Below are positions 1 to 64,000 of a stretch of DNA of 64,000 nt, piece after piece. The first letter of the stretch is position 1. Every line of letters starts with the position of its first letter. Below the pieces are notes generated by a model. It ran no database searches and was not told the DNA's origin. It was given only the letters and a program-made list of their open reading frames with translations. Location: positions 372,001-436,000 of the forward strand of contig NZ_JABFBC010000002.1 in the NCBI RefSeq assembly GCF_013093415.1. The letters run 5' to 3'. This stretch comes from Halovulum dunhuangense (GTDB lineage Bacteria; Pseudomonadota; Alphaproteobacteria; Rhodobacterales; Rhodobacteraceae). Made by a program: the position numbers and the translations under genes.

Positions 1-92
1 TCCGCTTCGGGGATGCCAAGGCCGGCGCCGATCTCGCGGATGGGTTTCTTCTGCGCGGCGCGGGCGATCTCGATGTCGGATTTCGGGGCCAT
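1..92 (-). CDS. fhs: formate--tetrahydrofolate ligase, N-terminal fragment
   Basis: Only the first 30 codons lie in the window; the gene runs off the left edge. The start is [20 protein letters not shown], followed by IGAGLGIP. The block [10 protein letters not shown] plus KPI and LGIP is the typical amino terminus of formate-tetrahydrofolate ligase, which makes 10-formyl-THF from formate, THF and ATP in cytosolic one-carbon metabolism. An AGGAG lies 11 nt before the ATG, a little far. The catalytic parts are outside the window, so integrity cannot be judged. The 155 bp between this start and the MOSC gene contains no convincing gene or promoter. Confidence 0.85.
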
Positions 93-247
93 GTAAGCGG
101 ACGCTCCTGTGCGGACCTGTGGGTATTCGGCGGATGGCACCGTCATGCGGCGGGGCACCGCTCAAGGTGTAGGGGGATAATGCGGAAAATCCCGCAAATT
201 CTGTCGACCAGGGGAACATGGCGCAGAGGATCGGAAACAAGCCGCCC

Positions 248-835
248 TCATCCGGCCAGCGGCGCATAGGGTTTCAGCGGCGGCACATGCAGCCTGACCG
301 CATCGCCGAGTGCAAGCGCGCCCGGCCGCTCGACCCAGCCCAGCACGCCCCGGCGCCCGCGCGCGGCAGGCACGAAACCGGCGCCCTTGCCGGGATGGTG
401 CCCTTCGATCACGCGGGAGACATGCTGGCAGGGTCCGTTCTCCATGTCGATCGCGATGCTCGTGCCGCTTGAAAGCAGAAGTCGGGAAGACGGAGGAATG
501 CGTGTCAGGTCGGGGATCCCCTCGATCACGATGTTTGCGCCCAGCCATTCCGGCTTCAGCCCTGGCAGGCCCATGGCGGCGGCGATGGCGTCGAGTTCCT
601 CGACCGACAGGATCGAAACCTGGCGCGCGTTCCGGATCTCGGTCCCTTTCGGATATTGCGAAGTGACTCGGCTGCAGGAGCGGCGGGTCAGCCCGGAATG
701 CGCCTCGCCCTCGAGCCCGTCGAAACTGGCCTCCAGAACCAGCCGCGCCTCGGAGCACAGGCTCTCGGATCGGTCAGGCACGACCCCAAGCCAGGCGATG
801 CGGCCTGTGATCTCTGTCGGCGTCAGCATGGGCAT
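248..835 (-). CDS. MOSC domain-containing protein
   Basis: A 195-residue single-domain MOSC protein. MOSC domains are known as sulfur-carrier modules related to the C-terminus of molybdenum cofactor sulfurase and to YiiM/YuaD-type proteins. Visible signatures are LGANIVIEGIPDL (residues 98-110) and a conserved cysteine in ENGPCQH (Cys136), the likely sulfur-carrying residue. The ATG at 835 is preceded by GGAG with 7 nt spacing. It is followed downstream on the same strand by fhs across a 155-bp gap, so the two may or may not be co-transcribed. The physiological substrate is unknown; the assignment is to the domain family, not to a reaction. Confidence 0.8.
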   Translation of the reverse strand: MPMLTPTEITGRIAWLGVVPDRSESLCSEARLVLEASFDGLEGEAHSGLTRRSCSRVTSQYPKGTEIRNARQVSILSVEELDAIAAAMGLPGLKPEWLGANIVIEGIPDLTRIPPSSRLLLSSGTSIAIDMENGPCQHVSRVIEGHHPGKGAGFVPAARGRRGVLGWVERPGALALGDAVRLHVPPLKPYAPLAG

Positions 836-873
836 GGGGGCACTCCGGTGCGGTATGGCGCTGACGGATTAGC

Positions 874-909
874 AAAGAAAAACCCCCCGCGTCCATCGGG
901 CGCGGGGGG
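874..909 (-). terminator. intrinsic terminator downstream of ftsH
   Basis: A perfect 9-bp stem (CCCCCCGCG at 883-891 with CGCGGGGGG at 901-909) and 9-nt loop, followed on the minus strand by TTTTTCTTT (882-874). It lies 23 nt past the ftsH stop codon and closes the transcript coming from the tol-pal/tilS/ftsH side. Confidence 0.85.
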
Positions 910-931
910 CTTTGTCGGTATTCGGCGAAGT

Positions 932-2860
<1,929 letters not shown>

Positions 2861-2915
2861 TCGGGCTTCTCCTGTCGATCCGGCGCACAGGGCCGGTCCC
2901 TTGGCGTATCTGACT

Positions 2916-2943
2916 ACATAATGGGGGTTACAGAGGTTTCAAC
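2916..2943 (-). promoter_or_regulatory. candidate RpoH-type promoter for ftsH
   Basis: On the minus strand GTTG (2943-2940) is followed after exactly 17 nt by ATTATGT (2922-2916). This fits the alphaproteobacterial heat-shock consensus CTTG-N17/18-CYTATNT with one mismatch in each box. It overlaps the tilS stop codon and would start RNA near 2908, about 48 nt before the ftsH start. Heat-shock control of ftsH is known in other bacteria; here it is inferred only from this match. Confidence 0.45.
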
Positions 2944-4189
2944 GCTCCCGAGCGGAGGCGCGAAAGCCGTCCGGCCCGCGTAGAAGCCAAGCATGGCAGT
3001 CTTCGGCGGGCTTTGCAAAGGGTGCGGCAATCAGCGCATCCCCGCGCCGGAACGCGGGGCTCGCCAGAAGGGCCGCACGCGGCCACCCGGTTTCGCGCCA
3101 GTCGGGACAGGCCGCAAGGCCTGATGCCCCCAGGGCCGACACCGACAGACCGGCACGATCCGCGCGGGTTGCCCAGCGCCGGTCCCAGATCTCACCCGCT
3201 GGCACTGGCTCGGCGCAGCGGGCCCATTCCCGGCAAACCAGGATCTCGTTTCCGCGCCGTGAAATGACGCAGCCCTGAAGGGTGCGGGCCCGCATCGGGC
3301 CCGCGGTGAGCGCCGCGTCGAGCGCGCCTAGGGCGTCCAGACGGGGCCGGTAATCGCTGCTCGCGACCCAGCCCAGCGCGCGCGACAGAAGCCGCAGGCG
3401 AAGTTCCGGCAGGGCGTCGGCGTAGACCTGCGCGGCGATGCGCACGGCCCCGACCGGCAGGGCCTGGGCGGCCGCGCCGGCCAAGGCATCCGCCGCCGCC
3501 TCGAGCGCTGCGCGCGCCCGTGCCATCGCTTGGGCCGTGGCGACAAGGCGATCCGTGGTCAGCCCGAGTTCGGCCAGATGTGGCATGGCGCGGCGGATCC
3601 GCACCCGGTCGAAACGCGGATCCTCGTTCGACGGATCGTCGTGCCAGGCGATACCCCGCGCCGTCAGGAAGTCACGCAACGCGCCGCGGGTCGTGCCAAG
3701 AAGCGGGCGAAGCCATGTCAGCCCGTGCCCCTGCGCCACCGGCGCCATCGCGGACAGACCGTCCACCCCGGACCCCCGCGCAAGCCTGAGGAGCACCGTC
3801 TCCGCCTGGTCCTCACGCGTGTGCCCCAGTGCCACGGCGGCGATGCCACGCTGCCCGGCCCAGGCGGCGACAAGCCCGCGGCGCGCATTGCGGGCAGCGT
3901 CCTGAAGATTGCCGCGGCGGTCCCAGCCTTCCCATCGCAGGATCGCATGCTCTACCCCGAGCGCGTGGCAGAGCCGCGCCACGGATGCTGCCTCGAAGGC
4001 ACTTTCTGGGCGCAGCCCGTGATCGACGGTCACCGCCGCAAGCGTGCGCGCGTTCCGGTTGCACCATTCGGAAAGAAGAACAAGCAGCGCGGTCGAGTCA
4101 CCGCCGCCGGATACCGCCACCCCCAGCGGCCCGAGCGGGGCCGCCGCAAGCGTGGCGGGATCGAGGGCAGGATCCGCGCCGCCGCTCAC
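2939..4189 (-). CDS. tilS: tRNA(Ile)-lysidine synthase TilS
   Basis: Cytosolic N-type ATP-pyrophosphatase that attaches lysine to C34 of the CAU-anticodon isoleucine tRNA, so that it reads AUA codons. The PP-loop SGGGDS is at residues 27-32 in VAVSGGGDSTALL, and the family's downstream catalytic block is seen as VALGHTREDQAETVLLRLAR. At 416 residues it matches alphaproteobacterial members. Translation begins at GTG (4189) directly abutting the TAG stop of cpoB with no intervening base, which implies coupled translation. Linkage of tilS to cpoB upstream and ftsH downstream is common in alphaproteobacteria. Confidence 0.95.
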   Translation of the reverse strand: MSGGADPALDPATLAAAPLGPLGVAVSGGGDSTALLVLLSEWCNRNARTLAAVTVDHGLRPESAFEAASVARLCHALGVEHAILRWEGWDRRGNLQDAARNARRGLVAAWAGQRGIAAVALGHTREDQAETVLLRLARGSGVDGLSAMAPVAQGHGLTWLRPLLGTTRGALRDFLTARGIAWHDDPSNEDPRFDRVRIRRAMPHLAELGLTTDRLVATAQAMARARAALEAAADALAGAAAQALPVGAVRIAAQVYADALPELRLRLLSRALGWVASSDYRPRLDALGALDAALTAGPMRARTLQGCVISRRGNEILVCREWARCAEPVPAGEIWDRRWATRADRAGLSVSALGASGLAACPDWRETGWPRAALLASPAFRRGDALIAAPFAKPAEDCHAWLLRGPDGFRASARER

Positions 4190-5197
4190 CTAGCCGGCGC
4201 AGCCAAGGGCACGCCGCTCGCTCTCGGTCTGGGCGCGCAGTTCCGACGCGATGTCGGGATAACGGTTCGTGACCTCGGACAGGGTCAGGCAGGCTTCCTG
4301 CTGCCGCCCCAGCCGGCCCAGGCTGACGCCAAGCCGGTAGAGCGCCTCGGGCGCCTTCTCTCCCCGCGGCGAGCCGGAAAAGCTGTCCAGATAGCTGCGT
4401 GCCGCGCGGCTCCAGTCGCCTGTCGCGGCCAGCGCCTCGCCCCGCCAGAAGGCGGCTTCCCCGGCGCGGGGGCCGCCCGGATTGTCGGTCAGGTATTGCG
4501 CAAAGGCCCTTTCGGCGGCGAAGAAATCGCCCGAACGGTAGCTCTGGAGCGCGGTCTCGAAGGTATCGCCGGCAGGCACGGCCGGTGCGGGCTGCGCCGC
4601 TTCGGCCTGCGGCGCGGGGTTCGCCGGCGGCGGTGGGACAGCCGACGGGCTTTCACCGCGCAGCACCGGCCGGGTGCCCCCCGGGGCGGCCGTCTCGGCG
4701 GGCGATGTCGCGGGCGGCGCGGTGGGTGCCGCGGGTGCGGCGGCGGGCGGGCTTGCGGGTTCCGCGGGACCGGACCCGAGCGGCCGCGTCTCGCCCAGCG
4801 TGCTGAAATCGCCCCCCTCGAGTTCTGTCAGCCGGAACTCGAGATCGCCGATCCTGTTCGTCCCGTCGGTCACGATCTGCTCGATCCGGAAGCGAAGCTC
4901 CTCGGTCTGCGCCGTGAGTTGCTGCAACCCCGCCTCGAGCGCGTTGACGCGGTCCAGCACCGGCTGCGGGTTGGCGATGCCCGATACCGCGGGGTTGTTC
5001 AGGATCAGCTCCTGCCGCAACCCGTCGATCTCGGCCCGAAGCTGCTCGAGCTCGGACCGGATATCGGCCAGCGTCTGAGGATCGGGCTCGGCCATGGTCA
5101 GGCCAAGCCCCGGCTCGATCGTGGTCTGCGCCCAGCCCGGAAACGGCGTTGCGGCAAGCGCCAGGCAGATGGCGGCTGCACGGAATGTCTGCATCAT
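4190..5197 (-). CDS. cpoB: Tol-Pal system periplasmic protein CpoB (YbgF)
   Basis: Periplasmic partner of the Tol-Pal complex; in E. coli CpoB coordinates peptidoglycan synthesis with outer membrane constriction. The 335 residues show a signal peptide ending near GWAQ (residue 24), an N-terminal coiled coil (roughly 40-115, rich in L/E/Q heptads such as SELEQLRAEIDGLRQEL), a long Pro/Ala linker, and C-terminal TPR repeats beginning around ETALQSYRSGDFFAAERAF. The start has tandem ATG codons (5197 and 5194); GGAG lies 4 and 7 nt before them respectively, so the second may be the one used. It is followed without a gap by tilS and preceded 49 bp upstream by pal. Confidence 0.93.
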   Translation of the reverse strand: MMQTFRAAAICLALAATPFPGWAQTTIEPGLGLTMAEPDPQTLADIRSELEQLRAEIDGLRQELILNNPAVSGIANPQPVLDRVNALEAGLQQLTAQTEELRFRIEQIVTDGTNRIGDLEFRLTELEGGDFSTLGETRPLGSGPAEPASPPAAAPAAPTAPPATSPAETAAPGGTRPVLRGESPSAVPPPPANPAPQAEAAQPAPAVPAGDTFETALQSYRSGDFFAAERAFAQYLTDNPGGPRAGEAAFWRGEALAATGDWSRAARSYLDSFSGSPRGEKAPEALYRLGVSLGRLGRQQEACLTLSEVTNRYPDIASELRAQTESERRALGCAG

Positions 5198-5246
5198 CCC
5201 TCTCCTTCGCGCGGCGGGGCCGGACCCTCGGCGCGAACTCCGCGCC

Positions 5247-5777
5247 TCAGACCCCCAGCCCGCCGGTCACGACCGTAACGGCGCGGCGGTTGCGCGACCA
5301 GCAGGACTCGTCCGAACAGACGGCCTCCGGCCGCTCCTTGCCGAAGGGCACGGTCGACAGGCGGCTGTCCGGGATGCCCTTGGTGACCAGGTAGTCGCGC
5401 ACGGCGCCCGCACGGCGGGCGGACAGGCGGAAGTTGTATTCCCGCGTTCCCTGCTCGTCGGCATGGCCTTCGATGGTGATTGCAAGCTCAGGACGCGCCA
5501 GAAGCCAAGCGGCCTGCTGGTCGAGGATCGCACGCGCGGTGCCGTCGAGCGTGCTCTGGTCCACAGCAAACAGGACCCGGTCGCCGATCACCTGGTTGAA
5601 ATAGGCGATGGAGTTGACCTCGATCGGGCGCCCGTCGGGGCCGATCACGGTGCCGCTCATGGCGCCCGGACCGGTCAGGCTGCCGCCCTGCCCGTTGAAC
5701 AGGGCATCGGGATCCTCTCCCTGGGAACAGGCGCTGACCGCCAGCGCGGCACACAGCAGAAGAATGCTCGGTTTCAT
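5247..5777 (-). CDS. pal: peptidoglycan-associated lipoprotein Pal
   Basis: Outer membrane lipoprotein that binds peptidoglycan and anchors the Tol-Pal complex at the division site. The 176 residues have a short signal with lipobox LAVSAC (lipidated Cys17), a linker, and a C-terminal OmpA-like domain. TIEGHADEQGTREYN contains the peptidoglycan-binding Asp, and LSARRAGAVRDYL is the conserved helix. The ATG at 5777 is preceded by GAAGGG. A 105-bp gap separates it from tolB; I see no clear terminator or promoter there, so read-through from tolB is likely. Confidence 0.96.
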   Translation of the reverse strand: MKPSILLLCAALAVSACSQGEDPDALFNGQGGSLTGPGAMSGTVIGPDGRPIEVNSIAYFNQVIGDRVLFAVDQSTLDGTARAILDQQAAWLLARPELAITIEGHADEQGTREYNFRLSARRAGAVRDYLVTKGIPDSRLSTVPFGKERPEAVCSDESCWSRNRRAVTVVTGGLGV

Positions 5778-5882
5778 GGCGTACTACCCTTCGATAAGCC
5801 TCGTAACGCCCCTTTGCGCCTTGCTGGCGGGGCTTGCGTGCAGATGTATCATGTTTGCGGATCGCCGCATAGCATCGCCGGT

Positions 5883-7238
5883 TCAGGGCAGCAGCGACGA
5901 CCAGCTGGGATCAGAGGCGAAGCCGGGCGTCGGAAGCCGCCGAAGATTGCGCCCCGTGATGTCGACCGAATAGAGCCCGGGCCCACCTTCCGACCCCGGA
6001 ACTTCGCGGAAAAATGCGATGACGCGGCCATTGGGCGCCCAGGTCGCCCCCTCGTCCAGAAAGGACGAGGTGAGCAGCCGCTCTTCCGATCCGTCGGTGC
6101 GCATCACACCAATGTGAAACGTGCCGCGCAGGATCTTCGTAAAGGCGATCAGGTCGGCCCGTGGCGACCAGATCGGGGCACCGTAGCGCCCCTCGCCGAA
6201 GCTGATGCGCGTCGCCTCGCCGCCCGAAGCCGACATGACATAGATCTGCTGGGTTCCGGCCCGGTCGCTCTCGAACACGATCCGGCTGCCGTCGGGCGAA
6301 AAGCTCGGCTCGGTCTCGATCGCGGGGGTGTTGGTCAGTTGCCGGACCTGGCCCGAGGCCAGTTCCATGATGAAGATGTCAGAGTTTCCGCCCTGCCCGG
6401 CCGCGAATACCAGCCGCCCGCCATCGGGAGAGAAGCGCGGCGCGCTGGTGAAGCCCTCGCCGCCCGGAAGGGGGCGCTTTTCCAGCGTCCGTGTATCGAG
6501 CACATAGACCCGCGGGGTGCCACCCTCGTAGGAGGTATAGACGATCCGGCTGTTGTCCGGCGACCAGCGCGGCGAGAAGACAAGCGAGGCGTCGTCGGTC
6601 AGGTAGACGACATTCGCGCCGTCCTGATCCATGACCGCCAGCCGCTTTCGCCGCGCATCCTTGGGGCCGCTTTCCGCCACGAAAGCCACTTTCGTGTCGA
6701 AATAGCCCTGCTCGCCGGTCAGTCGGGAATAGACCTGGTCGGACACCTTGTGCGCCATGCGGCGCCAGTCGGCGGGGGTGCCCACGAATTGCTGGCCCTG
6801 GCCCAGCTCGCTCTGGGCAAAGACGTCATGCAGACGGAACTTGACGACGATACGCCCGTCCGACGTGGTCGAGGCAGAGCCGGTGATCAGCGCCTGGGCG
6901 TTGATCGCGCTCCAGTCGGAATACTGCACCGCCTGGTCGAAGCTGCCGATCCGACCGATATGGGCCGAGGCGGGGATCTCGCGGAACAGGCCCGATCCGG
7001 TCAGGTTCGCGGCGATCACCGACGTGATGTCCCGCGCGACCTGTTCCGCGCCGGCATTCTCGGCCACGAAAGCCGGGATCGCGATCGGCAGCGGCTCGAT
7101 CACGCCCTCGGTGATCTCGATGCGCAGCGGCCCCGAACGGCTCTCCTGCGCTGTGGCGACCGGCGCCATCAGCACGAGCCCAGTTGCCGCAAGCCCCATG
7201 ACAGAGCCCAGAACGGTGCGAAGGATCGGATTTACCAT
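5883..7238 (-). CDS. tolB: Tol-Pal system protein TolB
   Basis: Periplasmic beta-propeller protein that links TolA in the inner membrane with Pal. The protein starts [18 protein letters not shown] with a signal peptide ending near ATAQ, then an N-terminal alpha/beta domain and a six-bladed propeller. The blades show repeated [18 protein letters not shown] and [13 protein letters not shown] motifs. I chose the ATG at 7238, giving 451 residues, because the longer frame to 7286 adds residues before the signal peptide. This ATG overlaps the tolA stop by 7 nt, implying translational coupling. Length and order match other alphaproteobacterial TolB proteins. Confidence 0.96.
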
Positions 7239-8533
7239 CGTGCCAGCATTCCCTTCGGGTCGAAGGCAACCTCGAGGTTGCGCCATTGTTCGTACTTGTC
7301 GCGCGGTAGATCGTAGCCCTGTCCCTGGCAGCGCAGCAAGGCGCGCCGCGCCGCCTCGTAGGCGATCTCGATTTCGCGGCGGTCCATGCGGGCGGGCTCT
7401 ATCAGCCGCGGGCTGCCGACGATCTTGCCATCGGGGGCAAGTTCCACCGCCACGACCACCCGCAGGTCGGACGCGCCTTCCAGCCCGGCGGGAACATTCC
7501 AGCAGGCCTGCACGGCCAGGCGAAGCGCGTCACGCTCTCCGGCGGTCAGGGGTGGTCCTGCGGGCAGGTCCGCCTGCGGGGCGGCGGCTTCCGGGCTTTG
7601 CGCCGGTGCCTCCGGCTGCGGCTCGGATGCGGCCGCCGCCACGGCAGCGGCAATCGCCTCTGCCTCTGCATCGGGACGGGACTCGGGCTCCGGCTCCGGC
7701 TCGGGCTCAGGCTCAGGCTCGGGCTCCGGCTCAGGCTCGGGCCTTGCCTGCTGCGCGACAATCTCGCGCTCGGTTTCCGCCTGCTGGGCGGCGATCTGCG
7801 CTTCGAAGTCGCGCGGGCGTGCGCGCGGCGCGGTGGAACTGCGCAGCGCGAGCCCCTCCTCCGCCCCGCTTTCGGGCAGCGGGCTTGGCGCGGTGGTCGA
7901 CGCATCCGGCGCGGCGGATTCCTGCGGCTCGGCCTCGGCGGTCTCGGTTTCCTCGGGGACGGCTTCCGCTGCCTCGACGGGCTGCGGCTGCTGCTCGGCG
8001 GGGCGCTGGGGCGGCGGCGGCGCATCCTGCGAGGCGATGCGCGGCGCCTGCGGCGGCGCCGGTGGCGTGGACCGCTCGGGTCCGCGCGGCGCTTCGGTCC
8101 GGTCGTCGAAGCCGCTGGTTCCCGGCAGCGCAAGCTGGCTTGGCGCGGGCGCGGGCTCCGACTCGGCGGGGGCGTCAACGTCCACCGCGACCTCGGGCTG
8201 GACCAGCCGCTCGATCAGCGCCGACAGGTCCGCCGCGGCATCCCGCTGCGAGGGATCGGCGATCTCTGCCTGTTCGGTCGCGACCGGCGCCTCGTCCGGG
8301 CGCGGCGGCGGCGGCGCGACGCCCGCCATGGGCGCGCTCATGCCCTCGGGCAGAGCCTCGGTCACCTCCGGGGCCTGGTCCCGCGGACCGCGCAGCGCGG
8401 ACGCATCGACGATGGACACCTCCGTCACGCGGCTGACGTCGCGCAGACTGTCATCCTTCCGGGGGACGCCCAGAAGGATCAGCACGATCACCAGAGCGTG
8501 CAGTCCAAGGGATATGCTCCATCCGGTGCGCAT
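7232..8533 (-). CDS. tolA: cell envelope integrity protein TolA (TonB-like)
   Basis: Inner membrane protein that transduces proton-motive energy from TolQR to TolB/Pal. It has an N-terminal membrane segment (about residues 4-22), a long low-complexity region rich in Ala, Pro and Glu that spans the periplasm, and a C-terminal TonB-like domain (about 350-433). The latter includes ACWNVPAGL, a [15 protein letters not shown] strand, and a single Cys in LLRCQGQGY that could pair with the domain's other Cys. The linker holds ten Pro-Glu dipeptides encoded by tandem hexamers. It lies 11 bp downstream of tolR and overlaps tolB by 7 nt. It is identified mainly by position and topology, since TolA linkers are poorly conserved. 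Confidence 0.9.
7682..7741 (-). repeat. ten tandem CCNGAG hexamers encoding (Pro-Glu)10 in tolA
   Basis: Ten contiguous hexamers read as CCN GAG on the minus strand, differing only in the third base of the proline codon. They form a rigid extended Pro-Glu stretch in the periplasmic linker of TolA. The near-perfect array is a plausible slippage site; gain or loss of a unit keeps the reading frame. Confidence 0.9.
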
Positions 8534-8544
8534 GGCGGCCAGCG

Positions 8545-9021
8545 CTACTCCGTTGCCCCGTTCAGGGTGGGGCCGCCGCCATCGGTGACAAGCCCGATGT
8601 CACGGAAGCCCGCCGCGTTCAGCGCGCCCATCACTTCCATCACCTCGGAATAGGAGATGGCGCCGTCGGCACGCAGGAAAACCTTGTTGTCGGTCCGCTC
8701 GGCGGCAACGGCGGCCAGCAGCGTCACCAACTGATCGCGCGGCACCTCGGAATTCTGAAGCATCACGGTACCGCCCGGGGCCAGTGCGATGGTCAGCGGC
8801 TCTTCTTCCGATTGCTCGAGCGGGGTCGCCGCCGTCTCGGGCAGCTCGATGGGTACGCCCACGGTCAGAAGCGGCGCGGCCACCATGAAGATGATGAGCA
8901 GCACCAGCATCACGTCGACGAAGGGCGTGACGTTGATCTCGGCAATGGGGCGCGACTTCGAGCGGCGCCCGCGCCGCAAGCCGCCCCCGCCGCGCTGTCC
9001 CCCCGAAAGGCTGGCGCCCAT
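8545..9021 (-). CDS. tolR: biopolymer transporter TolR (ExbD family)
   Basis: Inner membrane protein that forms the proton-driven motor with TolQ. The 158 residues show a basic cytoplasmic N-terminus, a single membrane segment (about 34-53) beginning INVTPFVDVMLVLLIIF, in which the conserved Asp carries protons, and a periplasmic domain ending near the C-terminus. The start is 3 bp after the tolQ stop, and tolA begins 11 bp after its end. Length and topology are normal for the family. Confidence 0.96.
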   Translation of the reverse strand: MGASLSGGQRGGGGLRRGRRSKSRPIAEINVTPFVDVMLVLLIIFMVAAPLLTVGVPIELPETAATPLEQSEEEPLTIALAPGGTVMLQNSEVPRDQLVTLLAAVAAERTDNKVFLRADGAISYSEVMEVMGALNAAGFRDIGLVTDGGGPTLNGATE

Positions 9022-9024
9022 GGC

Positions 9025-9729
9025 TCAGGCCTCCCGCGCTTCGAGTTGGCGGGACAGGATGACCGAGAATTCCTCGGCAAAGCTGTCGTAGCGCGCGCCG
9101 ATGGCGTCCGCATCCGACGACAGCTTGTTGTAGAACACGACCGCCGGTATCGCCGCCAGCAGGCCGATTGCCGTGGCCAGCAGCGCCTCGGCGATGCCGG
9201 GGGCCACGACGGCAAGGTTGGTGCTTTGCTGGATCGCGATTTCCTCGAAGGAATGCTTGATCCCCCAGACGGTGCCGAACAGGCCCACGAAGGGAGAGAT
9301 GGAGCCGACGGTCGCCAGCACACCCAGGCCACGGGTGATCTCGTCCTGCTCGCGCGCGATGGCGACATTCATGGCGCGGTCGATTCGGGCCTGCGCCCCG
9401 GCGATCAGGCCGCCGTCATTGGCGTGGCTGCGCCGCCATTCGCGCATGCCGGCGACAAAGATCTTCTCGGCACCGTCGCGCGGCTCGGCCTCCACCTCGT
9501 CGAACACCTCGTCGAGGGGGGTCCCCGACCAGAAGGCATCCTCGAACTCGTCGGCCTCGGCGCGGGCCTTGCGGAAATTGATGTGCTTCTGGACGATGAT
9601 GGCCCAGGACCAGACAGAGGCGACGACCAGGACGATCATCACCAGCTTGACCGTCACGGTTGCCCGCACGAATAGCGCCCAGAACGAAAAATCGGTCGCG
9701 CTGGCGGCGGCCAGGACTTCGGTTTCCAT
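9025..9729 (-). CDS. tolQ: Tol-Pal motor protein TolQ
   Basis: Inner membrane stator-type protein of the ExbB/TolQ/MotA family. The 234 residues contain three membrane segments: one near 17-45, and two C-terminal ones around GLGVLATVGSISPFVGLFG and VAPGIAEALLATAIGLLAAI. Both are family hallmarks. It heads the tolQRAB-pal-cpoB series. A 110-bp gap separates it from ybgC upstream, where a tolQ promoter could lie; the best candidate on the minus strand (TCGACA with TAGACT, spacing 19) is weak. Confidence 0.96.
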   Translation of the reverse strand: METEVLAAASATDFSFWALFVRATVTVKLVMIVLVVASVWSWAIIVQKHINFRKARAEADEFEDAFWSGTPLDEVFDEVEAEPRDGAEKIFVAGMREWRRSHANDGGLIAGAQARIDRAMNVAIAREQDEITRGLGVLATVGSISPFVGLFGTVWGIKHSFEEIAIQQSTNLAVVAPGIAEALLATAIGLLAAIPAVVFYNKLSSDADAIGARYDSFAEEFSVILSRQLEAREA

Positions 9730-9839
9730 CGATACTGCTCTTGTGCTCTGTTCAAGATGCCGGTCGTGTCCGCCGGCTTGACGGGTAGTCTAGTCGAGTT
9801 TGGGCGGCTTGTGTCGAAAATCCGCGTGATTGTCGAGTG

Positions 9840-10250
9840 TCACGCCGAACCCGCGCCCAGCCCGGCGAGGGCTTGCCGGATTTCGGCGGAAAGCCGCCCG
9901 ATCCCGCCCGACGCCGTCATGCAGGCGACCGTCACCCGGGCCGAGGCGACAAGCCTGTCGCGCACGCGCAATTCCTGCGCCATCTCGATCGAGGCGCCGC
10001 CAATGCGAAGCATCCGCGTAAGCACGCGCAGTTCCTCGCCGAACCGCGCGGGGGAGTGGTAGTCGATCTCGACCCGGCGCACCACGAAGGCCAGTCCCTG
10101 CCCCGCCAGCAGTGTGGCCTGGTCGATGCCCGCGGCCGCAACCGCCTCGGACCGGCCCCGCTCCATGAATTTCAGGTGGTTGGCATAGTACATGACGCCC
10201 GCCATGTCCGTGTCCTCGTAGTAGACGCGGAAGCGGCACTCATGCGTCAT
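9840..10250 (-). CDS. ybgC: tol-pal associated acyl-CoA thioesterase YbgC
   Basis: Hot-dog-fold thioesterase usually found at the head of tol-pal operons; in E. coli it acts on acyl-CoAs and associates with phospholipid synthesis enzymes. [20 protein letters not shown] includes the catalytic YxDTD motif (Asp near residue 14), followed by YYANHLKFMERGRSE. I chose the ATG at 10250 (136 residues), which overlaps the upstream gene by 11 nt; a longer frame to 10340 adds unrelated residues that overlap that gene. Usual length for the family is about 130-150. Confidence 0.95.
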   Translation of the reverse strand: MTHECRFRVYYEDTDMAGVMYYANHLKFMERGRSEAVAAAGIDQATLLAGQGLAFVVRRVEIDYHSPARFGEELRVLTRMLRIGGASIEMAQELRVRDRLVASARVTVACMTASGGIGRLSAEIRQALAGLGAGSA

Positions 10251-10890
10251 CGGCCAGATCCCCCAGCAGAAGCCTTGCCCGTGCGGCCAGCCGGTGCGCA
10301 TGGGCCGGCGTCCGGCTGGCGGCGGGCAGGACCGGGTCATAGGCGGCGCGGATCAGGGCGGCCACCTCGGGCCGGACGATCGCCTCCCCCCCTTTCGCCA
10401 GGACCGCGACCGGGCTTTCGGCCCTGAAGGCGGTATCCGACCAGAGCAGCATCGACTGCGCCATCTGCGCGACAGCCAGCGTCCGGGCCGAGACGGCCGC
10501 CAGATCGGCGTCATAGCGCAGGAAGATCAGGCACAGGCGGATCGCCCCATCCGCGTCGAACCGAAAGGAACGGTACTGGTTCGCCCCGGCCTGCGTCAGC
10601 CGGTCCAGAAGCTGCGACAGGTCCGGCACCAGCCGGTCCAGATGCGCCACCCCGTCCAGTTCCGACCAGTCCGACACGAAGAAGATCAGAAGGTTGGCGC
10701 CCAATTCTGGATCGGTGTCCACAAGACGCAGATCGCCGAGCGCCGCCACGTCGCGGATCGCGCCTTTCAGCGCGCCGATGGATGCGTCGTCGGTCCCGAA
10801 GACCACCGGCGCCAGCGGCCGCGCCCAACGCGCGAACTGGAAACTGCCATCCGACCGGGTGAAAAGGCTCTCTACCTTTTCCGGGGTCAT
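10240..10890 (-). CDS. conserved-looking hypothetical protein between ruvB and ybgC
   Basis: A 216-residue protein whose family I do not recognise. The ATG at 10890 overlaps the ruvB stop as ATGA, and its own end overlaps ybgC by 11 nt, so it is translationally embedded between DNA-repair and envelope genes. It begins [20 protein letters not shown] and contains [23 protein letters not shown] and [15 protein letters not shown]. No signal peptide, membrane span or metal-binding cluster is visible; composition is that of a soluble alpha/beta protein. Codon usage matches its neighbours, so it is native rather than recently acquired. No function is proposed. Confidence 0.85.
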
Positions 10891-11930
10891 GCCTCGTCCC
10901 CGAACAGGCTGTCCTGCTGCGTGGCTGCGCGCGGCACGGGCGCTGCCAGCCCCAGATGCCGCCAGGCCGCGGCCCCCAGCATCCGGCCGCGCGGGGTGCG
11001 TTGGACCAGCCCGCATTGCAGCAGGAAGGGCTCGATCACCTCCTCGATGGCGTCGCGCGCCTCGGACAGGGCGGCGGCTATGGTCTCGACCCCGACCGGG
11101 CCACCGCCGTAATGCTCGGCAATCAGCATGAGATAGCGCCGGTCCGCCCCGTCGAGGCCGAGGTGATCCACTCCCAGCCGGGTCAAGGCGCGGTCGGCAA
11201 TCTCTCGCGTGACGCGGCCGTCCCCCTCGACCAGCGCGAAATCGGCGACCCGGCGCAGCAGCCGCCCGGCAATGCGCGGCGTACCGCGCGCGCGGCGCGC
11301 GATCTCCTGCGCACCGTCGGGGGTGGCTTCGGCACTCATCAGTCGGGCGGCGCGGCTGACGATCTGGACCAGCTCCGCCTCGGTGTAGAACTCCAGACGC
11401 GTGGGAATGCCGAAGCGGTCGCGCAGCGGCGTGGTGAGCAGCCCCAGCCGCGTGGTCGCCCCGACAAGGGTAAAGGGCGGCAGGTCGATCCGCACGGTGC
11501 GCGCGGCCGGCCCTTCGCCGATCACCAGGTCCAGCGCGAAATCCTCCATCGCCGGGTAGAGCACTTCCTCGACCACAGGGTTAAGACGGTGGATCTCGTC
11601 GATGAAAAGAACGTCGCGCGGTTCCAGATTTGTCAGGATCGCCGCCAGGTCCCCGGCCTTGGCCAGCACCGGGCCGGATGTCATGCGGAAACTTACCCCA
11701 AGCTCGCGCGCCATGATCTGCGCCAGCGTCGTCTTGCCCAGGCCCGGCGGGCCGTAGAACAGCGCATGATCCATCGCGGCCTGACGCCGCCGGGCACTTT
11801 CGATGAACACGGCAAGGTTCGCGCGCGCCTCGGCCTGGCCCACGAATTCGGACAGGCTTTGCGGGCGCAACGCGCGGTCGGCATCCTCGGGGCGTGGCTC
11901 GGGGCGCAGCGTGGGGTCGGGTCCGGTCAT
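10887..11930 (-). CDS. ruvB: Holliday junction branch migration helicase RuvB
   Basis: AAA+ motor of the RuvAB complex that drives branch migration of Holliday junctions. The 347 residues include [11 protein letters not shown] near the N-terminus, Walker [12 protein letters not shown], Walker [11 protein letters not shown], sensor [18 protein letters not shown], and a C-terminal winged-helix DNA-binding domain with [10 protein letters not shown] and [11 protein letters not shown]. Starts at ATG 11930, 4 bp after the ruvA stop; its stop overlaps the next gene by 4 nt. The gene order ruvC-ruvA-ruvB is standard. Confidence 0.98.
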
Positions 11931-11934
11931 GCTC

Positions 11935-12618
11935 TCATCCCTTCGGCGCCAGCAGCCGCAACGCCGTCCGGATCAGGGCCTGCGTGCCCTCGGCGCCCTC
12001 GGACTCGGCGCGGGCGACGGCCGAAGCGGCATCCCCCTGCCCGTAGCCCAGATTGACCAGCGCGGACAAGGCATCGGCCCGCGCATCCGCCAACGTCGCC
12101 CCGGCGTCGGGCGCGACGGCCACCGGTGCTGGGGCGGCGGTGCGCGGCTCGGGCGACGCGTCGGGCTGGTCGATCACGCTTGCGGGCGCCGCCCCCTTCG
12201 CGCCCAGCGCCATCATCGCCGGGGCCTTGTCCTTCAACTCTAGGATCACGCGCTGCGCGGTCTTTGGGCCGACCCCGGGCGCCTTGCGCACCGCCGCCAT
12301 GTCGCCCAGCGTGATCGCCCGCGCGATGCCCTCGGGGCCAAGCGTGCCAAGGATGGCCAGCGCGCCGCGCGCGCCGATCCCCTGAACCGAGGTCAGCAGC
12401 CGATGCCATTCCTTTTCCGCCAGCGTCAGGAAGCCGAACAGCTGCAACAGGTCCTCGCGCACCACCAGCTCGGTATAGAGCGCCGCGAACGCCCCCGGCC
12501 CGGGCAGGGCGGCCAGCGTCCGGTCAGAGCAGTAGACGACGTATCCCACGCCATGCGCCTCGATCAGGACATGGTCGGCGGCGCGGTAGTCGATGCGGCC
12601 GGTGACTTTCCCGATCAT
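11935..12618 (-). CDS. ruvA: Holliday junction DNA-binding protein RuvA
   Basis: Tetrameric junction-binding partner of RuvB. The protein starts [20 protein letters not shown] and contains the helix-hairpin-helix segment [17 protein letters not shown], a second one at [14 protein letters not shown], and a C-terminal RuvB-binding domain ending around [17 protein letters not shown] chose the ATG at 12618 because it gives the conserved MIGKV start and overlaps the ruvC stop as ATGA. A longer frame upstream would run into ruvC. At 227 residues it is slightly longer than E. coli RuvA, owing to an Ala/Pro-rich interdomain linker. Confidence 0.97.
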
Positions 12619-13127
12619 CGCGCCGCCTCTGCGCGGGCGACGGCCGCCTCTAGCTTGCCTGCGAATTTCGCGTGATGGGCATGGCAAAGTGCTATGGCCA
12701 GCGCGTCGGCGGCGTCGCTTCCCGCGATCTCCACCCCCGGCAACTGGATCCGGACCATGTGCTCCACCTGCGCCTTGTCGGCATGACCCACGCCGACAAC
12801 AACCTTCTTCACCGCGTTGGGCGCGTATTCGGCGACCCGTAGCCCCGCCTGCGCCGGTACCAGCAGGGCGATGCCCCGCGCCTGACCCAGTTTCAGCGTG
12901 CCGGCCGCGTCCTTGTTGACGAAGGTCTGCTCGACCGCGGCCTGGTCGGGCGCAAAGCGCAGGATCACTTCCGTCAGCCCCACATGAAGCGCCAGCAGCC
13001 GCGCCGCCAGATCGTCGCCCGACGACTGGCAGACACCGTTCGCCACATGGCGCATGCGGCTGCCCGTCACGTCCACAACGCCCCAGCCGGTGCGCCTGAG
13101 CCCCGGGTCGATGCCGATTACCCGCAT
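12615..13127 (-). CDS. ruvC: Holliday junction resolvase RuvC
   Basis: Endonuclease that resolves Holliday junctions with RuvAB. The 170 residues begin [18 protein letters not shown], with catalytic Asp7 in [14 protein letters not shown] carries the catalytic Glu, and [15 protein letters not shown] near residue 140 carries the C-terminal acidic residues. The start at 13127 is set by the conserved N-terminus; the frame is open further upstream without homology. The 82 bp between this gene and prmA holds no recognisable feature. Confidence 0.97.
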
Positions 13128-13209
13128 CTGCCGGCCTTTCTGCTCGTTCTTTTCGTTGGTCCGGACGCTAGCACGAAACGGGAACACGGGGAAAGCGAAA
13201 GCGAGGGCC

Positions 13210-14079
13210 TCAGCCGCGGCGCAGCACCAGCGTGACCCATTCGCCAAGATTGATCCGGTCGATCCGGGAAAATCCATGGCCGGCATAGACGCCCTCGACC
13301 CGCCGCGCCTGGCGATTGAGGATACCCGACAGGATGGCCACACCGCCGGGGCGGATATGGCGCGCCATGTCCGGGGCAAGCTGCACCAGGGGCCGCGCGA
13401 GGATGTTCGCGAACACCAGGTCATAGGGCGCGCGGGTACGCAATGCGGGGTTGCGGAAGCCTGCGCCGCAGACCACCGGCACCGCGGCGCCGATCCGGTT
13501 CGCATGCATGTTGGCCACCGCCGTCGCCACCGCGACCGGGTCGATGTCCGAGGCGATGACGTCGCGCTTGAAGGCGCGGCGCGCGGCCATGGCCAGAACG
13601 CCCGTGCCACAGCCGATATCGGCGGTGTTGCCCGCGACCATCCCCTGCCGCATCAGCCGGTCCAGCGCCAGAAGGCAGCCACGGGTGGTGCCGTGATGCC
13701 CGGTGCCAAAGGCCATGGCCGCCTCGATCTCCAGCCCGATCCGGTTCTCGGGGATGGTGTCGCGGTCATGGCTGCCGAAAACGACGAAGCGCCCTGCCTC
13801 CACCGGGGTGAGTTCGCGCCGCACCTGCGCCACCCAGTCGCGATCCTCGACGCGGCTGACCGCGAAGGGCCGCGCGCCGTGCATCGCGGCCATCAGGTCG
13901 AGCGCCGCGACATCCGGCTTCTGCGTGAAATAGCCCCCGACCTCCCACAGGCCCGAGCCGTCCTCGATCTCGAAGATGCCGACCCCGGTGGGCGAAGGGG
14001 TCATCTCGTCGATGGCATCGGCAAGCGCCGCGGCGCGGTCCTCGCCGGGCAGGCTCGTAAGGGCGGTCCAGGTGGTCAT
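13210..14079 (-). CDS. prmA: ribosomal protein L11 methyltransferase PrmA
   Basis: Class I SAM-dependent methyltransferase that trimethylates ribosomal protein L11. The 289 residues start [14 protein letters not shown] and include the substrate-recognition N-terminal domain, [18 protein letters not shown], the SAM-binding [13 protein letters not shown] motif and NILARPL, which corresponds to the NILA catalytic motif of PrmA. ATG 14079 is preceded by AGGAGA at good spacing. It lies upstream of ruvCAB on the same strand with an 82-bp gap. Confidence 0.95.
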
Positions 14080-14110
14080 GGGCTTTCTCCTGCGCGGCGC
14101 AGGCACCCGC

Positions 14111-14707
14111 TTAGGCGGGCGCCCGGGCGGCGTCAAGCAGGGGCGCCGTGGCAATGCCCAGCGCCCCCAGCACCGCGGAGAGCTGCGCCTCGACAGGGCG
14201 GGCACCATCCGATTCGATCACCGGACAGGCCTGCCGGGCCAGCCAGGCGCGGTGAGTCCACAGGTTGCGCCCCTTGCCCCCCGCCTCGTCATAGCGGGCG
14301 GCGGCGGCCAGAAACGCCTCCATCGCCAGGAAATGCGGCCCGCCATCGACCAGCGCCTCGACCCCGTGGCGCTGGGTCTCGCGCAGGCGAAGGCGCTCAA
14401 GCCGCAGATCGCGCGGCGCGCGCAGGAAGACGATGGCATCGAAGCGATCCGACAGTGCCTCGCCCCATTCGGCGACCGAGCCGGAGAGAACCCAGCCGGG
14501 CTGCGTCAGGAACGCCTCTTCCATCAGCCGCACCCGCTCGGGCACCGGGCGCGCGGCGGCAAATGGCACCGGCGTGGGAAGCCAGTGATAGTCGTCGGTG
14601 TCGTGATGCGTCAGGCCCAGGCGTGCGGCCAGCGCGCGGCCAAGCGTGGTGCTGCCCGCGCCCGCCGCGCCGGTCACATGGATCCGAAGCGGATGCGCGG
14701 GGCCCAA
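14111..14707 (-). CDS. P-loop nucleotide kinase-like / AAA family ATPase
   Basis: A 198-residue P-loop protein with Walker A-type [19 protein letters not shown] near the N-terminus (about residues 13-31), followed by [13 protein letters not shown], resembling adenylate/shikimate-kinase-like proteins annotated as AAA family ATPase. There is no ATG or GTG in a suitable position. TTG at 14707, 2 nt beyond the msrA stop, gives [13 protein letters not shown] and is my choice, with modest certainty. [15 protein letters not shown] looks like the Arg-rich lid region of such kinases. Substrate unknown. The gene follows msrA closely, so the two are probably co-transcribed. Confidence 0.7.
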
Positions 14708-14709
14708 GA

Positions 14710-15360
14710 TCAGGCGCCGGTGCCGATGGGGCAGGTCACGCCGGTGCCGCCTATGCCGCAATAGCCGGCCGGGTTCTTCGCCAGGTACTGCTGGTGATAG
14801 TCCTCGGCGTAGTAGAACGGCCCGGCCTGCCGGATCTCGGTGGTGATCGGCCCGTAACCGGCCGCCGCCAGCCGCTGCTGGTAGACCGGCTTCGACGCCT
14901 CTGCCGCCGCCTTCTGTTCGGGCGTGGTCCAGTAGATGCCCGAGCGGTACTGCGTGCCGCGGTCATTGCCCTGCCGCATGCCCTGGGTCGGGTCGTGCCC
15001 CTCCCAGAAGGTGCGCACCAGTGCATCGAAGCCGATCTGCGAGGGATCATAGACCACCAGCACCACCTCGTTATGGCCGGTCTGGCCGCTGCATACCTCC
15101 TGGTAGGTGGGGTTCGGCGTGTAGCCGGCGGCATAGCCCGCCGCGGTCACCCAGACACCCGGCAGCTTCCAGAACATGCGCTCCACGCCCCAGAAGCAGC
15201 CCATGCCGAAGAGCACCTGCTCGGTCCCCTCGGGGAACGGTCCCTTGAGGGGGCGGCCGCTCACGAAATGGGTGTCTGCGGTGGGGATGGCCGCGCTGCG
15301 GCCGGGAAGGGCCGCGTCGGGCGACGGCATCTCGAGTTTCTTGCCCAGTCCGAAGAACAT
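14710..15360 (-). CDS. msrA: peptide-methionine (S)-S-oxide reductase MsrA
   Basis: Repairs oxidised methionine (the S-sulfoxide) in proteins. The catalytic motif [13 protein letters not shown], with the nucleophilic Cys in GCFWG, is near residue 55; [12 protein letters not shown] and [14 protein letters not shown] are also family-typical. Cysteines in the C-terminal [15 protein letters not shown] are likely resolving cysteines for thioredoxin recycling. I chose ATG 15360 (216 residues) because AGGAG precedes it by 8 nt; a GTG at 15378 lies upstream of that ribosome-binding site. Confidence 0.96.
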
Positions 15361-15426
15361 CACGACGTCTCCTGTCACTTCCGCCCCGATGTAGGGCTGC
15401 GTTCGGAAATTCCCAGTGGCGCGCGC

Positions 15427-16686
15427 CTATTCCGCGGGGGCCGGCAGCGCACGCACGAAGATGGTCTCGTTGCCCGGTGCCGGGTGGCGCGGGATCAGCA
15501 TGGCCAGCGCCAGCGACACACCGGCCATGCCGGCAGCCATCAGGAAGACCGAGCCGGGGCTGACCAGCCAGACATACCCCAGAAGCGCGGGCAGGAACAC
15601 CGCGGCGATATGGTTGATGGTGAAGGCCACGGCGGCGGTCGGCGCGATGTCCGCGGGGTCGGAAATCTTCTGGAAATAGGTCTTGAGCGCCAGCGCCAGA
15701 CCGAAGAACAGGTGGTCGATGACATACAGCGCCGCCGCCACCAGCACCCCCCAGCCGAAATAATAGATCCCGCCATAGGCAAGGAACACGCAGATCAGGC
15801 CGACATATTCGACGGCCAGCGCGCGCTTTTCGCCCCAGCGCCCGACCGCGGCACCGATCAGGGGGCCGGCGAACATGTTGGCCAGGTAGTTGATCAGGAA
15901 CAGCGCCGTGACCTCGTGCACCTCGAAGCCGAATTTCTCGACCATCATGAAGGCGGCGAAGACGACGAAGATCTGCCGACGCGCGCCCGACATGAACTGG
16001 AGCGCGTAGTAAAGCCAGTAGCGCCGGCGCAGGATCAGCTTCTTGGTCTGCGGGTTCGGCGCATCGAACGACGGGAACAGTAGCCGCGCCGCCAGCGCGA
16101 TCGCCAGCGTGGCGATGCCGCCGGTCATGAAGACGAAGGAAAAGCTCAGGTCGAACGCCTTCCACGTCGCCACGATCAGCCCGTAGGCCAGCAGCGACGC
16201 CCCCGAACCGACCGCCAGCAGCCAGCCCAGCATCTGCGGCGCACGGCGCTTGTCGATCCATTGCAGTTGCAGCGACTGGTTCACCGTCTCGTAGTAGTGG
16301 AACCCGATCGACGAGATCAGCGTCGTGATCAGCAGCCCCGTGAAGGAGGGGAAATACCCCGTCACTGCCACGGCGCCGCCCAGCATCGCCAGCGACAGCA
16401 GCGCAAGCGTCTGCTCGCGCAGAAGCATGATGACCGCGATCACGCCCACCGCCAGGAAGCCGGGGATCTCGCGCACCGATTGCAGCCAGCCCCAGTCCGA
16501 GCCGTCGAAGGCGGCGACCTCGACCACGAAGTTCTGAAGGGTCGCGACCCAGACCGCGAAGCTCAGCGGCATGCCGAAGGCCATCAACGCCAGCAGCGCC
16601 TCGGGACGGCGCCAGCGCGGCAAGCTGGCAGCTTCCTCGAGGGTCATGGGACGGCGGCGCGACAACAGGCTCATTCCGCCGGACAT
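15427..16686 (-). CDS. MFS transporter, substrate unknown
   Basis: A hydrophobic protein of about 419 residues with roughly twelve membrane segments typical of the major facilitator superfamily. A central cytoplasmic loop contains FPSFDAPNPQTKKLILRRRYW. It starts MSGGMSLLSRRRPMTLEEAA; ATG codons at 16686, 16674 and 16647 are all possible and none has a strong ribosome-binding site. I used 16686. It is downstream of rpsD but separated from it by a strong terminator, so it must have its own promoter. Nothing in the sequence identifies the substrate. Confidence 0.75.
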   Translation of the reverse strand: MSGGMSLLSRRRPMTLEEAASLPRWRRPEALLALMAFGMPLSFAVWVATLQNFVVEVAAFDGSDWGWLQSVREIPGFLAVGVIAVIMLLREQTLALLSLAMLGGAVAVTGYFPSFTGLLITTLISSIGFHYYETVNQSLQLQWIDKRRAPQMLGWLLAVGSGASLLAYGLIVATWKAFDLSFSFVFMTGGIATLAIALAARLLFPSFDAPNPQTKKLILRRRYWLYYALQFMSGARRQIFVVFAAFMMVEKFGFEVHEVTALFLINYLANMFAGPLIGAAVGRWGEKRALAVEYVGLICVFLAYGGIYYFGWGVLVAAALYVIDHLFFGLALALKTYFQKISDPADIAPTAAVAFTINHIAAVFLPALLGYVWLVSPGSVFLMAAGMAGVSLALAMLIPRHPAPGNETIFVRALPAPAE

Positions 16687-16747
16687 ACGCCCAATTTCGA
16701 CCCTTGGCGAGCGCCGCTTGCGCATGCCGGGGAAAATGGCTTGCGCC

Positions 16748-16781
16748 CAAAAGGAAACGCCGCCCCCGGGGGGACGGCGTT
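16748..16781 (-). terminator. intrinsic terminator downstream of rpsD
   Basis: Inverted repeat AACGCCG (16756-16762) with CGGCGTT (16775-16781) enclosing a C5/G5 inner stem, followed on the minus strand by TTTCCTTTT. It lies 23 nt past the rpsD stop and separates rpsD from the MFS gene. Confidence 0.8.
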
Positions 16782-16804
16782 CCGGAATTCCGGTCTGCGA
16801 AGGA

Positions 16805-17425
16805 TCAGTTCTTCGCGTAGTATTCGACGACCAGGTTCGGCTCCATCATCACCGGGTAGGGCACGTCGGCCAGCAGCGGGGTGCGGGTGAACTGGGCGGT
16901 CATCTTGGAATGATCGACCTGGATGTAGTCGGGCACGTCACGCTCGGCCAGGCCCACGGCCTCCAGCACGACGGCCAGCTGCTTGGACTTGTCCCGCACC
17001 TCGATCACGTCGCCCTCGGAGACGCGGAAGGAGGGGATGTTCACGCGCTTGCCGTTCACGAGCACATGGCCGTGGTTCACGAACTGGCGGGCGGCGAAGA
17101 TGGTCGGCACGAATTTCGCGCGGTAGACGACGGCGTCGAGACGGCGCTCCAGCAGGCCCACAAGCAGCTCGCCGGTGTCGCCGCGCTGACGCTCGGCCTC
17201 GGCATAGATGCGGCGGAACTGCTTTTCGGTCAGGTCGCCGTAATAGCCCTTCAGCTTCTGCTTGGCGCGCAGCTGCAGACCGAAGTCCGACAGCTTGCCC
17301 TTGCGGCGCTGGCCATGCTGGCCGGGGCCGTATTCGCGCTTGTTCACCGGGGATTTCGGACGGCCCCAGATGTTCTCGCCCATGCGGCGGTCGATCTTGT
17401 ACTTGGCAGACGTGCGTTTGGTCAC
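16805..17425 (-). CDS. rpsD: 30S ribosomal protein S4
   Basis: Primary 16S rRNA-binding protein that nucleates 30S assembly. The 206 residues begin [18 protein letters not shown] and include the S4 domain region [20 protein letters not shown] and [19 protein letters not shown]. The start is GTG at 17425, preceded by AAAGGA. It is monocistronic here, flanked by a near-consensus promoter and a strong terminator, as expected for a highly expressed gene. Confidence 0.98.
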
Positions 17426-17558
17426 GGCTGGATCCTTTCAGCATCGATGTGAAAGGTGCTTTCCTTTGCCGCCTCCGGAACCGGATTTGGCCGACAGGCA
17501 TCCCCTTGCGGGGGCCACAAACACCAAAGTGCCCGCCCGTCTCGGGGCAGGTCGCCGC

Positions 17559-17586
17559 GTTATACGGATCTGCGCCGGGCTGTCAA
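17559..17586 (-). promoter_or_regulatory. near-consensus housekeeping promoter of rpsD
   Basis: TTGACA (17586-17581) and TATAAC (17564-17559) separated by 16 nt. RNA would start near 17552, leaving a leader of about 126 nt. The leader contains small GC hairpins such as CCCCGCAAGGGG but no structure I can name. This is the best sigma-70-type promoter in the window. Confidence 0.7.
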
Positions 17587-17593
17587 TGCGCCC

Positions 17594-18514
17594 TCAGAAG
17601 GACAGGCCCAGCGCGAAGGCCGCCGTCCATTGGCCACTGCGCTGCGCCTCGAACTCGGGACCGAGCCACGCGACACCCGCAAGCGCCGTCAGACGCCCGA
17701 CATCATAGCCAAGCCCGGCCCGGACCCGCGTGCGCGTATCCCGCGGTTCGTCGCCGGTCCCGTGACCGAGCAGCGCGCTGGACCCCACCGCGGCAATGTC
17801 CACGCCGAGGGAGCCCCAGACGCCCGGCCCGCCCGCGCCGCTCAACCGGAAGGGCAGCCCTGTCACGGGCTCCCGTCCAAAGGTACCTGCGTCGACGGCC
17901 TGTCCCAGGTACAGATCGCCCCCCACGCGGGCCAGCGTCTCGTGCCCCGCCTGAAGGCCCAGAAACGGCTGCAACACCAACTGCCCCTCATCCAGGGCGA
18001 CGGGCCGCGCCAACTCGCCCGCAAGGGTCGGCCAGACGCTGTCGGGAACCATCTGATCCTCGGGCGGGGCTGAAGCGCCGCCGCTCACGACATGGATGAT
18101 GTCCTGCACCTCGTGCAGCCGGTTCTGCGGGCCGATCACATGCAGGTCCGCACCAAGCGTCGCCTCAAGCCCCCGCGTGCGGAAATGGGTATGCGCGCCG
18201 ACGGACAGGATGCCCGCATAGCGCCGGTCCCCTGCCCCGTCGGCAAGAAAGAATTCGGGCGTCACGAACTCGGCCGACAGGCGCAGTTCCAGAAGGTCGC
18301 CGAACTCCGGCATGGCTTCCGCATCGCCCTGCCGGGCAAGCGCGACGCTCAGCATGGCCGACCCGGTCCGCCAGCGATCCAGTCCCTGGAAGACGCTGTC
18401 GTTGACATGAACTGCCGTCACCCGCTCCAGGCGGTAGGGCTCTGCCGCCGCATGCCCTGCCGCAAGGGCAAGCATCGCAATCAAGGCTCCTCGAACGATC
18501 CGGGCCTTCGGCAT
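17594..18514 (-). CDS. LpxR-family (DUF2219) outer membrane protein
   Basis: A 306-residue protein with a signal peptide (cleavage near AAAEP, residue 25) and a C-terminal phenylalanine (GLSF), consistent with an outer membrane beta-barrel. VHVNDSVFQGLDRWRTG resembles the N-terminal block of LpxR lipid A 3-O-deacylases, where an Asn-Asp pair and a following DRYYTNG-type segment form part of the calcium/active site. Regular alternating beta strands run to the end. True lipid A deacylase activity is not proven by sequence. The preceding AAGAGG serves as ribosome-binding site for ATG 18514. The gene diverges from icd. Confidence 0.72.
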   Translation of the reverse strand: MPKARIVRGALIAMLALAAGHAAAEPYRLERVTAVHVNDSVFQGLDRWRTGSAMLSVALARQGDAEAMPEFGDLLELRLSAEFVTPEFFLADGAGDRRYAGILSVGAHTHFRTRGLEATLGADLHVIGPQNRLHEVQDIIHVVSGGASAPPEDQMVPDSVWPTLAGELARPVALDEGQLVLQPFLGLQAGHETLARVGGDLYLGQAVDAGTFGREPVTGLPFRLSGAGGPGVWGSLGVDIAAVGSSALLGHGTGDEPRDTRTRVRAGLGYDVGRLTALAGVAWLGPEFEAQRSGQWTAAFALGLSF

Positions 18515-18570
18515 GGGTGCGACCTCTTGTTTCGGATGGCAGCCGCGCCCCTGCGGCGCCCGGCCTGCAA

Positions 18571-18600
18571 AGCCTAGAAGGCGCGCGCCTCTGCTGGCAA
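18571..18600 (-). promoter_or_regulatory. candidate promoter of the LpxR-like gene
   Basis: TTGCCA (18600-18595) and TAGGCT (18576-18571) with an 18-nt spacer on the minus strand, about 57 nt before the start codon. The -35 box is good, the -10 box weak. Confidence 0.35.
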
Positions 18601-18699
18601 GGCCGCTTGCATCAGTAGACGTTCACGCCGCGATCCATTAAGCCTCGCAGCGGCTGAAGGACTGAAAGCCTCAAGACGCGCAAGAAAGGCTCGGAACAC

Positions 18700-20913
18700 A
18701 TGGCAGACAACAAGACACCCGACATCATCTACACCAAGGTGGACGAAGCGCCGGACCTGGCATCGGCATCGTTCCTGCCGATCATCCGCCGCTTCGCGGC
18801 CGAGGCCGGGGTCACCGTCGGCCTGCGGGACATTTCGCTGGCGGGCCGGATCATCGCGGCCTTTCCCGAACGCCTGACAGAGGCGCAGCGCCAGTCCGAC
18901 GATCTTGCCATCCTGGGCGACCTGGTGAAGACGCCCGAGGCGAACGTCATCAAGCTGCCCAACATCTCGGCCTCGGCGCCGCAGCTGGTCGCGGCCATCA
19001 AGGAACTTCAGGGCCAGGGCTACGACCTGCCCGATTATGTGGACGAACCCGCGACCGACGCGGAAAAGGACGCCCGCCGCCGCTATGACGCGATCCGGGG
19101 CTCGGCCGTGAACCCCGTCCTGCGCGAGGGCAACTCGGACCGCCGTGCCGCCAGGGCCGTGAAGAACTACGCCAAGGCGAACCCCCATTCGATGGGCAAG
19201 TGGTCGGCCGACAGCAAGACCCGCGTCTCGACCATGGGCGCGAACGACTTCCGCTCGAACGAGAAGTCCGTGACCCTGACCGAGGCACAGGCCGGCCCCG
19301 CGCGGATCGAGTTGATCGCCAGGGACGGCAGCGTGACGGTCCTGAAAGAGGGCGTGCAGTATCACGCCGGCACCGTGGTGGACGCGACCTTCCTGTCGGC
19401 GAAGGCGCTCGACGCCTTCCTCGCCCGCGAGATCGAGGCAACGAAGAAAGAGGGCATCCTCTTCTCGCTGCACCTGAAGGCCACCATGATGAAGGTGTCC
19501 GATCCGATCATCTTCGGCCACGCGGTGCGCGAATTCCTCAAGCCCGTCTTCGACAAGCATGGCGACGCGCTGAAATCGGCCGGTGTGAACCCGAATTCCG
19601 GCCTGGGCGAGATGCTCGACCGCGTGTCCGGCATGGCCGAGATCGAGGCCGACATCCAGGCGGTGATGGCGGATCGCCCGCCGCTCTACATGGTCAATTC
19701 GGACCGCGGCATCACCAACCTGCACGTCCCCTCGGACGTGATCATCGACGCCTCGATCCCGGCGCTGATCCGCGCCGGTGGCAAGGGCTGGGGCCCGGAC
19801 GGCAAGGAAGCCGACGCCAACTGCGTGATCCCCGACAGCTCTTACGCGGCGGTCTATGACGAGGCGATCGCCTATTTCAAGGAAACCGGCGCGCTGGATC
19901 CGTCGACCGCCGGGACGGTGCAGAATGTCGGCCTGATGGCGCAGAAGGCCGAGGAATACGGCTCGCACCCGACCACCTTCGAGATCCCGAAGGACGGCAC
20001 CGTGCGCCTGATCGCCGCCAATGGCGACGTGCTGACCACGCACGAGGTGGAAGCCGGCGACATCTGGCGCTCGGCCGCGACGCGCAAGGCACCGATCGAG
20101 GACTGGGTGAAGCTTGCCATCGAGCGGCAGAAGGCCGAGGGCTGCCAGGCCATCTTCTGGCTGGACGAGACCCGCGCCCACGACGCGCAGCTGATCGCCT
20201 ATGTCAAGCCGCTGCTGGCGGCGGCGGGCGCCACCGACAAGTTCCTTATCCTTGCCCCGCGCGAAGCGACGCGCCTGTCCTTCGAGACGATCCGCAATGG
20301 CGAGAACTCGATCGCGGTCACCGGCAACGTGCTGCGCGACTACCTGACCGACCTGTTCCCGATCCTGGAGCTGGGCACCTCGGCCAAGATGCTGTCGATC
20401 GTGAAGCTGATGCAGGGCGGCTGCATGTTCGAGACCGGGGCCGGCGGCTCGGCGCCCAAGCACGTCCAGCAGCTGATGGAGGAGAACCACCTGCGCTGGG
20501 ACTCCCTGGGCGAGTTCTGCGCGCTGGGCGAAAGCCTGAAGTTCCTGGGCACCAGCAAGGGCAACGCCAAGGCGCGGATCCTGGGCGACGCGGTGGACGC
20601 GGCGACGCAGGGGATCCTCGATCATGACCGTTCCCCGGGCCGCAAGGCGGGCCAGCCGGACAACCGCCACAGCCACTACTGGTTCGCCCGCTACTGGGCC
20701 GAGGCGCTGGCCGCACAGACCGAGGACGCGGCCCTTGCGGCAGCCTTTGCCCCGGTCGCCAAGGCGCTGGCCGATAACGAGGGCAAGATCCTGGCAGAGT
20801 TGTCGGCCGCACAGGGCAAGCCCGCCGATCTGGGCGGCTACTACCACACCGACCCGGTCAAGACCGGCGCGGTGATGCGCCCCTCGGCAACGCTGAACGG
20901 GATCATCGGCTGA
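18700..20913 (+). CDS. icd: NADP-dependent isocitrate dehydrogenase, monomeric type
   Basis: Converts isocitrate to 2-oxoglutarate and CO2 with NADP+ in the TCA cycle. The 737-residue size is that of the monomeric IDH family, unrelated in length to the common 400-residue dimer. Recognisable blocks include [17 protein letters not shown] at the N-terminus, [31 protein letters not shown] (substrate-binding region with SD-RR), [13 protein letters not shown] and [17 protein letters not shown] near the C-terminus. ATG 18700 follows an AAAGG about 10 nt upstream. It stands alone, between a divergent outer membrane gene and a plus-strand terminator. Confidence 0.97.
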
Positions 20914-20959
20914 TACCGGCCAGCGGCCCCGCGCGATCGGGCGGGGCCATCCGGAAACG

Positions 20960-21003
20960 AACAGGCGGCGCCACCAGTCCGGGGGCGCCGCCTTTCTCTT
21001 TCC
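20960..21003 (+). terminator. intrinsic terminator downstream of icd
   Basis: Perfect 9-bp stem GGCGGCGCC (20964-20972) with GGCGCCGCC (20984-20992), then TTTCTCTTT. A second GC stem (21012-21032, arms GCGGCCGG and CCGGCCGC) lies between it and the katG stop and may end katG transcription from the other side, though it lacks a T-run on that strand. Confidence 0.8.
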
Positions 21004-21043
21004 GGGGGGACGCGGCCGGGATCGCCGGCCGCGCAACTCGGGA

Positions 21044-23224
<2,181 letters not shown>

Positions 23225-23310
23225 TCATGGCTGCATTGCTGAAAATCATCTGTCAGGGTCCGGGCCACTCCCCAAAGGCAGAGTCCGGCCAGTCCCTGGC
23301 ACGCCTGCAC

Positions 23311-23325
23311 CGCTCTAACAGAGCG
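23311..23325. promoter_or_regulatory. inverted repeat in the katG-oxyR intergenic region
   Basis: CGCTCT-AAC-AGAGCG, a perfect 6-bp dyad with a 3-nt centre, about 100 bp from the katG start and 50 bp from the oxyR start. It could be a regulator site or a hairpin in the katG leader; the sequence does not decide between these. Confidence 0.4.
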
Positions 23326-23361
23326 AGGCGATTAGATTAAGTTGTATTTTCTGATTGCGCG

Positions 23362-23377
23362 TATAAGTCTGGCTTAT
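23362..23377 (+). promoter_or_regulatory. oxyR -10 element and overlapping dyad at the start codon
   Basis: TATAAG (23362-23367) sits 8 nt before the oxyR ATG and would place the transcript start at or within a few bases of the start codon. It overlaps the perfect dyad ATAAG-TCTGG-CTTAT (23363-23377), which has the T-N11-A style of LysR-family sites and would suit OxyR autoregulation. The -35 region is poor, as is usual for regulated promoters. Confidence 0.45.
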
Positions 23378-24287
23378 GTCAAACCTGACCCTGAAGCAGT
23401 TGCGATACCTTGAGGCATTGGCCCGGCACGGCCATTTCGGGCGCGCGGCCGATGCCTGCGCCATCTCGCAGCCGGCGTTGTCCATGCAGATCCGGCAGCT
23501 CGAGGATACGCTTGGCACCGAGTTGTTCGAGCGCAGCGCCCGGCAGGTCCGGCTGACCGGCTTCGGCGCGGAGTTCGCGGCCCGCGCACGCGACATCCTG
23601 CGGTCGGTGGACGAGCTGGAGGACCTGGCCCGCGCCTCGCGCGACAGGCTTGTGGGCCGGCTCAGGATCGGGGTGATCCCCACGGTCGCGCCCTACCTGC
23701 TGCCCGCAATCATCGGCAACCTGACGCGCGCCAATGCCGGGCTCGACCTCCAGCTGCGCGAGACGGTGACGCCCCGGCTGATCGAGGAACTGGCCGACGG
23801 CCGGCTCGACACGGCCATCGTGGCGCTTCCGGTGTCCGAGCCGTCGCTGACAGAGACCGCCCTTTTCACCGAGGAATTCGTGCTGGTCCGCCCCGGCGCG
23901 GACGCGGGCAAGCCGGTTCCCAACCGCGAGACGTTGCGCGAGATGCGGCTTCTCCTGCTGGAAGAGGGGCACTGCTTCCGCGACCAGGCGCTGTCCTTCT
24001 GCAACATCCAGTCCGCCGCCCCCCGCGAGGTGCTGGAGGGAAGCTCGCTCTCGACCCTGGTGCAGATGGTCGGCGCGGGCATCGGCGTGACGCTGATCCC
24101 CGAGATGGCAGTCGCGGTCGAGACACGCTCGGCCCAGGTCTCCATCGCGCGCTTCCGCGAGCCGAAGCCCATGCGCACCATCGGGATGATCTGGCGCCGG
24201 ACCAGCCCGCTCGCCCGCGAACTGACCCAGATCGCCGAGGTCGTCCGCGCCTCGGCGCAGACGCTCCGTTCCGGGCCGGCGACCTAG
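23376..24287 (+). CDS. oxyR: hydrogen peroxide-sensing regulator OxyR
   Basis: LysR-type transcription factor that activates peroxide defence genes when oxidised. The 303 residues show the N-terminal helix-turn-helix (LKQLRYLEALARHGHFGRAA through QPALSMQIRQLEDTLG) and a substrate-binding domain with both redox cysteines of OxyR in EEGHCFRDQALSFC (Cys200 and Cys209). These cysteines, plus the divergent katG, separate OxyR from other LysR proteins. No Shine-Dalgarno is visible before ATG 23376, and a -10 box lies immediately upstream, so the mRNA may be leaderless. It ends 13 bp from the convergent nrdJ stop. Confidence 0.95.
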   Translation: MSNLTLKQLRYLEALARHGHFGRAADACAISQPALSMQIRQLEDTLGTELFERSARQVRLTGFGAEFAARARDILRSVDELEDLARASRDRLVGRLRIGVIPTVAPYLLPAIIGNLTRANAGLDLQLRETVTPRLIEELADGRLDTAIVALPVSEPSLTETALFTEEFVLVRPGADAGKPVPNRETLREMRLLLLEEGHCFRDQALSFCNIQSAAPREVLEGSSLSTLVQMVGAGIGVTLIPEMAVAVETRSAQVSIARFREPKPMRTIGMIWRRTSPLARELTQIAEVVRASAQTLRSGPAT

Positions 24288-24300
24288 CGCCGGCCGTGCC

Positions 24301-26550
24301 TCATGCGCATTTCGAGTGGCCGCATTCGGCGCAGGTCATGCAGCCCTCGATCATGCGCATGGCGTATTGGCCGCAATTCGGACAGGCCGGGCCGCGGTTG
24401 CCGTTCCCGTAGCCGGCCAGGTGGGGGTCTGATTTCGCGCCCATGCCCTCGCCGTCGAGAAAGCCGATCTCGATCATGTGCCGCTCGATCACCCCGCCGA
24501 TCGCGGCCAGGATCGAGGGGATGTAGCGCCCCTCCATCCAGGCGCCGCCACGCGGGTCGAACACGGCCTTCATCTCCTCGACCACGAAGCTGACATCGCC
24601 GCCGCGCCGGAACACCGCCGAGATCATCCGCGTCAGCGCCACGGTCCAGGCGAAATGCTCCATGTTCTTCGAGTTGATGAACACCTCGAAGGGACGGCGC
24701 TGGCCGCCCAGGACGATGTCGTTGATGGTGATGTAGATGGCGTGTTCGGACTCGGGCCACTTGATCTTGTAGGTGTTGCCTTCAAGCGTCTCGGGCCGGT
24801 CGAGCTTGTCGGCATGATGCAGCGCCTCGCCGCCCTCGACCTGCGCGGGATCCGCCTCTCCGACACTCAGCACGCTGCCCGTCACCGCGTTCGGCCGGTA
24901 GGTGGTGCAGCCCTTGCAGCCCTGGTCCCAGGCCGCGAGATAGACGTCCTTGAAATCCTCGAAGGGAATGTCGGCCGGGCAGTTGATCGTCTTGGAGATG
25001 CTCGAATCGACCCATTCCTGCGCCGCCGCCTGCATCCGCACATGTTCCAGCGGATCCAGCGTCTGGGCGGTCACGAAGCTGTCGGGGAACAGCGCGTCCC
25101 CCATCCGCGCCCGCCACTGCTGCACGGCGTAGTCCACCACCTCCTCCTCGGTGCGGCTGCCGTCGGGTTGCAGAACCTTGCGGGTGTAGCTGTGGGCAAA
25201 GACCGGCTCGATGCCGGAGCTGACATTCCCCGCAAGCAGGCTGATCGTGCCGGTGGGCGCGATCGATGTCACCAGCGCGTTGCGGATCCCGTGCCGGGCG
25301 ACGGCCTCGCGCACGTCAGGGTCCATGCGCTCCATCATGTCCGAGGCGATGAACCGGTCCCGGTCGAACAGCGGAAACGCCCCCTTCTCCTCGGCCAGAT
25401 GCGCCGAGGCGAGATAGGCCGCGCGCGCGATCCGCTGCAACCAGCGCCCGGTCAGACGCGCGGCTTCCTCGGATCCGTAGCGCAGGTCCAGCATCATCAG
25501 CGCATCGGCAAGCCCCGTGACGCCCAGCCCGATGCGGCGCTTCGCCTGCGCTTCCGCCGCCTGCTGGGGCAGCGGAAAGCGGCTGGCATCCACCACGTTG
25601 TCCATCATCCGCACCGCGACCGCGACCAGCTCGTCCAGCGCCGCCTCGTCCAGCGCCGCATCGGGTCCGAAGGGATCGCGCACCAGCCGCGCCAGGTTGA
25701 TCGAGCCCAGCAGGCAGGCGCCGTAAGGCGGCAGCGGCTGCTCGCCGCAGGGGTTGGTGGCGGCGATGGTCTCTGCGTAGTTCAGGTTGTTGCGCTGGTT
25801 GATGCGGTCGATGAAGATGACCCCGGGTTCCGCATAATCATAGGTCGCGCGCATGATCCGGTTCCACAGGTCGCGCGCCCGGACCGTGGCAAAGATCCGC
25901 CGCTCGAAGACCAGGTCCCAGTCGCCATCCTCCTTCACCGCCGCCATGAAGGCGTCGGTCACCAGCACCGACAGGTTGAACATGCGCAACCGCGCCGGGT
26001 CGCGCTTGGCGTCGATGAACTCGGCGATGTCGGGATGGTCGCAACGCATCGTCGCCATCATCGCCCCCCGGCGCGAGCCGGCCGACATGATCGTGCGGCA
26101 CATCGAATCCCACACGTCCATGAAGGACAGCGGGCCCGAGGCGTCGGCGCCCACGCCGTGCACCGCAGCCCCGCGTGGGCGGATGGTCGAGAAGTCGTAG
26201 CCGATGCCGCCGCCCTGCTGCATGGTCAGCGCGGCTTCCTTCAGCATCTCGAAGATGCCGGCCATGCTGTCGGGGATCGTGCCCATGACGAAGCAGTTGA
26301 AAAGCGTGACCGACCGCCCGGTGCCCGCGCCCGCCATGATCCGGCCCGCGGGAAGGAAGCGGAAATCCTCGAGCGCCGCGTAGAACCGCTGTTCCCAGGC
26401 GCCGGGGTTCTTCTCCACCACGGCCAGCGCGCGGGCGACCCGGCGCCAGCTGTCCTCGACGCTCAGGTCGATCGGTGCGCCCTCGGGGGTCTTGAAGCGG
26501 TACTTCATGTCCCAGATGGCTTCCGAGATGGGGGCGGCAAAACGGGTCAT
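24301..26550 (-). CDS. nrdJ: adenosylcobalamin-dependent ribonucleotide reductase (class II)
   Basis: Reduces ribonucleotides to deoxyribonucleotides using a B12-generated thiyl radical, with or without oxygen. The 749-residue protein has the first redox cysteine in TLFNCFVMG (Cys86), GGGIGYDFSTIRPRG, the radical-site block NPCGEQPLPPYGACLLGSIN (Cys about residue 268), APTGTISLLAGNVSSGIEP, and a C-terminal cysteine-rich tail (CPNCGQY, CMTCAECGHSKC) that resembles a zinc ribbon. No activity-site ATP cone is seen at the N-terminus. No class I subunit appears nearby. No cobalamin riboswitch is visible in the 144-bp upstream gap. Confidence 0.96.
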   Translation of the reverse strand: MTRFAAPISEAIWDMKYRFKTPEGAPIDLSVEDSWRRVARALAVVEKNPGAWEQRFYAALEDFRFLPAGRIMAGAGTGRSVTLFNCFVMGTIPDSMAGIFEMLKEAALTMQQGGGIGYDFSTIRPRGAAVHGVGADASGPLSFMDVWDSMCRTIMSAGSRRGAMMATMRCDHPDIAEFIDAKRDPARLRMFNLSVLVTDAFMAAVKEDGDWDLVFERRIFATVRARDLWNRIMRATYDYAEPGVIFIDRINQRNNLNYAETIAATNPCGEQPLPPYGACLLGSINLARLVRDPFGPDAALDEAALDELVAVAVRMMDNVVDASRFPLPQQAAEAQAKRRIGLGVTGLADALMMLDLRYGSEEAARLTGRWLQRIARAAYLASAHLAEEKGAFPLFDRDRFIASDMMERMDPDVREAVARHGIRNALVTSIAPTGTISLLAGNVSSGIEPVFAHSYTRKVLQPDGSRTEEEVVDYAVQQWRARMGDALFPDSFVTAQTLDPLEHVRMQAAAQEWVDSSISKTINCPADIPFEDFKDVYLAAWDQGCKGCTTYRPNAVTGSVLSVGEADPAQVEGGEALHHADKLDRPETLEGNTYKIKWPESEHAIYITINDIVLGGQRRPFEVFINSKNMEHFAWTVALTRMISAVFRRGGDVSFVVEEMKAVFDPRGGAWMEGRYIPSILAAIGGVIERHMIEIGFLDGEGMGAKSDPHLAGYGNGNRGPACPNCGQYAMRMIEGCMTCAECGHSKCA

Positions 26551-26587
26551 GCGGGCGATCCGGTGCTGTCATGGAAAGGGACCACGG

Positions 26588-26616
26588 AATGTAGCGCCGG
26601 CGTCCCCGTGCGGCAA
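26588..26616 (-). promoter_or_regulatory. candidate promoter of nrdJ
   Basis: TTGCCG (26616-26611) and TACATT (26593-26588) with a 17-nt spacer on the minus strand, about 37 nt before the nrdJ start. Confidence 0.45.
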
Positions 26617-26636
26617 CAACTTGTGGTGGCGTGCGG

Positions 26637-26664
26637 TTGCCGCCGCCGCGCCCGGTGCTACTGT
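26637..26664 (+). promoter_or_regulatory. candidate promoter of the DUF1489 gene
   Basis: TTGCCG (26637-26642) and TACTGT (26659-26664) with a 16-nt spacer, 30 nt before the ATG at 26695. It is divergent from the nrdJ promoter candidate. Confidence 0.38.
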
Positions 26665-26694
26665 TGGGACACGGGGAATCGAGGGGGCGAGCGC

Positions 26695-27138
26695 ATGGCC
26701 GGACCGGTCCATCTTCTGAAACTGTCGGTCGGAACCGAGTCGGTCGAGGATCTGGCCGCCTGGCAGGACAGCGTGGTCGAGCGCAACCGCGCCGCCGGGC
26801 TTGGCGCTGTGGTCACCCATACTACCCGCATGTGGCCCCGCCGCGAGGCCGAGATCCTTGCGGGCGGATCGATCTACTGGGTGATCCGGGGCGCCGTCCT
26901 GTGTCGGCAGAAGGTCCTGGGCCTCGAGGAACGCATCGGCGGCGACGGCATCCGCCGCTGCGCGATCGTGCTGGAACCGGGGCTGGTGCGCACCAGCCCC
27001 CAGCCGCGCCGCCCCTTCCAGGGCTGGCGCTACCTGAAGCCCACCGACGCGCCGGCCGATCTGGGGGCCTATGTCCCGGGCGAGGAAACACTCCCGCGTG
27101 AATTGGCAGAGGAGCTTGCGGCGCTAGGTGTCCTGTAG
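26695..27138 (+). CDS. DUF1489 family protein
   Basis: A 147-residue protein of the alphaproteobacterial DUF1489 family, of unknown function. It begins MAGPVHLLKLSVGTESVEDL and contains HTTRMWPRREAEIL and GSIYWVIRGAVLCRQKVLGLEE, the conserved core; the C-terminus PFQGWRYLKPTDAPADLG is also typical. GAGGGG precedes ATG 26695. The short leader and 46-bp gap to the next gene suggest co-transcription with the dienelactone hydrolase. Soluble, no signal peptide. Confidence 0.85.
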   Translation: MAGPVHLLKLSVGTESVEDLAAWQDSVVERNRAAGLGAVVTHTTRMWPRREAEILAGGSIYWVIRGAVLCRQKVLGLEERIGGDGIRRCAIVLEPGLVRTSPQPRRPFQGWRYLKPTDAPADLGAYVPGEETLPRELAEELAALGVL

Positions 27139-27184
27139 AGTGGCCCGCGTGGTCGCCGGACAGTCCATCGGAGGAAAAGACCAG

Positions 27185-28087
27185 ATGACCGAAGCCCAGA
27201 CCCCCCGCAAAAAGGCAGGCGATTTCGACCAGCGCCTGCTGGAACTCTATGACGGATATGTGCACGGCAAGATGAGCAAGCGCGCCTTCATGGACGCGGC
27301 CGCCAAGTTCGCCGTCGGCGGCGTGACCGTTGCCGCCCTCGTGGAAAGCCTTCAGCCCGATTACGCCCTGGCCCAGCAGGTCAGCCCCGATGACCCCGAC
27401 ATCGTGACGGAGCGGATCACCTACGCCTCGCCCGATGGGCATGGCGAGATCTCGGGCCTGCTGGCGCGCCCGGCGGCTGCGACCGATCCGATCGGCGCGG
27501 TGCTGGTGATCCACGAGAACCGCGGCCTCAATCCCTACATCGAGGATGTGGTGCGCCGCGTGGCCAAGGCCGGCTTCATCGCCCTTGGCCCCGACGGGCT
27601 GTCACCGCTGGGCGGGTATCCCGGCAATGACGACCAGGGCCGCGAGATGCAGGGCCAACTCGATTCTGCGAAGCTGATGGCGGATTTCTTCGCCGGCTAC
27701 GAGCACCTGACCACCATCGAGGGCGGCAACGGCAAGGTCGGCGCCGTGGGCTTCTGCTACGGCGGCGGCGTGTGCAACGCGCTGGCCGTGGCCTATCCCG
27801 GCATGGCCTGCTCGGTGCCCTATTACGGCCGGCAGGCCAACGCCGAGGATGCCGCACAGATCCAGGCGCCGCTGCTGCTGCACTATGCCGAGCTTGACAC
27901 CCGCATCAACGAGGGGTGGCCCGCCTATGAAGAGGCCTTGAAGGCAGCCGGCAAGACCTATGAGGCGCATATCTATCCGGGCGTGAACCACGGCTTCCAC
28001 AACGACACGACGCCGCGCTACGACCAGGCCGCGGCCGAACTGTCCTGGAGCCGCACCCTCGAGTGGTTCAACCGCTATCTTGTCTGA
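27185..28087 (+). CDS. dienelactone hydrolase family protein, probably exported
   Basis: Alpha/beta hydrolase of 300 residues. The DLH fold is shown by VLVIHENRGLNPYIEDVVRR, the nucleophile in GFCYGGGVCNA (G-x-C-x-G, Cys as in carboxymethylenebutenolidase), the Asp in HYAELDTRINEG and the His in GVNHGFHND, which complete the triad. An N-terminal region with MSKRAFMDAAAKFAVGGVTV then ALAQQ looks like a Tat-type signal with Lys-Arg, though it is preceded by about 30 residues. ATG 27185 has GGAGG 10 nt upstream. The substrate is not known; members act on dienelactones or other esters. Confidence 0.88.
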   Translation: MTEAQTPRKKAGDFDQRLLELYDGYVHGKMSKRAFMDAAAKFAVGGVTVAALVESLQPDYALAQQVSPDDPDIVTERITYASPDGHGEISGLLARPAAATDPIGAVLVIHENRGLNPYIEDVVRRVAKAGFIALGPDGLSPLGGYPGNDDQGREMQGQLDSAKLMADFFAGYEHLTTIEGGNGKVGAVGFCYGGGVCNALAVAYPGMACSVPYYGRQANAEDAAQIQAPLLLHYAELDTRINEGWPAYEEALKAAGKTYEAHIYPGVNHGFHNDTTPRYDQAAAELSWSRTLEWFNRYLV

Positions 28088-28095
28088 ACGCCTGG

Positions 28096-28119
28096 GGGCG
28101 GGGCCGCATGGCCCTGCCC
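28096..28119. terminator. stem-loop between the convergent DLH and hisG genes
   Basis: A 10-bp stem GGGCGGGGCC / GGCCCTGCCC with one G-T pair and loop GCAT, filling the 33-bp gap between the two stop codons. It has no T-run, so it may act as a weak bidirectional terminator or protect 3' ends. Confidence 0.5.
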
Positions 28120-28120
28120 T

Positions 28121-28831
28121 TCACGCCCAGGGCAGCGGCGCCGCGCCCAGCCCGATCCGCGTCGCCAGCGCCGCGTAGGCGTCGCGTTCCGCATCGCCCC
28201 AAGCCGCGCGCCGCGCCGCGAACAGCGTCGCCTGCGAGCGCAGGATCAGCCCATCGGACAGGATCCGCAGGTGGTTCGCGCGGAGCGTCTCTCCGGTCGA
28301 GGTGATGTCGGCCACCGCCTCGGCGGTCTGGTGCTTGACGGTGCCTTCGGTCGCGCCCTGGCTGTCCACCAGCTGGTAATCCGCGACGCCGTGGCGCTGG
28401 AAGAACCCCCGGACAAGGTTGTGATACTTGGTCGCGACCCGCAGCCGGTGGCCGTGCCGCGCACGGAAGGCGGCGGCGGCGGCGTCCAGATCGTCCATCG
28501 TCTCTACGTCGATCCAGAAGGCCGGCACCGCCACGATCAGATCGGCATGGCCGAAGCCCAGCTCTGCCAGTTCCATCACCGCGTCGGGCGCCAGCTTTTC
28601 CGCCACCAGGTCCTGCCCGGTCACACCCAGATGGATGCGGCCCGCGGCCAGTTCGCGCGGGATCTCTCCGGCGGAAAGCAGCACAAGCTCCACCCCGTCG
28701 AGCCCGCGCACCCGGCCCGCATATTCCCGCCCGGAGCCGCTGCGCTCCAGGGTGATCCCGCGTTCGGCGAACCACTCGAAGGTCTGGTCCTGCAACCGCC
28801 CCTTGGAGGGCACGCCCAGCTTCACGCTCAT
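28121..28831 (-). CDS. hisG: ATP phosphoribosyltransferase, short-form catalytic subunit
   Basis: First step of histidine synthesis, joining ATP and PRPP. At 236 residues it is the short form (HisG-S), which needs HisZ for activity and feedback control. MSVKLGVPSKGRLQDQTFEW begins the protein; GVTGQDLVAEK and the PRPP-binding block SQGATEGTVKHQTAEAVAD follow, with DITSTGETLRANHLRIL. The regulatory C-terminal domain of long HisG is absent, as expected. ATG 28831 overlaps the hisZ stop as ATGA. The frame is open far upstream inside hisZ but without homology. Confidence 0.96.
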   Translation of the reverse strand: MSVKLGVPSKGRLQDQTFEWFAERGITLERSGSGREYAGRVRGLDGVELVLLSAGEIPRELAAGRIHLGVTGQDLVAEKLAPDAVMELAELGFGHADLIVAVPAFWIDVETMDDLDAAAAAFRARHGHRLRVATKYHNLVRGFFQRHGVADYQLVDSQGATEGTVKHQTAEAVADITSTGETLRANHLRILSDGLILRSQATLFAARRAAWGDAERDAYAALATRIGLGAAPLPWA

Positions 28832-29949
28832 CGTCCCGCCTCCAGCGCCAGCAGCGCCTCGGGGCGGATCATGCCGCCCACCGCCGGCACGCCCTGCCCC
28901 GCGCCCAGCACGCGGGTCAGCGCGTCGTAGCGCCCGCCGCTGGCGATGACGGGCAGATCCTCGCGGTCCTCGGCATAAAAGCCGAAGACGAAGCCGTCGT
29001 AATACTCCAGCGTCGTGCGGCCGAAGGCACCCTCGAAGGGCAGGGCATCCACCGATACGCCCCGCCCGGCCAGCGCGTCCAGCCGCCTGGCGAAACGATC
29101 CACCGCCGGGCGCAGCGACGCGGTTTCGGCGGCAAGATCGCGCAACCGCGACAGCGCCTCGGGCGCCGGGGCGCGCAGGTCGAGCAGCGCCTCGATCACC
29201 GCCACCTCGCCCGCATGAAGCGGGGCCGACGCCGCCTCTTCCTGAAGCCTGTGGATCCGCGCCACGACCTCGGCCACGGCGCGCTTGCCAAGCGGCTTGC
29301 CGCCCGCGCGCACCGCGGCCTCGATCTGCGTCACGGGAATGTCGAGCGCGGGGCGCAGCGCGTCGGGCGCGGCGAAGCGGTCCAGCAGCCGATGGAACCG
29401 CGCCGGCCGCCACAGGTGCCGCCTGAGCGCCGCCCGCCGCGCCGGGCTGGTCGTCAGCCCCTCGATCGCGGCCATCAGAAGGCCCAGGTCGCCCGTCGCC
29501 GCGCGCAGGCCGCACCCCTCCAGGGCGGTGGCGATCAGGGCAAAGACCTCGGCATCGGCGGCCGCCGGGTTCGCACCGTCGAACAGTTCGAACCCCACCT
29601 GGAGATATTCGCGCGCCCGGCTCGATCCCGCCCCCTGGCGCCGCCATACCGGCCCGGCATAGGCGTAGCGCGCAGGTTCCGCCCCCTGCTCCATGTGCCG
29701 TTGCACGATGGGCACGGTGAAATCCGGGCGCAGCACCAACTCGCCCTCGCCGTCCTGGGTGGCAAAGGCGCGGGCGCGGATATCCTCTCCGTAGAGATCG
29801 AGCAGGGTATCGGCGGGCAGCAGCGCGGCCGGATCGACGCGGACCGCACCCGCCTCGGCGAACAGCGCCATAAGTCGCGCCACCTCGGCCTCGAGCCGGG
29901 CAAGCCCCGCGCCCGTGCGCGCGTCATCGAGATAGGCGCGTTCGATCAT
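28828..29949 (-). CDS. hisZ: ATP phosphoribosyltransferase regulatory subunit HisZ
   Basis: Catalytically inactive paralogue of histidyl-tRNA synthetase that activates short-form HisG and carries histidine feedback control. The 373 residues keep class II synthetase elements: LRPDFTVPIVQRHM, PVWRRQGAGSSRAREYLQVG (motif 2-like) and a C-terminal ASGGRYDALTRVLG (motif 3-like), but lack the anticodon-binding domain. It sits between hisS (1-bp gap) and hisG (4-nt overlap). This arrangement supports the assignment over a second tRNA synthetase. Confidence 0.95.
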   Translation of the reverse strand: MIERAYLDDARTGAGLARLEAEVARLMALFAEAGAVRVDPAALLPADTLLDLYGEDIRARAFATQDGEGELVLRPDFTVPIVQRHMEQGAEPARYAYAGPVWRRQGAGSSRAREYLQVGFELFDGANPAAADAEVFALIATALEGCGLRAATGDLGLLMAAIEGLTTSPARRAALRRHLWRPARFHRLLDRFAAPDALRPALDIPVTQIEAAVRAGGKPLGKRAVAEVVARIHRLQEEAASAPLHAGEVAVIEALLDLRAPAPEALSRLRDLAAETASLRPAVDRFARRLDALAGRGVSVDALPFEGAFGRTTLEYYDGFVFGFYAEDREDLPVIASGGRYDALTRVLGAGQGVPAVGGMIRPEALLALEAGR

Positions 29950-29950
29950 C

Positions 29951-31456
29951 TCAGCCGGCCTGTGCCCGGGCGATCATCCCGCGCACCTGGTCCACCAGGT
30001 CGGCGCGGGCAATCTCCATCTGCGCCGGTTGCGCCTTCCAGTCGTCATGGGTCTCGATGTTGGCGGCCAGCCGCGCGCCCAGCGCCAGATCCTTGATCTG
30101 CACGACACCCCGCGCCTTTTCGTCCGGACCCTCGATCACCGCGACCGGGCTTTGCCGGGCGTCCGCATATTTGAGCTGCTTGCCGAAATTGCCCGGGTTG
30201 CCGAGGAACACCTCGGCGCGGATGCCCGCCGCCCGCAGCTCCGCCGCCATCGCCTGGTAATCGGCCATCCGGTCGCGGTCCATCACCGTGACCACCACCG
30301 GCCCCGGCAGCGCACCGCCCGCGCGCCCCTTCTCGCGCAGCGCGGCAAGAAGCCGGTCCACGCCGATCGAGATGCCGGTCGCCGGCACCGCCTGCCCCGT
30401 GAAACGCTTGACCAGCCCGTCATAACGCCCGCCGCCCGAAACGCTGCCGAACTGCCGCTTGCGGCCCTTCTCGTCGAAGATGTCGAAGGTCAGCTCCGCC
30501 TCGAACACCGGCCCGGTGTAATAGCCAAGGCCGCGCACCACGGACGGGTCGAGCATCACGCGGTCCTCGCCCACGCCGCGCGCAGCAACCAATGCGGCGA
30601 TGGTCTCAAGCTCGGCCACGCCCTCGCGCCCGACCTCCGACACACCCACCAGGTCGGCCAGCGCGCGCAGCGTCGCCGCGCCATCCTCGCGACGCGCATC
30701 CATGAAGGCCATGATGACCGCGGCCTGATCGTCCGACAGCCCCGCACCTTCGGTGAAATCCCCCGAGGCGTCCTTGCGCCCCTTGCCCAGAAGCGCGCGC
30801 ACGCCGTCCGTGCCCAGCCGGTCCAGCTTGTCGATCGCGCGCAGCACGATGCCGCGCTCATGCTCGTGGCGGTCGGGGTCCGACGGGTCCAGCACGCCCG
30901 CCGCCTCCATCACGCCGTTCAGCACCTTGCGGTTGTTGATCCGAACCACATAGTCGCCGCGCGGGATGCCCACCGCCTCGAGCGTGTCGGTCAGCATCAC
31001 CGCGATCTCGGCGTCCGCCGCGACGGTCGGCGCGCCCACCGTGTCGGCGTCGCACTGGTAGAACTGCCGGAACCGCCCCGGCCCCGGCTTCTCGTTGCGC
31101 CAGACGGGGCCGACCGCGTAGCGGCGATAGGGGCTGGGCAGGTCGTTGCGATACTGGGCATAGACACGGGCCAGCGGCGCGGTCAGGTCGTAGCGCAGCG
31201 CAAGCCAGTCCTCGTCCTCGTCGGTCCAGGCAAAGACGCCGGCGTTGGGCCGGTCCACGTCGGGCAGATACTTGCCCAGCGCGTCCAGCGTCTCGATGGC
31301 GCTCGTCTCAAGGGGGTCGAAGCCGTAGCTTTCATAGACCTTGCAGATCTCGCCCAGCATGGCGTTCCGCTCGGCCACCTCGGCGCCGAAATAGTCCCGG
31401 AAGCCGCGCGGCTGGATCGCCTTCGGGCGCTGCGGCTTGGCGTTCTTCTGGCCCAT
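29951..31456 (-). CDS. hisS: histidyl-tRNA synthetase
   Basis: Charges tRNA-His in the cytosol. The 501 residues hold the class II core: [35 protein letters not shown], motif 2 [20 protein letters not shown], the HisA-type block [16 protein letters not shown], and motif 3 [13 protein letters not shown] with [10 protein letters not shown]. An anticodon-binding domain follows ([14 protein letters not shown] onward). At 501 residues it is longer than the 424-residue E. coli enzyme, as in many alphaproteobacteria. It is the first gene of hisS-hisZ-hisG. A 179-bp divergent gap separates it from the lipoprotein hydrolase. Confidence 0.97.
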
Positions 31457-31571
31457 GAAAGCCCCTTGGTGCTGGTAATCGCGCGTGTCCTATCGCAGCG
31501 CCCCCGCCGGGGCAAGCGCCGGGGCGGTGCGGCGGGATCGCGCCGATCGGGCCGGGCGCGGATTTCGAAGG

Positions 31572-31601
31572 TTGCCGCATGCGCCGGCCGCCCCCGATAA
31601 G
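31572..31601 (+). promoter_or_regulatory. candidate promoter of the SleB-type lipoprotein gene
   Basis: TTGCCG (31572-31577) and GATAAG (31596-31601) with an 18-nt spacer, 34 nt before the ATG at 31636. Confidence 0.35.
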
Positions 31602-31635
31602 TCGCGGCTGAGAGCAACAGAATCACGGTTTCCGG

Positions 31636-32145
31636 ATGCGACAGATCACAACGCGCCTTGCTGCGCTGGCAGCCATCCTGGCAGTTTCCGCCTGCACCAC
31701 GATGGCCCCCGGCGACGGTTCCGATGCCGAAGTGACCCGCCTTTCCACCAGTTCCACCTATTCCGACCAGGACTTCCAGTGCCTGCTGGAAGCCATCTAC
31801 CACGAAGCCGCGGCCGACAGCATCGACGGGCAGCGGGCCGTGGCCAACGTGATCCTGAACCGTGCCGAGGATCCGCGCTTCCCCAATTCCGTGTGTGGCG
31901 TCGTCGCCGATGGGCAGGCGCAGGGCCGCTGCCAGTTCTCCTACCGCTGCGACGGCCGGCCCGAGGTCTTTGCCGACAAGGTGAAGCTTCAGACCGCGAC
32001 CCAGGCGACCACGGTGGTGCTGGCCAACCCCGAAGAGGATGTCACCAACGGCGCGCTCTTCTTCCATGCCGGCTGGATGAAGCCCGGTTGGTTCGCAAGC
32101 CTTCGCCGCACCGTGGCGCTGGGCGGCAACATCTTCTACCGCTGA
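31636..32145 (+). CDS. cell wall hydrolase (SleB family) lipoprotein
   Basis: A 169-residue predicted lipoprotein: signal MRQITTRLAALAAILAVSAC with lipobox VSAC (Cys20), then a Hydrolase_2/SleB-like domain. The domain signature is CLLEAIYHEAAADSIDGQRA, including the catalytic Glu of EAIYHEA, followed by VANVILNRAEDPRFP, SVCGVVADG and CQFSYRCDG. SleB proteins are lytic transglycosylase-like peptidoglycan hydrolases; in non-spore-formers such as this they presumably remodel the wall. The ribosome-binding site is weak. Its end overlaps the convergent flavin reductase gene by 10 bp. Confidence 0.85.
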   Translation: MRQITTRLAALAAILAVSACTTMAPGDGSDAEVTRLSTSSTYSDQDFQCLLEAIYHEAAADSIDGQRAVANVILNRAEDPRFPNSVCGVVADGQAQGRCQFSYRCDGRPEVFADKVKLQTATQATTVVLANPEEDVTNGALFFHAGWMKPGWFASLRRTVALGGNIFYR

Positions 32146-32618
32146 ACGGCGGTGCCGATTTTGCTGTAGCGCCCCTCGTGAAACAGCAGGGGGCGCCGGT
32201 CGGATCGGATCAGGCGCAGCACCTCTCCCACGACGATCAGGTGATCGCCGGCATCGTGTCCGGCCGCATGGGCGCATTCGAACCGCGCGGCGCATCCGTC
32301 CAGCAGCGGCGCATCGCCAAGCCCCGCGGCCAGGGCAAGTCCCGCGAAATCCCGGCCCGCCCTGGCGAAACGCTGGGCCAGCGCAAGCTGGTCCTCGGCC
32401 AGGACATGGATCGCGAAATGGGTCGCCGCCTCGAAGGCCGGAAAGCGCGATGAACGACGCGCGGGCGACCACAGCACCAGCGGCGGATCGAGCGAAACCG
32501 ACGCGAAGCTGTTCGCAGTGATCCCCAGCGGCCCCTCCGGGGTCATGGTGGTGACCACGGTCACGCCGGTCGCAAAGCAACCGAGGGCATCCCGAAGCGC
32601 GCGCTGATCCAGGCTCAT
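32136..32618 (-). CDS. flavin reductase family protein
   Basis: A 160-residue split-barrel flavoprotein of the FMN-binding flavin reductase type. ALRDALGCFATGVTVVTT and GPLGITANSFASVSLDPPLVLW are the conserved FMN-binding segments, and DHLIVVGEVLRL and PLLFHEGRY follow near the C-terminus. Such proteins give reduced flavin to two-component monooxygenases or act alone; no partner oxygenase is nearby, so its role is open. GGAG lies just before ATG 32618. Convergent with the SleB gene, overlapping by 10 bp. Confidence 0.88.
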   Translation of the reverse strand: MSLDQRALRDALGCFATGVTVVTTMTPEGPLGITANSFASVSLDPPLVLWSPARRSSRFPAFEAATHFAIHVLAEDQLALAQRFARAGRDFAGLALAAGLGDAPLLDGCAARFECAHAAGHDAGDHLIVVGEVLRLIRSDRRPLLFHEGRYSKIGTAVQR

Positions 32619-32761
32619 CCTCTCCCCCCGTCCTGCCCCGAACGGGCGCGCCGGACGAAACAGGCCGGGGCCGGGTCTGTCAATCGCGAATCGCCCGACC
32701 CTTGCCCCGACGGCCCGGCCGTGGAAAGCAGGACCGACGGAACCCGCGCAGGAGGTGCCCC

Positions 32762-32971
32762 ATGTCCGACCCCCGTCTGACCGCCATCGAGGAGGCGCTC
32801 GCCCACCAGGCCGCCACCATCGAGGACCTGTCCGAACTGGTCCGTCGCCAGGGCGACGAGATCGACCGCCTGACCCGGCGCGTCACCCTGCTGATGATGC
32901 GCGCCGCCGAAGCCGAACACGATGCCGGCGGGACCGTTCCGCTGGCCGACCAGAAGCCGCCGCACTGGTAG
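32762..32971 (+). CDS. slyX: SlyX family protein
   Basis: A small 69-residue coiled-coil protein: MSDPRLTAIEEALAHQAATI, then SELVRRQGDEIDRLTRRVTLL and a C-terminal PPHW, which is the SlyX signature ending. Function is unknown. ATG 32762 has a perfect AGGAGG 6 nt upstream; the frame extends further upstream without similarity. It is 45 bp upstream of the NUDIX gene, so a two-gene operon is likely. Confidence 0.88.
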   Translation: MSDPRLTAIEEALAHQAATIEDLSELVRRQGDEIDRLTRRVTLLMMRAAEAEHDAGGTVPLADQKPPHW

Positions 32972-33016
32972 GCGCACCCGCTTGCACCGCCCGCCCGGCT
33001 GGCGCATGAGAGGCGC

Positions 33017-33451
33017 ATGAGACGTTTCGGCACCCCGCCCCGCCCCGGCATCCGCTACATCGAACGCCCCGGCGCCTATGCGGTGATCCGGCAGGGCGAC
33101 CGGCTTCTGGTGACGGAACAGTCGGCCCCACGGCCCGAGATACAGCTTCCCGGCGGCGGCATCGACCCGGGCGAAACCCCGCTCGAGGCGCTGCACCGCG
33201 AAAGCCTGGAGGAAACCGGCTGGCGGCTGCGGGTGGTGCGCCGGATGGGCGTCTACCAGCGCTTCACCTACATGCCGGAATACGATCTCTGGGCGCGCAA
33301 GATCTGCCACGTCTTCCTGTGCCGCCCCGGCCTCGAACTCGGCCCGCCCAGCGAACCGGGGCACCGGGCGCTGTGGATGGAAGGGGCGCGCGCGGTCAGC
33401 CTGCTGGCCAGCGAAGGCGACGCGTATTTCGCCGCCCACGCGCTGCGCTAG
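33017..33451 (+). CDS. NUDIX hydrolase
   Basis: A 144-residue NUDIX pyrophosphohydrolase. The Nudix box [20 protein letters not shown] continues with TGW (G-x5-E-x7-R-E-x2-E-E-x-G) at about residues 48-70 and provides the metal-binding glutamates. The preceding PEIQLPGGG is the usual entry strand. The substrate (a nucleoside diphosphate derivative) cannot be told from sequence. The last 4 bases overlap the convergent yaiI-like gene. Confidence 0.88.
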
Positions 33452-33894
33452 GCTGTTGCCCGCCGCAGCGCCCGGTCGAGACTTTCAAGGAACCGCGCTC
33501 GGTCCGCCTTGGAAAAGGGGCGCCCGCGCCCCTGGAGAAAGGGGTCGGACGCCCGCAGATCCGACATCAGGTCGCGGGTCGCCAGCCTGGGCCCGATGTT
33601 GCGGCCGTCAAGCACCTCGCCGTCATGGGTGACGACCTGCGCACCCCGCTCTATGCAGCGCGCGGCCAGCGGCAGGTCGGCAGTCACGCAGACATCGCCC
33701 GGCCCCGATTGTGCTGCGATCCACTTGTCCGCCTCGTCCGGCCCGTCGGGGACCACGACCACGCGGACCAACGGATCGGGCACGGGGCGGATGCCGCCAT
33801 TGCAGACCAGCACAAGCGGAACGCGGTGGCGCGCCGCGACACGCTGCGCCTCGGCCTTCACCGGGCAGGCATCGGCATCGACATAGACGGTCAC
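33448..33894 (-). CDS. YaiI/YqxD family (DUF188) protein
   Basis: A 148-residue member of the UPF0178 (YaiI/YqxD) family, a PIN-like fold of unproven function. [43 protein letters not shown] and [17 protein letters not shown] are all family-conserved, with acidic residues that could bind metal. The start is GTG (33894) overlapping the fghA stop as GTGA, so it is the translationally coupled last gene of the five-gene operon. Convergent with the NUDIX gene with a 4-bp overlap. Confidence 0.88.
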
Positions 33895-34721
33895 GCGAAC
33901 AGCGCCTCGGCGTGAAAGGCCATGTGATCGGCCATGAAGCTCGCCACGAAGAAATAGCTGTGGTCATAGCCGTCCTGCATCCGCAGTACCGCCGGCTGGC
34001 GCCGCTCGGCGATGGACGCGGCCAGCGCCTCGGGCTTCAGAAGGTCGATGAAATCGTCGGCCGTGCCCTGATCGACCAGCAGCGGCATCGGCAGGCCCCG
34101 CTCGCGGATCAGCAGGCTTGCATCATGCGCGGCCCAGCGCGCCTCGTCCGCGCCAAGATAGGCCGAAAGCTGCTTGCGCCCCCAGTCCGATCCGGTGGGA
34201 TTGGCGATCGGCGCAAAGGCCGAGACGGAACGGAACCGCTCGGGGAAATGCGCGGCGATGGTCAGCGCACCGTGCCCGCCCATGGAATGCCCGGTGATCG
34301 CCTGGCATCCCTCTTCCAGGTCGAAGTTGCGGAACAGGATCCGCGGCAACTCGTCGGTGATATAGCTCCACATCCGGAAATGCGGCGCCCAGGGGGCTTC
34401 CGTCGCATCGACATAGAACCCCGCGCCCTGGCCAAGGTCATAGGCCGCGTCATCCGCCACCCCCTCGCCACGGGGGGAAGTGTCGGGGAAGACCACCGCG
34501 ACCCCGTGCTGCGCCGCCCAGGCCTGCGCACCCGCCTTGGTCATGGCGTTCTCATGGGTGCAGGTCAGCCCCGACAGGTACCACAGCACAGGCACGGGAT
34601 GCGTGCGCGCCTGGGGCGGCTGGTAGAGCGCGAAGGTCATGTCGCAACCGCAGGCGTCCGAGGCGTGGGAATAGACGCCCTGCACACCCTCGAAGCAACG
34701 GGTCTCGCTCACGGTCTTCAT
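33891..34721 (-). CDS. fghA: S-formylglutathione hydrolase
   Basis: Esterase-D family serine hydrolase that splits S-formylglutathione into formate and glutathione, the second step of glutathione-dependent formaldehyde oxidation. [19 protein letters not shown] begins the 276 residues; [26 protein letters not shown] (nucleophile Ser), a catalytic Asp in DQGTADDF and His in GYDHSYFF form the triad. AAGGAG precedes ATG 34721 and overlaps the end of the AEC permease gene. The partner dehydrogenase adhC is 2.4 kb away on the same strand, not in the same tight operon. Confidence 0.96.
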
Positions 34722-34732
34722 CGGCCACTCCT

Positions 34733-35656
34733 TCAGTTCACGAAATCGATCACCGCAGTCAGGGTCGCCACGCCGATCAGCGTCGAGACGAGGATCGTCG
34801 AGGAGGCCCGCATCGGCGCGACCCGGTAATGTTGCGCCACGATATACACGTTTCCCGCCGTAGGCATCGCCGAGGCGGCGATCATCACGCCGACCACCTG
34901 CCAGGGCAGGCCGAAGCCGTACCATGCCACCAGCCCCACGGCCAGCGGATGGGCCACCAGCTTCACGAAGCTCAGCCACAGCGCGACGGACACCCGTTCG
35001 GCCGACTTGTCGGCCAGCGACGCCCCGATCGCGAACAGCGCGCAGGGCGTGGCGGCGGCCCCCAGCATCACCAGGAACTCCCGCCCCGGCCCCGGCATCG
35101 GCAGGTTCCAGGCCGACCACGCAAGACCGGCACTGATCGAGACGATCATCGGGTTCTTCAGAAGCCCCATGACCAGCGCGCCCACCAGCGCGAGGTTCGC
35201 CCCCCCCTGCCGCGAGCCCACGATCAGCATGACCACCAGCGAGCCGAAGAAGATCATGTCGATCGACAGCATGACCAGCATCGGCCCCGCCGCCCGGTCG
35301 CCCAGCAACAGCGCCAGCATCGGCAGGCCCAGGAAGCCTACATTGCCGATCACGCCGCACTGCGCCTCGATAGCCGCCTCGGCCAGACCGGTGCCGCGCC
35401 TGAGCGCGGCAAAGGCGACGACCAGGTACAGCACCAGGGTCGGGATGAAATAGGCAGCCGCGAGATCGATGTTGAACACCTCGGCCACGTCCAGCCGCGA
35501 GGCGAAGTTGAACAGCATCGCCGACAGCGCGAAGTAGAAGACGAACTTCGTCAGGCTGACCACCGCCTCGCCCCGGAACAGGCCAACCCGCGCCGCGCCG
35601 TATCCGCAGGCGATCAGCAGGAAGAACGGGGTCGTTTGCAGGAAGACGTCGGTCAT
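34733..35656 (-). CDS. AEC family transporter (auxin efflux carrier-like)
   Basis: A 307-residue integral membrane protein with about ten hydrophobic segments and the AEC/PIN-like pattern of two five-helix repeats: MTDVFLQTTPFFLLIACGYG at the start, GVIGNVGFLGLPMLALLLGD in the first half and SAMPTAGNVYIVAQHY in the second. Bacterial members export or import small carboxylates, but the substrate is unknown. It begins 7 bp after the GNAT gene and ends 11 bp before fghA, so it is part of that operon. A tie to formate or other C1 carboxylates is only a guess from position. Confidence 0.85.
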   Translation of the reverse strand: MTDVFLQTTPFFLLIACGYGAARVGLFRGEAVVSLTKFVFYFALSAMLFNFASRLDVAEVFNIDLAAAYFIPTLVLYLVVAFAALRRGTGLAEAAIEAQCGVIGNVGFLGLPMLALLLGDRAAGPMLVMLSIDMIFFGSLVVMLIVGSRQGGANLALVGALVMGLLKNPMIVSISAGLAWSAWNLPMPGPGREFLVMLGAAATPCALFAIGASLADKSAERVSVALWLSFVKLVAHPLAVGLVAWYGFGLPWQVVGVMIAASAMPTAGNVYIVAQHYRVAPMRASSTILVSTLIGVATLTAVIDFVN

Positions 35657-35663
35657 CGCGCGC

Positions 35664-36149
35664 TCAGAGCGTCTTGTACATGACCAGCGCGTCCACGAAC
35701 TCCCCGCCCGGGCGGCGATAGGCGCCGGGCAGCCGGCCCACCGTCTCGAAGCCATACGCCGACCACGTCGCCACGGCGCGGGTGTTGGTCGCGATCACGA
35801 AGTTGAACTGCATGGCGCGGTAGCCGCGCGACCGCGCCTCTTCCAGCGATGCCTCGAGCAGACGCCGCGCGATGCCCCGTCCCTGCGCGTCCTGCGCCGT
35901 CAGGTACCCGCAATTGCAGACATGCGCCCCGCCGCCCTGCTGGTTCGGCCCGATATAGTAGGAACCGACGACGCGGCCATCCTCCTCGGCGATGAACACG
36001 TCATGCCCGCGCTGCCAGTAGTCGAGCCCGCCGGCGCGGTCCACGTCGGTCGCACGGCAAAAGGACTCGCCCTTGCGGAACACCGGCTCCAGCATCTGCC
36101 AGAGAATGTCGTCGTCGCCTGGCGACGCAGGCCGAATGCGCAGGCTCAT
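35664..36149 (-). CDS. GNAT family N-acetyltransferase
   Basis: A 161-residue acetyltransferase. MSLRIRPASPGDDDILWQML opens the fold, VVGSYYIGPNQQGGGAHVCN is the central strand region, and QDAQGRGIARRLLEASLEEA contains the acetyl-CoA-binding Q-x-x-G-x-G/A. NFVIATNTRAVATWSAYGFE is the usual C-terminal block. The acceptor substrate is unknown. The ATG at 36149 overlaps the NYN gene stop as ATGA. Confidence 0.9.
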   Translation of the reverse strand: MSLRIRPASPGDDDILWQMLEPVFRKGESFCRATDVDRAGGLDYWQRGHDVFIAEEDGRVVGSYYIGPNQQGGGAHVCNCGYLTAQDAQGRGIARRLLEASLEEARSRGYRAMQFNFVIATNTRAVATWSAYGFETVGRLPGAYRRPGGEFVDALVMYKTL

Positions 36150-36874
36150 CGCGTCGCTTTCCCCTTCTTCGGCAGAAGCCGGATGTAATGCGCATTGCCC
36201 TCGGACCGTATCTCGAAGCGCGCGGTGGCACCGATCAGGTCAGAAAGCTTGCGGTGCCCGTAGCTGCGCGGATCGAAATCAGGGTAGCGCTGCGAAAGCT
36301 GCATGCCGACCCGCCCCAGTTCCGCCCAGCCCTCGCTGTCCTCGACGTCGGAAAGCGCGTTGCGCACCAGTTGCTCGCCACGCGCGAGCGGTTCCTTGCG
36401 GGCCTGCGCCTCGGCCGCCGGGGCCTCTTCGGTCACGCCAAGGTTCTCGATGTAGATGAAGCGCTTGCAGGCCATCCGGAAGGCCTCGGGCGTCTTCTTC
36501 TGCCCGATACCGTAGACGTCCTTTCCCTGCTCGCGGATGCGCTGGGCCAGCCGGGTGAAATCGCTGTCGGAACTGACCAGCACGAAGCCGTCGAAGCGGC
36601 CCGAATGCAGCAGGTCCATCGCGTCGATCACCAGCGCGATGTCGGACGCGTTCTTGCCGACGGTGTTGGCAGGCTGGTGGTGCGGAACGATGCCCAGTCC
36701 CGCCTGGGCGCCGGACCACCCCTTCATCGCAGGAGACGAAAAATCACCGTAGATACGGCGCACGCTCGCCTCGCCCAGCGTCGCGATCTCCTCGAAGATG
36801 GCGCCGGCATGCTTGTGAGAGGTGTTGTCCGCATCGATCAGTACCGCAAGCAGCGGTGTTGCCGCATCAGCCAT
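36146..36874 (-). CDS. NYN domain ribonuclease-like protein with C-terminal LOTUS-type domain
   Basis: A 242-residue protein of the LabA/NYN family (PIN-like nuclease fold). LLAVLIDADNTSHKHAG carries the first acidic residues, and FVLVSSDSDFTRLAQRIREQ the second acidic cluster; together they would bind catalytic metal. After a short linker the region GWAELGRVGMQLSQRYPDF to LSDLIGATARFEI resembles the OST-HTH/LOTUS RNA-binding module, which commonly follows NYN domains. RNA processing or decay is the likely role by family. ATG 36874 has GGAG at 9 nt. First gene of the operon with GNAT, AEC, fghA and yaiI-like. Confidence 0.87.
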   Translation of the reverse strand: MADAATPLLAVLIDADNTSHKHAGAIFEEIATLGEASVRRIYGDFSSPAMKGWSGAQAGLGIVPHHQPANTVGKNASDIALVIDAMDLLHSGRFDGFVLVSSDSDFTRLAQRIREQGKDVYGIGQKKTPEAFRMACKRFIYIENLGVTEEAPAAEAQARKEPLARGEQLVRNALSDVEDSEGWAELGRVGMQLSQRYPDFDPRSYGHRKLSDLIGATARFEIRSEGNAHYIRLLPKKGKATR

Positions 36875-36917
36875 TGCAAGCCACTCCGGAAGTTGCGCCG
36901 GTGGCAAGCGGTGCACT

Positions 36918-36952
36918 GCCTCCGGCGGGGATATTTGAAGAAAGTGGAAGGC
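36918..36952 (+). repeat. interspersed 35-bp repeat, copy 1
   Basis: Starts GCCTCCGGCGGGGATATTT, four variable bases GAAG, then AAAGTGGAAGGC. Identical base for base to copy 3 at 42899-42933 (opposite strand). It lies upstream of the NYN gene in a non-coding gap. Confidence 0.85.
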
Positions 36953-37021
36953 GGTAACGCGCCGTTAAGTAAACGCGGGCCTTGCTGGCGGCACTGTACA
37001 GGCGGGGACGCCGATGACCGT

Positions 37022-37109
37022 GAAAGTGGAAGGCGCCCCGGGCCGAAGCGCCCCGGGGCGTCGGCCCCCTGCGGGCTTCCACTTTCCTGAAAACATCCCC
37101 GCCGGAGGC
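37022..37109. repeat. half copy plus diverged copy 2 of the 35-bp repeat, head to head
   Basis: AAAGTGGAAGGC at 37023-37034 is the right half of the repeat on the plus strand. A nearly full copy on the minus strand occupies 37075-37109 (GCCTCCGGCGGGGATGTTT in its left arm). The two right ends face each other, so GAAAGTGGAAG (37022-37032) pairs with CTTCCACTTTC (37076-37086); inside this lies a second stem CGCCCCGG / CCGGGGCG (37034-37041 / 37053-37060). The whole could fold as a long hairpin downstream of adhC. Confidence 0.75.
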
Positions 37110-37135
37110 CACCGCCGCATCCCGTGCCGCGCAGG

Positions 37136-38248
37136 TCAATAGAGCACCACCGACCGGATGCTTTCGCCCGCATGCATCAGGTCGAAGCCCTTGTTGATGT
37201 CCTCGAGCGGCATGGTGTGGGTGATCATCGGATCGATCTCGATCTTGCCCTCCATGTACCAGTCGACGATCTTCGGCACGTCCGTGCGCCCGCGCGCGCC
37301 GCCGAAGGCGGTGCCGCGCCACGACCGCCCCGTGACCAGCTGGAAGGGCCGGGTGGAAATCTCGGCCCCGGCGGGTGCCACGCCGATGATGATGCTCTCG
37401 CCCCAGCCCTTGTGGGCGCATTCGAGCGCGGTGCGCATCACCTTGACGTTGCCCGTGGCATCGAAGGTGTAGTCCGCGCCGCCCCTGGTCAGGTTCACCA
37501 GGTACGGCACGAGGTCGCCCTCGACTTCCGCCGGGTTCACGAAATGGGTCATGCCGAAGCGTTCGGCCATCGCCTTCTTGGCGGGGTTCAGATCCACGCC
37601 GACGATCTGGTCCGCGCCCGCAAGCCGCAGACCCTGGATCACGTTGAGCCCGATGCCGCCAAGGCCGAAGACGATGGCCCGGCAGCCGATCTCGGCCTTG
37701 GCGGTGTTGATCACCGCGCCGATGCCGGTGGTCACGCCGCAGCCGATGTAGCAGACCTTGTCGAAGGGCGCGTCCTCGCGGATCCTGGCCAGCGCGATCT
37801 CGGGCACCACGGTGAAGTTCGAGAAGGTGGACGTGCCCATGTAGTGAAAGATCGGGTCGCCATCGAGCGTGCGGAACCGCGAGCTGCCATCGGGCATCAG
37901 GCCCTGCCCTTGCGTCGAGCGGATCGACTGGCAGAGGTTGGTCTTGGGGTTGAGGCAGTATTCGCATTCCCGGCATTCGGGGGTGTAGAGCGGGATCACG
38001 TGATCGCCGGGCTTGAGCGATTTCACGCCCTCGCCCACCTCGACCACGACGCCGGCCCCCTCGTGACCGAGGATCGCCGGGAAGATGCCTTCGGGGTCCG
38101 CGCCCGACAGCGTGAACTCGTCGGTGTGGCAGATGCCCGTGGCCTTGATCTCGACCAGCACCTCGCCGGCGCGGGGTCCATCGAGTTCGACTTCGGCGAT
38201 TTCGAGGGGGGCTCCGGCCCGGGTTGCAATGGCGGCACGTGTCTTCAT
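37136..38248 (-). CDS. adhC: S-(hydroxymethyl)glutathione dehydrogenase (class III alcohol dehydrogenase)
   Basis: Zinc enzyme that oxidises S-hydroxymethylglutathione, formed from formaldehyde and glutathione, to S-formylglutathione with NAD+. The 370 residues show catalytic zinc ligands in GICHTDEFTLSG and LGHEGAGVVVEVGEG, four structural-zinc cysteines in PECRECEYCLNPKTNLC, the Rossmann GLGGIGLNVIQG and the typical C-terminus RSVVLY. The start at 38248 gives the conserved MKTRAAIA and has GGGAG upstream. FghA, the next enzyme, is encoded 2.4 kb away on the same strand. It is divergent from the EF-hand gene. Confidence 0.96.
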   Translation of the reverse strand: MKTRAAIATRAGAPLEIAEVELDGPRAGEVLVEIKATGICHTDEFTLSGADPEGIFPAILGHEGAGVVVEVGEGVKSLKPGDHVIPLYTPECRECEYCLNPKTNLCQSIRSTQGQGLMPDGSSRFRTLDGDPIFHYMGTSTFSNFTVVPEIALARIREDAPFDKVCYIGCGVTTGIGAVINTAKAEIGCRAIVFGLGGIGLNVIQGLRLAGADQIVGVDLNPAKKAMAERFGMTHFVNPAEVEGDLVPYLVNLTRGGADYTFDATGNVKVMRTALECAHKGWGESIIIGVAPAGAEISTRPFQLVTGRSWRGTAFGGARGRTDVPKIVDWYMEGKIEIDPMITHTMPLEDINKGFDLMHAGESIRSVVLY

Positions 38249-38390
38249 GGCAGGGCTCTCCCGTGGCTTGCGATGGAGCCGCACACTGCCCCGCAGGCGG
38301 AAAATTGGCAAGCCGCGCGACGGAACCTCGCAGCGCCTGCGTTTCACTTCCGTCAACCGGGCCGCGGCGGCCCATCAGAGGATGAAACAC

Positions 38391-38894
38391 ATGCGAAAAC
38401 ATCGGATCGGCGCCCTTCTCGGCGCAACCGCCCTGACGCTGGCGATGGTCGGGATCGCGGTCGCGCAGGACCGCGACGGATGGCGCGGGGGGCATGGCGG
38501 CGGTCACGCCATGGGCCACCATGACGGACCACGCGGCGCGGGCCGCGCCGGACAGCGGCTGATCGAGGCCCATGACGGGAACGGCGACGGAAGCGTCAGC
38601 CAGGAAGAGATCGACACCGCGCGAGCGGATCGCCTTGCCCGGTTCGATACCGACGGGAATGGGGTGCTCGACCTCGCCGAATACGAGGCGCTATGGCTCG
38701 ATGCGATGCGCGAGCGGATGGTGGACCGGTTCCAGGCCCATGACGACGATGGCGACGGAAGCGTCACGGTCGCGGAATTCGGCGCGGATACCTCGGGCCT
38801 GGTGGCCCGCTTCGACCGCAACGGCGACGGCGTGCTGAATGCCGAGGATCGCGCCCCGCGGGGCGAACGGTTGGGCCCGCGCGGCGGCAACTGA
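38391..38894 (+). CDS. exported EF-hand calcium-binding protein
   Basis: A 167-residue protein with a signal peptide ending near IAVAQ (about residue 26), a His/Gly-rich segment, and four EF-hand loops: DGNGDGSVSQEE, DTDGNGVLDLAE, DDDGDGSVTVAE and DRNGDGVLNAED. These have the D-x-[DN]-x-[DN]-G spacing needed for calcium. Bacterial proteins of this kind are calcium buffers or sensors in the periplasm; the partner is unknown. I took ATG 38391, preceded by AGAGGA at 8 nt, rather than the ATG at 38382, which sits on that ribosome-binding site. Confidence 0.88.
   Translation: MRKHRIGALLGATALTLAMVGIAVAQDRDGWRGGHGGGHAMGHHDGPRGAGRAGQRLIEAHDGNGDGSVSQEEIDTARADRLARFDTDGNGVLDLAEYEALWLDAMRERMVDRFQAHDDDGDGSVTVAEFGADTSGLVARFDRNGDGVLNAEDRAPRGERLGPRGGN
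38566..38766 (+). repeat. internal duplication within the EF-hand gene
   Basis: The 33-bp stretches 38566-38598 and 38734-38766 match at 29 of 33 positions, starting AGGCCCATGACG and ending GGCGACGGAAGCGTCA. They are 168 bp (56 codons) apart, one EF-hand pair. This indicates a recent duplication of, or gene conversion between, EF-hands 1 and 3. Confidence 0.8.
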
Positions 38895-38950
38895 TCGCCG
38901 CAGGTCGCACGAACGTGATGGGCCGGGCCGCCGCCGGTGCGGGGCCCGGC

Positions 38951-39370
38951 TCACTCCTCCTCGACGGTGCCACGCAGGCGCTTGACGGCCCCGCGCCGGG
39001 TCTTGGCCTCCAGCCGGCGGCGCTTCGAGCCGAGCGTGGGCCGCGTCGGCACCCGCTTTTTCGGCGCGACCAGCGCCTTGGCGATCAGCGCCGCCAGCCT
39101 TTCGCGCGCCTCCTCGCGGTTGCGGGCCTGGCTGCGATGGGTGTCCACCTGGATCAGGATGGCGCCCTCCTTCGTCCAGCGGCTTCCCGCAAGGCGCTTC
39201 AGCCGTGCCTTGACCGCGGGCGCCAGGTGCGGGGAACGCGCCGCCTCGAAGCGCAACTCCACCGCGGTCGCGACCTTGTTGACGTTCTGCCCACCGGGGC
39301 CCGAGGCCCGCACGAAGCTTTCCGTCAGTTCCCAGTCCGCGATCGTGACGCTTTCGGAGACGCGCAGCAT
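38951..39370 (-). CDS. arfB: alternative ribosome-rescue factor ArfB (YaeJ)
   Basis: Peptidyl-tRNA hydrolase that frees ribosomes stalled on mRNAs lacking a stop codon. The 139 residues carry the GGQ loop in RASGPGGQNVNKVATAVELR (GGQ at 26-28), as in class I release factors, and a basic C-terminal tail (KKRVPTRPTLGSKRRRLEAK) that enters the empty mRNA channel. No codon-recognition domain is present, which separates it from RF1/RF2. It follows dnaE with a 26-bp gap and may be co-transcribed with it. Confidence 0.94.
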   Translation of the reverse strand: MLRVSESVTIADWELTESFVRASGPGGQNVNKVATAVELRFEAARSPHLAPAVKARLKRLAGSRWTKEGAILIQVDTHRSQARNREEARERLAALIAKALVAPKKRVPTRPTLGSKRRRLEAKTRRGAVKRLRGTVEEE

Positions 39371-39396
39371 TTCAGGCCCCGCGCCCGGGCCGGGGA

Positions 39397-42300
39397 TCAG
39401 AATTCCTCGACATGGGCAACGCCTGGCACATGCTTGATGGCGCCGCGGATCTGCGGCGTGACCGGGTAGCGGTCGGGCAGCGTCACCTCCACCTCGCCGG
39501 GCAGGTCGGGCGACATCAGCACCAGGTTCACCGGCCCCGCGCCCCGCGCGCGCGCCGCCGCCGCCTCCATCAGCCGCGTCGCAACCGAAGGAATGGCGGC
39601 AGCATCGTTGAGAAAGATGCGCAGCCCTGCTGGCGCCGCGCCCGCGACCGCGTCATCGACCGACTGCACCCCGCGTGCGAGCAGCTTCATCTGGTCGCTC
39701 TCCAGCGTCGCCTCGACCGTCAGCACCACGTTGGTGCCCGGCTCCAGCAGGTCGCGCGCGGCCTCCAGCGTGTCCGAGAACACCGTGACCTCGTAAAGCC
39801 CGGTCGGGTCCGACAGCTGGACAAAGGCGAAGCGGTTGCCGCGGGCCGACTTGCGCTCCTGCCGGGCGGCGACGGCGCCGGCGATCTTGGCGGCCTGCGG
39901 GCCGGATTTCACCTTTTCCGACAACTCGGCCAGGGTCAGCACGCGCTGCCGCTTGAGCGGCCCGAGGTAGTCGTCCAGCGGATGGCCAGACAGGTAGAAC
40001 CCCACCGCCTGGTGCTCCTGGCCCAGGCGCTCGGTGGGCAGCCAGTCCTCCGGCTCGGAAAGACGCGGCACCGGCAATTCCGAGCCGCCGTCCCCGAACA
40101 TCGAGATCTGCGCCGAGGCGCGGTCCTCGTGCGCCGCGGCCGAGAAGGCCACCAGCCGGTCGAGGTTCTCGAACATCTTGCGGCGGTTCGCGTCGAGCCC
40201 GTCGAAGGCGCCGGCCCGCGCCAGCATCTCGAGCGGGCGCTTGCCCACGCGCTTCAGATCCACCCGCCGGGCAAAGTCGAAGATGTCGCGGAACCGCCCA
40301 CCCTCCTGGCGCGCGGCGGTGATCAGGCGCATCGCCTCGACGCCCACGTTCTTCAGCGCGCCCAGCGCATAGACGATCCGCCCCTCGCTGACCGAGAATG
40401 TCGCCTCGGACCGGTTCACGCAGGGCGGGATCATCTCGATGCCGAGCCGGTCCACCTCCTGCTTGTAGACGTTCAGCTTGTCGGTCAGGTGGATATCGCA
40501 GTTCATCACCGCGGCCATGAACTCGACCGGGTAATTCGCCTTCAGCCAGGCCGTCTGGTAGCTGACCACCGCATAGGCGGCGGCGTGGGACTTGTTGAAA
40601 CCGTAATTGGCGAACTTGTCGAGAAGGTTCCAGACCTCCAGCGCCTTGGCCTCGTCGACGCCGTTCGCCTTCGCGCCGTCCAGGAACTTGGGGCGCTCGG
40701 CGTCCATCGCCTCCTGGATCTTCTTGCCCATCGCGCGCCGCAGCATGTCGGCGCCGCCAAGGGAGTAGCCCGCCATCTTGCGGGCGATCTCCATCACCTG
40801 CTCCTGGTAGACGATGATGCCCTGCGTCTCGTCGAGGATGCCGTCGATCAGCGGATGGATCGACTCGCGCTCCTCCAGCCCGTTCTTCACGCGGCAGAAC
40901 TTGGGGATGTTCTCCATCGGGCCGGGGCGATAAAGGGCCACCAGCGCGATGATGTCCTCGATGCAGTCGGGCTTCATCTGCCGCAGGGCATCCTTCATGC
41001 CCGAGCTTTCCACCTGGAACACCGCGACCGTCTCGGCCCGCGCATAGACCTCGTAGGTCTTCGCGTCGTCCAGCGGGATCGCCCCGATATCCACCTCTAT
41101 GCCGCGCGGCTTCAGCAGGTCCAGCGCGTTCTGGATCACCGTCAGCGTCTTGAGGCCGAGGAAGTCGAACTTCACAAGCCCCGCCTGCTCAACCCATTTC
41201 ATGTTGAACTGGGTGGCCGGCATGTCCGAGCGCGGATCCTTGTAGAGCGGCACAAGCTCCACCAGCGGCCGGTCGCCGATCACCACGCCCGCGGCATGGG
41301 TCGAGGCGTTCCTGAGCAGCCCCTCGACCTTTTCGGCATAGTCGAGCATCCGGCCCACCACCTCCTCGCGGCGGGCCTCCTCGCGCAGGCGCGGCTCGTC
41401 GGTCAGCGCCTTGCCGATCGAGACGGGCTTCACCCCCTCGACCGGGATCAGCTTCGAGAGCCGGTCCACCTGGCCATAGGGCATCTGCAGCACGCGGCCC
41501 ACGTCGCGCACCGCGGCCTTGGACAGCAGCGCGCCGAAGGTGATGATCTGCGCCACCCGGTCGCGGCCGTATTTCTCCTGGACGTAATGGATGACCTCCT
41601 CGCGGCGGTCCATGCAGAAGTCGATGTCGAAATCCGGCATCGAGATGCGCTCGGGGTTCAGGAAGCGCTCGAACAGCAGCGAATAGCGCAGCGGGTCCAG
41701 GTCGGTGATGGTCAGCGCATAGGCGACAAGGCTGCCCGCCCCCGACCCGCGGCCCGGCCCGACCGGGATGTCGTGCTCCTTCGCCCACTTGATGAAATCG
41801 GCGACGATCAGGAAATAGCCGGGAAAGCCCATCCCCTCGATGATGCCCAGCTCGAACTCGAGCCGCTTCTCGTACTCCTCGACGGGCGCCGCGTGGGGGA
41901 TGACCGCAAGCCGCGCCTTCAGCCCCTCGACCGCCTGCCGGCGCAACTCGTCCACCTCGTTCTCGGCAAAGCGCGGCAGGATCGGATCGCGCGTCCGGGC
42001 GCGATAGGCGCAGCGCCGGGCGATCTCGACGGTGTTCGCGACGGCCTCGGGCAGGTCGTCGAACAGCTTCACCATCTCGTCCTGCGACTTGAAATGGTGC
42101 TGGTCGGTCAGCTTCCGGCGCGGCGCGGTCTGGTCGACATAGGCCCCCTCGGCAATGCAGATCAGCGCATCATGGGCCTCGTACATCGAAGGCTCGGCGA
42201 AATGCACGTCGTTGGTGGCGACCAGCGGCAGGTCGAGCGCGTAGGCCAGCTCCACCATGCCCGGCTCGGTCGCGGTCTCCAGCGGCGTGCGCCGCGCGCC

Positions 42301-42849
42301 ACCCTCGGGATGGCGCTGGATCTCGACATAGAGCCGGTCGCCGTAGATCCCGGCCAACCGCTCCAGCAGGGCGCGCGCGGCAGGCCCCTGGCCGGCTGCG
42401 ATCGGGGTGCCGAGCGGCCCCTCGGCGCCGCCCGTGAGGCAGATCAGCCCCTCGGCATTGGCCGCCAGGTCCTCCAGCGTCACATGCGGCGGCAGGTCTC
42501 CGCTGCCCAGGTAGTAGCGGCTGGTCAGCTTCATCAGGTTCATGTAGCCCGCCTCGTCCTGCGCCAGCAGGACGACAGGGCGGGGTTTGGGGAACTCGTT
42601 GGGGCGTGCGGCGGGCCCGGCCGTCTCGCTCAGGACCGGCATCTGGCAGCCGATGATCGGCTGTATGCCCGCCTTGGCCGCCGCCTCGGAAAACTCCAGC
42701 GCCGCGAACAGGTTGCCGCTGTCGGTCACCGCGACGGCGGGCATCTGCGCCTTCGCCGCCAAGGCCGGCAGCGCCTTGACCTGGATCGCCCCTTCCAGAA
42801 GCGAATAGGCGGAATGAACGCGAAGATGGATGAATCGTGGTTCGGACAT
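39397..42849 (-). CDS. dnaE: DNA polymerase III subunit alpha
   Basis: Catalytic subunit of the replicative polymerase. The 1150 residues start [20 protein letters not shown], the PHP domain signature of DnaE1; error-prone DnaE2 begins differently. Other hallmarks are [16 protein letters not shown] (about residue 361), the catalytic [13 protein letters not shown] (about 402-414), [20 protein letters not shown] and a C-terminal OB-fold region. The start at 42849 is chosen by the conserved N-terminus. Divergent from xdhA across a 256-bp gap that contains repeat copy 3. Confidence 0.98.
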
Positions 42850-42898
42850 GCCCCGATCCAGACGCCGCCGCGCCCCCCAAGTCAAGCCCGCCCCCCAG

Positions 42899-42933
42899 GC
42901 CTTCCACTTTCTTCAAATATCCCCGCCGGAGGC
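42899..42933 (-). repeat. interspersed 35-bp repeat, copy 3
   Basis: Minus-strand copy identical to copy 1 over all 35 bases. Its upstream flank CGCCGGATG, together with TCCGGCG in the repeat, forms a 7-bp hairpin (CGCCGGA-TGCC-TCCGGCG) that is shared with copy 4. It lies in the dnaE-xdhA intergenic region. Confidence 0.85.
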
Positions 42934-43007
42934 ATCCGGCGCTGGCCATGCGGACAGCCCCCGGGCGGTTCAGGGAAGGCTTGCCAAACGGCCCGATCCA
43001 CGCTTTT

Positions 43008-43028
43008 CTACCAATTGGTCAAAACCGC
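43008..43028. promoter_or_regulatory. palindromic operator candidate upstream of xdhA
   Basis: ACCAATTGGT (43010-43019) is a perfect 10-bp palindrome and overlaps GGTCAAAACC (43017-43026), a second GGT/ACC dyad. GGT-N-ACC half-sites of this kind are typical of GntR-family (FadR/PdhR-like) repressors. It lies about 80 bp before xdhA. No regulator gene is nearby, so this is a low-confidence proposal. Confidence 0.3.
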
Positions 43029-43105
43029 CGTGTGCCCGGCTTTACGCCGCATCGGGCCGCGCACGCAGACAGGCGGAACGGCAGAGAAGGCGGCGGGTTG
43101 TCCGA

Positions 43106-44509
43106 ATGGAAATCGCGTTTCTTCTGAACGGAGAAACCGTGCGCGAAAGGGTCATGGACCCCACGCGCACCCTGCTCGACTGGCTGCGCGAGACGCGCCG
43201 CCTGTCCGGCACGAAGGAAGGTTGCAACGAAGGCGACTGCGGCGCCTGCACGGTCACCGTCTCGGCGCTGGAGAACGGCCAGCTCGTCCACCGGGCGCTG
43301 AACGCCTGCATCCTGTTCCTGCCCCAGTTGCACGGCAAGGCGGTGCGCACGGTCGAGGGCATCGCCGCACCCGACGGGGCGCTGCACCCGGTCCAGCAGG
43401 CGATGGTAGAACATCACGGTTCGCAATGCGGCTTCTGCACGCCGGGGGTGGTGATGTCGCTCTATACCGCGCATCGCGACGGGCGGCGGGATTTCGACGA
43501 CGTGCTGGCCGGCAACCTGTGCCGCTGCACGGGCTATGCCCCGATCATCCGCGCGGCCGACGCCGCGGCAGAAGCGCCGCGGCCGGCCTGGGAGAAGGAC
43601 GAGACCGCGGCACTCGCGGCGCTCGGCCAACGTGGCGATCTCCAGGGCGGGCAGGCGTATCTGCCCGACGATCTCGACGCCTTTGCCGCCTGGTACGAAG
43701 CGCACCCCGAGGCGACGCTCGTCGCGGGGGCGACCGATGTCGGGCTGTGGGTCACCAAGCAGCTGCGCACCCTCGCGCCTGTCGCCTTCCTCCACCGGCT
43801 GGAAGCGCTGCAGCGGATCGAGACGGATGCCGCGGGCATCACGATCGGCGCGGGCGTCACCCTGTCGCGGCTGCGCGGCGTCATGGCCGCGCGACACCCG
43901 GATTTCGCCGAGCTGATCCGCCGCTACGGATCGGTGCAGGTCAGGAACGCCGCCACCATCGGCGGCAACATCGCGAACGGCTCGCCCATCGGGGACGGCC
44001 CACCGGCGCTGATCGCGCAGGGCGCAAGCCTGACGCTGCGGCGCGGCGCCGAACGGCGGACGCTTCCGCTGGAGGATTTCTTCCTCGACTACGGGAAACA
44101 GGACCGGCGGCCGGGCGAGTTCGTCGAAAGCATCCACATCCCGGCCCAGCCCGACCGGCTGCGCTGCTACAAGCTGTCCAAGCGCTTCGACCAGGACATC
44201 TCGGCCGTGTGCGGCTGCTTCAGCATCACGATCGAGGACGGCCATGTGAACGCGGCGCGCATCGCCTTCGGCGGCATGGCGGGCATCCCGAAACGGGCGG
44301 CCCATGTCGAGGCGGCGCTTGTCGGACACCCCTGGGAGGAAGCGACGGTGCGTTCCGCGCAGGGCGCCTTCGCGCTCGATTTCACGCCCTTGTCCGACAT
44401 GCGCGCCTCGGCGGGCTACAGGCTGAGGGCCGCGCAGAACATGCTTTTGCGCGCGTATCATGAGGATCGTGGCACGCGGACCCGGCTGGTCGGGCGGGGG
44501 GCGGCATGA
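43106..44509 (+). CDS. xdhA: xanthine dehydrogenase small subunit
   Basis: Iron-sulfur and FAD subunit that passes electrons from the molybdenum site to NAD+ during oxidation of hypoxanthine and xanthine to urate. The 467 residues show a plant-type [2Fe-2S] cluster (Cys40, 45, 48, 68 in [13 protein letters not shown] and the following segment), a second cluster (CGFCTPG and CRCTGY; Cys108, 111, 139, 141), an FAD-binding domain with [11 protein letters not shown] and [17 protein letters not shown], and the CO-dehydrogenase flavoprotein C-domain. ATG 43106 gives the standard MEIAFLLNG start; its ribosome-binding site is weak. First gene of an eight-gene operon. Confidence 0.96.
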
Positions 44510-46848
44510 GCGTCCATCGCCCCACGGCGCACGACAGCGCCACGCTCCATGTCACGGGGGCCGCGCGCTACACCGACGACCTGCCGGTGCCGGTCGATAC
44601 CGTCCACCTGGCCTTCGGCACCTCGCCGCAGGCCAACGGAACGCTGCGCGGCATGGACCTGTCGGCGGTCCGCACCGCGCCCGGCGTGATCGACGTGCTG
44701 ACGGCCGCGGACCTGCCGCACGAGAACGACGTCTCGCCCTCGCCCTGGCCCGAGCCGCTGCTGGCGACGGACCGGGTGCATTACCTGGGCCAGCCGGTGT
44801 TCCTGGTGGTGGCGGAAAGCCATCTTGCGGCGCGCAAGGCCGCGCGCCTCGCCCGGTTCGAGATCGACGCGGACACCCCGGTCCTGACCATCGAGGACGC
44901 GCTGGCAGCAAGCCGCGAATTCGAACCGCCGGTCACCCATGAGCGCGGCGACCCGGACCCCGCCATCGCCACCGCCCCGCACCGGATCGAGGGGACGATC
45001 GCGATGGGCGGGCAGGAGCATTTCTACCTCGAGGGGCAGGCGGCGCTCGCCCTGCCCGGCGAGGGCGGCGAGATCCATGTCGTAAGTTCGACCCAGCACC
45101 CCACGGAAATCCAGCACAAGGTGGCCCATGCGCTGGGCGTGCCTTACGCCGCGGTCCGGTCCGAGGTGCGGCGCATGGGCGGCGGCTTTGGCGGCAAGGA
45201 AAGCCAGGGCAACGCGCTGGCGGTGGCCTGCGCCGTGGTCGCGCACAGGCTCAAACGGCCGGCCCGGATGCGCTACGACCGCGACGACGATTTCATCATC
45301 ACCGGCAAGCGCCACGATTTCCGCATCGACTATCGCGCGGGGGTGGACGACGAGGGCCGCATCCTCGGGATCGAGTTCCGCCAGTATTGCCGGGGCGGCT
45401 GGTCGCAGGACCTGACCCTGCCGGTGGCCGACCGGGCGATGCTGCATGCCGACAACGCCTACTGGCTGCCCAAGGTGCGGATCGTGTCGCACCGCCTGAT
45501 CACCAACACCCAGAGCGCGACCGCCTTTCGCGGCTTTGGCGGGCCGCAGGGGATGCTGGGGATCGAGCGGGTGATGGACCACATCGCCCATGCGCTGGGC
45601 CGCGATCCGCTGGAGGTGCGGCGCGTCAATTTCTATGCGGATGCGCCGGTGGCGGCGCCGGATGCCTCCGGCGGGGATATTTCGGGAAAGTGGAAGGCGG
45701 GGCAGCTGACCCCCTACCACATGCCCGTGACCGACTGCATCGTGAACGCGCTGGTGGACCGGCTGGCGGAGCGTTCCGACTACGCGGCGCGGCGCGCGGC
45801 AATCGAGGCGTGGAACCGCGCGAGCCCGGTGCTCAAGCGCGGCATCGCGCTGAGCCCGGTCAAGTTCGGGATATCCTTCACGCTGACGCATCTGAACCAG
45901 GCGGGCGCGCTGGTGCATGTCTATTCCGACGGCTCGATCCACCTGAACCATGGCGGGACAGAGATGGGCCAGGGGCTGAACACCAAGGTCGCGCAGGTCG
46001 CGGCCGAGGTGTTTGCCCGGCCGCTTGGCAGCGTGAAGATCACCGCGACCGACACGACGAAGGTGCCCAACACATCGGCCACCGCCGCCTCTTCGGGGTC
46101 GGATCTGAACGGCATGGCCTGCAAGGCCGCCTGCGAGACGATCCGCGACCGGCTGGCCGATTTCGCGGCGCGCCACTGGCAGGCGGAGCGGGCCGAGATC
46201 CGCTTCGTCCCCGAGGGGGTGGACCTGGGCAGCCGCGTGCTGCCCTTCGAGGAGGTGGTGGCGGCGGCTTATGCGAACCGGGTGTCGCTGTCCTCGACCG
46301 GTTTCTACGCGACGCCCGACATCGTCTGGGACCGCCGCGCCGGGCGTGGACGCCCGTTCTACTACTTCGCCTACGGCGCGGCGGTGACCGAGGTGACCAT
46401 CGACACGCTGACCGGCGAGTACCGCATCGACCGCGCCGACATCCTGCATGACTGTGGAAAGTCGCTGAACCCGGCCATCGACATCGGCCAGATCGAGGGC
46501 GGCTATGTGCAGGGCGCGGGCTGGCTGACCACCGAGGAACTGGTCTGGGACGACAAGGGGCGGCTCAGGACGCACGCGCCGTCGACCTACAAGATCCCGG
46601 CCTGCGGCGATCGTCCGCGCGTCTTCAACGTGGAGCTTTGGGACGGCGAGAACCGGGAGCAGACGATCTACCGATCCAAGGCGGTGGGCGAGCCGCCCTT
46701 CATGCTGGGGATCTCGGCGCTGATGGCGCTGTCGCATGCGGTGGCGCAATGCGGCGACGGCAGTCTCTATCCGTCGCTCGACGCCCCTGCCACGCCGGAG
46801 CGGATCCTGCGCGCGGTGGATGCCCAGCGCGGGCGGGCCTGGGAATGA
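44506..46848 (+). CDS. xdhB: xanthine dehydrogenase molybdopterin-binding subunit
   Basis: Catalytic subunit carrying the molybdenum cofactor. The 780 residues include [75 protein letters not shown], and near the C-terminus [15 protein letters not shown], which carries the catalytic Glu. The start overlaps xdhA as ATGA. Between NFYADAP and LTPYHMP it contains a 35-bp dispersed repeat read in frame (codons 387-398), giving [12 protein letters not shown]. This segment is longer than in XdhB proteins as I remember them. The frame stays open and all motifs are present, so the enzyme is probably functional. Confidence 0.95.
45664..45698 (+). repeat. interspersed 35-bp repeat, copy 4, in frame inside xdhB
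   Basis: Same ends as copy 1 (GCCTCCGGCGGGGATATTT and AAAGTGGAAGGC) with CGGG instead of GAAG in the centre (3 mismatches in 35). It begins exactly on codon 387 of xdhB and reads through as coding. It shares the upstream GCGCCGGAT flank with copy 3, giving 28 identical bases on that side. Confidence 0.85.
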
Positions 46849-47813
46849 GCCTCGACCGGCGGGAACTTGCGGATGCGGTCGCGCGCCATGGCACGCTCGC
46901 GCGGGTCGTGGTGGCCGAGCACGCCGGATCGGCCCCGCGCGAGACGGGAGCGTCGATGCTGGTCTGGCCCGACGGCATCGCGGGCACGATCGGGGGCGGC
47001 GCGCTGGAACATGATGCCATCCTGCGCGCGCGCGGACTTCTGGCCGCGGGCGCGCCCTTTGCCCGCAGGTTGCAGCGCTATCCGCTGGGCCCGGCGCTGG
47101 GACAATGCTGCGGCGGCGCGGTGAGCCTGCTGATCGAGCGTATCGGTCCGGAGGAACTGGCGGCAATCCCGGCCGAGGGCGTGTTCGCGCGGCCCGTCGC
47201 GCCCGGTCCCGCGGCAGAGCCGCCGCTTGCCGTGGCCCGCATGCTGCGCGCGGCGCGCGCCGGGCTGGGGGCGCGGCCTGCGCTGGTGGGCGACTGGTTC
47301 CTTGAAACCGCGGGCGCGCCGCGGACCCCGGTCTGGATCTGGGGCGCCGGCCATGTCGGGCGGGCCCTGGTCGGCGCGACGGACGGGCTGCCCTTGGCGG
47401 TGACCTGGGTGGACGAGGCACGCGCGCGGTTTCCCGACACGGTCCCGCCCCATGCCGACATGCTGGTGGCGGCGCGGATGCCGGATGCGGCGGCGCTTGC
47501 GCCCGGGGATGCGCGGCACCTGGTGCTGACCTATTCCCACGCGCTCGACCTGGAGATCTGCCACAGGATCCTGTCGCGGCCCTTCGGGTCGCTGGGGCTG
47601 ATCGGGTCGGAGACCAAGAAGGCGCGGTTCCTGAAGCGGCTGGGCGAGCTGGGCCATCCGCCGGAGCGGCTGGCGCAGCTTGTCTGCCCGATCGGTGATC
47701 CCGGCCTCGGCAAGGAGCCGCAGGCCATTGCGATCGGCGTGATCCATGCGCTACTGAGGGAGCGCAGCGCCGCCGGTGAGAGCGGCATCACCGACAGGGG
47801 GCATGGGACGTGA
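46845..47813 (+). CDS. xdhC: xanthine dehydrogenase accessory protein XdhC
   Basis: Chaperone that binds molybdenum cofactor, promotes its sulfuration and inserts it into XdhB. The 322 residues show the N-terminal XdhC domain (VVVAEHAGSAPRETGASMLV, GTIGGGALEHDAI, LGQCCGGAVSLLIE) and a C-terminal Rossmann-like domain (VWIWGAGHVGRALVGA, FGSLGLIGSETKKARFLKRL, CPIGDPGLGKEPQAIAI). The cysteine pair in LGQCCGG is characteristic. ATG 46845 overlaps the xdhB stop as ATGA; its stop overlaps the ABC ATPase start as GTGA. Confidence 0.95.
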   Translation: MSLDRRELADAVARHGTLARVVVAEHAGSAPRETGASMLVWPDGIAGTIGGGALEHDAILRARGLLAAGAPFARRLQRYPLGPALGQCCGGAVSLLIERIGPEELAAIPAEGVFARPVAPGPAAEPPLAVARMLRAARAGLGARPALVGDWFLETAGAPRTPVWIWGAGHVGRALVGATDGLPLAVTWVDEARARFPDTVPPHADMLVAARMPDAAALAPGDARHLVLTYSHALDLEICHRILSRPFGSLGLIGSETKKARFLKRLGELGHPPERLAQLVCPIGDPGLGKEPQAIAIGVIHALLRERSAAGESGITDRGHGT

Positions 47814-49345
47814 GCGCGCTTCTCTCGATCCGCGGTCTGACCAAGGCCTATCCGGGCGTGCTGGCCAATTCCGACATCTCCTTCGAGGTCGCCCGCGGCG
47901 AGATCCATGCGCTTCTGGGCGAGAACGGCGCAGGCAAGTCCACGCTGGTCAAGGCGATCTACGGGCTGGTCACGCCGGACCGGGGAGAGATGTATATCGA
48001 CGGCACCCTCTACGAGCCGCGCGGCCCGCAGGCGGCGCGCGCCGCGGGCGTGTCGATGGTCTTCCAGCACTTCTCCCTGTTCGAGGCGCTGAGCGTGGCC
48101 GAGAACGTGGCACTCGGCATGGCGGACCCGCCGCGGCGGGCAGAGCTTGTGCGCAAGATCCGCGACGTGGCCAATGCCTATGGCCTGCCGCTCGACCCCG
48201 AGCGCCTGGTGGGGGACCTGTCGGTGGGCGAGCGGCAGCGCGTCGAGATCGTGCGCTGCCTGCTGCAGAACCCGCGCATCCTGATCATGGACGAGCCGAC
48301 ATCCGTTCTGACCCCGCAGGAGGCGACGACGCTGTTCGCCACGCTGCGCAAGCTGGCCACCGAGGGGGTCGCGATCCTCTACATCTCGCACAAGCTGGAG
48401 GAGATCCGCGCGCTGTGCGACAGGGCGACGATCCTGCGCTCGGGGCGGGTGGTGGGCGAATGCCGCCCCGCCGAGAAATCGGCGCGCCAGCTGGCAGAGA
48501 TGATGATCGGGCTGGAACTCGTGCGGCCCCTGCCCCGCCTGTTCACGCCGGGCCCGACCCTGCTGGAGCTGCGCGGCCTGTCGGTGCCGACCGCGCATCC
48601 CTTCGGCACCAGCCTGAAGAACCTGAGCATCAGCCTGCGCGAAGGCGAAGTGCTGGGCATCGCCGGGGTCGCGGGCAACGGCCAGGAAGAGCTGATGCGC
48701 GTCCTTGACGGAGAGACACGCGTGCCTGCCGGAACGCTGTTCCTGGAGGGCGAGGATATCGGGCGCGCGGGGCCGAACCGTCGGCGGAAGCTGGGGCTTC
48801 TGTCGGCCCCGGAGGAACGGCTGGGCCATGCCGCGGCGGGCGAATTGAGCCTGTCGGAAAACGCCTACCTTACCGGGCGGCGGCGGCAGCTGCTGGACTA
48901 TCGCGGTTTCATAAAGCGCGGGTCCACCGACAATTTCGCCCGCGCCATCGTGTCGAAATTCGACGTGCGCACACCGGGCATCGCCACCAAGGCGCGTGCG
49001 CTCTCGGGTGGAAACCTGCAGAAGTTCGTGATCGGGCGCGAAATCCTGCAACGGCCACGGGTGCTGGTGGTCAACCAGCCGACCTGGGGGGTCGATGCCC
49101 ATGCCGCGGCCACCATCCGAACCGCGCTGCGCGACCTGGCCGCGAATGGCACCGGGGTACTGGTGATCAGCCAGGACTTGGACGAGTTGCTGGAGATCTC
49201 GGACAGCTTCGCCGTGCTGTTCCATGGCCGGCTGTCGGCGCCGCAGCGCACCGGATCGCTGACGCTGGAGGAAATCGGCCTGATGATGGGCGGCGCCGGG
49301 ATGGGGGCGGATGACGCGCAGGAGGTGGCCCATGCTGGCGCTTGA
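47810..49345 (+). CDS. nucleoside-type ABC transporter, double ATPase subunit
   Basis: ATP-binding protein of a BMP-family nucleoside importer. Two fused ABC domains make up 511 residues, as in the sugar/nucleoside (CUT2-like) class. Domain 1 has Walker A GENGAGKST (37-45), LSVGERQRVEI and Walker B ILIMDEPTSVL. Domain 2 has the degenerate loop GIAGVAGNGQEEL and signature LSGGNLQKFVIGREI. The start is GTG 47810, overlapping xdhC by 4 nt. Its position between xdhC and the permeases suggests that xanthine, hypoxanthine or purine nucleosides are imported for Xdh. Confidence 0.93.
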   Translation: MSALLSIRGLTKAYPGVLANSDISFEVARGEIHALLGENGAGKSTLVKAIYGLVTPDRGEMYIDGTLYEPRGPQAARAAGVSMVFQHFSLFEALSVAENVALGMADPPRRAELVRKIRDVANAYGLPLDPERLVGDLSVGERQRVEIVRCLLQNPRILIMDEPTSVLTPQEATTLFATLRKLATEGVAILYISHKLEEIRALCDRATILRSGRVVGECRPAEKSARQLAEMMIGLELVRPLPRLFTPGPTLLELRGLSVPTAHPFGTSLKNLSISLREGEVLGIAGVAGNGQEELMRVLDGETRVPAGTLFLEGEDIGRAGPNRRRKLGLLSAPEERLGHAAAGELSLSENAYLTGRRRQLLDYRGFIKRGSTDNFARAIVSKFDVRTPGIATKARALSGGNLQKFVIGREILQRPRVLVVNQPTWGVDAHAAATIRTALRDLAANGTGVLVISQDLDELLEISDSFAVLFHGRLSAPQRTGSLTLEEIGLMMGGAGMGADDAQEVAHAGA

Positions 49346-50396
49346 GCCGCGCAGCCGCACGCCGCGCCTGCTGCAGGTCGGCACGCCGATCCTTGCGGTG
49401 ATCGCCACGATGATCGCCGGCGGGCTTCTGTTCGCGGCCCTCGGCAAGAACCCGGTCGAGGCGATCCGCATCATCTTCGTCGATCCCTTCCTCGATCCCT
49501 TTTCCCGGACCGAACTGCTGGTGAAGGCGGCACCGCTCGCGATGATCGCGATCGGCCTGTCCTTCGGCTTTCGCGCGGGGGTATGGAACATCGGCGCCGA
49601 GGGGCAGTTCATCGTCGGCGCCATCTCCGGTGGCGCGGTGGCGCTTGCGTTCTGGGGCACGCCGGGGATCTGGCTTCTGCCCCTGATGACGCTGGCGGGC
49701 GCGCTGGGCGGTTTCGTCTGGGCGATGATCCCGGCGATCCTGCGCATCCGGTTCGGCGCGAACGAGATCCTCGTCTCGCTGATGCTGGTCTATGTGGCCG
49801 ATCTGTTCCTGTCGGCCCTGGTCTCGGGGCCGCTCAGGGATCCGGCGGGCTTCAACTTTCCCGAAAGCCGCCGCTTCCACGACAGCGCGACGCTGCCCAT
49901 CCTGATCGAACGCAGCCGCGCCCATATCGGGATCCTGGTGGCGCTGGGCATCGGCATCGCCGCCTACGCGCTGCTGCATGCGCATAATTTCGGCTACCAG
50001 GTCAAGCTGATGGGCACGGCGCCAAGGGCCGCGCGCTTTGCCGGCGTCAACACCAGCCTGATGGTCGCCGGCTGTCTTGGCCTGTCGGGGGCGCTGGCCG
50101 GCATGGCGGGCCTGTTCGAGGCGGCGGGCCCGGTGGGGCAGCTGGTGCCGTCCCTGCCGGTCGGCTACGGCTTTACCGCGATCATCGTGGCCTTTCTCGG
50201 GCGGCTCGATCCGCTGGGGATCCTGCTGGCAAGCCTCGTGATGGCGCTGACCTATATCGGCGGCGAGACCGCGCAGTTCACGCTTCAGATCCCGGCGGCC
50301 GCCATATCGGTGTTCCAGGGGATGCTGCTGTTCTTCCTGCTGGGGCTGGATGTGCTGGCGCGCTACCGGCTCAGGCTTGTGCGGAGGGCGCATTGA
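49332..50396 (+). CDS. nucleoside ABC transporter permease, subunit 1
   Basis: A 354-residue integral membrane protein of the BPD_transp_2 family with about nine to ten membrane segments. GLSFGFRAGVWNIGAEGQFI is the conserved cytoplasmic/EAA-like block of nucleoside-transporter permeases, and FGANEILVSLMLVYVADLFL follows. I chose ATG 49332, which has GGAGG at 6 nt, over an upstream in-frame start. It overlaps the ATPase gene by 14 nt and the second permease by 1 nt. Confidence 0.92.
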   Translation: MLALEPRSRTPRLLQVGTPILAVIATMIAGGLLFAALGKNPVEAIRIIFVDPFLDPFSRTELLVKAAPLAMIAIGLSFGFRAGVWNIGAEGQFIVGAISGGAVALAFWGTPGIWLLPLMTLAGALGGFVWAMIPAILRIRFGANEILVSLMLVYVADLFLSALVSGPLRDPAGFNFPESRRFHDSATLPILIERSRAHIGILVALGIGIAAYALLHAHNFGYQVKLMGTAPRAARFAGVNTSLMVAGCLGLSGALAGMAGLFEAAGPVGQLVPSLPVGYGFTAIIVAFLGRLDPLGILLASLVMALTYIGGETAQFTLQIPAAAISVFQGMLLFFLLGLDVLARYRLRLVRRAH

Positions 50397-51532
50397 TGGA
50401 CCGCCTCATCCCCCTGAAACCCCATGCCGTGACGCTGACGGCGATCCTGGGCCTGATCGTGTTCGCCGTCGCGGGCGGGCTGAACCCGGTATCGCTCAGC
50501 GTGTCGATCATCGCCGCGGCGACGCCGCTGATGCTGGCGTCGCTGGGCGAGATGGTGGTCGAGAAGTCGGGCGTGCTGAACCTGGGCGTCGAGGGCATGA
50601 CGATCATCGGCGCCATCGCCGGCTTCGCCATCGCGGTCGAGACCGGATCGCCGCTGCTGGGCCTTGTCGCCGCCGCCGCGGCCGGGGCGGCGCTTTCGCT
50701 GATCTTCGGCGTGCTGACGCAGCTTCTGCTGTCGAACCAGGTGGCGACCGGGCTTGCGCTGACGCTGTTCGGGCTGGGGCTTGCCGCCCTGATCGGCCAG
50801 CCCTATTCGGGCATCAAGCCGCCGGCCTTTCCGCGGCTGGACATCCCGCTGATCTCGGACATCCCGGTGATCGGCCCGATCCTGTTCTCGCACGATTTGC
50901 TCACCTACCTGGCGCTGGCGGTGCTGGGGGGGATCTGGTGGTTTCTCTATCGCAGCCGGGCGGGCCTCGTGCTCAGGGCCTGCGGCGAGGGCCATGACGC
51001 GGCGCACGCGCTGGGCTATGACGTGATCCGGATCCGGCTGGCCGCCATCGCCTTCGGCGGCGCCTGCGCGGGGCTGGGGGGCGCCGGGCTCAGCCTGATC
51101 CGCGTGCCGCAATGGACCGAGGGCATGACCGCGGGCGCCGGCTGGATCGCGCTGGCGATCGTCGTTTTCGGGATGTGGCGGCCGGGGCGCGTGGCGCTGG
51201 GCGCCTATCTGTTCGGCGGCGTCACCATCCTGCAACTCAACCTTCAGGCGGCGGGCATCACGCCGCTCTGGCTGCTGGTCCTCGCGCTGCTGCTGCTCTC
51301 GGTGCATGTCACCATGAAGGCGCAGCGCCGTGCCATGGCCCCGCTCTGGCTCGGGACGCTGGCGATGGGGGCGCTCGCGCTGGTTTACCCGGTCTCGATC
51401 CAGACCCAGTACCTGTCGATGGCGCCCTATCTGTGCACCATCCTCGTGCTCGTCGTCATGTCGGCCGACCGGCTGCGTGCGAACCTGAACGCCCCGGCCT
51501 CGCTGGGGCGCGTCTTCGTGCGCACGGCCTGA
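50396..51532 (+). CDS. nucleoside ABC transporter permease, subunit 2
   Basis: A 378-residue membrane permease of the same family, the usual partner of subunit 1. GEMVVEKSGVLNLGVEGMTIIGA is the conserved block, and the C-terminal half contains GGACAGLGGAGLSLIRVPQW and EGMTAGAGWIALAIVVFGMW, typical of these permeases. The start ATG overlaps the previous stop as TGATG, with GGAGGG upstream; a TTG one codon earlier is also possible. A 15-bp gap leads to the channel gene. Confidence 0.92.
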   Translation: MDRLIPLKPHAVTLTAILGLIVFAVAGGLNPVSLSVSIIAAATPLMLASLGEMVVEKSGVLNLGVEGMTIIGAIAGFAIAVETGSPLLGLVAAAAAGAALSLIFGVLTQLLLSNQVATGLALTLFGLGLAALIGQPYSGIKPPAFPRLDIPLISDIPVIGPILFSHDLLTYLALAVLGGIWWFLYRSRAGLVLRACGEGHDAAHALGYDVIRIRLAAIAFGGACAGLGGAGLSLIRVPQWTEGMTAGAGWIALAIVVFGMWRPGRVALGAYLFGGVTILQLNLQAAGITPLWLLVLALLLLSVHVTMKAQRRAMAPLWLGTLAMGALALVYPVSIQTQYLSMAPYLCTILVLVVMSADRLRANLNAPASLGRVFVRTA

Positions 51533-51547
51533 TGGGGGTGCGGGCCG

Positions 51548-52273
51548 ATGCGCGAGCGACTGCACCGCATCCTCGACGGCATCGACCCGGAATGGGGCCG
51601 GCGCTACACCCTGTCCATGCATGCGCTGATCGTGCTTGCAGTGGCGAGCTATGTCATCTCCACCCTGCCCGACCTGCCACCTGCGACGGGCACGGCGCTC
51701 TACCGTTTCGAATTGACGGTCGTGGGCATCTTCGCCGCCGACTACGCCCTCAGGCTTTACGCGGCACCGCGCCGGCTGGGCTATGTGTTCAGCTTCTGGG
51801 GCATCGTCGATCTGCTGGCGTTCCTGCCGGCGCTTCTGCTGCCCGGGGCCGAGATGGTCGCGGCGCGCATCCTGCGCCTGATCCAGCTTGCGCGCATCCT
51901 CAAGCTGATGCGCGTGGCCCACGCCGTGGACAACCTGGTCGAGGTGCTGACCGAGATCCGCGAACAGCTTGTCGTGTTCCTCGTGATGACGCTGTTCCTG
52001 CTGATCCTCGCCTCCATCGGCATCTATCATTTCGAACATCAGGCCCAGCCGGAGCTGTTCAGATCCGTGCCCCACGCCATGTGGTGGGCTGTGGCCACGC
52101 TGTCCACGGTGGGCTATGGCGACATCTATCCCGTGACGGCGGGCGGGCGGATCTTCACCGGCCTGGTCCTGCTGATCGGTCTTGGCGTGATCGCCGTGCC
52201 CACGGCCCTGATCTCGGCCGCACTCGTATCGAAGACGCATAAATCCCCCCTCAAAAAGGAGACCAAAGGATGA
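51548..52273 (+). CDS. voltage-gated potassium channel-like protein
   Basis: A 241-residue six-helix ion channel subunit. The S4-like segment RILRLIQLARILKLMRVAHA has Arg/Lys at regular spacing. The pore helix and selectivity filter MWWAVATLSTVGYGDIYPVT contain the potassium signature TVGYGD (residues 187-192). A final hydrophobic helix and a short basic tail (KTHKSPLKKETKG) follow; no regulatory RCK or cyclic-nucleotide domain is present. It lies between the ABC permease genes and the BMP solute-binding gene (4-nt ATGA overlap), an unexpected place for a channel. Potassium selectivity is inferred from the filter. Confidence 0.92.
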   Translation: MRERLHRILDGIDPEWGRRYTLSMHALIVLAVASYVISTLPDLPPATGTALYRFELTVVGIFAADYALRLYAAPRRLGYVFSFWGIVDLLAFLPALLLPGAEMVAARILRLIQLARILKLMRVAHAVDNLVEVLTEIREQLVVFLVMTLFLLILASIGIYHFEHQAQPELFRSVPHAMWWAVATLSTVGYGDIYPVTAGGRIFTGLVLLIGLGVIAVPTALISAALVSKTHKSPLKKETKG

Positions 52274-53349
52274 GACTGAACCGCAGAACCCTGCTTGCCA
52301 CGGCCGCTGCCGCCGGGATGGCGCCCGGCCTCGGCCTCGCCGCCGGGCACGAGCCGCTCAAGGTTGGCTTCATCTATGTCGGCCCCGTGGGCGACTACGG
52401 CTGGTCCTACGAGCACGACCAGGGCCGGCAGGCGATCGAGGCCCATTTCGGCGACCGGGTGCAGACCACCTATCTCGAGTCGATCCCCGAGGGCCCCGAC
52501 GCCGAGCGTGCGATCCGCCAGCTTGCCCAGTCGGGCCACGGGCTGATCTTCACCACCTCCTTCGGCTTCATGAACCCCACGATGCGCGTGGCCGAGCAGT
52601 TCCCCGAAGTGAAGTTCGAACATGCGACCGGCTACCAGCGCGCCGACAACGTCGCGACCTATTCGGGCCGCTTCTACGAGGGACGCGCCGTGATCGGCCA
52701 TATCGCGGGCCGCATGACCAAGTCGAACATAATCGGCTATATCGGCTCCTTCCCGATCCCCGAAGTGGTGCGCGGCATCAACGCGGCCTTCATCGCCGCG
52801 CGCAAGGCGAACCCGGATGTCCAGTTCAAGATCGTCTGGGCGAACACCTGGTTCGACCCGGCGAAAGAGGCGGACGCCGCCAACGCGCTGATCCAGCAGG
52901 GCGCCGACGTGATCATGCAGCACACCGACAGCCCCGCCGCCATGACCATCGCCGAGGAACAGGGCATCTATGCCTTCGGCCAGGCTTCGGACATGATGCA
53001 GTTCGGCCCCAACGCGCGGCTTTCCTCGATCATCGACAATTGGGCGCCCTACTATATCGAGCGGACGCAGGCGGTACTGGACGGCACCTGGACGTCGACC
53101 GACACCTGGGGCGGGATCGCATCGGGCATGACCGAAATCGGCGAATTCCGGAACATGCCCGACGATGTGGCGGCCGAGGCGCAGGCGATCGCGGACTCGA
53201 TCTCTTCGGGCGCGTATCACCCGTTCACCGGGCCGATCAACCGGCAGGACGGCAGCGCCTGGCTGGCCGAGGGCGAGACGGCCGACGACGGCACGCTGCT
53301 GGGCATGAACTTCTATGTCGAGGGCATCGAGGGCGAACTTCCGCAGTAA
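52270..53349 (+). CDS. BMP family nucleoside-binding protein
   Basis: Periplasmic solute-binding component of the ABC importer encoded just upstream. The 359 residues have a Tat-type signal (RLNRRTLLATAAAAG, cleavage near LAAG) with no lipobox cysteine, so it is probably periplasmic rather than a lipoprotein. The mature part shows GFIYVGPVGDYGWSYEHDQG, IFTTSFGFMNPTM, GYIGSFPIPEVVRGINAF-like and ADVIMQHTDSPA segments of the PBP1-BMP fold. Ligands of this family are purine nucleosides or related bases. It ends the operon, 24 bp before a strong terminator. Confidence 0.93.
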   Translation: MRLNRRTLLATAAAAGMAPGLGLAAGHEPLKVGFIYVGPVGDYGWSYEHDQGRQAIEAHFGDRVQTTYLESIPEGPDAERAIRQLAQSGHGLIFTTSFGFMNPTMRVAEQFPEVKFEHATGYQRADNVATYSGRFYEGRAVIGHIAGRMTKSNIIGYIGSFPIPEVVRGINAAFIAARKANPDVQFKIVWANTWFDPAKEADAANALIQQGADVIMQHTDSPAAMTIAEEQGIYAFGQASDMMQFGPNARLSSIIDNWAPYYIERTQAVLDGTWTSTDTWGGIASGMTEIGEFRNMPDDVAAEAQAIADSISSGAYHPFTGPINRQDGSAWLAEGETADDGTLLGMNFYVEGIEGELPQ

Positions 53350-53373
53350 CCCCGGGCACTGCCCCCTTTCCCG

Positions 53374-53404
53374 GCCCCCGCGCAGACCTGCGCGGGGGCT
53401 TTTT
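53374..53404 (+). terminator. intrinsic terminator of the xdh-transport operon
   Basis: Perfect 11-bp stem GCCCCCGCGCA (53374-53384) with TGCGCGGGGGC (53389-53399), loop GACC, then TTTTT. It ends the xdhA to BMP operon. Confidence 0.93.
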
Positions 53405-53556
53405 CGTGCCGCCCCCTGCCTTCACGGAAATCTGCACTCCACCGGACGGGGATCCGTGTTAGCCTTCGGTCGTGGCGGATTAACCCGGCCGCGAATGACG
53501 CAAGACTTGCGGCCCTCCGATCCGCCCGGAACATTCCGAAATCGGGAGGGACTGAA

Positions 53557-54417
53557 ATGGTCAAGACGATCGGAAATCCCCTCAGCTGGGGCGTGCGCCG
53601 CCTGGGACTTGCCGGCCACGGCATCGCCGAGAGCGCTGCGCACATGGGCAGCCGCGACGCAACCCCGCCGCAGGTCCGGCAGATCGGGACCGCGGACCTG
53701 GGCGCGGCGCTGCGGCTGGGGCTCGACGATTTCCTGGCACTGCGCTCGGACGCGCTGATGGTCTGCCTGCTTTACCCGGTCATCGGCCTGGCACTTGTCT
53801 GGGCCGCCCTCGATGCCCGGCTCCTGCCGCTGGTGTTCCCGCTGGTATCGGGCTTCGCCCTTCTCGGGCCACTCGCGGCCGTGGGTCTTTACGAGATGAG
53901 CCGCCGACGCGAAGCGGGCCAGCCCGCGGGCTGGGATGCGGCGCTGTCGGTCCTGCGCGCACCCGCGCTGGGCGCGATCGTGACGCTGGGCATCGCGCTG
54001 CTGGGCCTGTTCCTGATCTGGATGCTGGCGGCGCAATACATTTACGCCGCGACGCTGGGGCCGGAGCCCCCGGCAAGCCTTGGCGCCTTTCTGACCGAGA
54101 CGCTCACGACCGGCGCTGGCTGGGCGATGATCGTGATCGGCACGGCGACGGGCTTCGTCTTTGCCGCGCTGGTGCTGTCGATCAGCGTGGTGTCGTTCCC
54201 GATGCTCCTGGACCGCGATCCGGGGCTTCCCGTTGCCGTCGTCACCTCGGTCCGGGTCGCGCGCGAAAACCCCCGGACGGTGGCCGTCTGGGGGCTGATC
54301 GTGGCGACAAGTCTGGTGCTGGGGGCGCTGCCCGCGTTCCTTGGGCTTGCGGTGGTGATGCCGGTGCTGGGCCATGCCAGCTGGCACCTCTACCGCCGGG
54401 CGGTGGCGCGGGGCTGA
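53557..54417 (+). CDS. DUF2189 domain membrane protein
   Basis: A 286-residue integral membrane protein of the DUF2189 family, of unknown function. RQIGTADLGAALRLGLDDFL is the conserved cytoplasmic entry block, followed by about six membrane segments; SFPMLLDRDPGLPVAVVTSV is the family's second conserved region. GGGAGGG precedes ATG 53557. It stands alone after the operon terminator, and its stop is 4 bp from the convergent HhH gene. The 150 bp before it show no clear promoter. Confidence 0.87.
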   Translation: MVKTIGNPLSWGVRRLGLAGHGIAESAAHMGSRDATPPQVRQIGTADLGAALRLGLDDFLALRSDALMVCLLYPVIGLALVWAALDARLLPLVFPLVSGFALLGPLAAVGLYEMSRRREAGQPAGWDAALSVLRAPALGAIVTLGIALLGLFLIWMLAAQYIYAATLGPEPPASLGAFLTETLTTGAGWAMIVIGTATGFVFAALVLSISVVSFPMLLDRDPGLPVAVVTSVRVARENPRTVAVWGLIVATSLVLGALPAFLGLAVVMPVLGHASWHLYRRAVARG

Positions 54418-54421
54418 CGGC

Positions 54422-54907
54422 TCAGGCCGCCAGCGCGCGCGCCTGACCCACCCAGTCCGCGCGGCTGATCGCGCCGGGGATGCCCCCCAGAAGCGCGTCC
54501 ATGCGGGCGACATCCGCCTCGGTCCAGGCCGCGATCTGGGCAAATCGGGTGATGCCATGGGCGACCAGCTTTTCCGCCATTTTCGGCCCGATGCCCTTGA
54601 TCGCGCTCAGGTCGTCCGGCTGGGCCGCCCCGGTCGCGGCCGGCTGCGGCGTCGGATCGACGGCGGCCGCTGCCGCGGGCGCGGGCTGAGGCGTATCCAT
54701 CACCACCTCTGCCTCGGCGGCGTCGGCCTTGATCGGGCTCTTGCGCTCGGGCCGGCGCTTTGCGGGTGGCTGGATCTGCATGCCGCCGAAGCGCCACTCC
54801 ACGCCGAACATCGGCGCCATCGGGCTGAGCGAAACCCAGTATTCCAGCAGCCCCTCGTCGCGCCGGGGCATCCACTGGTTCAGGTCGAATTGCGCCATCA
54901 CGAACAT
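54422..54907 (-). CDS. helix-hairpin-helix domain protein
   Basis: A 161-residue protein with an N-terminal region (MAQFDLNQWMPRRDEGLLEY) of unknown function, an Ala/Pro-rich linker, and a C-terminal helix-hairpin-helix segment DDLSAIKGIGPKMAEKLVAH followed by WTEADVARMDALLGG. HhH modules bind DNA or mediate protein contacts; similar proteins are often labelled NADH:ubiquinone oxidoreductase, which nothing here supports. I chose ATG 54907 because GGAGG lies 5 nt upstream. A second in-frame ATG at 55003 overlaps the MFS stop as ATGA, but the intervening 96 bp have low third-position GC and hairpins, so they look like a leader. Confidence 0.75.
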   Translation of the reverse strand: MFVMAQFDLNQWMPRRDEGLLEYWVSLSPMAPMFGVEWRFGGMQIQPPAKRRPERKSPIKADAAEAEVVMDTPQPAPAAAAAVDPTPQPAATGAAQPDDLSAIKGIGPKMAEKLVAHGITRFAQIAAWTEADVARMDALLGGIPGAISRADWVGQARALAA

Positions 54908-54999
54908 CTTGTCCTCCACACTTCGGACGTTTCGGGCCAGAGTGTGGAGATTGAATTGCTGCGGCGCAAGATGAATTTTGCCGCAGCGCAATATCAGCG
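54908..54999 (-). promoter_or_regulatory. structured leader of the HhH gene with sequestered ribosome-binding site
   Basis: On the minus strand CTCCACACT (54949-54941) is the exact complement of AGTGTGGAG (54922-54914), whose last bases are part of the GGAGG ribosome-binding site (54917-54913). Folding would hide the site in a 9-bp stem with an 18-nt loop. Upstream is a second 8-bp stem GCTGCGGC / GCCGCAGC (54958-54965 / 54980-54987). The stretch is more AT-rich than its surroundings. Confidence 0.5.
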
Positions 55000-56205
55000 T
55001 CATGCCGCGGCCTTGCGGCCCCGCATCAGCAGCAGCGCGCAGACCGCGGCAAGTGCCGCCGCCGCAAGGAAAGGCGCGCCCGGCAGATAGACCGGGCCAT
55101 CGGGCAGCGTCGCCAGGCGAAAGATCCCCGTCATCACGACCGGGCTCAGGATCACCGCGACGGCGGCGACGGAAGCAAGCACCCCCTGCAGGCGCCCCTG
55201 CGCGTCGTCGGGCACCCGGTCGGCCATCATGCCCTGCAAGGCTGGGCCCACCACCACGCCCAGCGCGGTGATCGGCATGAAGACGAAGATCCAGATGCCA
55301 TCCTCGATCACCGCAAGGATCACCAGCGCCAGCACATGCATGGCAAGGCCGAACATGGCGGTGCGGAACTCGCCCAGCCGCGGCAACAGGCGCCGGATCA
55401 GCCAGCCCTGCACGAAGGCCGACGACACGCCGAACGCGGCAAGGCTCAGCCCGACCATGCCGGTGGACCAGCCGAAACGCTCGATGGTGAAGAAGCTCCA
55501 GATCGCGGGGTAGACGTAGTTCGAGACGACATAGAGGAAGTGCACAAGCAACAGCCCGCCGACCATGGGCAGGCGCGAGGCATCGAGCAGCGCGCGGAAC
55601 GGGTTGGCGCGGGCCAGCTCGAACCGGGCGCGCCGTTCGGGCGGCAGGGATTCGGGCAGGACGCGCCAGCCGAAGGCGGCGTTGCCCAGGGCAAGCGCCG
55701 CCGCCGCGTAAAACGGCGCGCGCGGGCCCAGTTCCCCCAGCAGGCCGCCGATCGCCGGGCCCAGCGTGAAGCCGATCCCGAAGGCCGCCCCGATCAGTCC
55801 GAAATTCGCCGAGCGTTTTCCCTTGTCCGAGATGTCGGCCAGATAGGCCGCCGCCGTGGCATGGGTCGCCCCCGCGGCCCCGGCCAGGAACCGGGCCAGG
55901 AACAGCATCCACAGGGCAGGCGCCACCGCCATCAGCAGGTAGTCGATGCCCAGCAGGACCAGCGACAGGATCAGCACGGGACGCCGCCCGAAACGGTCCG
56001 ACAGCCCCCCCAGCAGCGGCCCGCAGAGAAACTGCATCACGGCATAGGTGAAGGCGAGCCAGCCCCCCCAGAAGGCCGCGTCGGAAATCGAGGCGCCGCG
56101 CAACTCGCGGATCAGCTCGGGCATCACCGGCAGTATCAGCCCGATGCCGATGGCGTCGATGGCCACCGTCAGGATGATGAACACGAAGGGCGCGCGGGAC
56201 GTCAT
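55000..56205 (-). CDS. TetA-like MFS transporter (TCR/Tet family)
   Basis: A 401-residue 12-helix major facilitator of the tetracycline-resistance-like DHA1 group. FVFIILTVAIDAIGIGLILPV is the first helix, GGLSDRFGRRPVLIL is motif A in loop 2-3, and GAAGATHATAAAYLADISDKGKR (helix 4 region, motif B/C area) is close to Tet proteins. Drug export cannot be claimed from sequence; many environmental relatives carry other substrates. AGGA lies 7 nt before ATG 56205; a GTG at 56211 is also in frame. The HhH gene follows on the same strand. Confidence 0.88.
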   Translation of the reverse strand: MTSRAPFVFIILTVAIDAIGIGLILPVMPELIRELRGASISDAAFWGGWLAFTYAVMQFLCGPLLGGLSDRFGRRPVLILSLVLLGIDYLLMAVAPALWMLFLARFLAGAAGATHATAAAYLADISDKGKRSANFGLIGAAFGIGFTLGPAIGGLLGELGPRAPFYAAAALALGNAAFGWRVLPESLPPERRARFELARANPFRALLDASRLPMVGGLLLVHFLYVVSNYVYPAIWSFFTIERFGWSTGMVGLSLAAFGVSSAFVQGWLIRRLLPRLGEFRTAMFGLAMHVLALVILAVIEDGIWIFVFMPITALGVVVGPALQGMMADRVPDDAQGRLQGVLASVAAVAVILSPVVMTGIFRLATLPDGPVYLPGAPFLAAAALAAVCALLLMRGRKAAA

Positions 56206-56268
56206 GGCCACGTCCTATCGCGCGGGCGGCGGCAGGCCACCGCCGGTTTGCGCATGGATCGCAAGGCG

Positions 56269-56297
56269 TTGCCTGAGCCCGACCGGCGCGCTAGAAA
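56269..56297 (+). promoter_or_regulatory. candidate promoter of the entericidin gene
   Basis: TTGCCT (56269-56274) and TAGAAA (56292-56297) with a 17-nt spacer; RNA would start near 56304, 26 nt before the ATG. Confidence 0.4.
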
Positions 56298-56329
56298 CTT
56301 GGCGAACGCAGCCTTGAAAGGATCGCCGG

Positions 56330-56443
56330 ATGCGCATTTTCGTCCTGCTTGCACTGATCGCCTCGCTTGCCGCCTGCGAAACCGTCAAGGGCGTGGGCCG
56401 GGATGTGTCGAACGCGGGCCAGGCGCTCGACAACACGTTCTGA
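56330..56443 (+). CDS. entericidin A/B family lipoprotein
   Basis: A 37-residue lipoprotein: MRIFVLLALIASLAACETVK, then GVGRDVSNAGQALDNTF. It has a signal peptide with lipobox LAAC (Cys16) and the family's conserved C-terminal helix (ETVKGVGRDVSNAGQALD). Entericidins are small outer membrane lipoproteins, in E. coli an antidote/toxin pair linked to stationary-phase lysis; single copies of unclear role are common in Proteobacteria. AAAGGA precedes ATG 56330. It lies between the MFS gene and the convergent upp gene, with 28 bp to the upp stop. Confidence 0.88.
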   Translation: MRIFVLLALIASLAACETVKGVGRDVSNAGQALDNTF

Positions 56444-56471
56444 GGGACACCGGGCCGAGCGACACCGGGCG

Positions 56472-57104
56472 TTATTTCGTGCCGAACATCCTGTCCCCGG
56501 CATCGCCAAGGCCGGGCAGGATGTAGCCCTTCTCGTTCAGCCGCTCGTCCAGCGCCGCCGTCACGATCCGCACGTCCGGATGCGCCTCTTCCATGCGACG
56601 CACCCCCTCGGGGGCGGCAAGCAGGCACAGGAAGCGGATGTCGTTGGCGCCGGCCTGCTTCAGCAGGCTTATCGCCGCGGCCGAGGAATTGCCCGTGGCC
56701 AGCATCGGATCGACCACGATCACGGTGCGGTTTTCCAGTTCCTTCGGCACCTTGAAGTAGTACTGCACCGGCTGAAGCGTCTCTTCATCGCGGTATAGGC
56801 CGATATAGCCGACCCGCGCCGAGGGGATGAGTTCCAGCACCCCGTCGAGAAGCCCGTTGCCCGCCCGCAGGATCGAGATCAGCGCCAGCTTCTTCCCCTT
56901 CAGGACCGGCGCCTCCATTTCCATCAGCGGGGTTTCCACCGTGGTCATGGTGATCGGCAGATCGCGCGTCACCTCATAGGCCAGAAGCAGGCTGATTTCC
57001 CGCAGAAGCTGGCGGAACGACGCGGTCGATGTGCTCTTTTCGCGCATCAGGGTCAGCTTGTGCTGCACCAGCGGGTGATCGACGATGGTCAGGTGCTTCT
57101 TCAT
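56472..57104 (-). CDS. upp: uracil phosphoribosyltransferase
   Basis: Salvages uracil to UMP using PRPP. The 210 residues show [37 protein letters not shown], the base-binding [13 protein letters not shown], and the PRPP loop [18 protein letters not shown], with a C-terminal [17 protein letters not shown]. It is the last gene of the nucleoside salvage operon and overlaps the add stop as ATGA. No classical terminator is evident in the 28 bp before the convergent entericidin gene. Confidence 0.97.
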
Positions 57105-58102
57105 GGGCGGGCCCCTTCAAGTCTGGCCAGCACGGCGCTCCGGGTCTGCGGATCGCAGAAGGCGGCCTGCATGGCGATGCGGTTGATGTCGGCGAAATCC
57201 TCTGCCGCCCAGCCGAAATGGTGGGCCAGCATGCGGTACTCGTGCTTCATGTCGGTGTGAAAGTAAGGCGGATCGTCGGTCGATACGGTGACCTGGACGC
57301 CCGCCTTGCGCAGCCTGTCGATCGGATGGCTGTCCCAGCCAGGGTATACCGAGAGCGCGACGTTCGAGCCGGGGTTCACCTCCAGCACGATGCCCTCGTC
57401 GACCAGCCTTTGCACCAGGTCCGGACTTTCGATCGCGCGCACCCCGTGGCCGATGCGGCTGGGGCGCAGGTGATCCAGTGTCTCGGCCACGCTTTCGGGG
57501 CCGCAGACCTCGCCCGCATGGCTGGTGATGCCCAGGCCCGCCTCGCGCGCGATGGCGAAGGCGCGGGCGAAATCGGCGGCGCGCAGATGGCGTTCCTCGC
57601 CGCCCATGCCGAAGCCGGTGATCCGGTCGCCCGCCACCTCGGCGCTCAGACGTGCCGCACGCTCGGCCGCGTCGGGGCCGAAATTTCGCACTGCGGTCGA
57701 GATGAATCGCGCCTCGATCCCGTGCGCGGCGCGGGCACTCTGCGCACCTTCGACGATGGCTGCCACATACTCGGCCCAGGCCACGGGGTCGCCACCGCCG
57801 CAGATGTCGGGCGCGATGAAGATCTCGGTATAGACCACCCCGTCCGCGGCCGACTGCGCCAGCACGGCCTCGACCAGGCGGCGGAACTCCTCGGGGCCGC
57901 GAAGCACCTCGCAGGCACGGTGGTAGGTCTTGAGGAACTGCGCGAAATCCGTCCAGGCATACTGCCCCCCGGCGTCGAACACGCCCTCGAGCGCCATGCC
58001 CTGTTCTGCCGCCAGGGCACGGATGAAGTCGGGAGGGGCGGCCCCTTCCAGATGCAGGTGCAATTCCACCTTGGGCAGCAGGCCGGGATCGGTATGGCTC
58101 AC
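57101..58102 (-). CDS. add: adenosine deaminase
   Basis: Converts adenosine or deoxyadenosine to inosine. The 333 residues start [20 protein letters not shown] with the zinc ligands [23 protein letters not shown] supplies the third His and catalytic Glu, [10 protein letters not shown] the next His, and [13 protein letters not shown] the final Asp. The start is GTG 58102, preceded by AAGGAG and overlapping the deoB stop as GTGA. Part of the operon cdd-deoC-deoA-deoB-add-upp. No purine nucleoside phosphorylase lies in the window to use the inosine formed. Confidence 0.95.
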
Positions 58103-59304
58103 AACAGGCTCCTTCCATGGCGGCCGGGCGCCAGCCCCAGATGGGCGGCGATGCTTTCGGCGACATCGGCAAAGCCGCAATGCCCGATCGCGCCGGGCGT
58201 GGCGGCACCGGTCATCAGCACCGGCACCCGCTCTCGCGTGTGGTCGTTGCCGACCCAGGTCGGATCGTTGCCGTGATCGGCGGTAAATATCAGCAGGTCG
58301 TCGGGGCGCAGCCGCGCCAGCAACTCCGGCACCCGCGCATCGAACGCCTCCAGCGCGCGGGCATAGCCGGACACGTCGCGCGGATGGCCGTAGAGCGTGT
58401 CGAAATCGACGAAATTGGCAAAGACCAGCGCGCCATCCGGGGCGCGGTCCACCGCCTCCAGCGTGCGGTCGAACAGGCCCATGTCGTCGGGCGCCTTCAG
58501 GACGGTGGTGATCCCGTGGCCTGCGAAGATGTCCTTGACCTTGCCCACGGCCCAGACCTCGCCGCCCACGGCCTCCACCCGGTCGCAGATGGTGGGCTCG
58601 GGCGGGGGCAGCGCGAAGTCGCGGCGGTTCGCGGTGCGGCGGAATTCATCGGGCGTCTCTCCGACAAAGGGGCGGGCGATCACGCGGCCGACCTTCATCG
58701 GGTGGACCAGCTCGGCCGCGATCCGGCAGACCTCCATCAGCCGGTCGAGCCCGAAATGCCCCTCGTGCGCGGCGATCTGGAACACGCTGTCGGCAGAGGT
58801 GTAGCAGATCGGCTTGCCGGTCCGGATATGCTCGGGCCCAAGTTCGCGGATGATCGGCATGCCCGAGGAATGCCTGTTCCCCAGGATGCCCGGCAGGCCC
58901 GCGCGGGCGATCAGCGCATCGGTCAGCGCAGCCGGAAAGGCGGGTTCGGTGACGGGGAAGTAGTGCCACGCGAAGGGGACCGGCACGCCAGCCAGTTCCC
59001 AGTGCCCCGACGGCGTGTCCTTGCCCTGCGAGACCTCGGTCGCGGCGGCCCAGCGCCCGCGCGGCGTTCCCGCACCCAGGCCCGGCGCCTTGACCCCCGA
59101 GGCAAGCGCGATCGCAGCCCCCAGGCCCAGCGCGTCGAGATTGGGCAGCCGCAGGGGGCCGCTGCGGCCCTCCTCCGCGCGGCCCATGGCACATTCCTCG
59201 GCGATATGGCCCAGCGTGTTCGCGCCCTGATCGCCGAACGCGGCGGCATCGGGCGCGCCGCCGCAGCCGACGCTGTCCAGCACGCAAAGGACCGCGCGCG
59301 CCAT
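58099..59304 (-). CDS. deoB: phosphopentomutase
   Basis: Interconverts (deoxy)ribose 1- and 5-phosphates, linking nucleoside phosphorolysis to sugar metabolism. It is a 401-residue alkaline-phosphatase-superfamily protein: [19 protein letters not shown] carries the first metal-binding Asp, [14 protein letters not shown] the phosphorylated Thr, and [19 protein letters not shown] the His/Asp metal ligands. ATG 59304 overlaps the deoA stop as TGATG. A longer open frame upstream lies inside deoA and is not real. Confidence 0.97.
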
Positions 59305-60611
59305 CAGGCCACCCGTTCGCGGATCAGCGCGCCCTCGGCGGGCGGCTTGTCGGATATGGAATACGCGCCCAGCACGCGCTTGCGGGCCGCTGCCAGTTCG
59401 GCGGCGCTGGTGGCGTGGATGCGGGCGATGGGCGTCTCGGGATCGACGCGCCGGCCCAGCCCCGCCAGCCAGTCGAGCCCCACCGACGGATTGATCCTGT
59501 CCGTCGCGTGCCGCCGTCCGCCGCCCAGTTCCACCACGGCCCATCCCAGGGCCCTCGTGTCGATTGCGCTGACGAAACCGGTCGTCTCGGGGCAGACCTC
59601 CTCGACGATGGCGGCCTTCGGCAGATGGGTCTGGTAGTCGTCCAGGATGTCGGGCGGCCCGCCCAGCGCATGGACCATGCGCCCGAACACCTCTGCCGCA
59701 CGGCCCGACTGAAAGACGTCGCCCATCTTGCGCGCGCCCTCCTCGACCGAAGCCGCAAGCCCGCTGCTGGCCAGCACCTCGGCCCCTAGCGCGACGGTCA
59801 CATCCCAGAGACGGCTGTCCACCTCGTCGCCCTTGAGGAACTCGATGGCGCAGGCGACTTCAAGCGCGTTGCCGGCGACAGACGCCAGCGGTTCGTTCAT
59901 GTCGGTGATCAGCGCGGTCGTCCGGCAGCCGGCACCGTTGGCCACGTCGACCAGCGCGCGCGCCAGCGCCTGCGCGTCCTTCTCGGCGGCCATGAAGGCG
60001 CCCGTCCCGGTCTTGACGTCCAGCACCAGCGCCTGAAGCCCGGCGGCCAGCTTCTTCGACAGGATCGAGGCGGTGATCAGGTCGATGCTTTCCACCGTCG
60101 CCGTCACGTCGCGCACGGCATAGAGCCTGCGGTCCGCGGGCGCGATGTCGGGGGTCTGGCCGATGATGGCGCAGCCCACCTCGCGCGTGACCCGGCGCAG
60201 CGTGTCCAGGTCGGGCTGCGTGCGGTAGCCGGGGATCGAGTCGAACTTGTCGAGCGTGCCGCCCGTATGCCCCAGGCCACGGCCCGAGATCATCGGCACA
60301 TAGGCCCCGCAAGCGGCAAGCGCCGGGGCCAGCATCAGCGAGGTGTTGTCGCCCACGCCCCCGGTGGAGTGCTTGTCCAGCACCGGCCCGGGCAGATCCC
60401 ATGCCAGCACCGTGCCGCTGTCGCGCATCGCCTCGGTAAAGGCCACGCGCTCGGCCCGGTCCATGCCACGGAAGAACACCGCCATGGCAAAGGCGGCGAC
60501 CTGGCCCTCGGACCAGCTTTCGTCGGTCACGCCGCGCACGGCGGCAGAGAGTTCCGCCGCGCTCAGCTTTCTGCCGTCGCGCTTCTTCGCGATGATCTCC
60601 TGGGCCAGCAT
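59304..60611 (-). CDS. deoA: thymidine phosphorylase
   Basis: Cleaves thymidine or deoxyuridine with phosphate to base and deoxyribose 1-phosphate. The 435 residues include [20 protein letters not shown], the phosphate-binding signature, then [20 protein letters not shown] and [14 protein letters not shown]-terminal PYNP domain ends around the residues [10 protein letters not shown]. Member of the salvage operon, with 1-nt overlaps to deoC upstream and deoB downstream. Confidence 0.97.
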
Positions 60612-61387
60612 CAGTAGCCCCCGGCCGAAGCGACGCCCCCGTCCCGACCCTCGATCGTGGCGATCAGCGCCTCAAGCACCGACGACGCGCCAATCCGGAA
60701 CACTGCGGGCGATGCCCAATCGGGGCCCATGATCTCGTCGCACAACTCCAGGTACATGGCCGCGTCGGCCGTGGTGCGGATGCCGCCCGCGGGCTTGAAG
60801 CCGACCATCTCGCCGCTGTCGCGGATCACCTCGAGCATGATGCGCGCGGCCTCGGGGGTGGCGTTCACAGGCACCTTGCCGGTAGAGGTCTTGATGAAAT
60901 CGGCCCCCCCCTCGATGGCAAGCTCGGCGGCCTGGCGGATCAGGGCCGCGTCGCCCAGCACGCCGGTTTCCAGGATCGCCTTGACCCGTGCCCGGCCAGC
61001 AGCCTCCTTGACCCTTGCCACGGCGGAGTGCACCGCGTTGGCGTGCCCCTCCATCAGCGCCTTGTAGGGGATCACCATGTCGATCTCGTCGGCGCCTTCC
61101 GCGACCGCCCGCTCGGTCATGTCCAGCACTTCGGACGTCTCGTCATCGCCGCCGGGAAAGGCCACCACGGTCGCGATGCGGATGCCGTTCCCGGCCAGCG
61201 CCTTCTTCGCCACCGGCACGAAGCGGGGCCAGATGCAGACGGCGGCGGTCGGGCCATGCGGGGTCATCGCCCGCGCGCAGAGCGCCTGCACGTCCGCCTC
61301 GGAGCAGTCGTCGTTCAGGTTGGTCAGGTCGAGACAGGCCAGCGCCCGCGCGGCAACCGCCTTCAGGTCATGCGCCGCGCCGTTCAT
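60611..61387 (-). CDS. deoC: deoxyribose-phosphate aldolase
   Basis: Splits 2-deoxyribose 5-phosphate into glyceraldehyde 3-phosphate and acetaldehyde. A class I aldolase of 258 residues: CLDLTNLNDDCSEADVQALC near the start, EIDMVIPYKAL, KAILETGVLGD with a conserved Lys, and the Schiff-base Lys in GADFIKTSTGKVPVNATPEA. MVGFKPAGGIRTTADA contains the second active-site Lys. ATG 61387 overlaps the cdd stop as ATGA. Confidence 0.97.
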   Translation of the reverse strand: MNGAAHDLKAVAARALACLDLTNLNDDCSEADVQALCARAMTPHGPTAAVCIWPRFVPVAKKALAGNGIRIATVVAFPGGDDETSEVLDMTERAVAEGADEIDMVIPYKALMEGHANAVHSAVARVKEAAGRARVKAILETGVLGDAALIRQAAELAIEGGADFIKTSTGKVPVNATPEAARIMLEVIRDSGEMVGFKPAGGIRTTADAAMYLELCDEIMGPDWASPAVFRIGASSVLEALIATIEGRDGGVASAGGY

Positions 61388-61770
61388 TCGATATGCGCCT
61401 TGGCAAAGGCGCCGGGCAGAAGCTGGGCGACGGTCATCGTCAGGCGCGGCCCCTCAAGGCCCGCCATCACCACCGGCACGTCACGGTCGGCGAATTCGGC
61501 GATCTTCTGGCGGCAGCCGCCGCAGGGCGTGCAGGGTTCGGGGCTGTCGCCGACCACCAGCACCTCGTGGATGCGCTTGCCGCCCGCCGCCACCATCGCG
61601 GCGATGGCCCCGGCCTCGGCGCAGGTGCCTTCGGGATAGGCGGCGTTTTCCACGTTGCAGCCGGCATGGATCCGGCCCTGCTCGTCGCGCACCGCGGCGC
61701 CGACCTTGAACCCGGAATAGGGTGCGTGGGCGTTTTCCCGCACTGCGCAGGCCGCCTCGAACAGCGTCAT
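61384..61770 (-). CDS. cdd: cytidine deaminase
   Basis: Converts cytidine and deoxycytidine to uridine and deoxyuridine. The 128 residues form the small tetrameric type: AHAPYSGFKVGAAVRDEQG, zinc ligands Cys in HAGCNVENAAYPEGTCAEAG with the catalytic Glu of CAEAG, and the CxxC pair PCTPCGGCRQKIAEF. It is the first gene of the operon, with GAGGTG upstream of ATG 61770. Confidence 0.97.
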   Translation of the reverse strand: MTLFEAACAVRENAHAPYSGFKVGAAVRDEQGRIHAGCNVENAAYPEGTCAEAGAIAAMVAAGGKRIHEVLVVGDSPEPCTPCGGCRQKIAEFADRDVPVVMAGLEGPRLTMTVAQLLPGAFAKAHIE

Positions 61771-61800
61771 CTGTCACCTCGTTTCAAATGCTTGGGCCCG

Positions 61801-61829
61801 ACTATCGCGCCAGAGCGAGGGCAGTGCAA
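61801..61829 (-). promoter_or_regulatory. candidate promoter of the cdd-deoCAB-add-upp operon
   Basis: TTGCAC (61829-61824) and GATAGT (61806-61801) with a 17-nt spacer on the minus strand, about 30 nt before the cdd start. Boxes are moderate. No recognisable CytR/DeoR operator is seen. Confidence 0.35.
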
Positions 61830-61856
61830 GGCCCGGACCCGGTCCCCGCCCCGCGC

Positions 61857-63503
61857 TCACGCCCCGGACAGGATCACGACCGATTCCCAGGGCGCCAGCG
61901 TCACGCGGCCCGAAAGCGCGGCCCGCGCGCCATGGGTCGCCAGCAGGCAGCGCCCCTCGATTGCCAGCGTGGGGGGCAGGTCGAGCGCGCAGTCCGTGCA
62001 GCCGAAATTCGCCAGCACGACCAAACGCACCCCTTCAAGCCGCCGCTCCTGCGCCCAGATTTGCGGATGCTCCGCCAGGTGCGGGGTGAACGACCCCTCG
62101 ACCAGCACGGGATGGGACTTGCGCAGCGCGATCAGGCGGCGGTGATGGGCCAGCACCGATCCCTCGTCCCGCGCCTGGTCTGCGACGTTGATCTCGGCGT
62201 GGTTCGGGTTGACCCCGATCCAGGGCGTGCCGGAAGTGAAGCCCGCATTCTTCCCCGCCGTCCACTGCATCGGCGTGCGCCCGTTGTCCCGCCCGTTCGC
62301 GTTCGCCCCGGCGATGAAGGCGGCGGGATCCATGCCGCGCGCCACTTCCAGCGCATGATGGTTCAGCGTCTCGACGTCGCGGAACTGTTCGATGCGGGTG
62401 AAGCGGGCATTGGTCATGCCGATCTCGTCGCCCTGATAGACGAAGGGCGTGCCGCGCATCGTGTGCAGCACGGTCGCAAGCGTCTTGGCCGACGCCACCC
62501 GGTGCACCCCGTCGCAGCCATGGCGCGAGACGGCGCGCGGCAGGTCGTGGTTACCCCAGAAAAGCGCGTTCCATCCATCCTGGGCCAGCGCCGCCTGCCA
62601 GCGGAAGAACACCTCCTTCAACGCCGGCAGATCCATCCGGCGCGGCTTCCACTTGCCCAGCGCGGGATCCCAGAAGCGGGTCACCTGCTCGAACTGGAAG
62701 ATCATCGAAAGCTCGCCCCGCGTGCGCCCCGAATAAAGCAGCGCGGTGTCGGTCGTGGCGTTCCAGCTTTCACCCACGCTCAGCACGTCGCGCCCCGCCA
62801 GCACCGCGCGGTGCATCTCCTGAAGGTAGTGGTGCAGGAACGGCCCCTCCTCGATCAGGCCGGCATCCACGTCCTTTCCGATCAGGTCGATCACGTCCAT
62901 GCGGAAGCCCGCGATCCCACGATCGAGCCACCAGCGCATCATGTCATGTATCGCGGCCCGCAGTTCGGGGTTGCGCCAGTTCAGGTCCGGCTGCTCCTTC
63001 GCGAACAGGTGGAAATAATACTGCCCGCTGCCCGCGTCCCATTCCCAGGCCGGGCCGCCGAAATAGGACTGTCGCGTATCGGGCGGCCCACCGTCGGGGG
63101 CGGGGTCGCGCCAGATGTAGAAGTCGCGCAGCCGATGATCGCGCGCGGATCGGGCGGCCTCGAACCAGGCGTGCCGGTCCGAGGTATGGTTGACCACCAG
63201 GTCCATGACGATCCCGATGTCCCGCTCTCGCGCCGCGGCGATCAGCCGGTCGAGATCGGCAAGCGTACCGAATTCCGGCGCCACGTCGCGGTAGTCCGAG
63301 ATGTCGTAGCCATTGTCGGCCATCGGCGAGCGATAGACCGGCGAGAGCCAGACAAACCCGATCCCCAGCTCCGCCAGGTGATCCAGCCGCGACAGGATGC
63401 CGGGAATGTCGCCGATCCCGTCGCCGTTCGAATCGCAGAAGCTGCGCGGATAGATCTGGTAGCCGGTGGCACGCTGCCACCATGGCGGGGGATCATGGGT
63501 CAT
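61857..63503 (-). CDS. GH13 alpha-glucosidase (oligo-1,6-glucosidase type)
   Basis: Hydrolyses terminal alpha-glucosidic bonds in maltose-type sugars. The 548 residues have the GH13 TIM-barrel order: YQIYPRSFCDSNGDGIGDIP with the SFxDSNGDG calcium-like loop, IVMDLVVNHTSDRHAWF, GFRMDVIDLIG (nucleophile Asp), SVGESWNATT (acid/base Glu) and FWGNHDLPRAVSRH (transition-state Asp). A C-terminal beta domain follows. It starts at ATG 63503 with GAGG upstream; there is no signal peptide, so it is cytosolic. The usual sugar ABC-transporter neighbours are not in the window; cdd is 87 bp beyond its stop. Confidence 0.93.
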   Translation of the reverse strand: MTHDPPPWWQRATGYQIYPRSFCDSNGDGIGDIPGILSRLDHLAELGIGFVWLSPVYRSPMADNGYDISDYRDVAPEFGTLADLDRLIAAARERDIGIVMDLVVNHTSDRHAWFEAARSARDHRLRDFYIWRDPAPDGGPPDTRQSYFGGPAWEWDAGSGQYYFHLFAKEQPDLNWRNPELRAAIHDMMRWWLDRGIAGFRMDVIDLIGKDVDAGLIEEGPFLHHYLQEMHRAVLAGRDVLSVGESWNATTDTALLYSGRTRGELSMIFQFEQVTRFWDPALGKWKPRRMDLPALKEVFFRWQAALAQDGWNALFWGNHDLPRAVSRHGCDGVHRVASAKTLATVLHTMRGTPFVYQGDEIGMTNARFTRIEQFRDVETLNHHALEVARGMDPAAFIAGANANGRDNGRTPMQWTAGKNAGFTSGTPWIGVNPNHAEINVADQARDEGSVLAHHRRLIALRKSHPVLVEGSFTPHLAEHPQIWAQERRLEGVRLVVLANFGCTDCALDLPPTLAIEGRCLLATHGARAALSGRVTLAPWESVVILSGA

Positions 63504-63522
63504 TCTGCGCCTCGAACCGGTT

Positions 63523-63554
63523 TGCGGGGCCGATGCCAGCACATCGGCCCCGCA
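63523..63554. terminator. long perfect hairpin between prpE and the glucosidase gene
   Basis: A 13-bp perfect stem TGCGGGGCCGATG / CATCGGCCCCGCA (63523-63535 / 63542-63554) with a 6-nt loop, 11 nt past the prpE stop. No T-run follows on the minus strand, so it may be a factor-assisted terminator, an mRNA 3'-end stabiliser, or a partial block before the downstream gene. Confidence 0.55.
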
Positions 63555-63565
63555 GGCTCAACGGC

Positions 63566-64000
63566 TTACCCCCCGTAACCCAGGGGTCGGATCGCCTCGC
63601 GGATCTCGTCCAGGATTGCCGGGTCGTCGATGGTCGCGGGGATCTTGAACGCCTCGCCATCCGCGATCCTGGCCATAGTCGCGCGCAGGATCTTGCCCGA
63701 GCGGGTCTTGGGCAGCCGGTCCACCACCACCGCCAGCTTGAAGGCGGCGACCGGGCCGATCTGGTCCCGCACGCGGGCGACCGCGTCCTTCACAACCTGC
63801 TCGTGCGGCTTGTTGACCCCGGCGGTCAGGCACAGGAAGCCCATCGGCAGCTGCCCCTTCAGATCGTCCTTGACGCCGATCACGGCGCATTCGGCCACTT
63901 CCGGCAGGTCTGCCAGCACCTCTTCCATCGCGCCGGTCGACAGCCGGTGTCCCGCCACGTTGATCACGTCATCGGTGCGGGCCATGATGTAGACATAGCC
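63566..64000 (-). CDS. prpE: propionate--CoA ligase PrpE, C-terminal part
   Basis: The 3' 435 bp of an acyl-CoA synthetase that continues beyond the right edge. The visible 144 residues contain ARTDDVINVAGHRLSTGAME and DRLPKTRSGKILRATMARIA; the Lys of RSGKILR is the adenylation-active, acetylation-regulated residue. The following IADGEAFKIPATIDDPAILD is the ending typical of propionyl-CoA synthetases rather than acetyl-CoA synthetases. It stops with TAA at 63566. It is upstream of the glucosidase on the same strand, separated by a strong hairpin. Confidence 0.85.
   Translation of the reverse strand, partial: GYVYIMARTDDVINVAGHRLSTGAMEEVLADLPEVAECAVIGVKDDLKGQLPMGFLCLTAGVNKPHEQVVKDAVARVRDQIGPVAAFKLAVVVDRLPKTRSGKILRATMARIADGEAFKIPATIDDPAILDEIREAIRPLGYGG

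What the first reader, a model, noticed from the sequence alone, without database searches (positions are those of the whole stretch)
36918..45698. A short dispersed repeat family with a fixed 35-bp architecture
Four sites (36918-36952, 37075-37109, 42899-42933, 45664-45698) share GCCTCCGGCGGGGATATTT, a variable centre of about four bases, and AAAGTGGAAGGC. Copies 1 and 3 are identical over 35 bp though 6 kb apart and on opposite strands. A half copy lies at 37023-37034. Copies 3 and 4 also share an upstream GCGCCGGAT, which makes a 7-bp hairpin with the repeat. The first half is GC-rich and the second purine-rich, suggesting two joined functional halves. I know similar GCCTCCGGCGGG motifs recur in Rhodobacteraceae genomes but know of no accepted name or mechanism. 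Four copies in 9 kb and none elsewhere in this window suggests clustering.
Basis: partly seen in the sequence, partly recalled or inferred. Interest (0 to 1): 0.75.

Follow-up and report, generated by a model that had tools for sequence, protein, structure and literature searches.

The report
Rhodobacteraceae gene-end repeat with dialects
A 33-base DNA repeat scattered at the ends of genes across one bacterial family has a fixed half shared by most species and a second half that differs from genome to genome yet is nearly uniform within several of them, which suggests that an unknown cellular factor reads it.

Summary
The four copies are real and belong to a much larger family. The own genome holds 30 copies; 121 of 149 sampled genomes of its GTDB family hold 1-152; of 187 sampled genomes of other families in the class, one has a single match. 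Each unit is a 19-nt core (GCCTCCGGCGGGGATATTT), a 3-nt free spacer and an 11-nt arm that differs between genomes. In all 11 genomes measured the arm is less diverged than the spacer beside it; in the own genome the figures are 0.01 and 0.25. Copies lie just behind stop codons in either orientation, favour convergent gene pairs and avoid divergent ones. That is REP-like behaviour, but no RAYT was found in the own genome and no GTAG or CGTC tag recurs at a fixed place in its copies. The same arm also follows other heads, or none. Copy 4 lies in frame inside xdhB; other genera carry the element at that site, and its arm tends to match the host genome's arm (P 0.002). Best reading: a new, RAYT-less REP-like family kept as a bipartite recognition site for an unidentified factor. 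Single copies do not look like intrinsic terminators.

The parts
36918..36950 (+). Copy 1: core 36918-36936, spacer GAA 36937-36939, arm GAAAGTGGAAG 36940-36950. Tail-to-tail with copy 2.
   Evidence: conserved pair in Halovulum marinum
37075..37109 (-). Copy 2: core with one mismatch (GATGTTT), 4-nt spacer, arm. Begins about 27 nt behind the stop of the gene 37136-38248 (-).
37022..37034 (+). Half copy: arm GAAAGTGGAAGGC without a core; pairs as an inverted repeat with the arm of copy 2 (GAAAGTGGAAG / CTTCCACTTTC).
42901..42933 (-). Copy 3: identical to copy 1, in the divergent intergenic region between the gene 39397-42849 (-) and the gene 43106-44509 (+). Not found at the orthologous place in H. 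marinum.
45664..45696 (+). Copy 4: in frame inside the xdhB-like ORF, spacer CGG, encodes [11 protein letters not shown].
44506..46848 (+). xdhB-like ORF (xanthine dehydrogenase large subunit) that carries copy 4.
   Evidence: matches R. capsulatus XDH chain B, PDB 1jro, over residues 1-778

Best explanation
It is a family-wide, RAYT-less REP-like extragenic element that now acts as a bipartite recognition site. The 19-nt core (a small dyad or hairpin plus ATATTT) is read in the same way across the family. After three unread bases follows an 11-nt arm that is read by a component whose specificity changes between lineages, so that the copies of a genome carry that genome's arm or its few arm types. 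The sites sit at gene 3' ends, most often between convergent genes, in either orientation, which points to action on DNA (protein binding at transcript ends: insulation, supercoil handling or a transcription road-block) more than to a strand-specific RNA signal. Copies spread in the past by insertion, including into the tolerant XdhB loop. Shown here: anatomy, distribution, gene-end location, within-genome constraint on core and arm, arm matching in xdhB. Inferred: the trans-acting factor, that it is a protein, and that it acts on DNA.
For: Own genome: 30 copies, 29 with an exact core, reversed-pattern control 0. Family: 121 of 149 genomes; outside: 1 of 187 with one hit. Arm less diverged than spacer in 11 of 11 genomes (own 0.01 against 0.25; G132 0.11/0.49; G444 0.13/0.47; G063 0.16/0.67), flanks +34..44 at 0.46-0.73: recent copying alone would keep the spacer too. 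Orthologous cimA-cysS copy in three species of the genus: identical core, different arms. Arm shared by a second head in the same genome (L263) and by head-B or headless sites: 11 of 67 non-A sites within 2 mismatches of the own genome's arm against 2.4 for other genomes' arms. XdhB arm against own-genome intergenic arms: summed distance 14 against 24.4 permuted, P 0.002; exact in own, G444, G144, G003. Location: convergent 44 against divergent 11; 68 of 88 co-directional copies nearer the stop than the next start; orientation 52 to 36, P 0.11.
Against: No factor was identified; no gene family of interest recurs beside copies. Not every genome is uniform: arm divergence is 0.40 in G074, 0.48 in G144 (two arm types) and 0.53 in G019, and the XdhB arm is not closest to its own genome in G019, G021, G141 and G111. 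28 of 149 family genomes have no match, so any function is dispensable or carried by other motifs. Core invariance is partly ascertained, since copies were found by the core. The core covariation and the shared spacers of head-to-head pairs (8 of 15) would also fit an RNA or single-strand hairpin. Copies 3 and 4 are not shared with both congeners, so there is also gain or loss.
Confidence: 0.45

Rival explanations
1. A non-autonomous mobile element (REPIN- or MITE-like) spread by a transposase other than a RAYT; the arm is the enzyme's recognition end and changes when the enzyme changes; the 3' ends are simply tolerated sites.
For: In the XdhB tree head A, head B and no insert are interspersed (13 label changes; A needs at least 4 and B at least 3 on starred branches); own xdhB has the element while its sister G149 (99/95) has none. 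The own xdhB copy also matches the genus-type upstream flank (17 of 26 positions, within the range 7-22 of all 30 own copies). Copy 3 is missing at the orthologous place in H. marinum. Head-to-head pairs exist (15 collected), as in REPINs.
Against: No linked transposase: PF01797 in 15 of 149 genomes and not in the own one; no recurrent neighbour gene. Spacer and flanks are diverged while arm and core are not, which copying without constraint does not give. No clean empty site with a target duplication was seen (the region is too diverged).
Confidence: 0.3
2. An RNA-level 3'-end element: intrinsic terminator or mRNA-stabilising hairpin (GC-rich head followed by AUAUUU).
For: Lies behind stop codons and favours convergent pairs; compensatory changes at core positions 5 and 11; head-to-head pairs of G063 fold into a long stem, and 8 of 15 collected pairs share the spacer (permuted mean 1.3, 0 of 5000; fold of one pair); head B has strong hairpins.
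Against: Single own copies fold no better than shuffles (mean z -0.07 sense, -0.83 antisense); none of the five terminator-like hits falls on a copy; orientation to the gene is not fixed (52 to 36); copies lie in gaps between co-directional neighbours, among them rfbB|rfbD and inside xdhB; in L220 the core follows a T-tract already behind a hairpin.
Confidence: 0.17
3. A DNA-uptake or chromosome-organisation signal (like DUS dialects, matS or Noc sites).
For: Dispersed, dialect-forming between species.
Against: Only about 30 copies in 3.66 Mb, restricted to gene ends; no strand or position pattern was apparent on the own contigs (by eye; not tested statistically).
Confidence: 0.05

Closest known systems
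REP elements (GTAG and CGTC super-families)
   Same: Short dispersed repeats, between unidirectional and convergent genes, next to 3' ends, as singlets or head-to-head dimers, sometimes inside ORFs, and in two Xanthomonas species at about the same site of recB (PMC3733652, abstract and sections 6 and 15 read); CGTC REPs of Alphaproteobacteria likewise lack a dedicated transposase.
   Different: No GTAG or CGTC tag at a fixed place; a genome-specific 11-nt arm separated from the core by a free spacer and shared by different heads; six Rhodobacteraceae/alphaproteobacteria terms have 0 occurrences in that paper's main text.
REPINs with RAYT transposases
   Same: Inverted pairs and within-genome sequence identity (REPIN paper PMC3116915: search listing and start of abstract only).
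   Different: No RAYT (PF01797) in the own genome or in any of the 12 sampled genomes with 60 or more copies; mostly single copies.
Rickettsia palindromic elements (RPE)
   Same: In-frame insertion into a protein-coding gene (PMC10969869, two passages seen).
   Different: About 55 nt against about 150 bp; one coding site (xdhB) seen among 30 own copies; otherwise intergenic.
Neisserial DNA uptake sequence dialects (recalled)
   Same: Species-specific dialects; inverted pairs at gene ends.
   Different: Much longer site and far fewer copies.

Membership tests
REP elements (loose sense) | 20-40 nt repeats, intergenic, at gene 3' ends, convergent over divergent | tested here: met
   33-nt unit; 44 convergent against 11 divergent; 68 of 88 co-directional copies nearer the stop
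REP elements (loose sense) | palindromic unit with a stable stem | tested here: inconclusive
   core pairs 5/11 covary, but single own copies fold no better than shuffles
GTAG or CGTC REP super-families | terminal unpaired GTAG or CGTC tag | tested here: not met
   no tag at a fixed position in 5 or more of 30 own copies, -30..+65; variants of the tag (TGTC, CCTC) not tested
RAYT-mobilised REP/REPIN | RAYT (Y1_Tnp, PF01797) in the genome | tested here: not met
   absent from the own genome; 15 of 149 family genomes
Intrinsic terminator | stable hairpin followed by a T-run at the sites | tested here: not met
   no hit at the four copies; z about 0. Head-B variants were not scanned for T-runs
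MITE | terminal inverted repeats and target-site duplication | tested here: inconclusive
   inverted pairs exist; no clean empty site found
Rickettsia palindromic element | in-frame insertion in ORFs with sequence relation to RPE families | tested here: inconclusive
   in-frame site in xdhB met; sequence relation to RPE families not tested
Rfam RNA families | match to a curated RNA family | tested here: not met
   0 matches at gathering thresholds in the window

The most novel reading that the evidence does not exclude
Probability: 0.3. Interest if true: 0.85.

Novelty: new variant of a known kind. Interest (0 to 1): 0.6.

Why it matters
REP-like repeats are usually explained by a RAYT and a hairpin. 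This family has no detected RAYT in the genome studied, spans most sampled genera of a large and ecologically important bacterial family, and shows concerted change of a short arm at unlinked sites while the bases beside it drift. That makes a cis-trans coevolution question testable: find what reads the arm. It also explains an odd, insert-bearing loop in XdhB proteins of the family, including, as an inference from its protein sequence, that of the solved R. capsulatus enzyme.

Tried and rejected
RAYT linkage: rejected. A linked trans-factor gene by clustering the neighbours of 201 unique copies: the largest group was ABC-type permeases, a large family, so no candidate. Rfam: nothing. Canonical terminator: rejected for single copies. 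A separate guide-like gene carrying the own arm: 24 exact GAAAGTGGAAGG sites in the own genome; apart from sites at cores only the half copy and one head-B element remain. Clustering: not significant. The motif in print: exact strings (0 papers; then 13 papers with unrelated titles, listing only), topic searches (listings with starts of abstracts); no name found in this open-access library. Papers looked into: PMC3733652 (abstract, outline, sections 6 and 15), PMC10969869 and PMC12306157 (passages by word search), PMC1590033 (word search; one table passage).

Limits: genes come from my own codon-bias caller, weak for lower-GC genomes. The 11 G149 places were picked because they aligned with the own window, which favours own-like arms. 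XdhB head labels were assigned by eye; 7 of its 42 rows could not be parsed, 2 repeated a genome, and 33 went into the tree.

Full report
1. Observation. Copies 1 and 3 are identical. Copy 2 has one core mismatch and one extra base. Copy 4 lies inside an ORF (44506-46848) that matches R. capsulatus xanthine dehydrogenase chain B end to end.

2. Family. The own genome (3.66 Mb, 26 contigs) has 30 core matches within 2 mismatches, 29 exact, with 0 for the reversed pattern. In 149 genomes of the GTDB family 121 match, with 1 to 152 copies; the control pattern hit one genome (G138, 1+1). Across the class, the pattern GCCTNCGGCGNGGATATTT without mismatches hit 2 of 190 genomes: the own one and one stray match in G229, a genome of another family. 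Of the 190, 187 are of other families; the two further genomes of the own family in that draw had none. Two records carry other names (an Enemella assembly, a Sphingomonadales MAG); I take these for contamination or misbinning, untested.

3. Anatomy. Logos from six sets give core +1..+19, spacer +20..+22, arm +23..+33. Commonest arms: own GAAAGTGGAAG (27 of 30), G132 GCAAGATGAAG (10 of 12), G444 GCCAGAAGAAG (12 of 16 GGAT-type), G063 GACACATGATG (22 of 31), G141 AACAGAAGAAG (7 of 7 GGAT-type); G149 has GACAAAGTG in 7 of 10. Mean pairwise divergence in the own genome: upstream 10 nt 0.31, spacer 0.25, arm 0.01, next 11 nt 0.46. In all 11 genomes the arm is below the spacer, but narrowly in G144 (0.48/0.52) and G074 (0.40/0.50). 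Core dialects coexist within genomes and can go with their own arms (G345, G141, small numbers). Core positions 5 and 11: C-G 307, T-A 9, G-C 8, C-A 1 of 325 copies; the non-C-G cases come mostly from one genome, G120, so the number of independent events is small, though one search lists further T-A cores in G444 and G345.

4. Other heads. One own site has the arm behind a different GC-rich head, CCCCCTGAGGATATTT (L263); in the own genome only this one exact site lacks head A. In nine genomes, 11 of 67 GRTATTT-type sites without head A carry an arm within 2 mismatches of that genome's arm, against 2.4 when scored with other genomes' arms; five of these have no GC-rich head. So the smallest recurrent unit appears to be RTATTT + 3 nt + arm.

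5. Pairs. Head-to-head pairs (15 collected; 11 from G063, whose pairs I fetched on purpose) share the 3-nt spacer in 8 cases against 1.3 by permutation (0 of 5000). Tail-to-tail pairs share it in 1 of 10, not significant. Either the long stem matters or the pairs arose by local inverted duplication. One pair folds at -76.9 kcal/mol.

6. Place. Of 162 copies (own, G074, named), 52 are co-directional sense, 36 co-directional antisense, 44 convergent, 11 divergent, 2 in a CDS, 17 at contig edges or unresolved. Intergenic baseline in the named loci: 88 convergent, 119 divergent. Co-directional copies are nearer the stop than the next start in 68 of 88; sense against antisense is not significant, P 0.11. 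In the five annotated plasmid regions looked at, the copies lie outside annotated genes; in four both neighbours are listed and point the same way, once between rfbB and rfbD with a 66-bp gap. One search has a gap in its gene table; the sixth region had no annotation.

7. xdhB. Among 42 XdhB rows the site between RRxNYY and QTTPY carries head A with core and arm in nine genomes (own, G003, G019, G021, G345, G141, G144, G111, G444), a head-B form in six (G455, G467, G016, G012, G006, G010), other or decayed linkers in seven, no insert in eleven; seven rows were not parsed and two repeat a genome. The family search matched 16 of 295 genomes at E 1e-7 with a query that includes the element. The tree needs 13 label changes; the own copy is nested with an insert-free sister, G149. 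XdhB arms fit their own genome's intergenic arms: summed distance 14 against 24.4, P 0.002, still about 0.002 with 5 arms per genome. Exact in own, G444, G144 and G003, one mismatch in G345, no better than other genomes in G019, G021, G141, G111. R. capsulatus XDH (1jro) has the linker GGLSAPPSPPEPIATKKTQ, which I read as a head-B descendant; its DNA was not examined.

8. Conservation of position. The pair of copies 1 and 2 is at the orthologous place in H. marinum with both orientations kept. The cimA-cysS copy is present in own, H. marinum and G149 with identical core and different arms (gene names by inspection). Copy 3 is not at the orthologous place in H. marinum. Of the 29 own sites outside the CDS, only a minority had flanking genes that matched an H. 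marinum element locus; absence at the rest was not checked one by one.

9. Mechanism. What is shown is a bipartite unit with constraint on both halves and none or little between them, a lineage-specific arm, gene-end location without fixed orientation, and occasional gain in a coding gene. Most likely this is a REP-like element retained as a DNA recognition site. The factor is inferred, not seen. The mobile rival explains xdhB and copy 3 better; the site model explains spacer against arm better; both may be true in turn.

10. Known kinds. In PMC3733652 (abstract, sections 6 and 15 read) REPs have the same gene-end distribution, dimers and intragenic cases, and CGTC REPs lack a transposase of their own. 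The tags that define those super-families were not found here at a fixed place, and the genome has no PF01797 match. I therefore file it as a new variant of a known kind, not as a member of either super-family.

Noticed in passing
L116, L124, L131, L132, L137, L140, L143, L161, L167, L210: A second recurrent gene-end form, CCCCCGGGATATTT behind a GGGGGC-n-GCCCCC hairpin (head B), often tail-to-tail with head A and sharing its arm.
   Followed up: partly
PDB 1jro chain B, linker GGLSAPPSPPEPIATKKTQ: The loop of the solved R. capsulatus XDH looks like a translated head-B element; DNA not checked.
   Followed up: no
L158 and L134: Element hits in records named Enemella and Sphingomonadales, probably contaminating or misbinned Rhodobacteraceae contigs.
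   Followed up: no
G120: L220: The core begins directly behind a T-tract that follows a hairpin, so there the terminator-like structure precedes the element.
   Followed up: no
G063, L283-L295: Head-to-head pairs with loops of 32-34 nt and matching spacers, several between convergent genes, look like a discrete ~105-nt palindromic subfamily.
   Followed up: partly
G054: Twelve PF01797 matches in a family genome with no core match; a different REP or IS200 system may live there.
   Followed up: no
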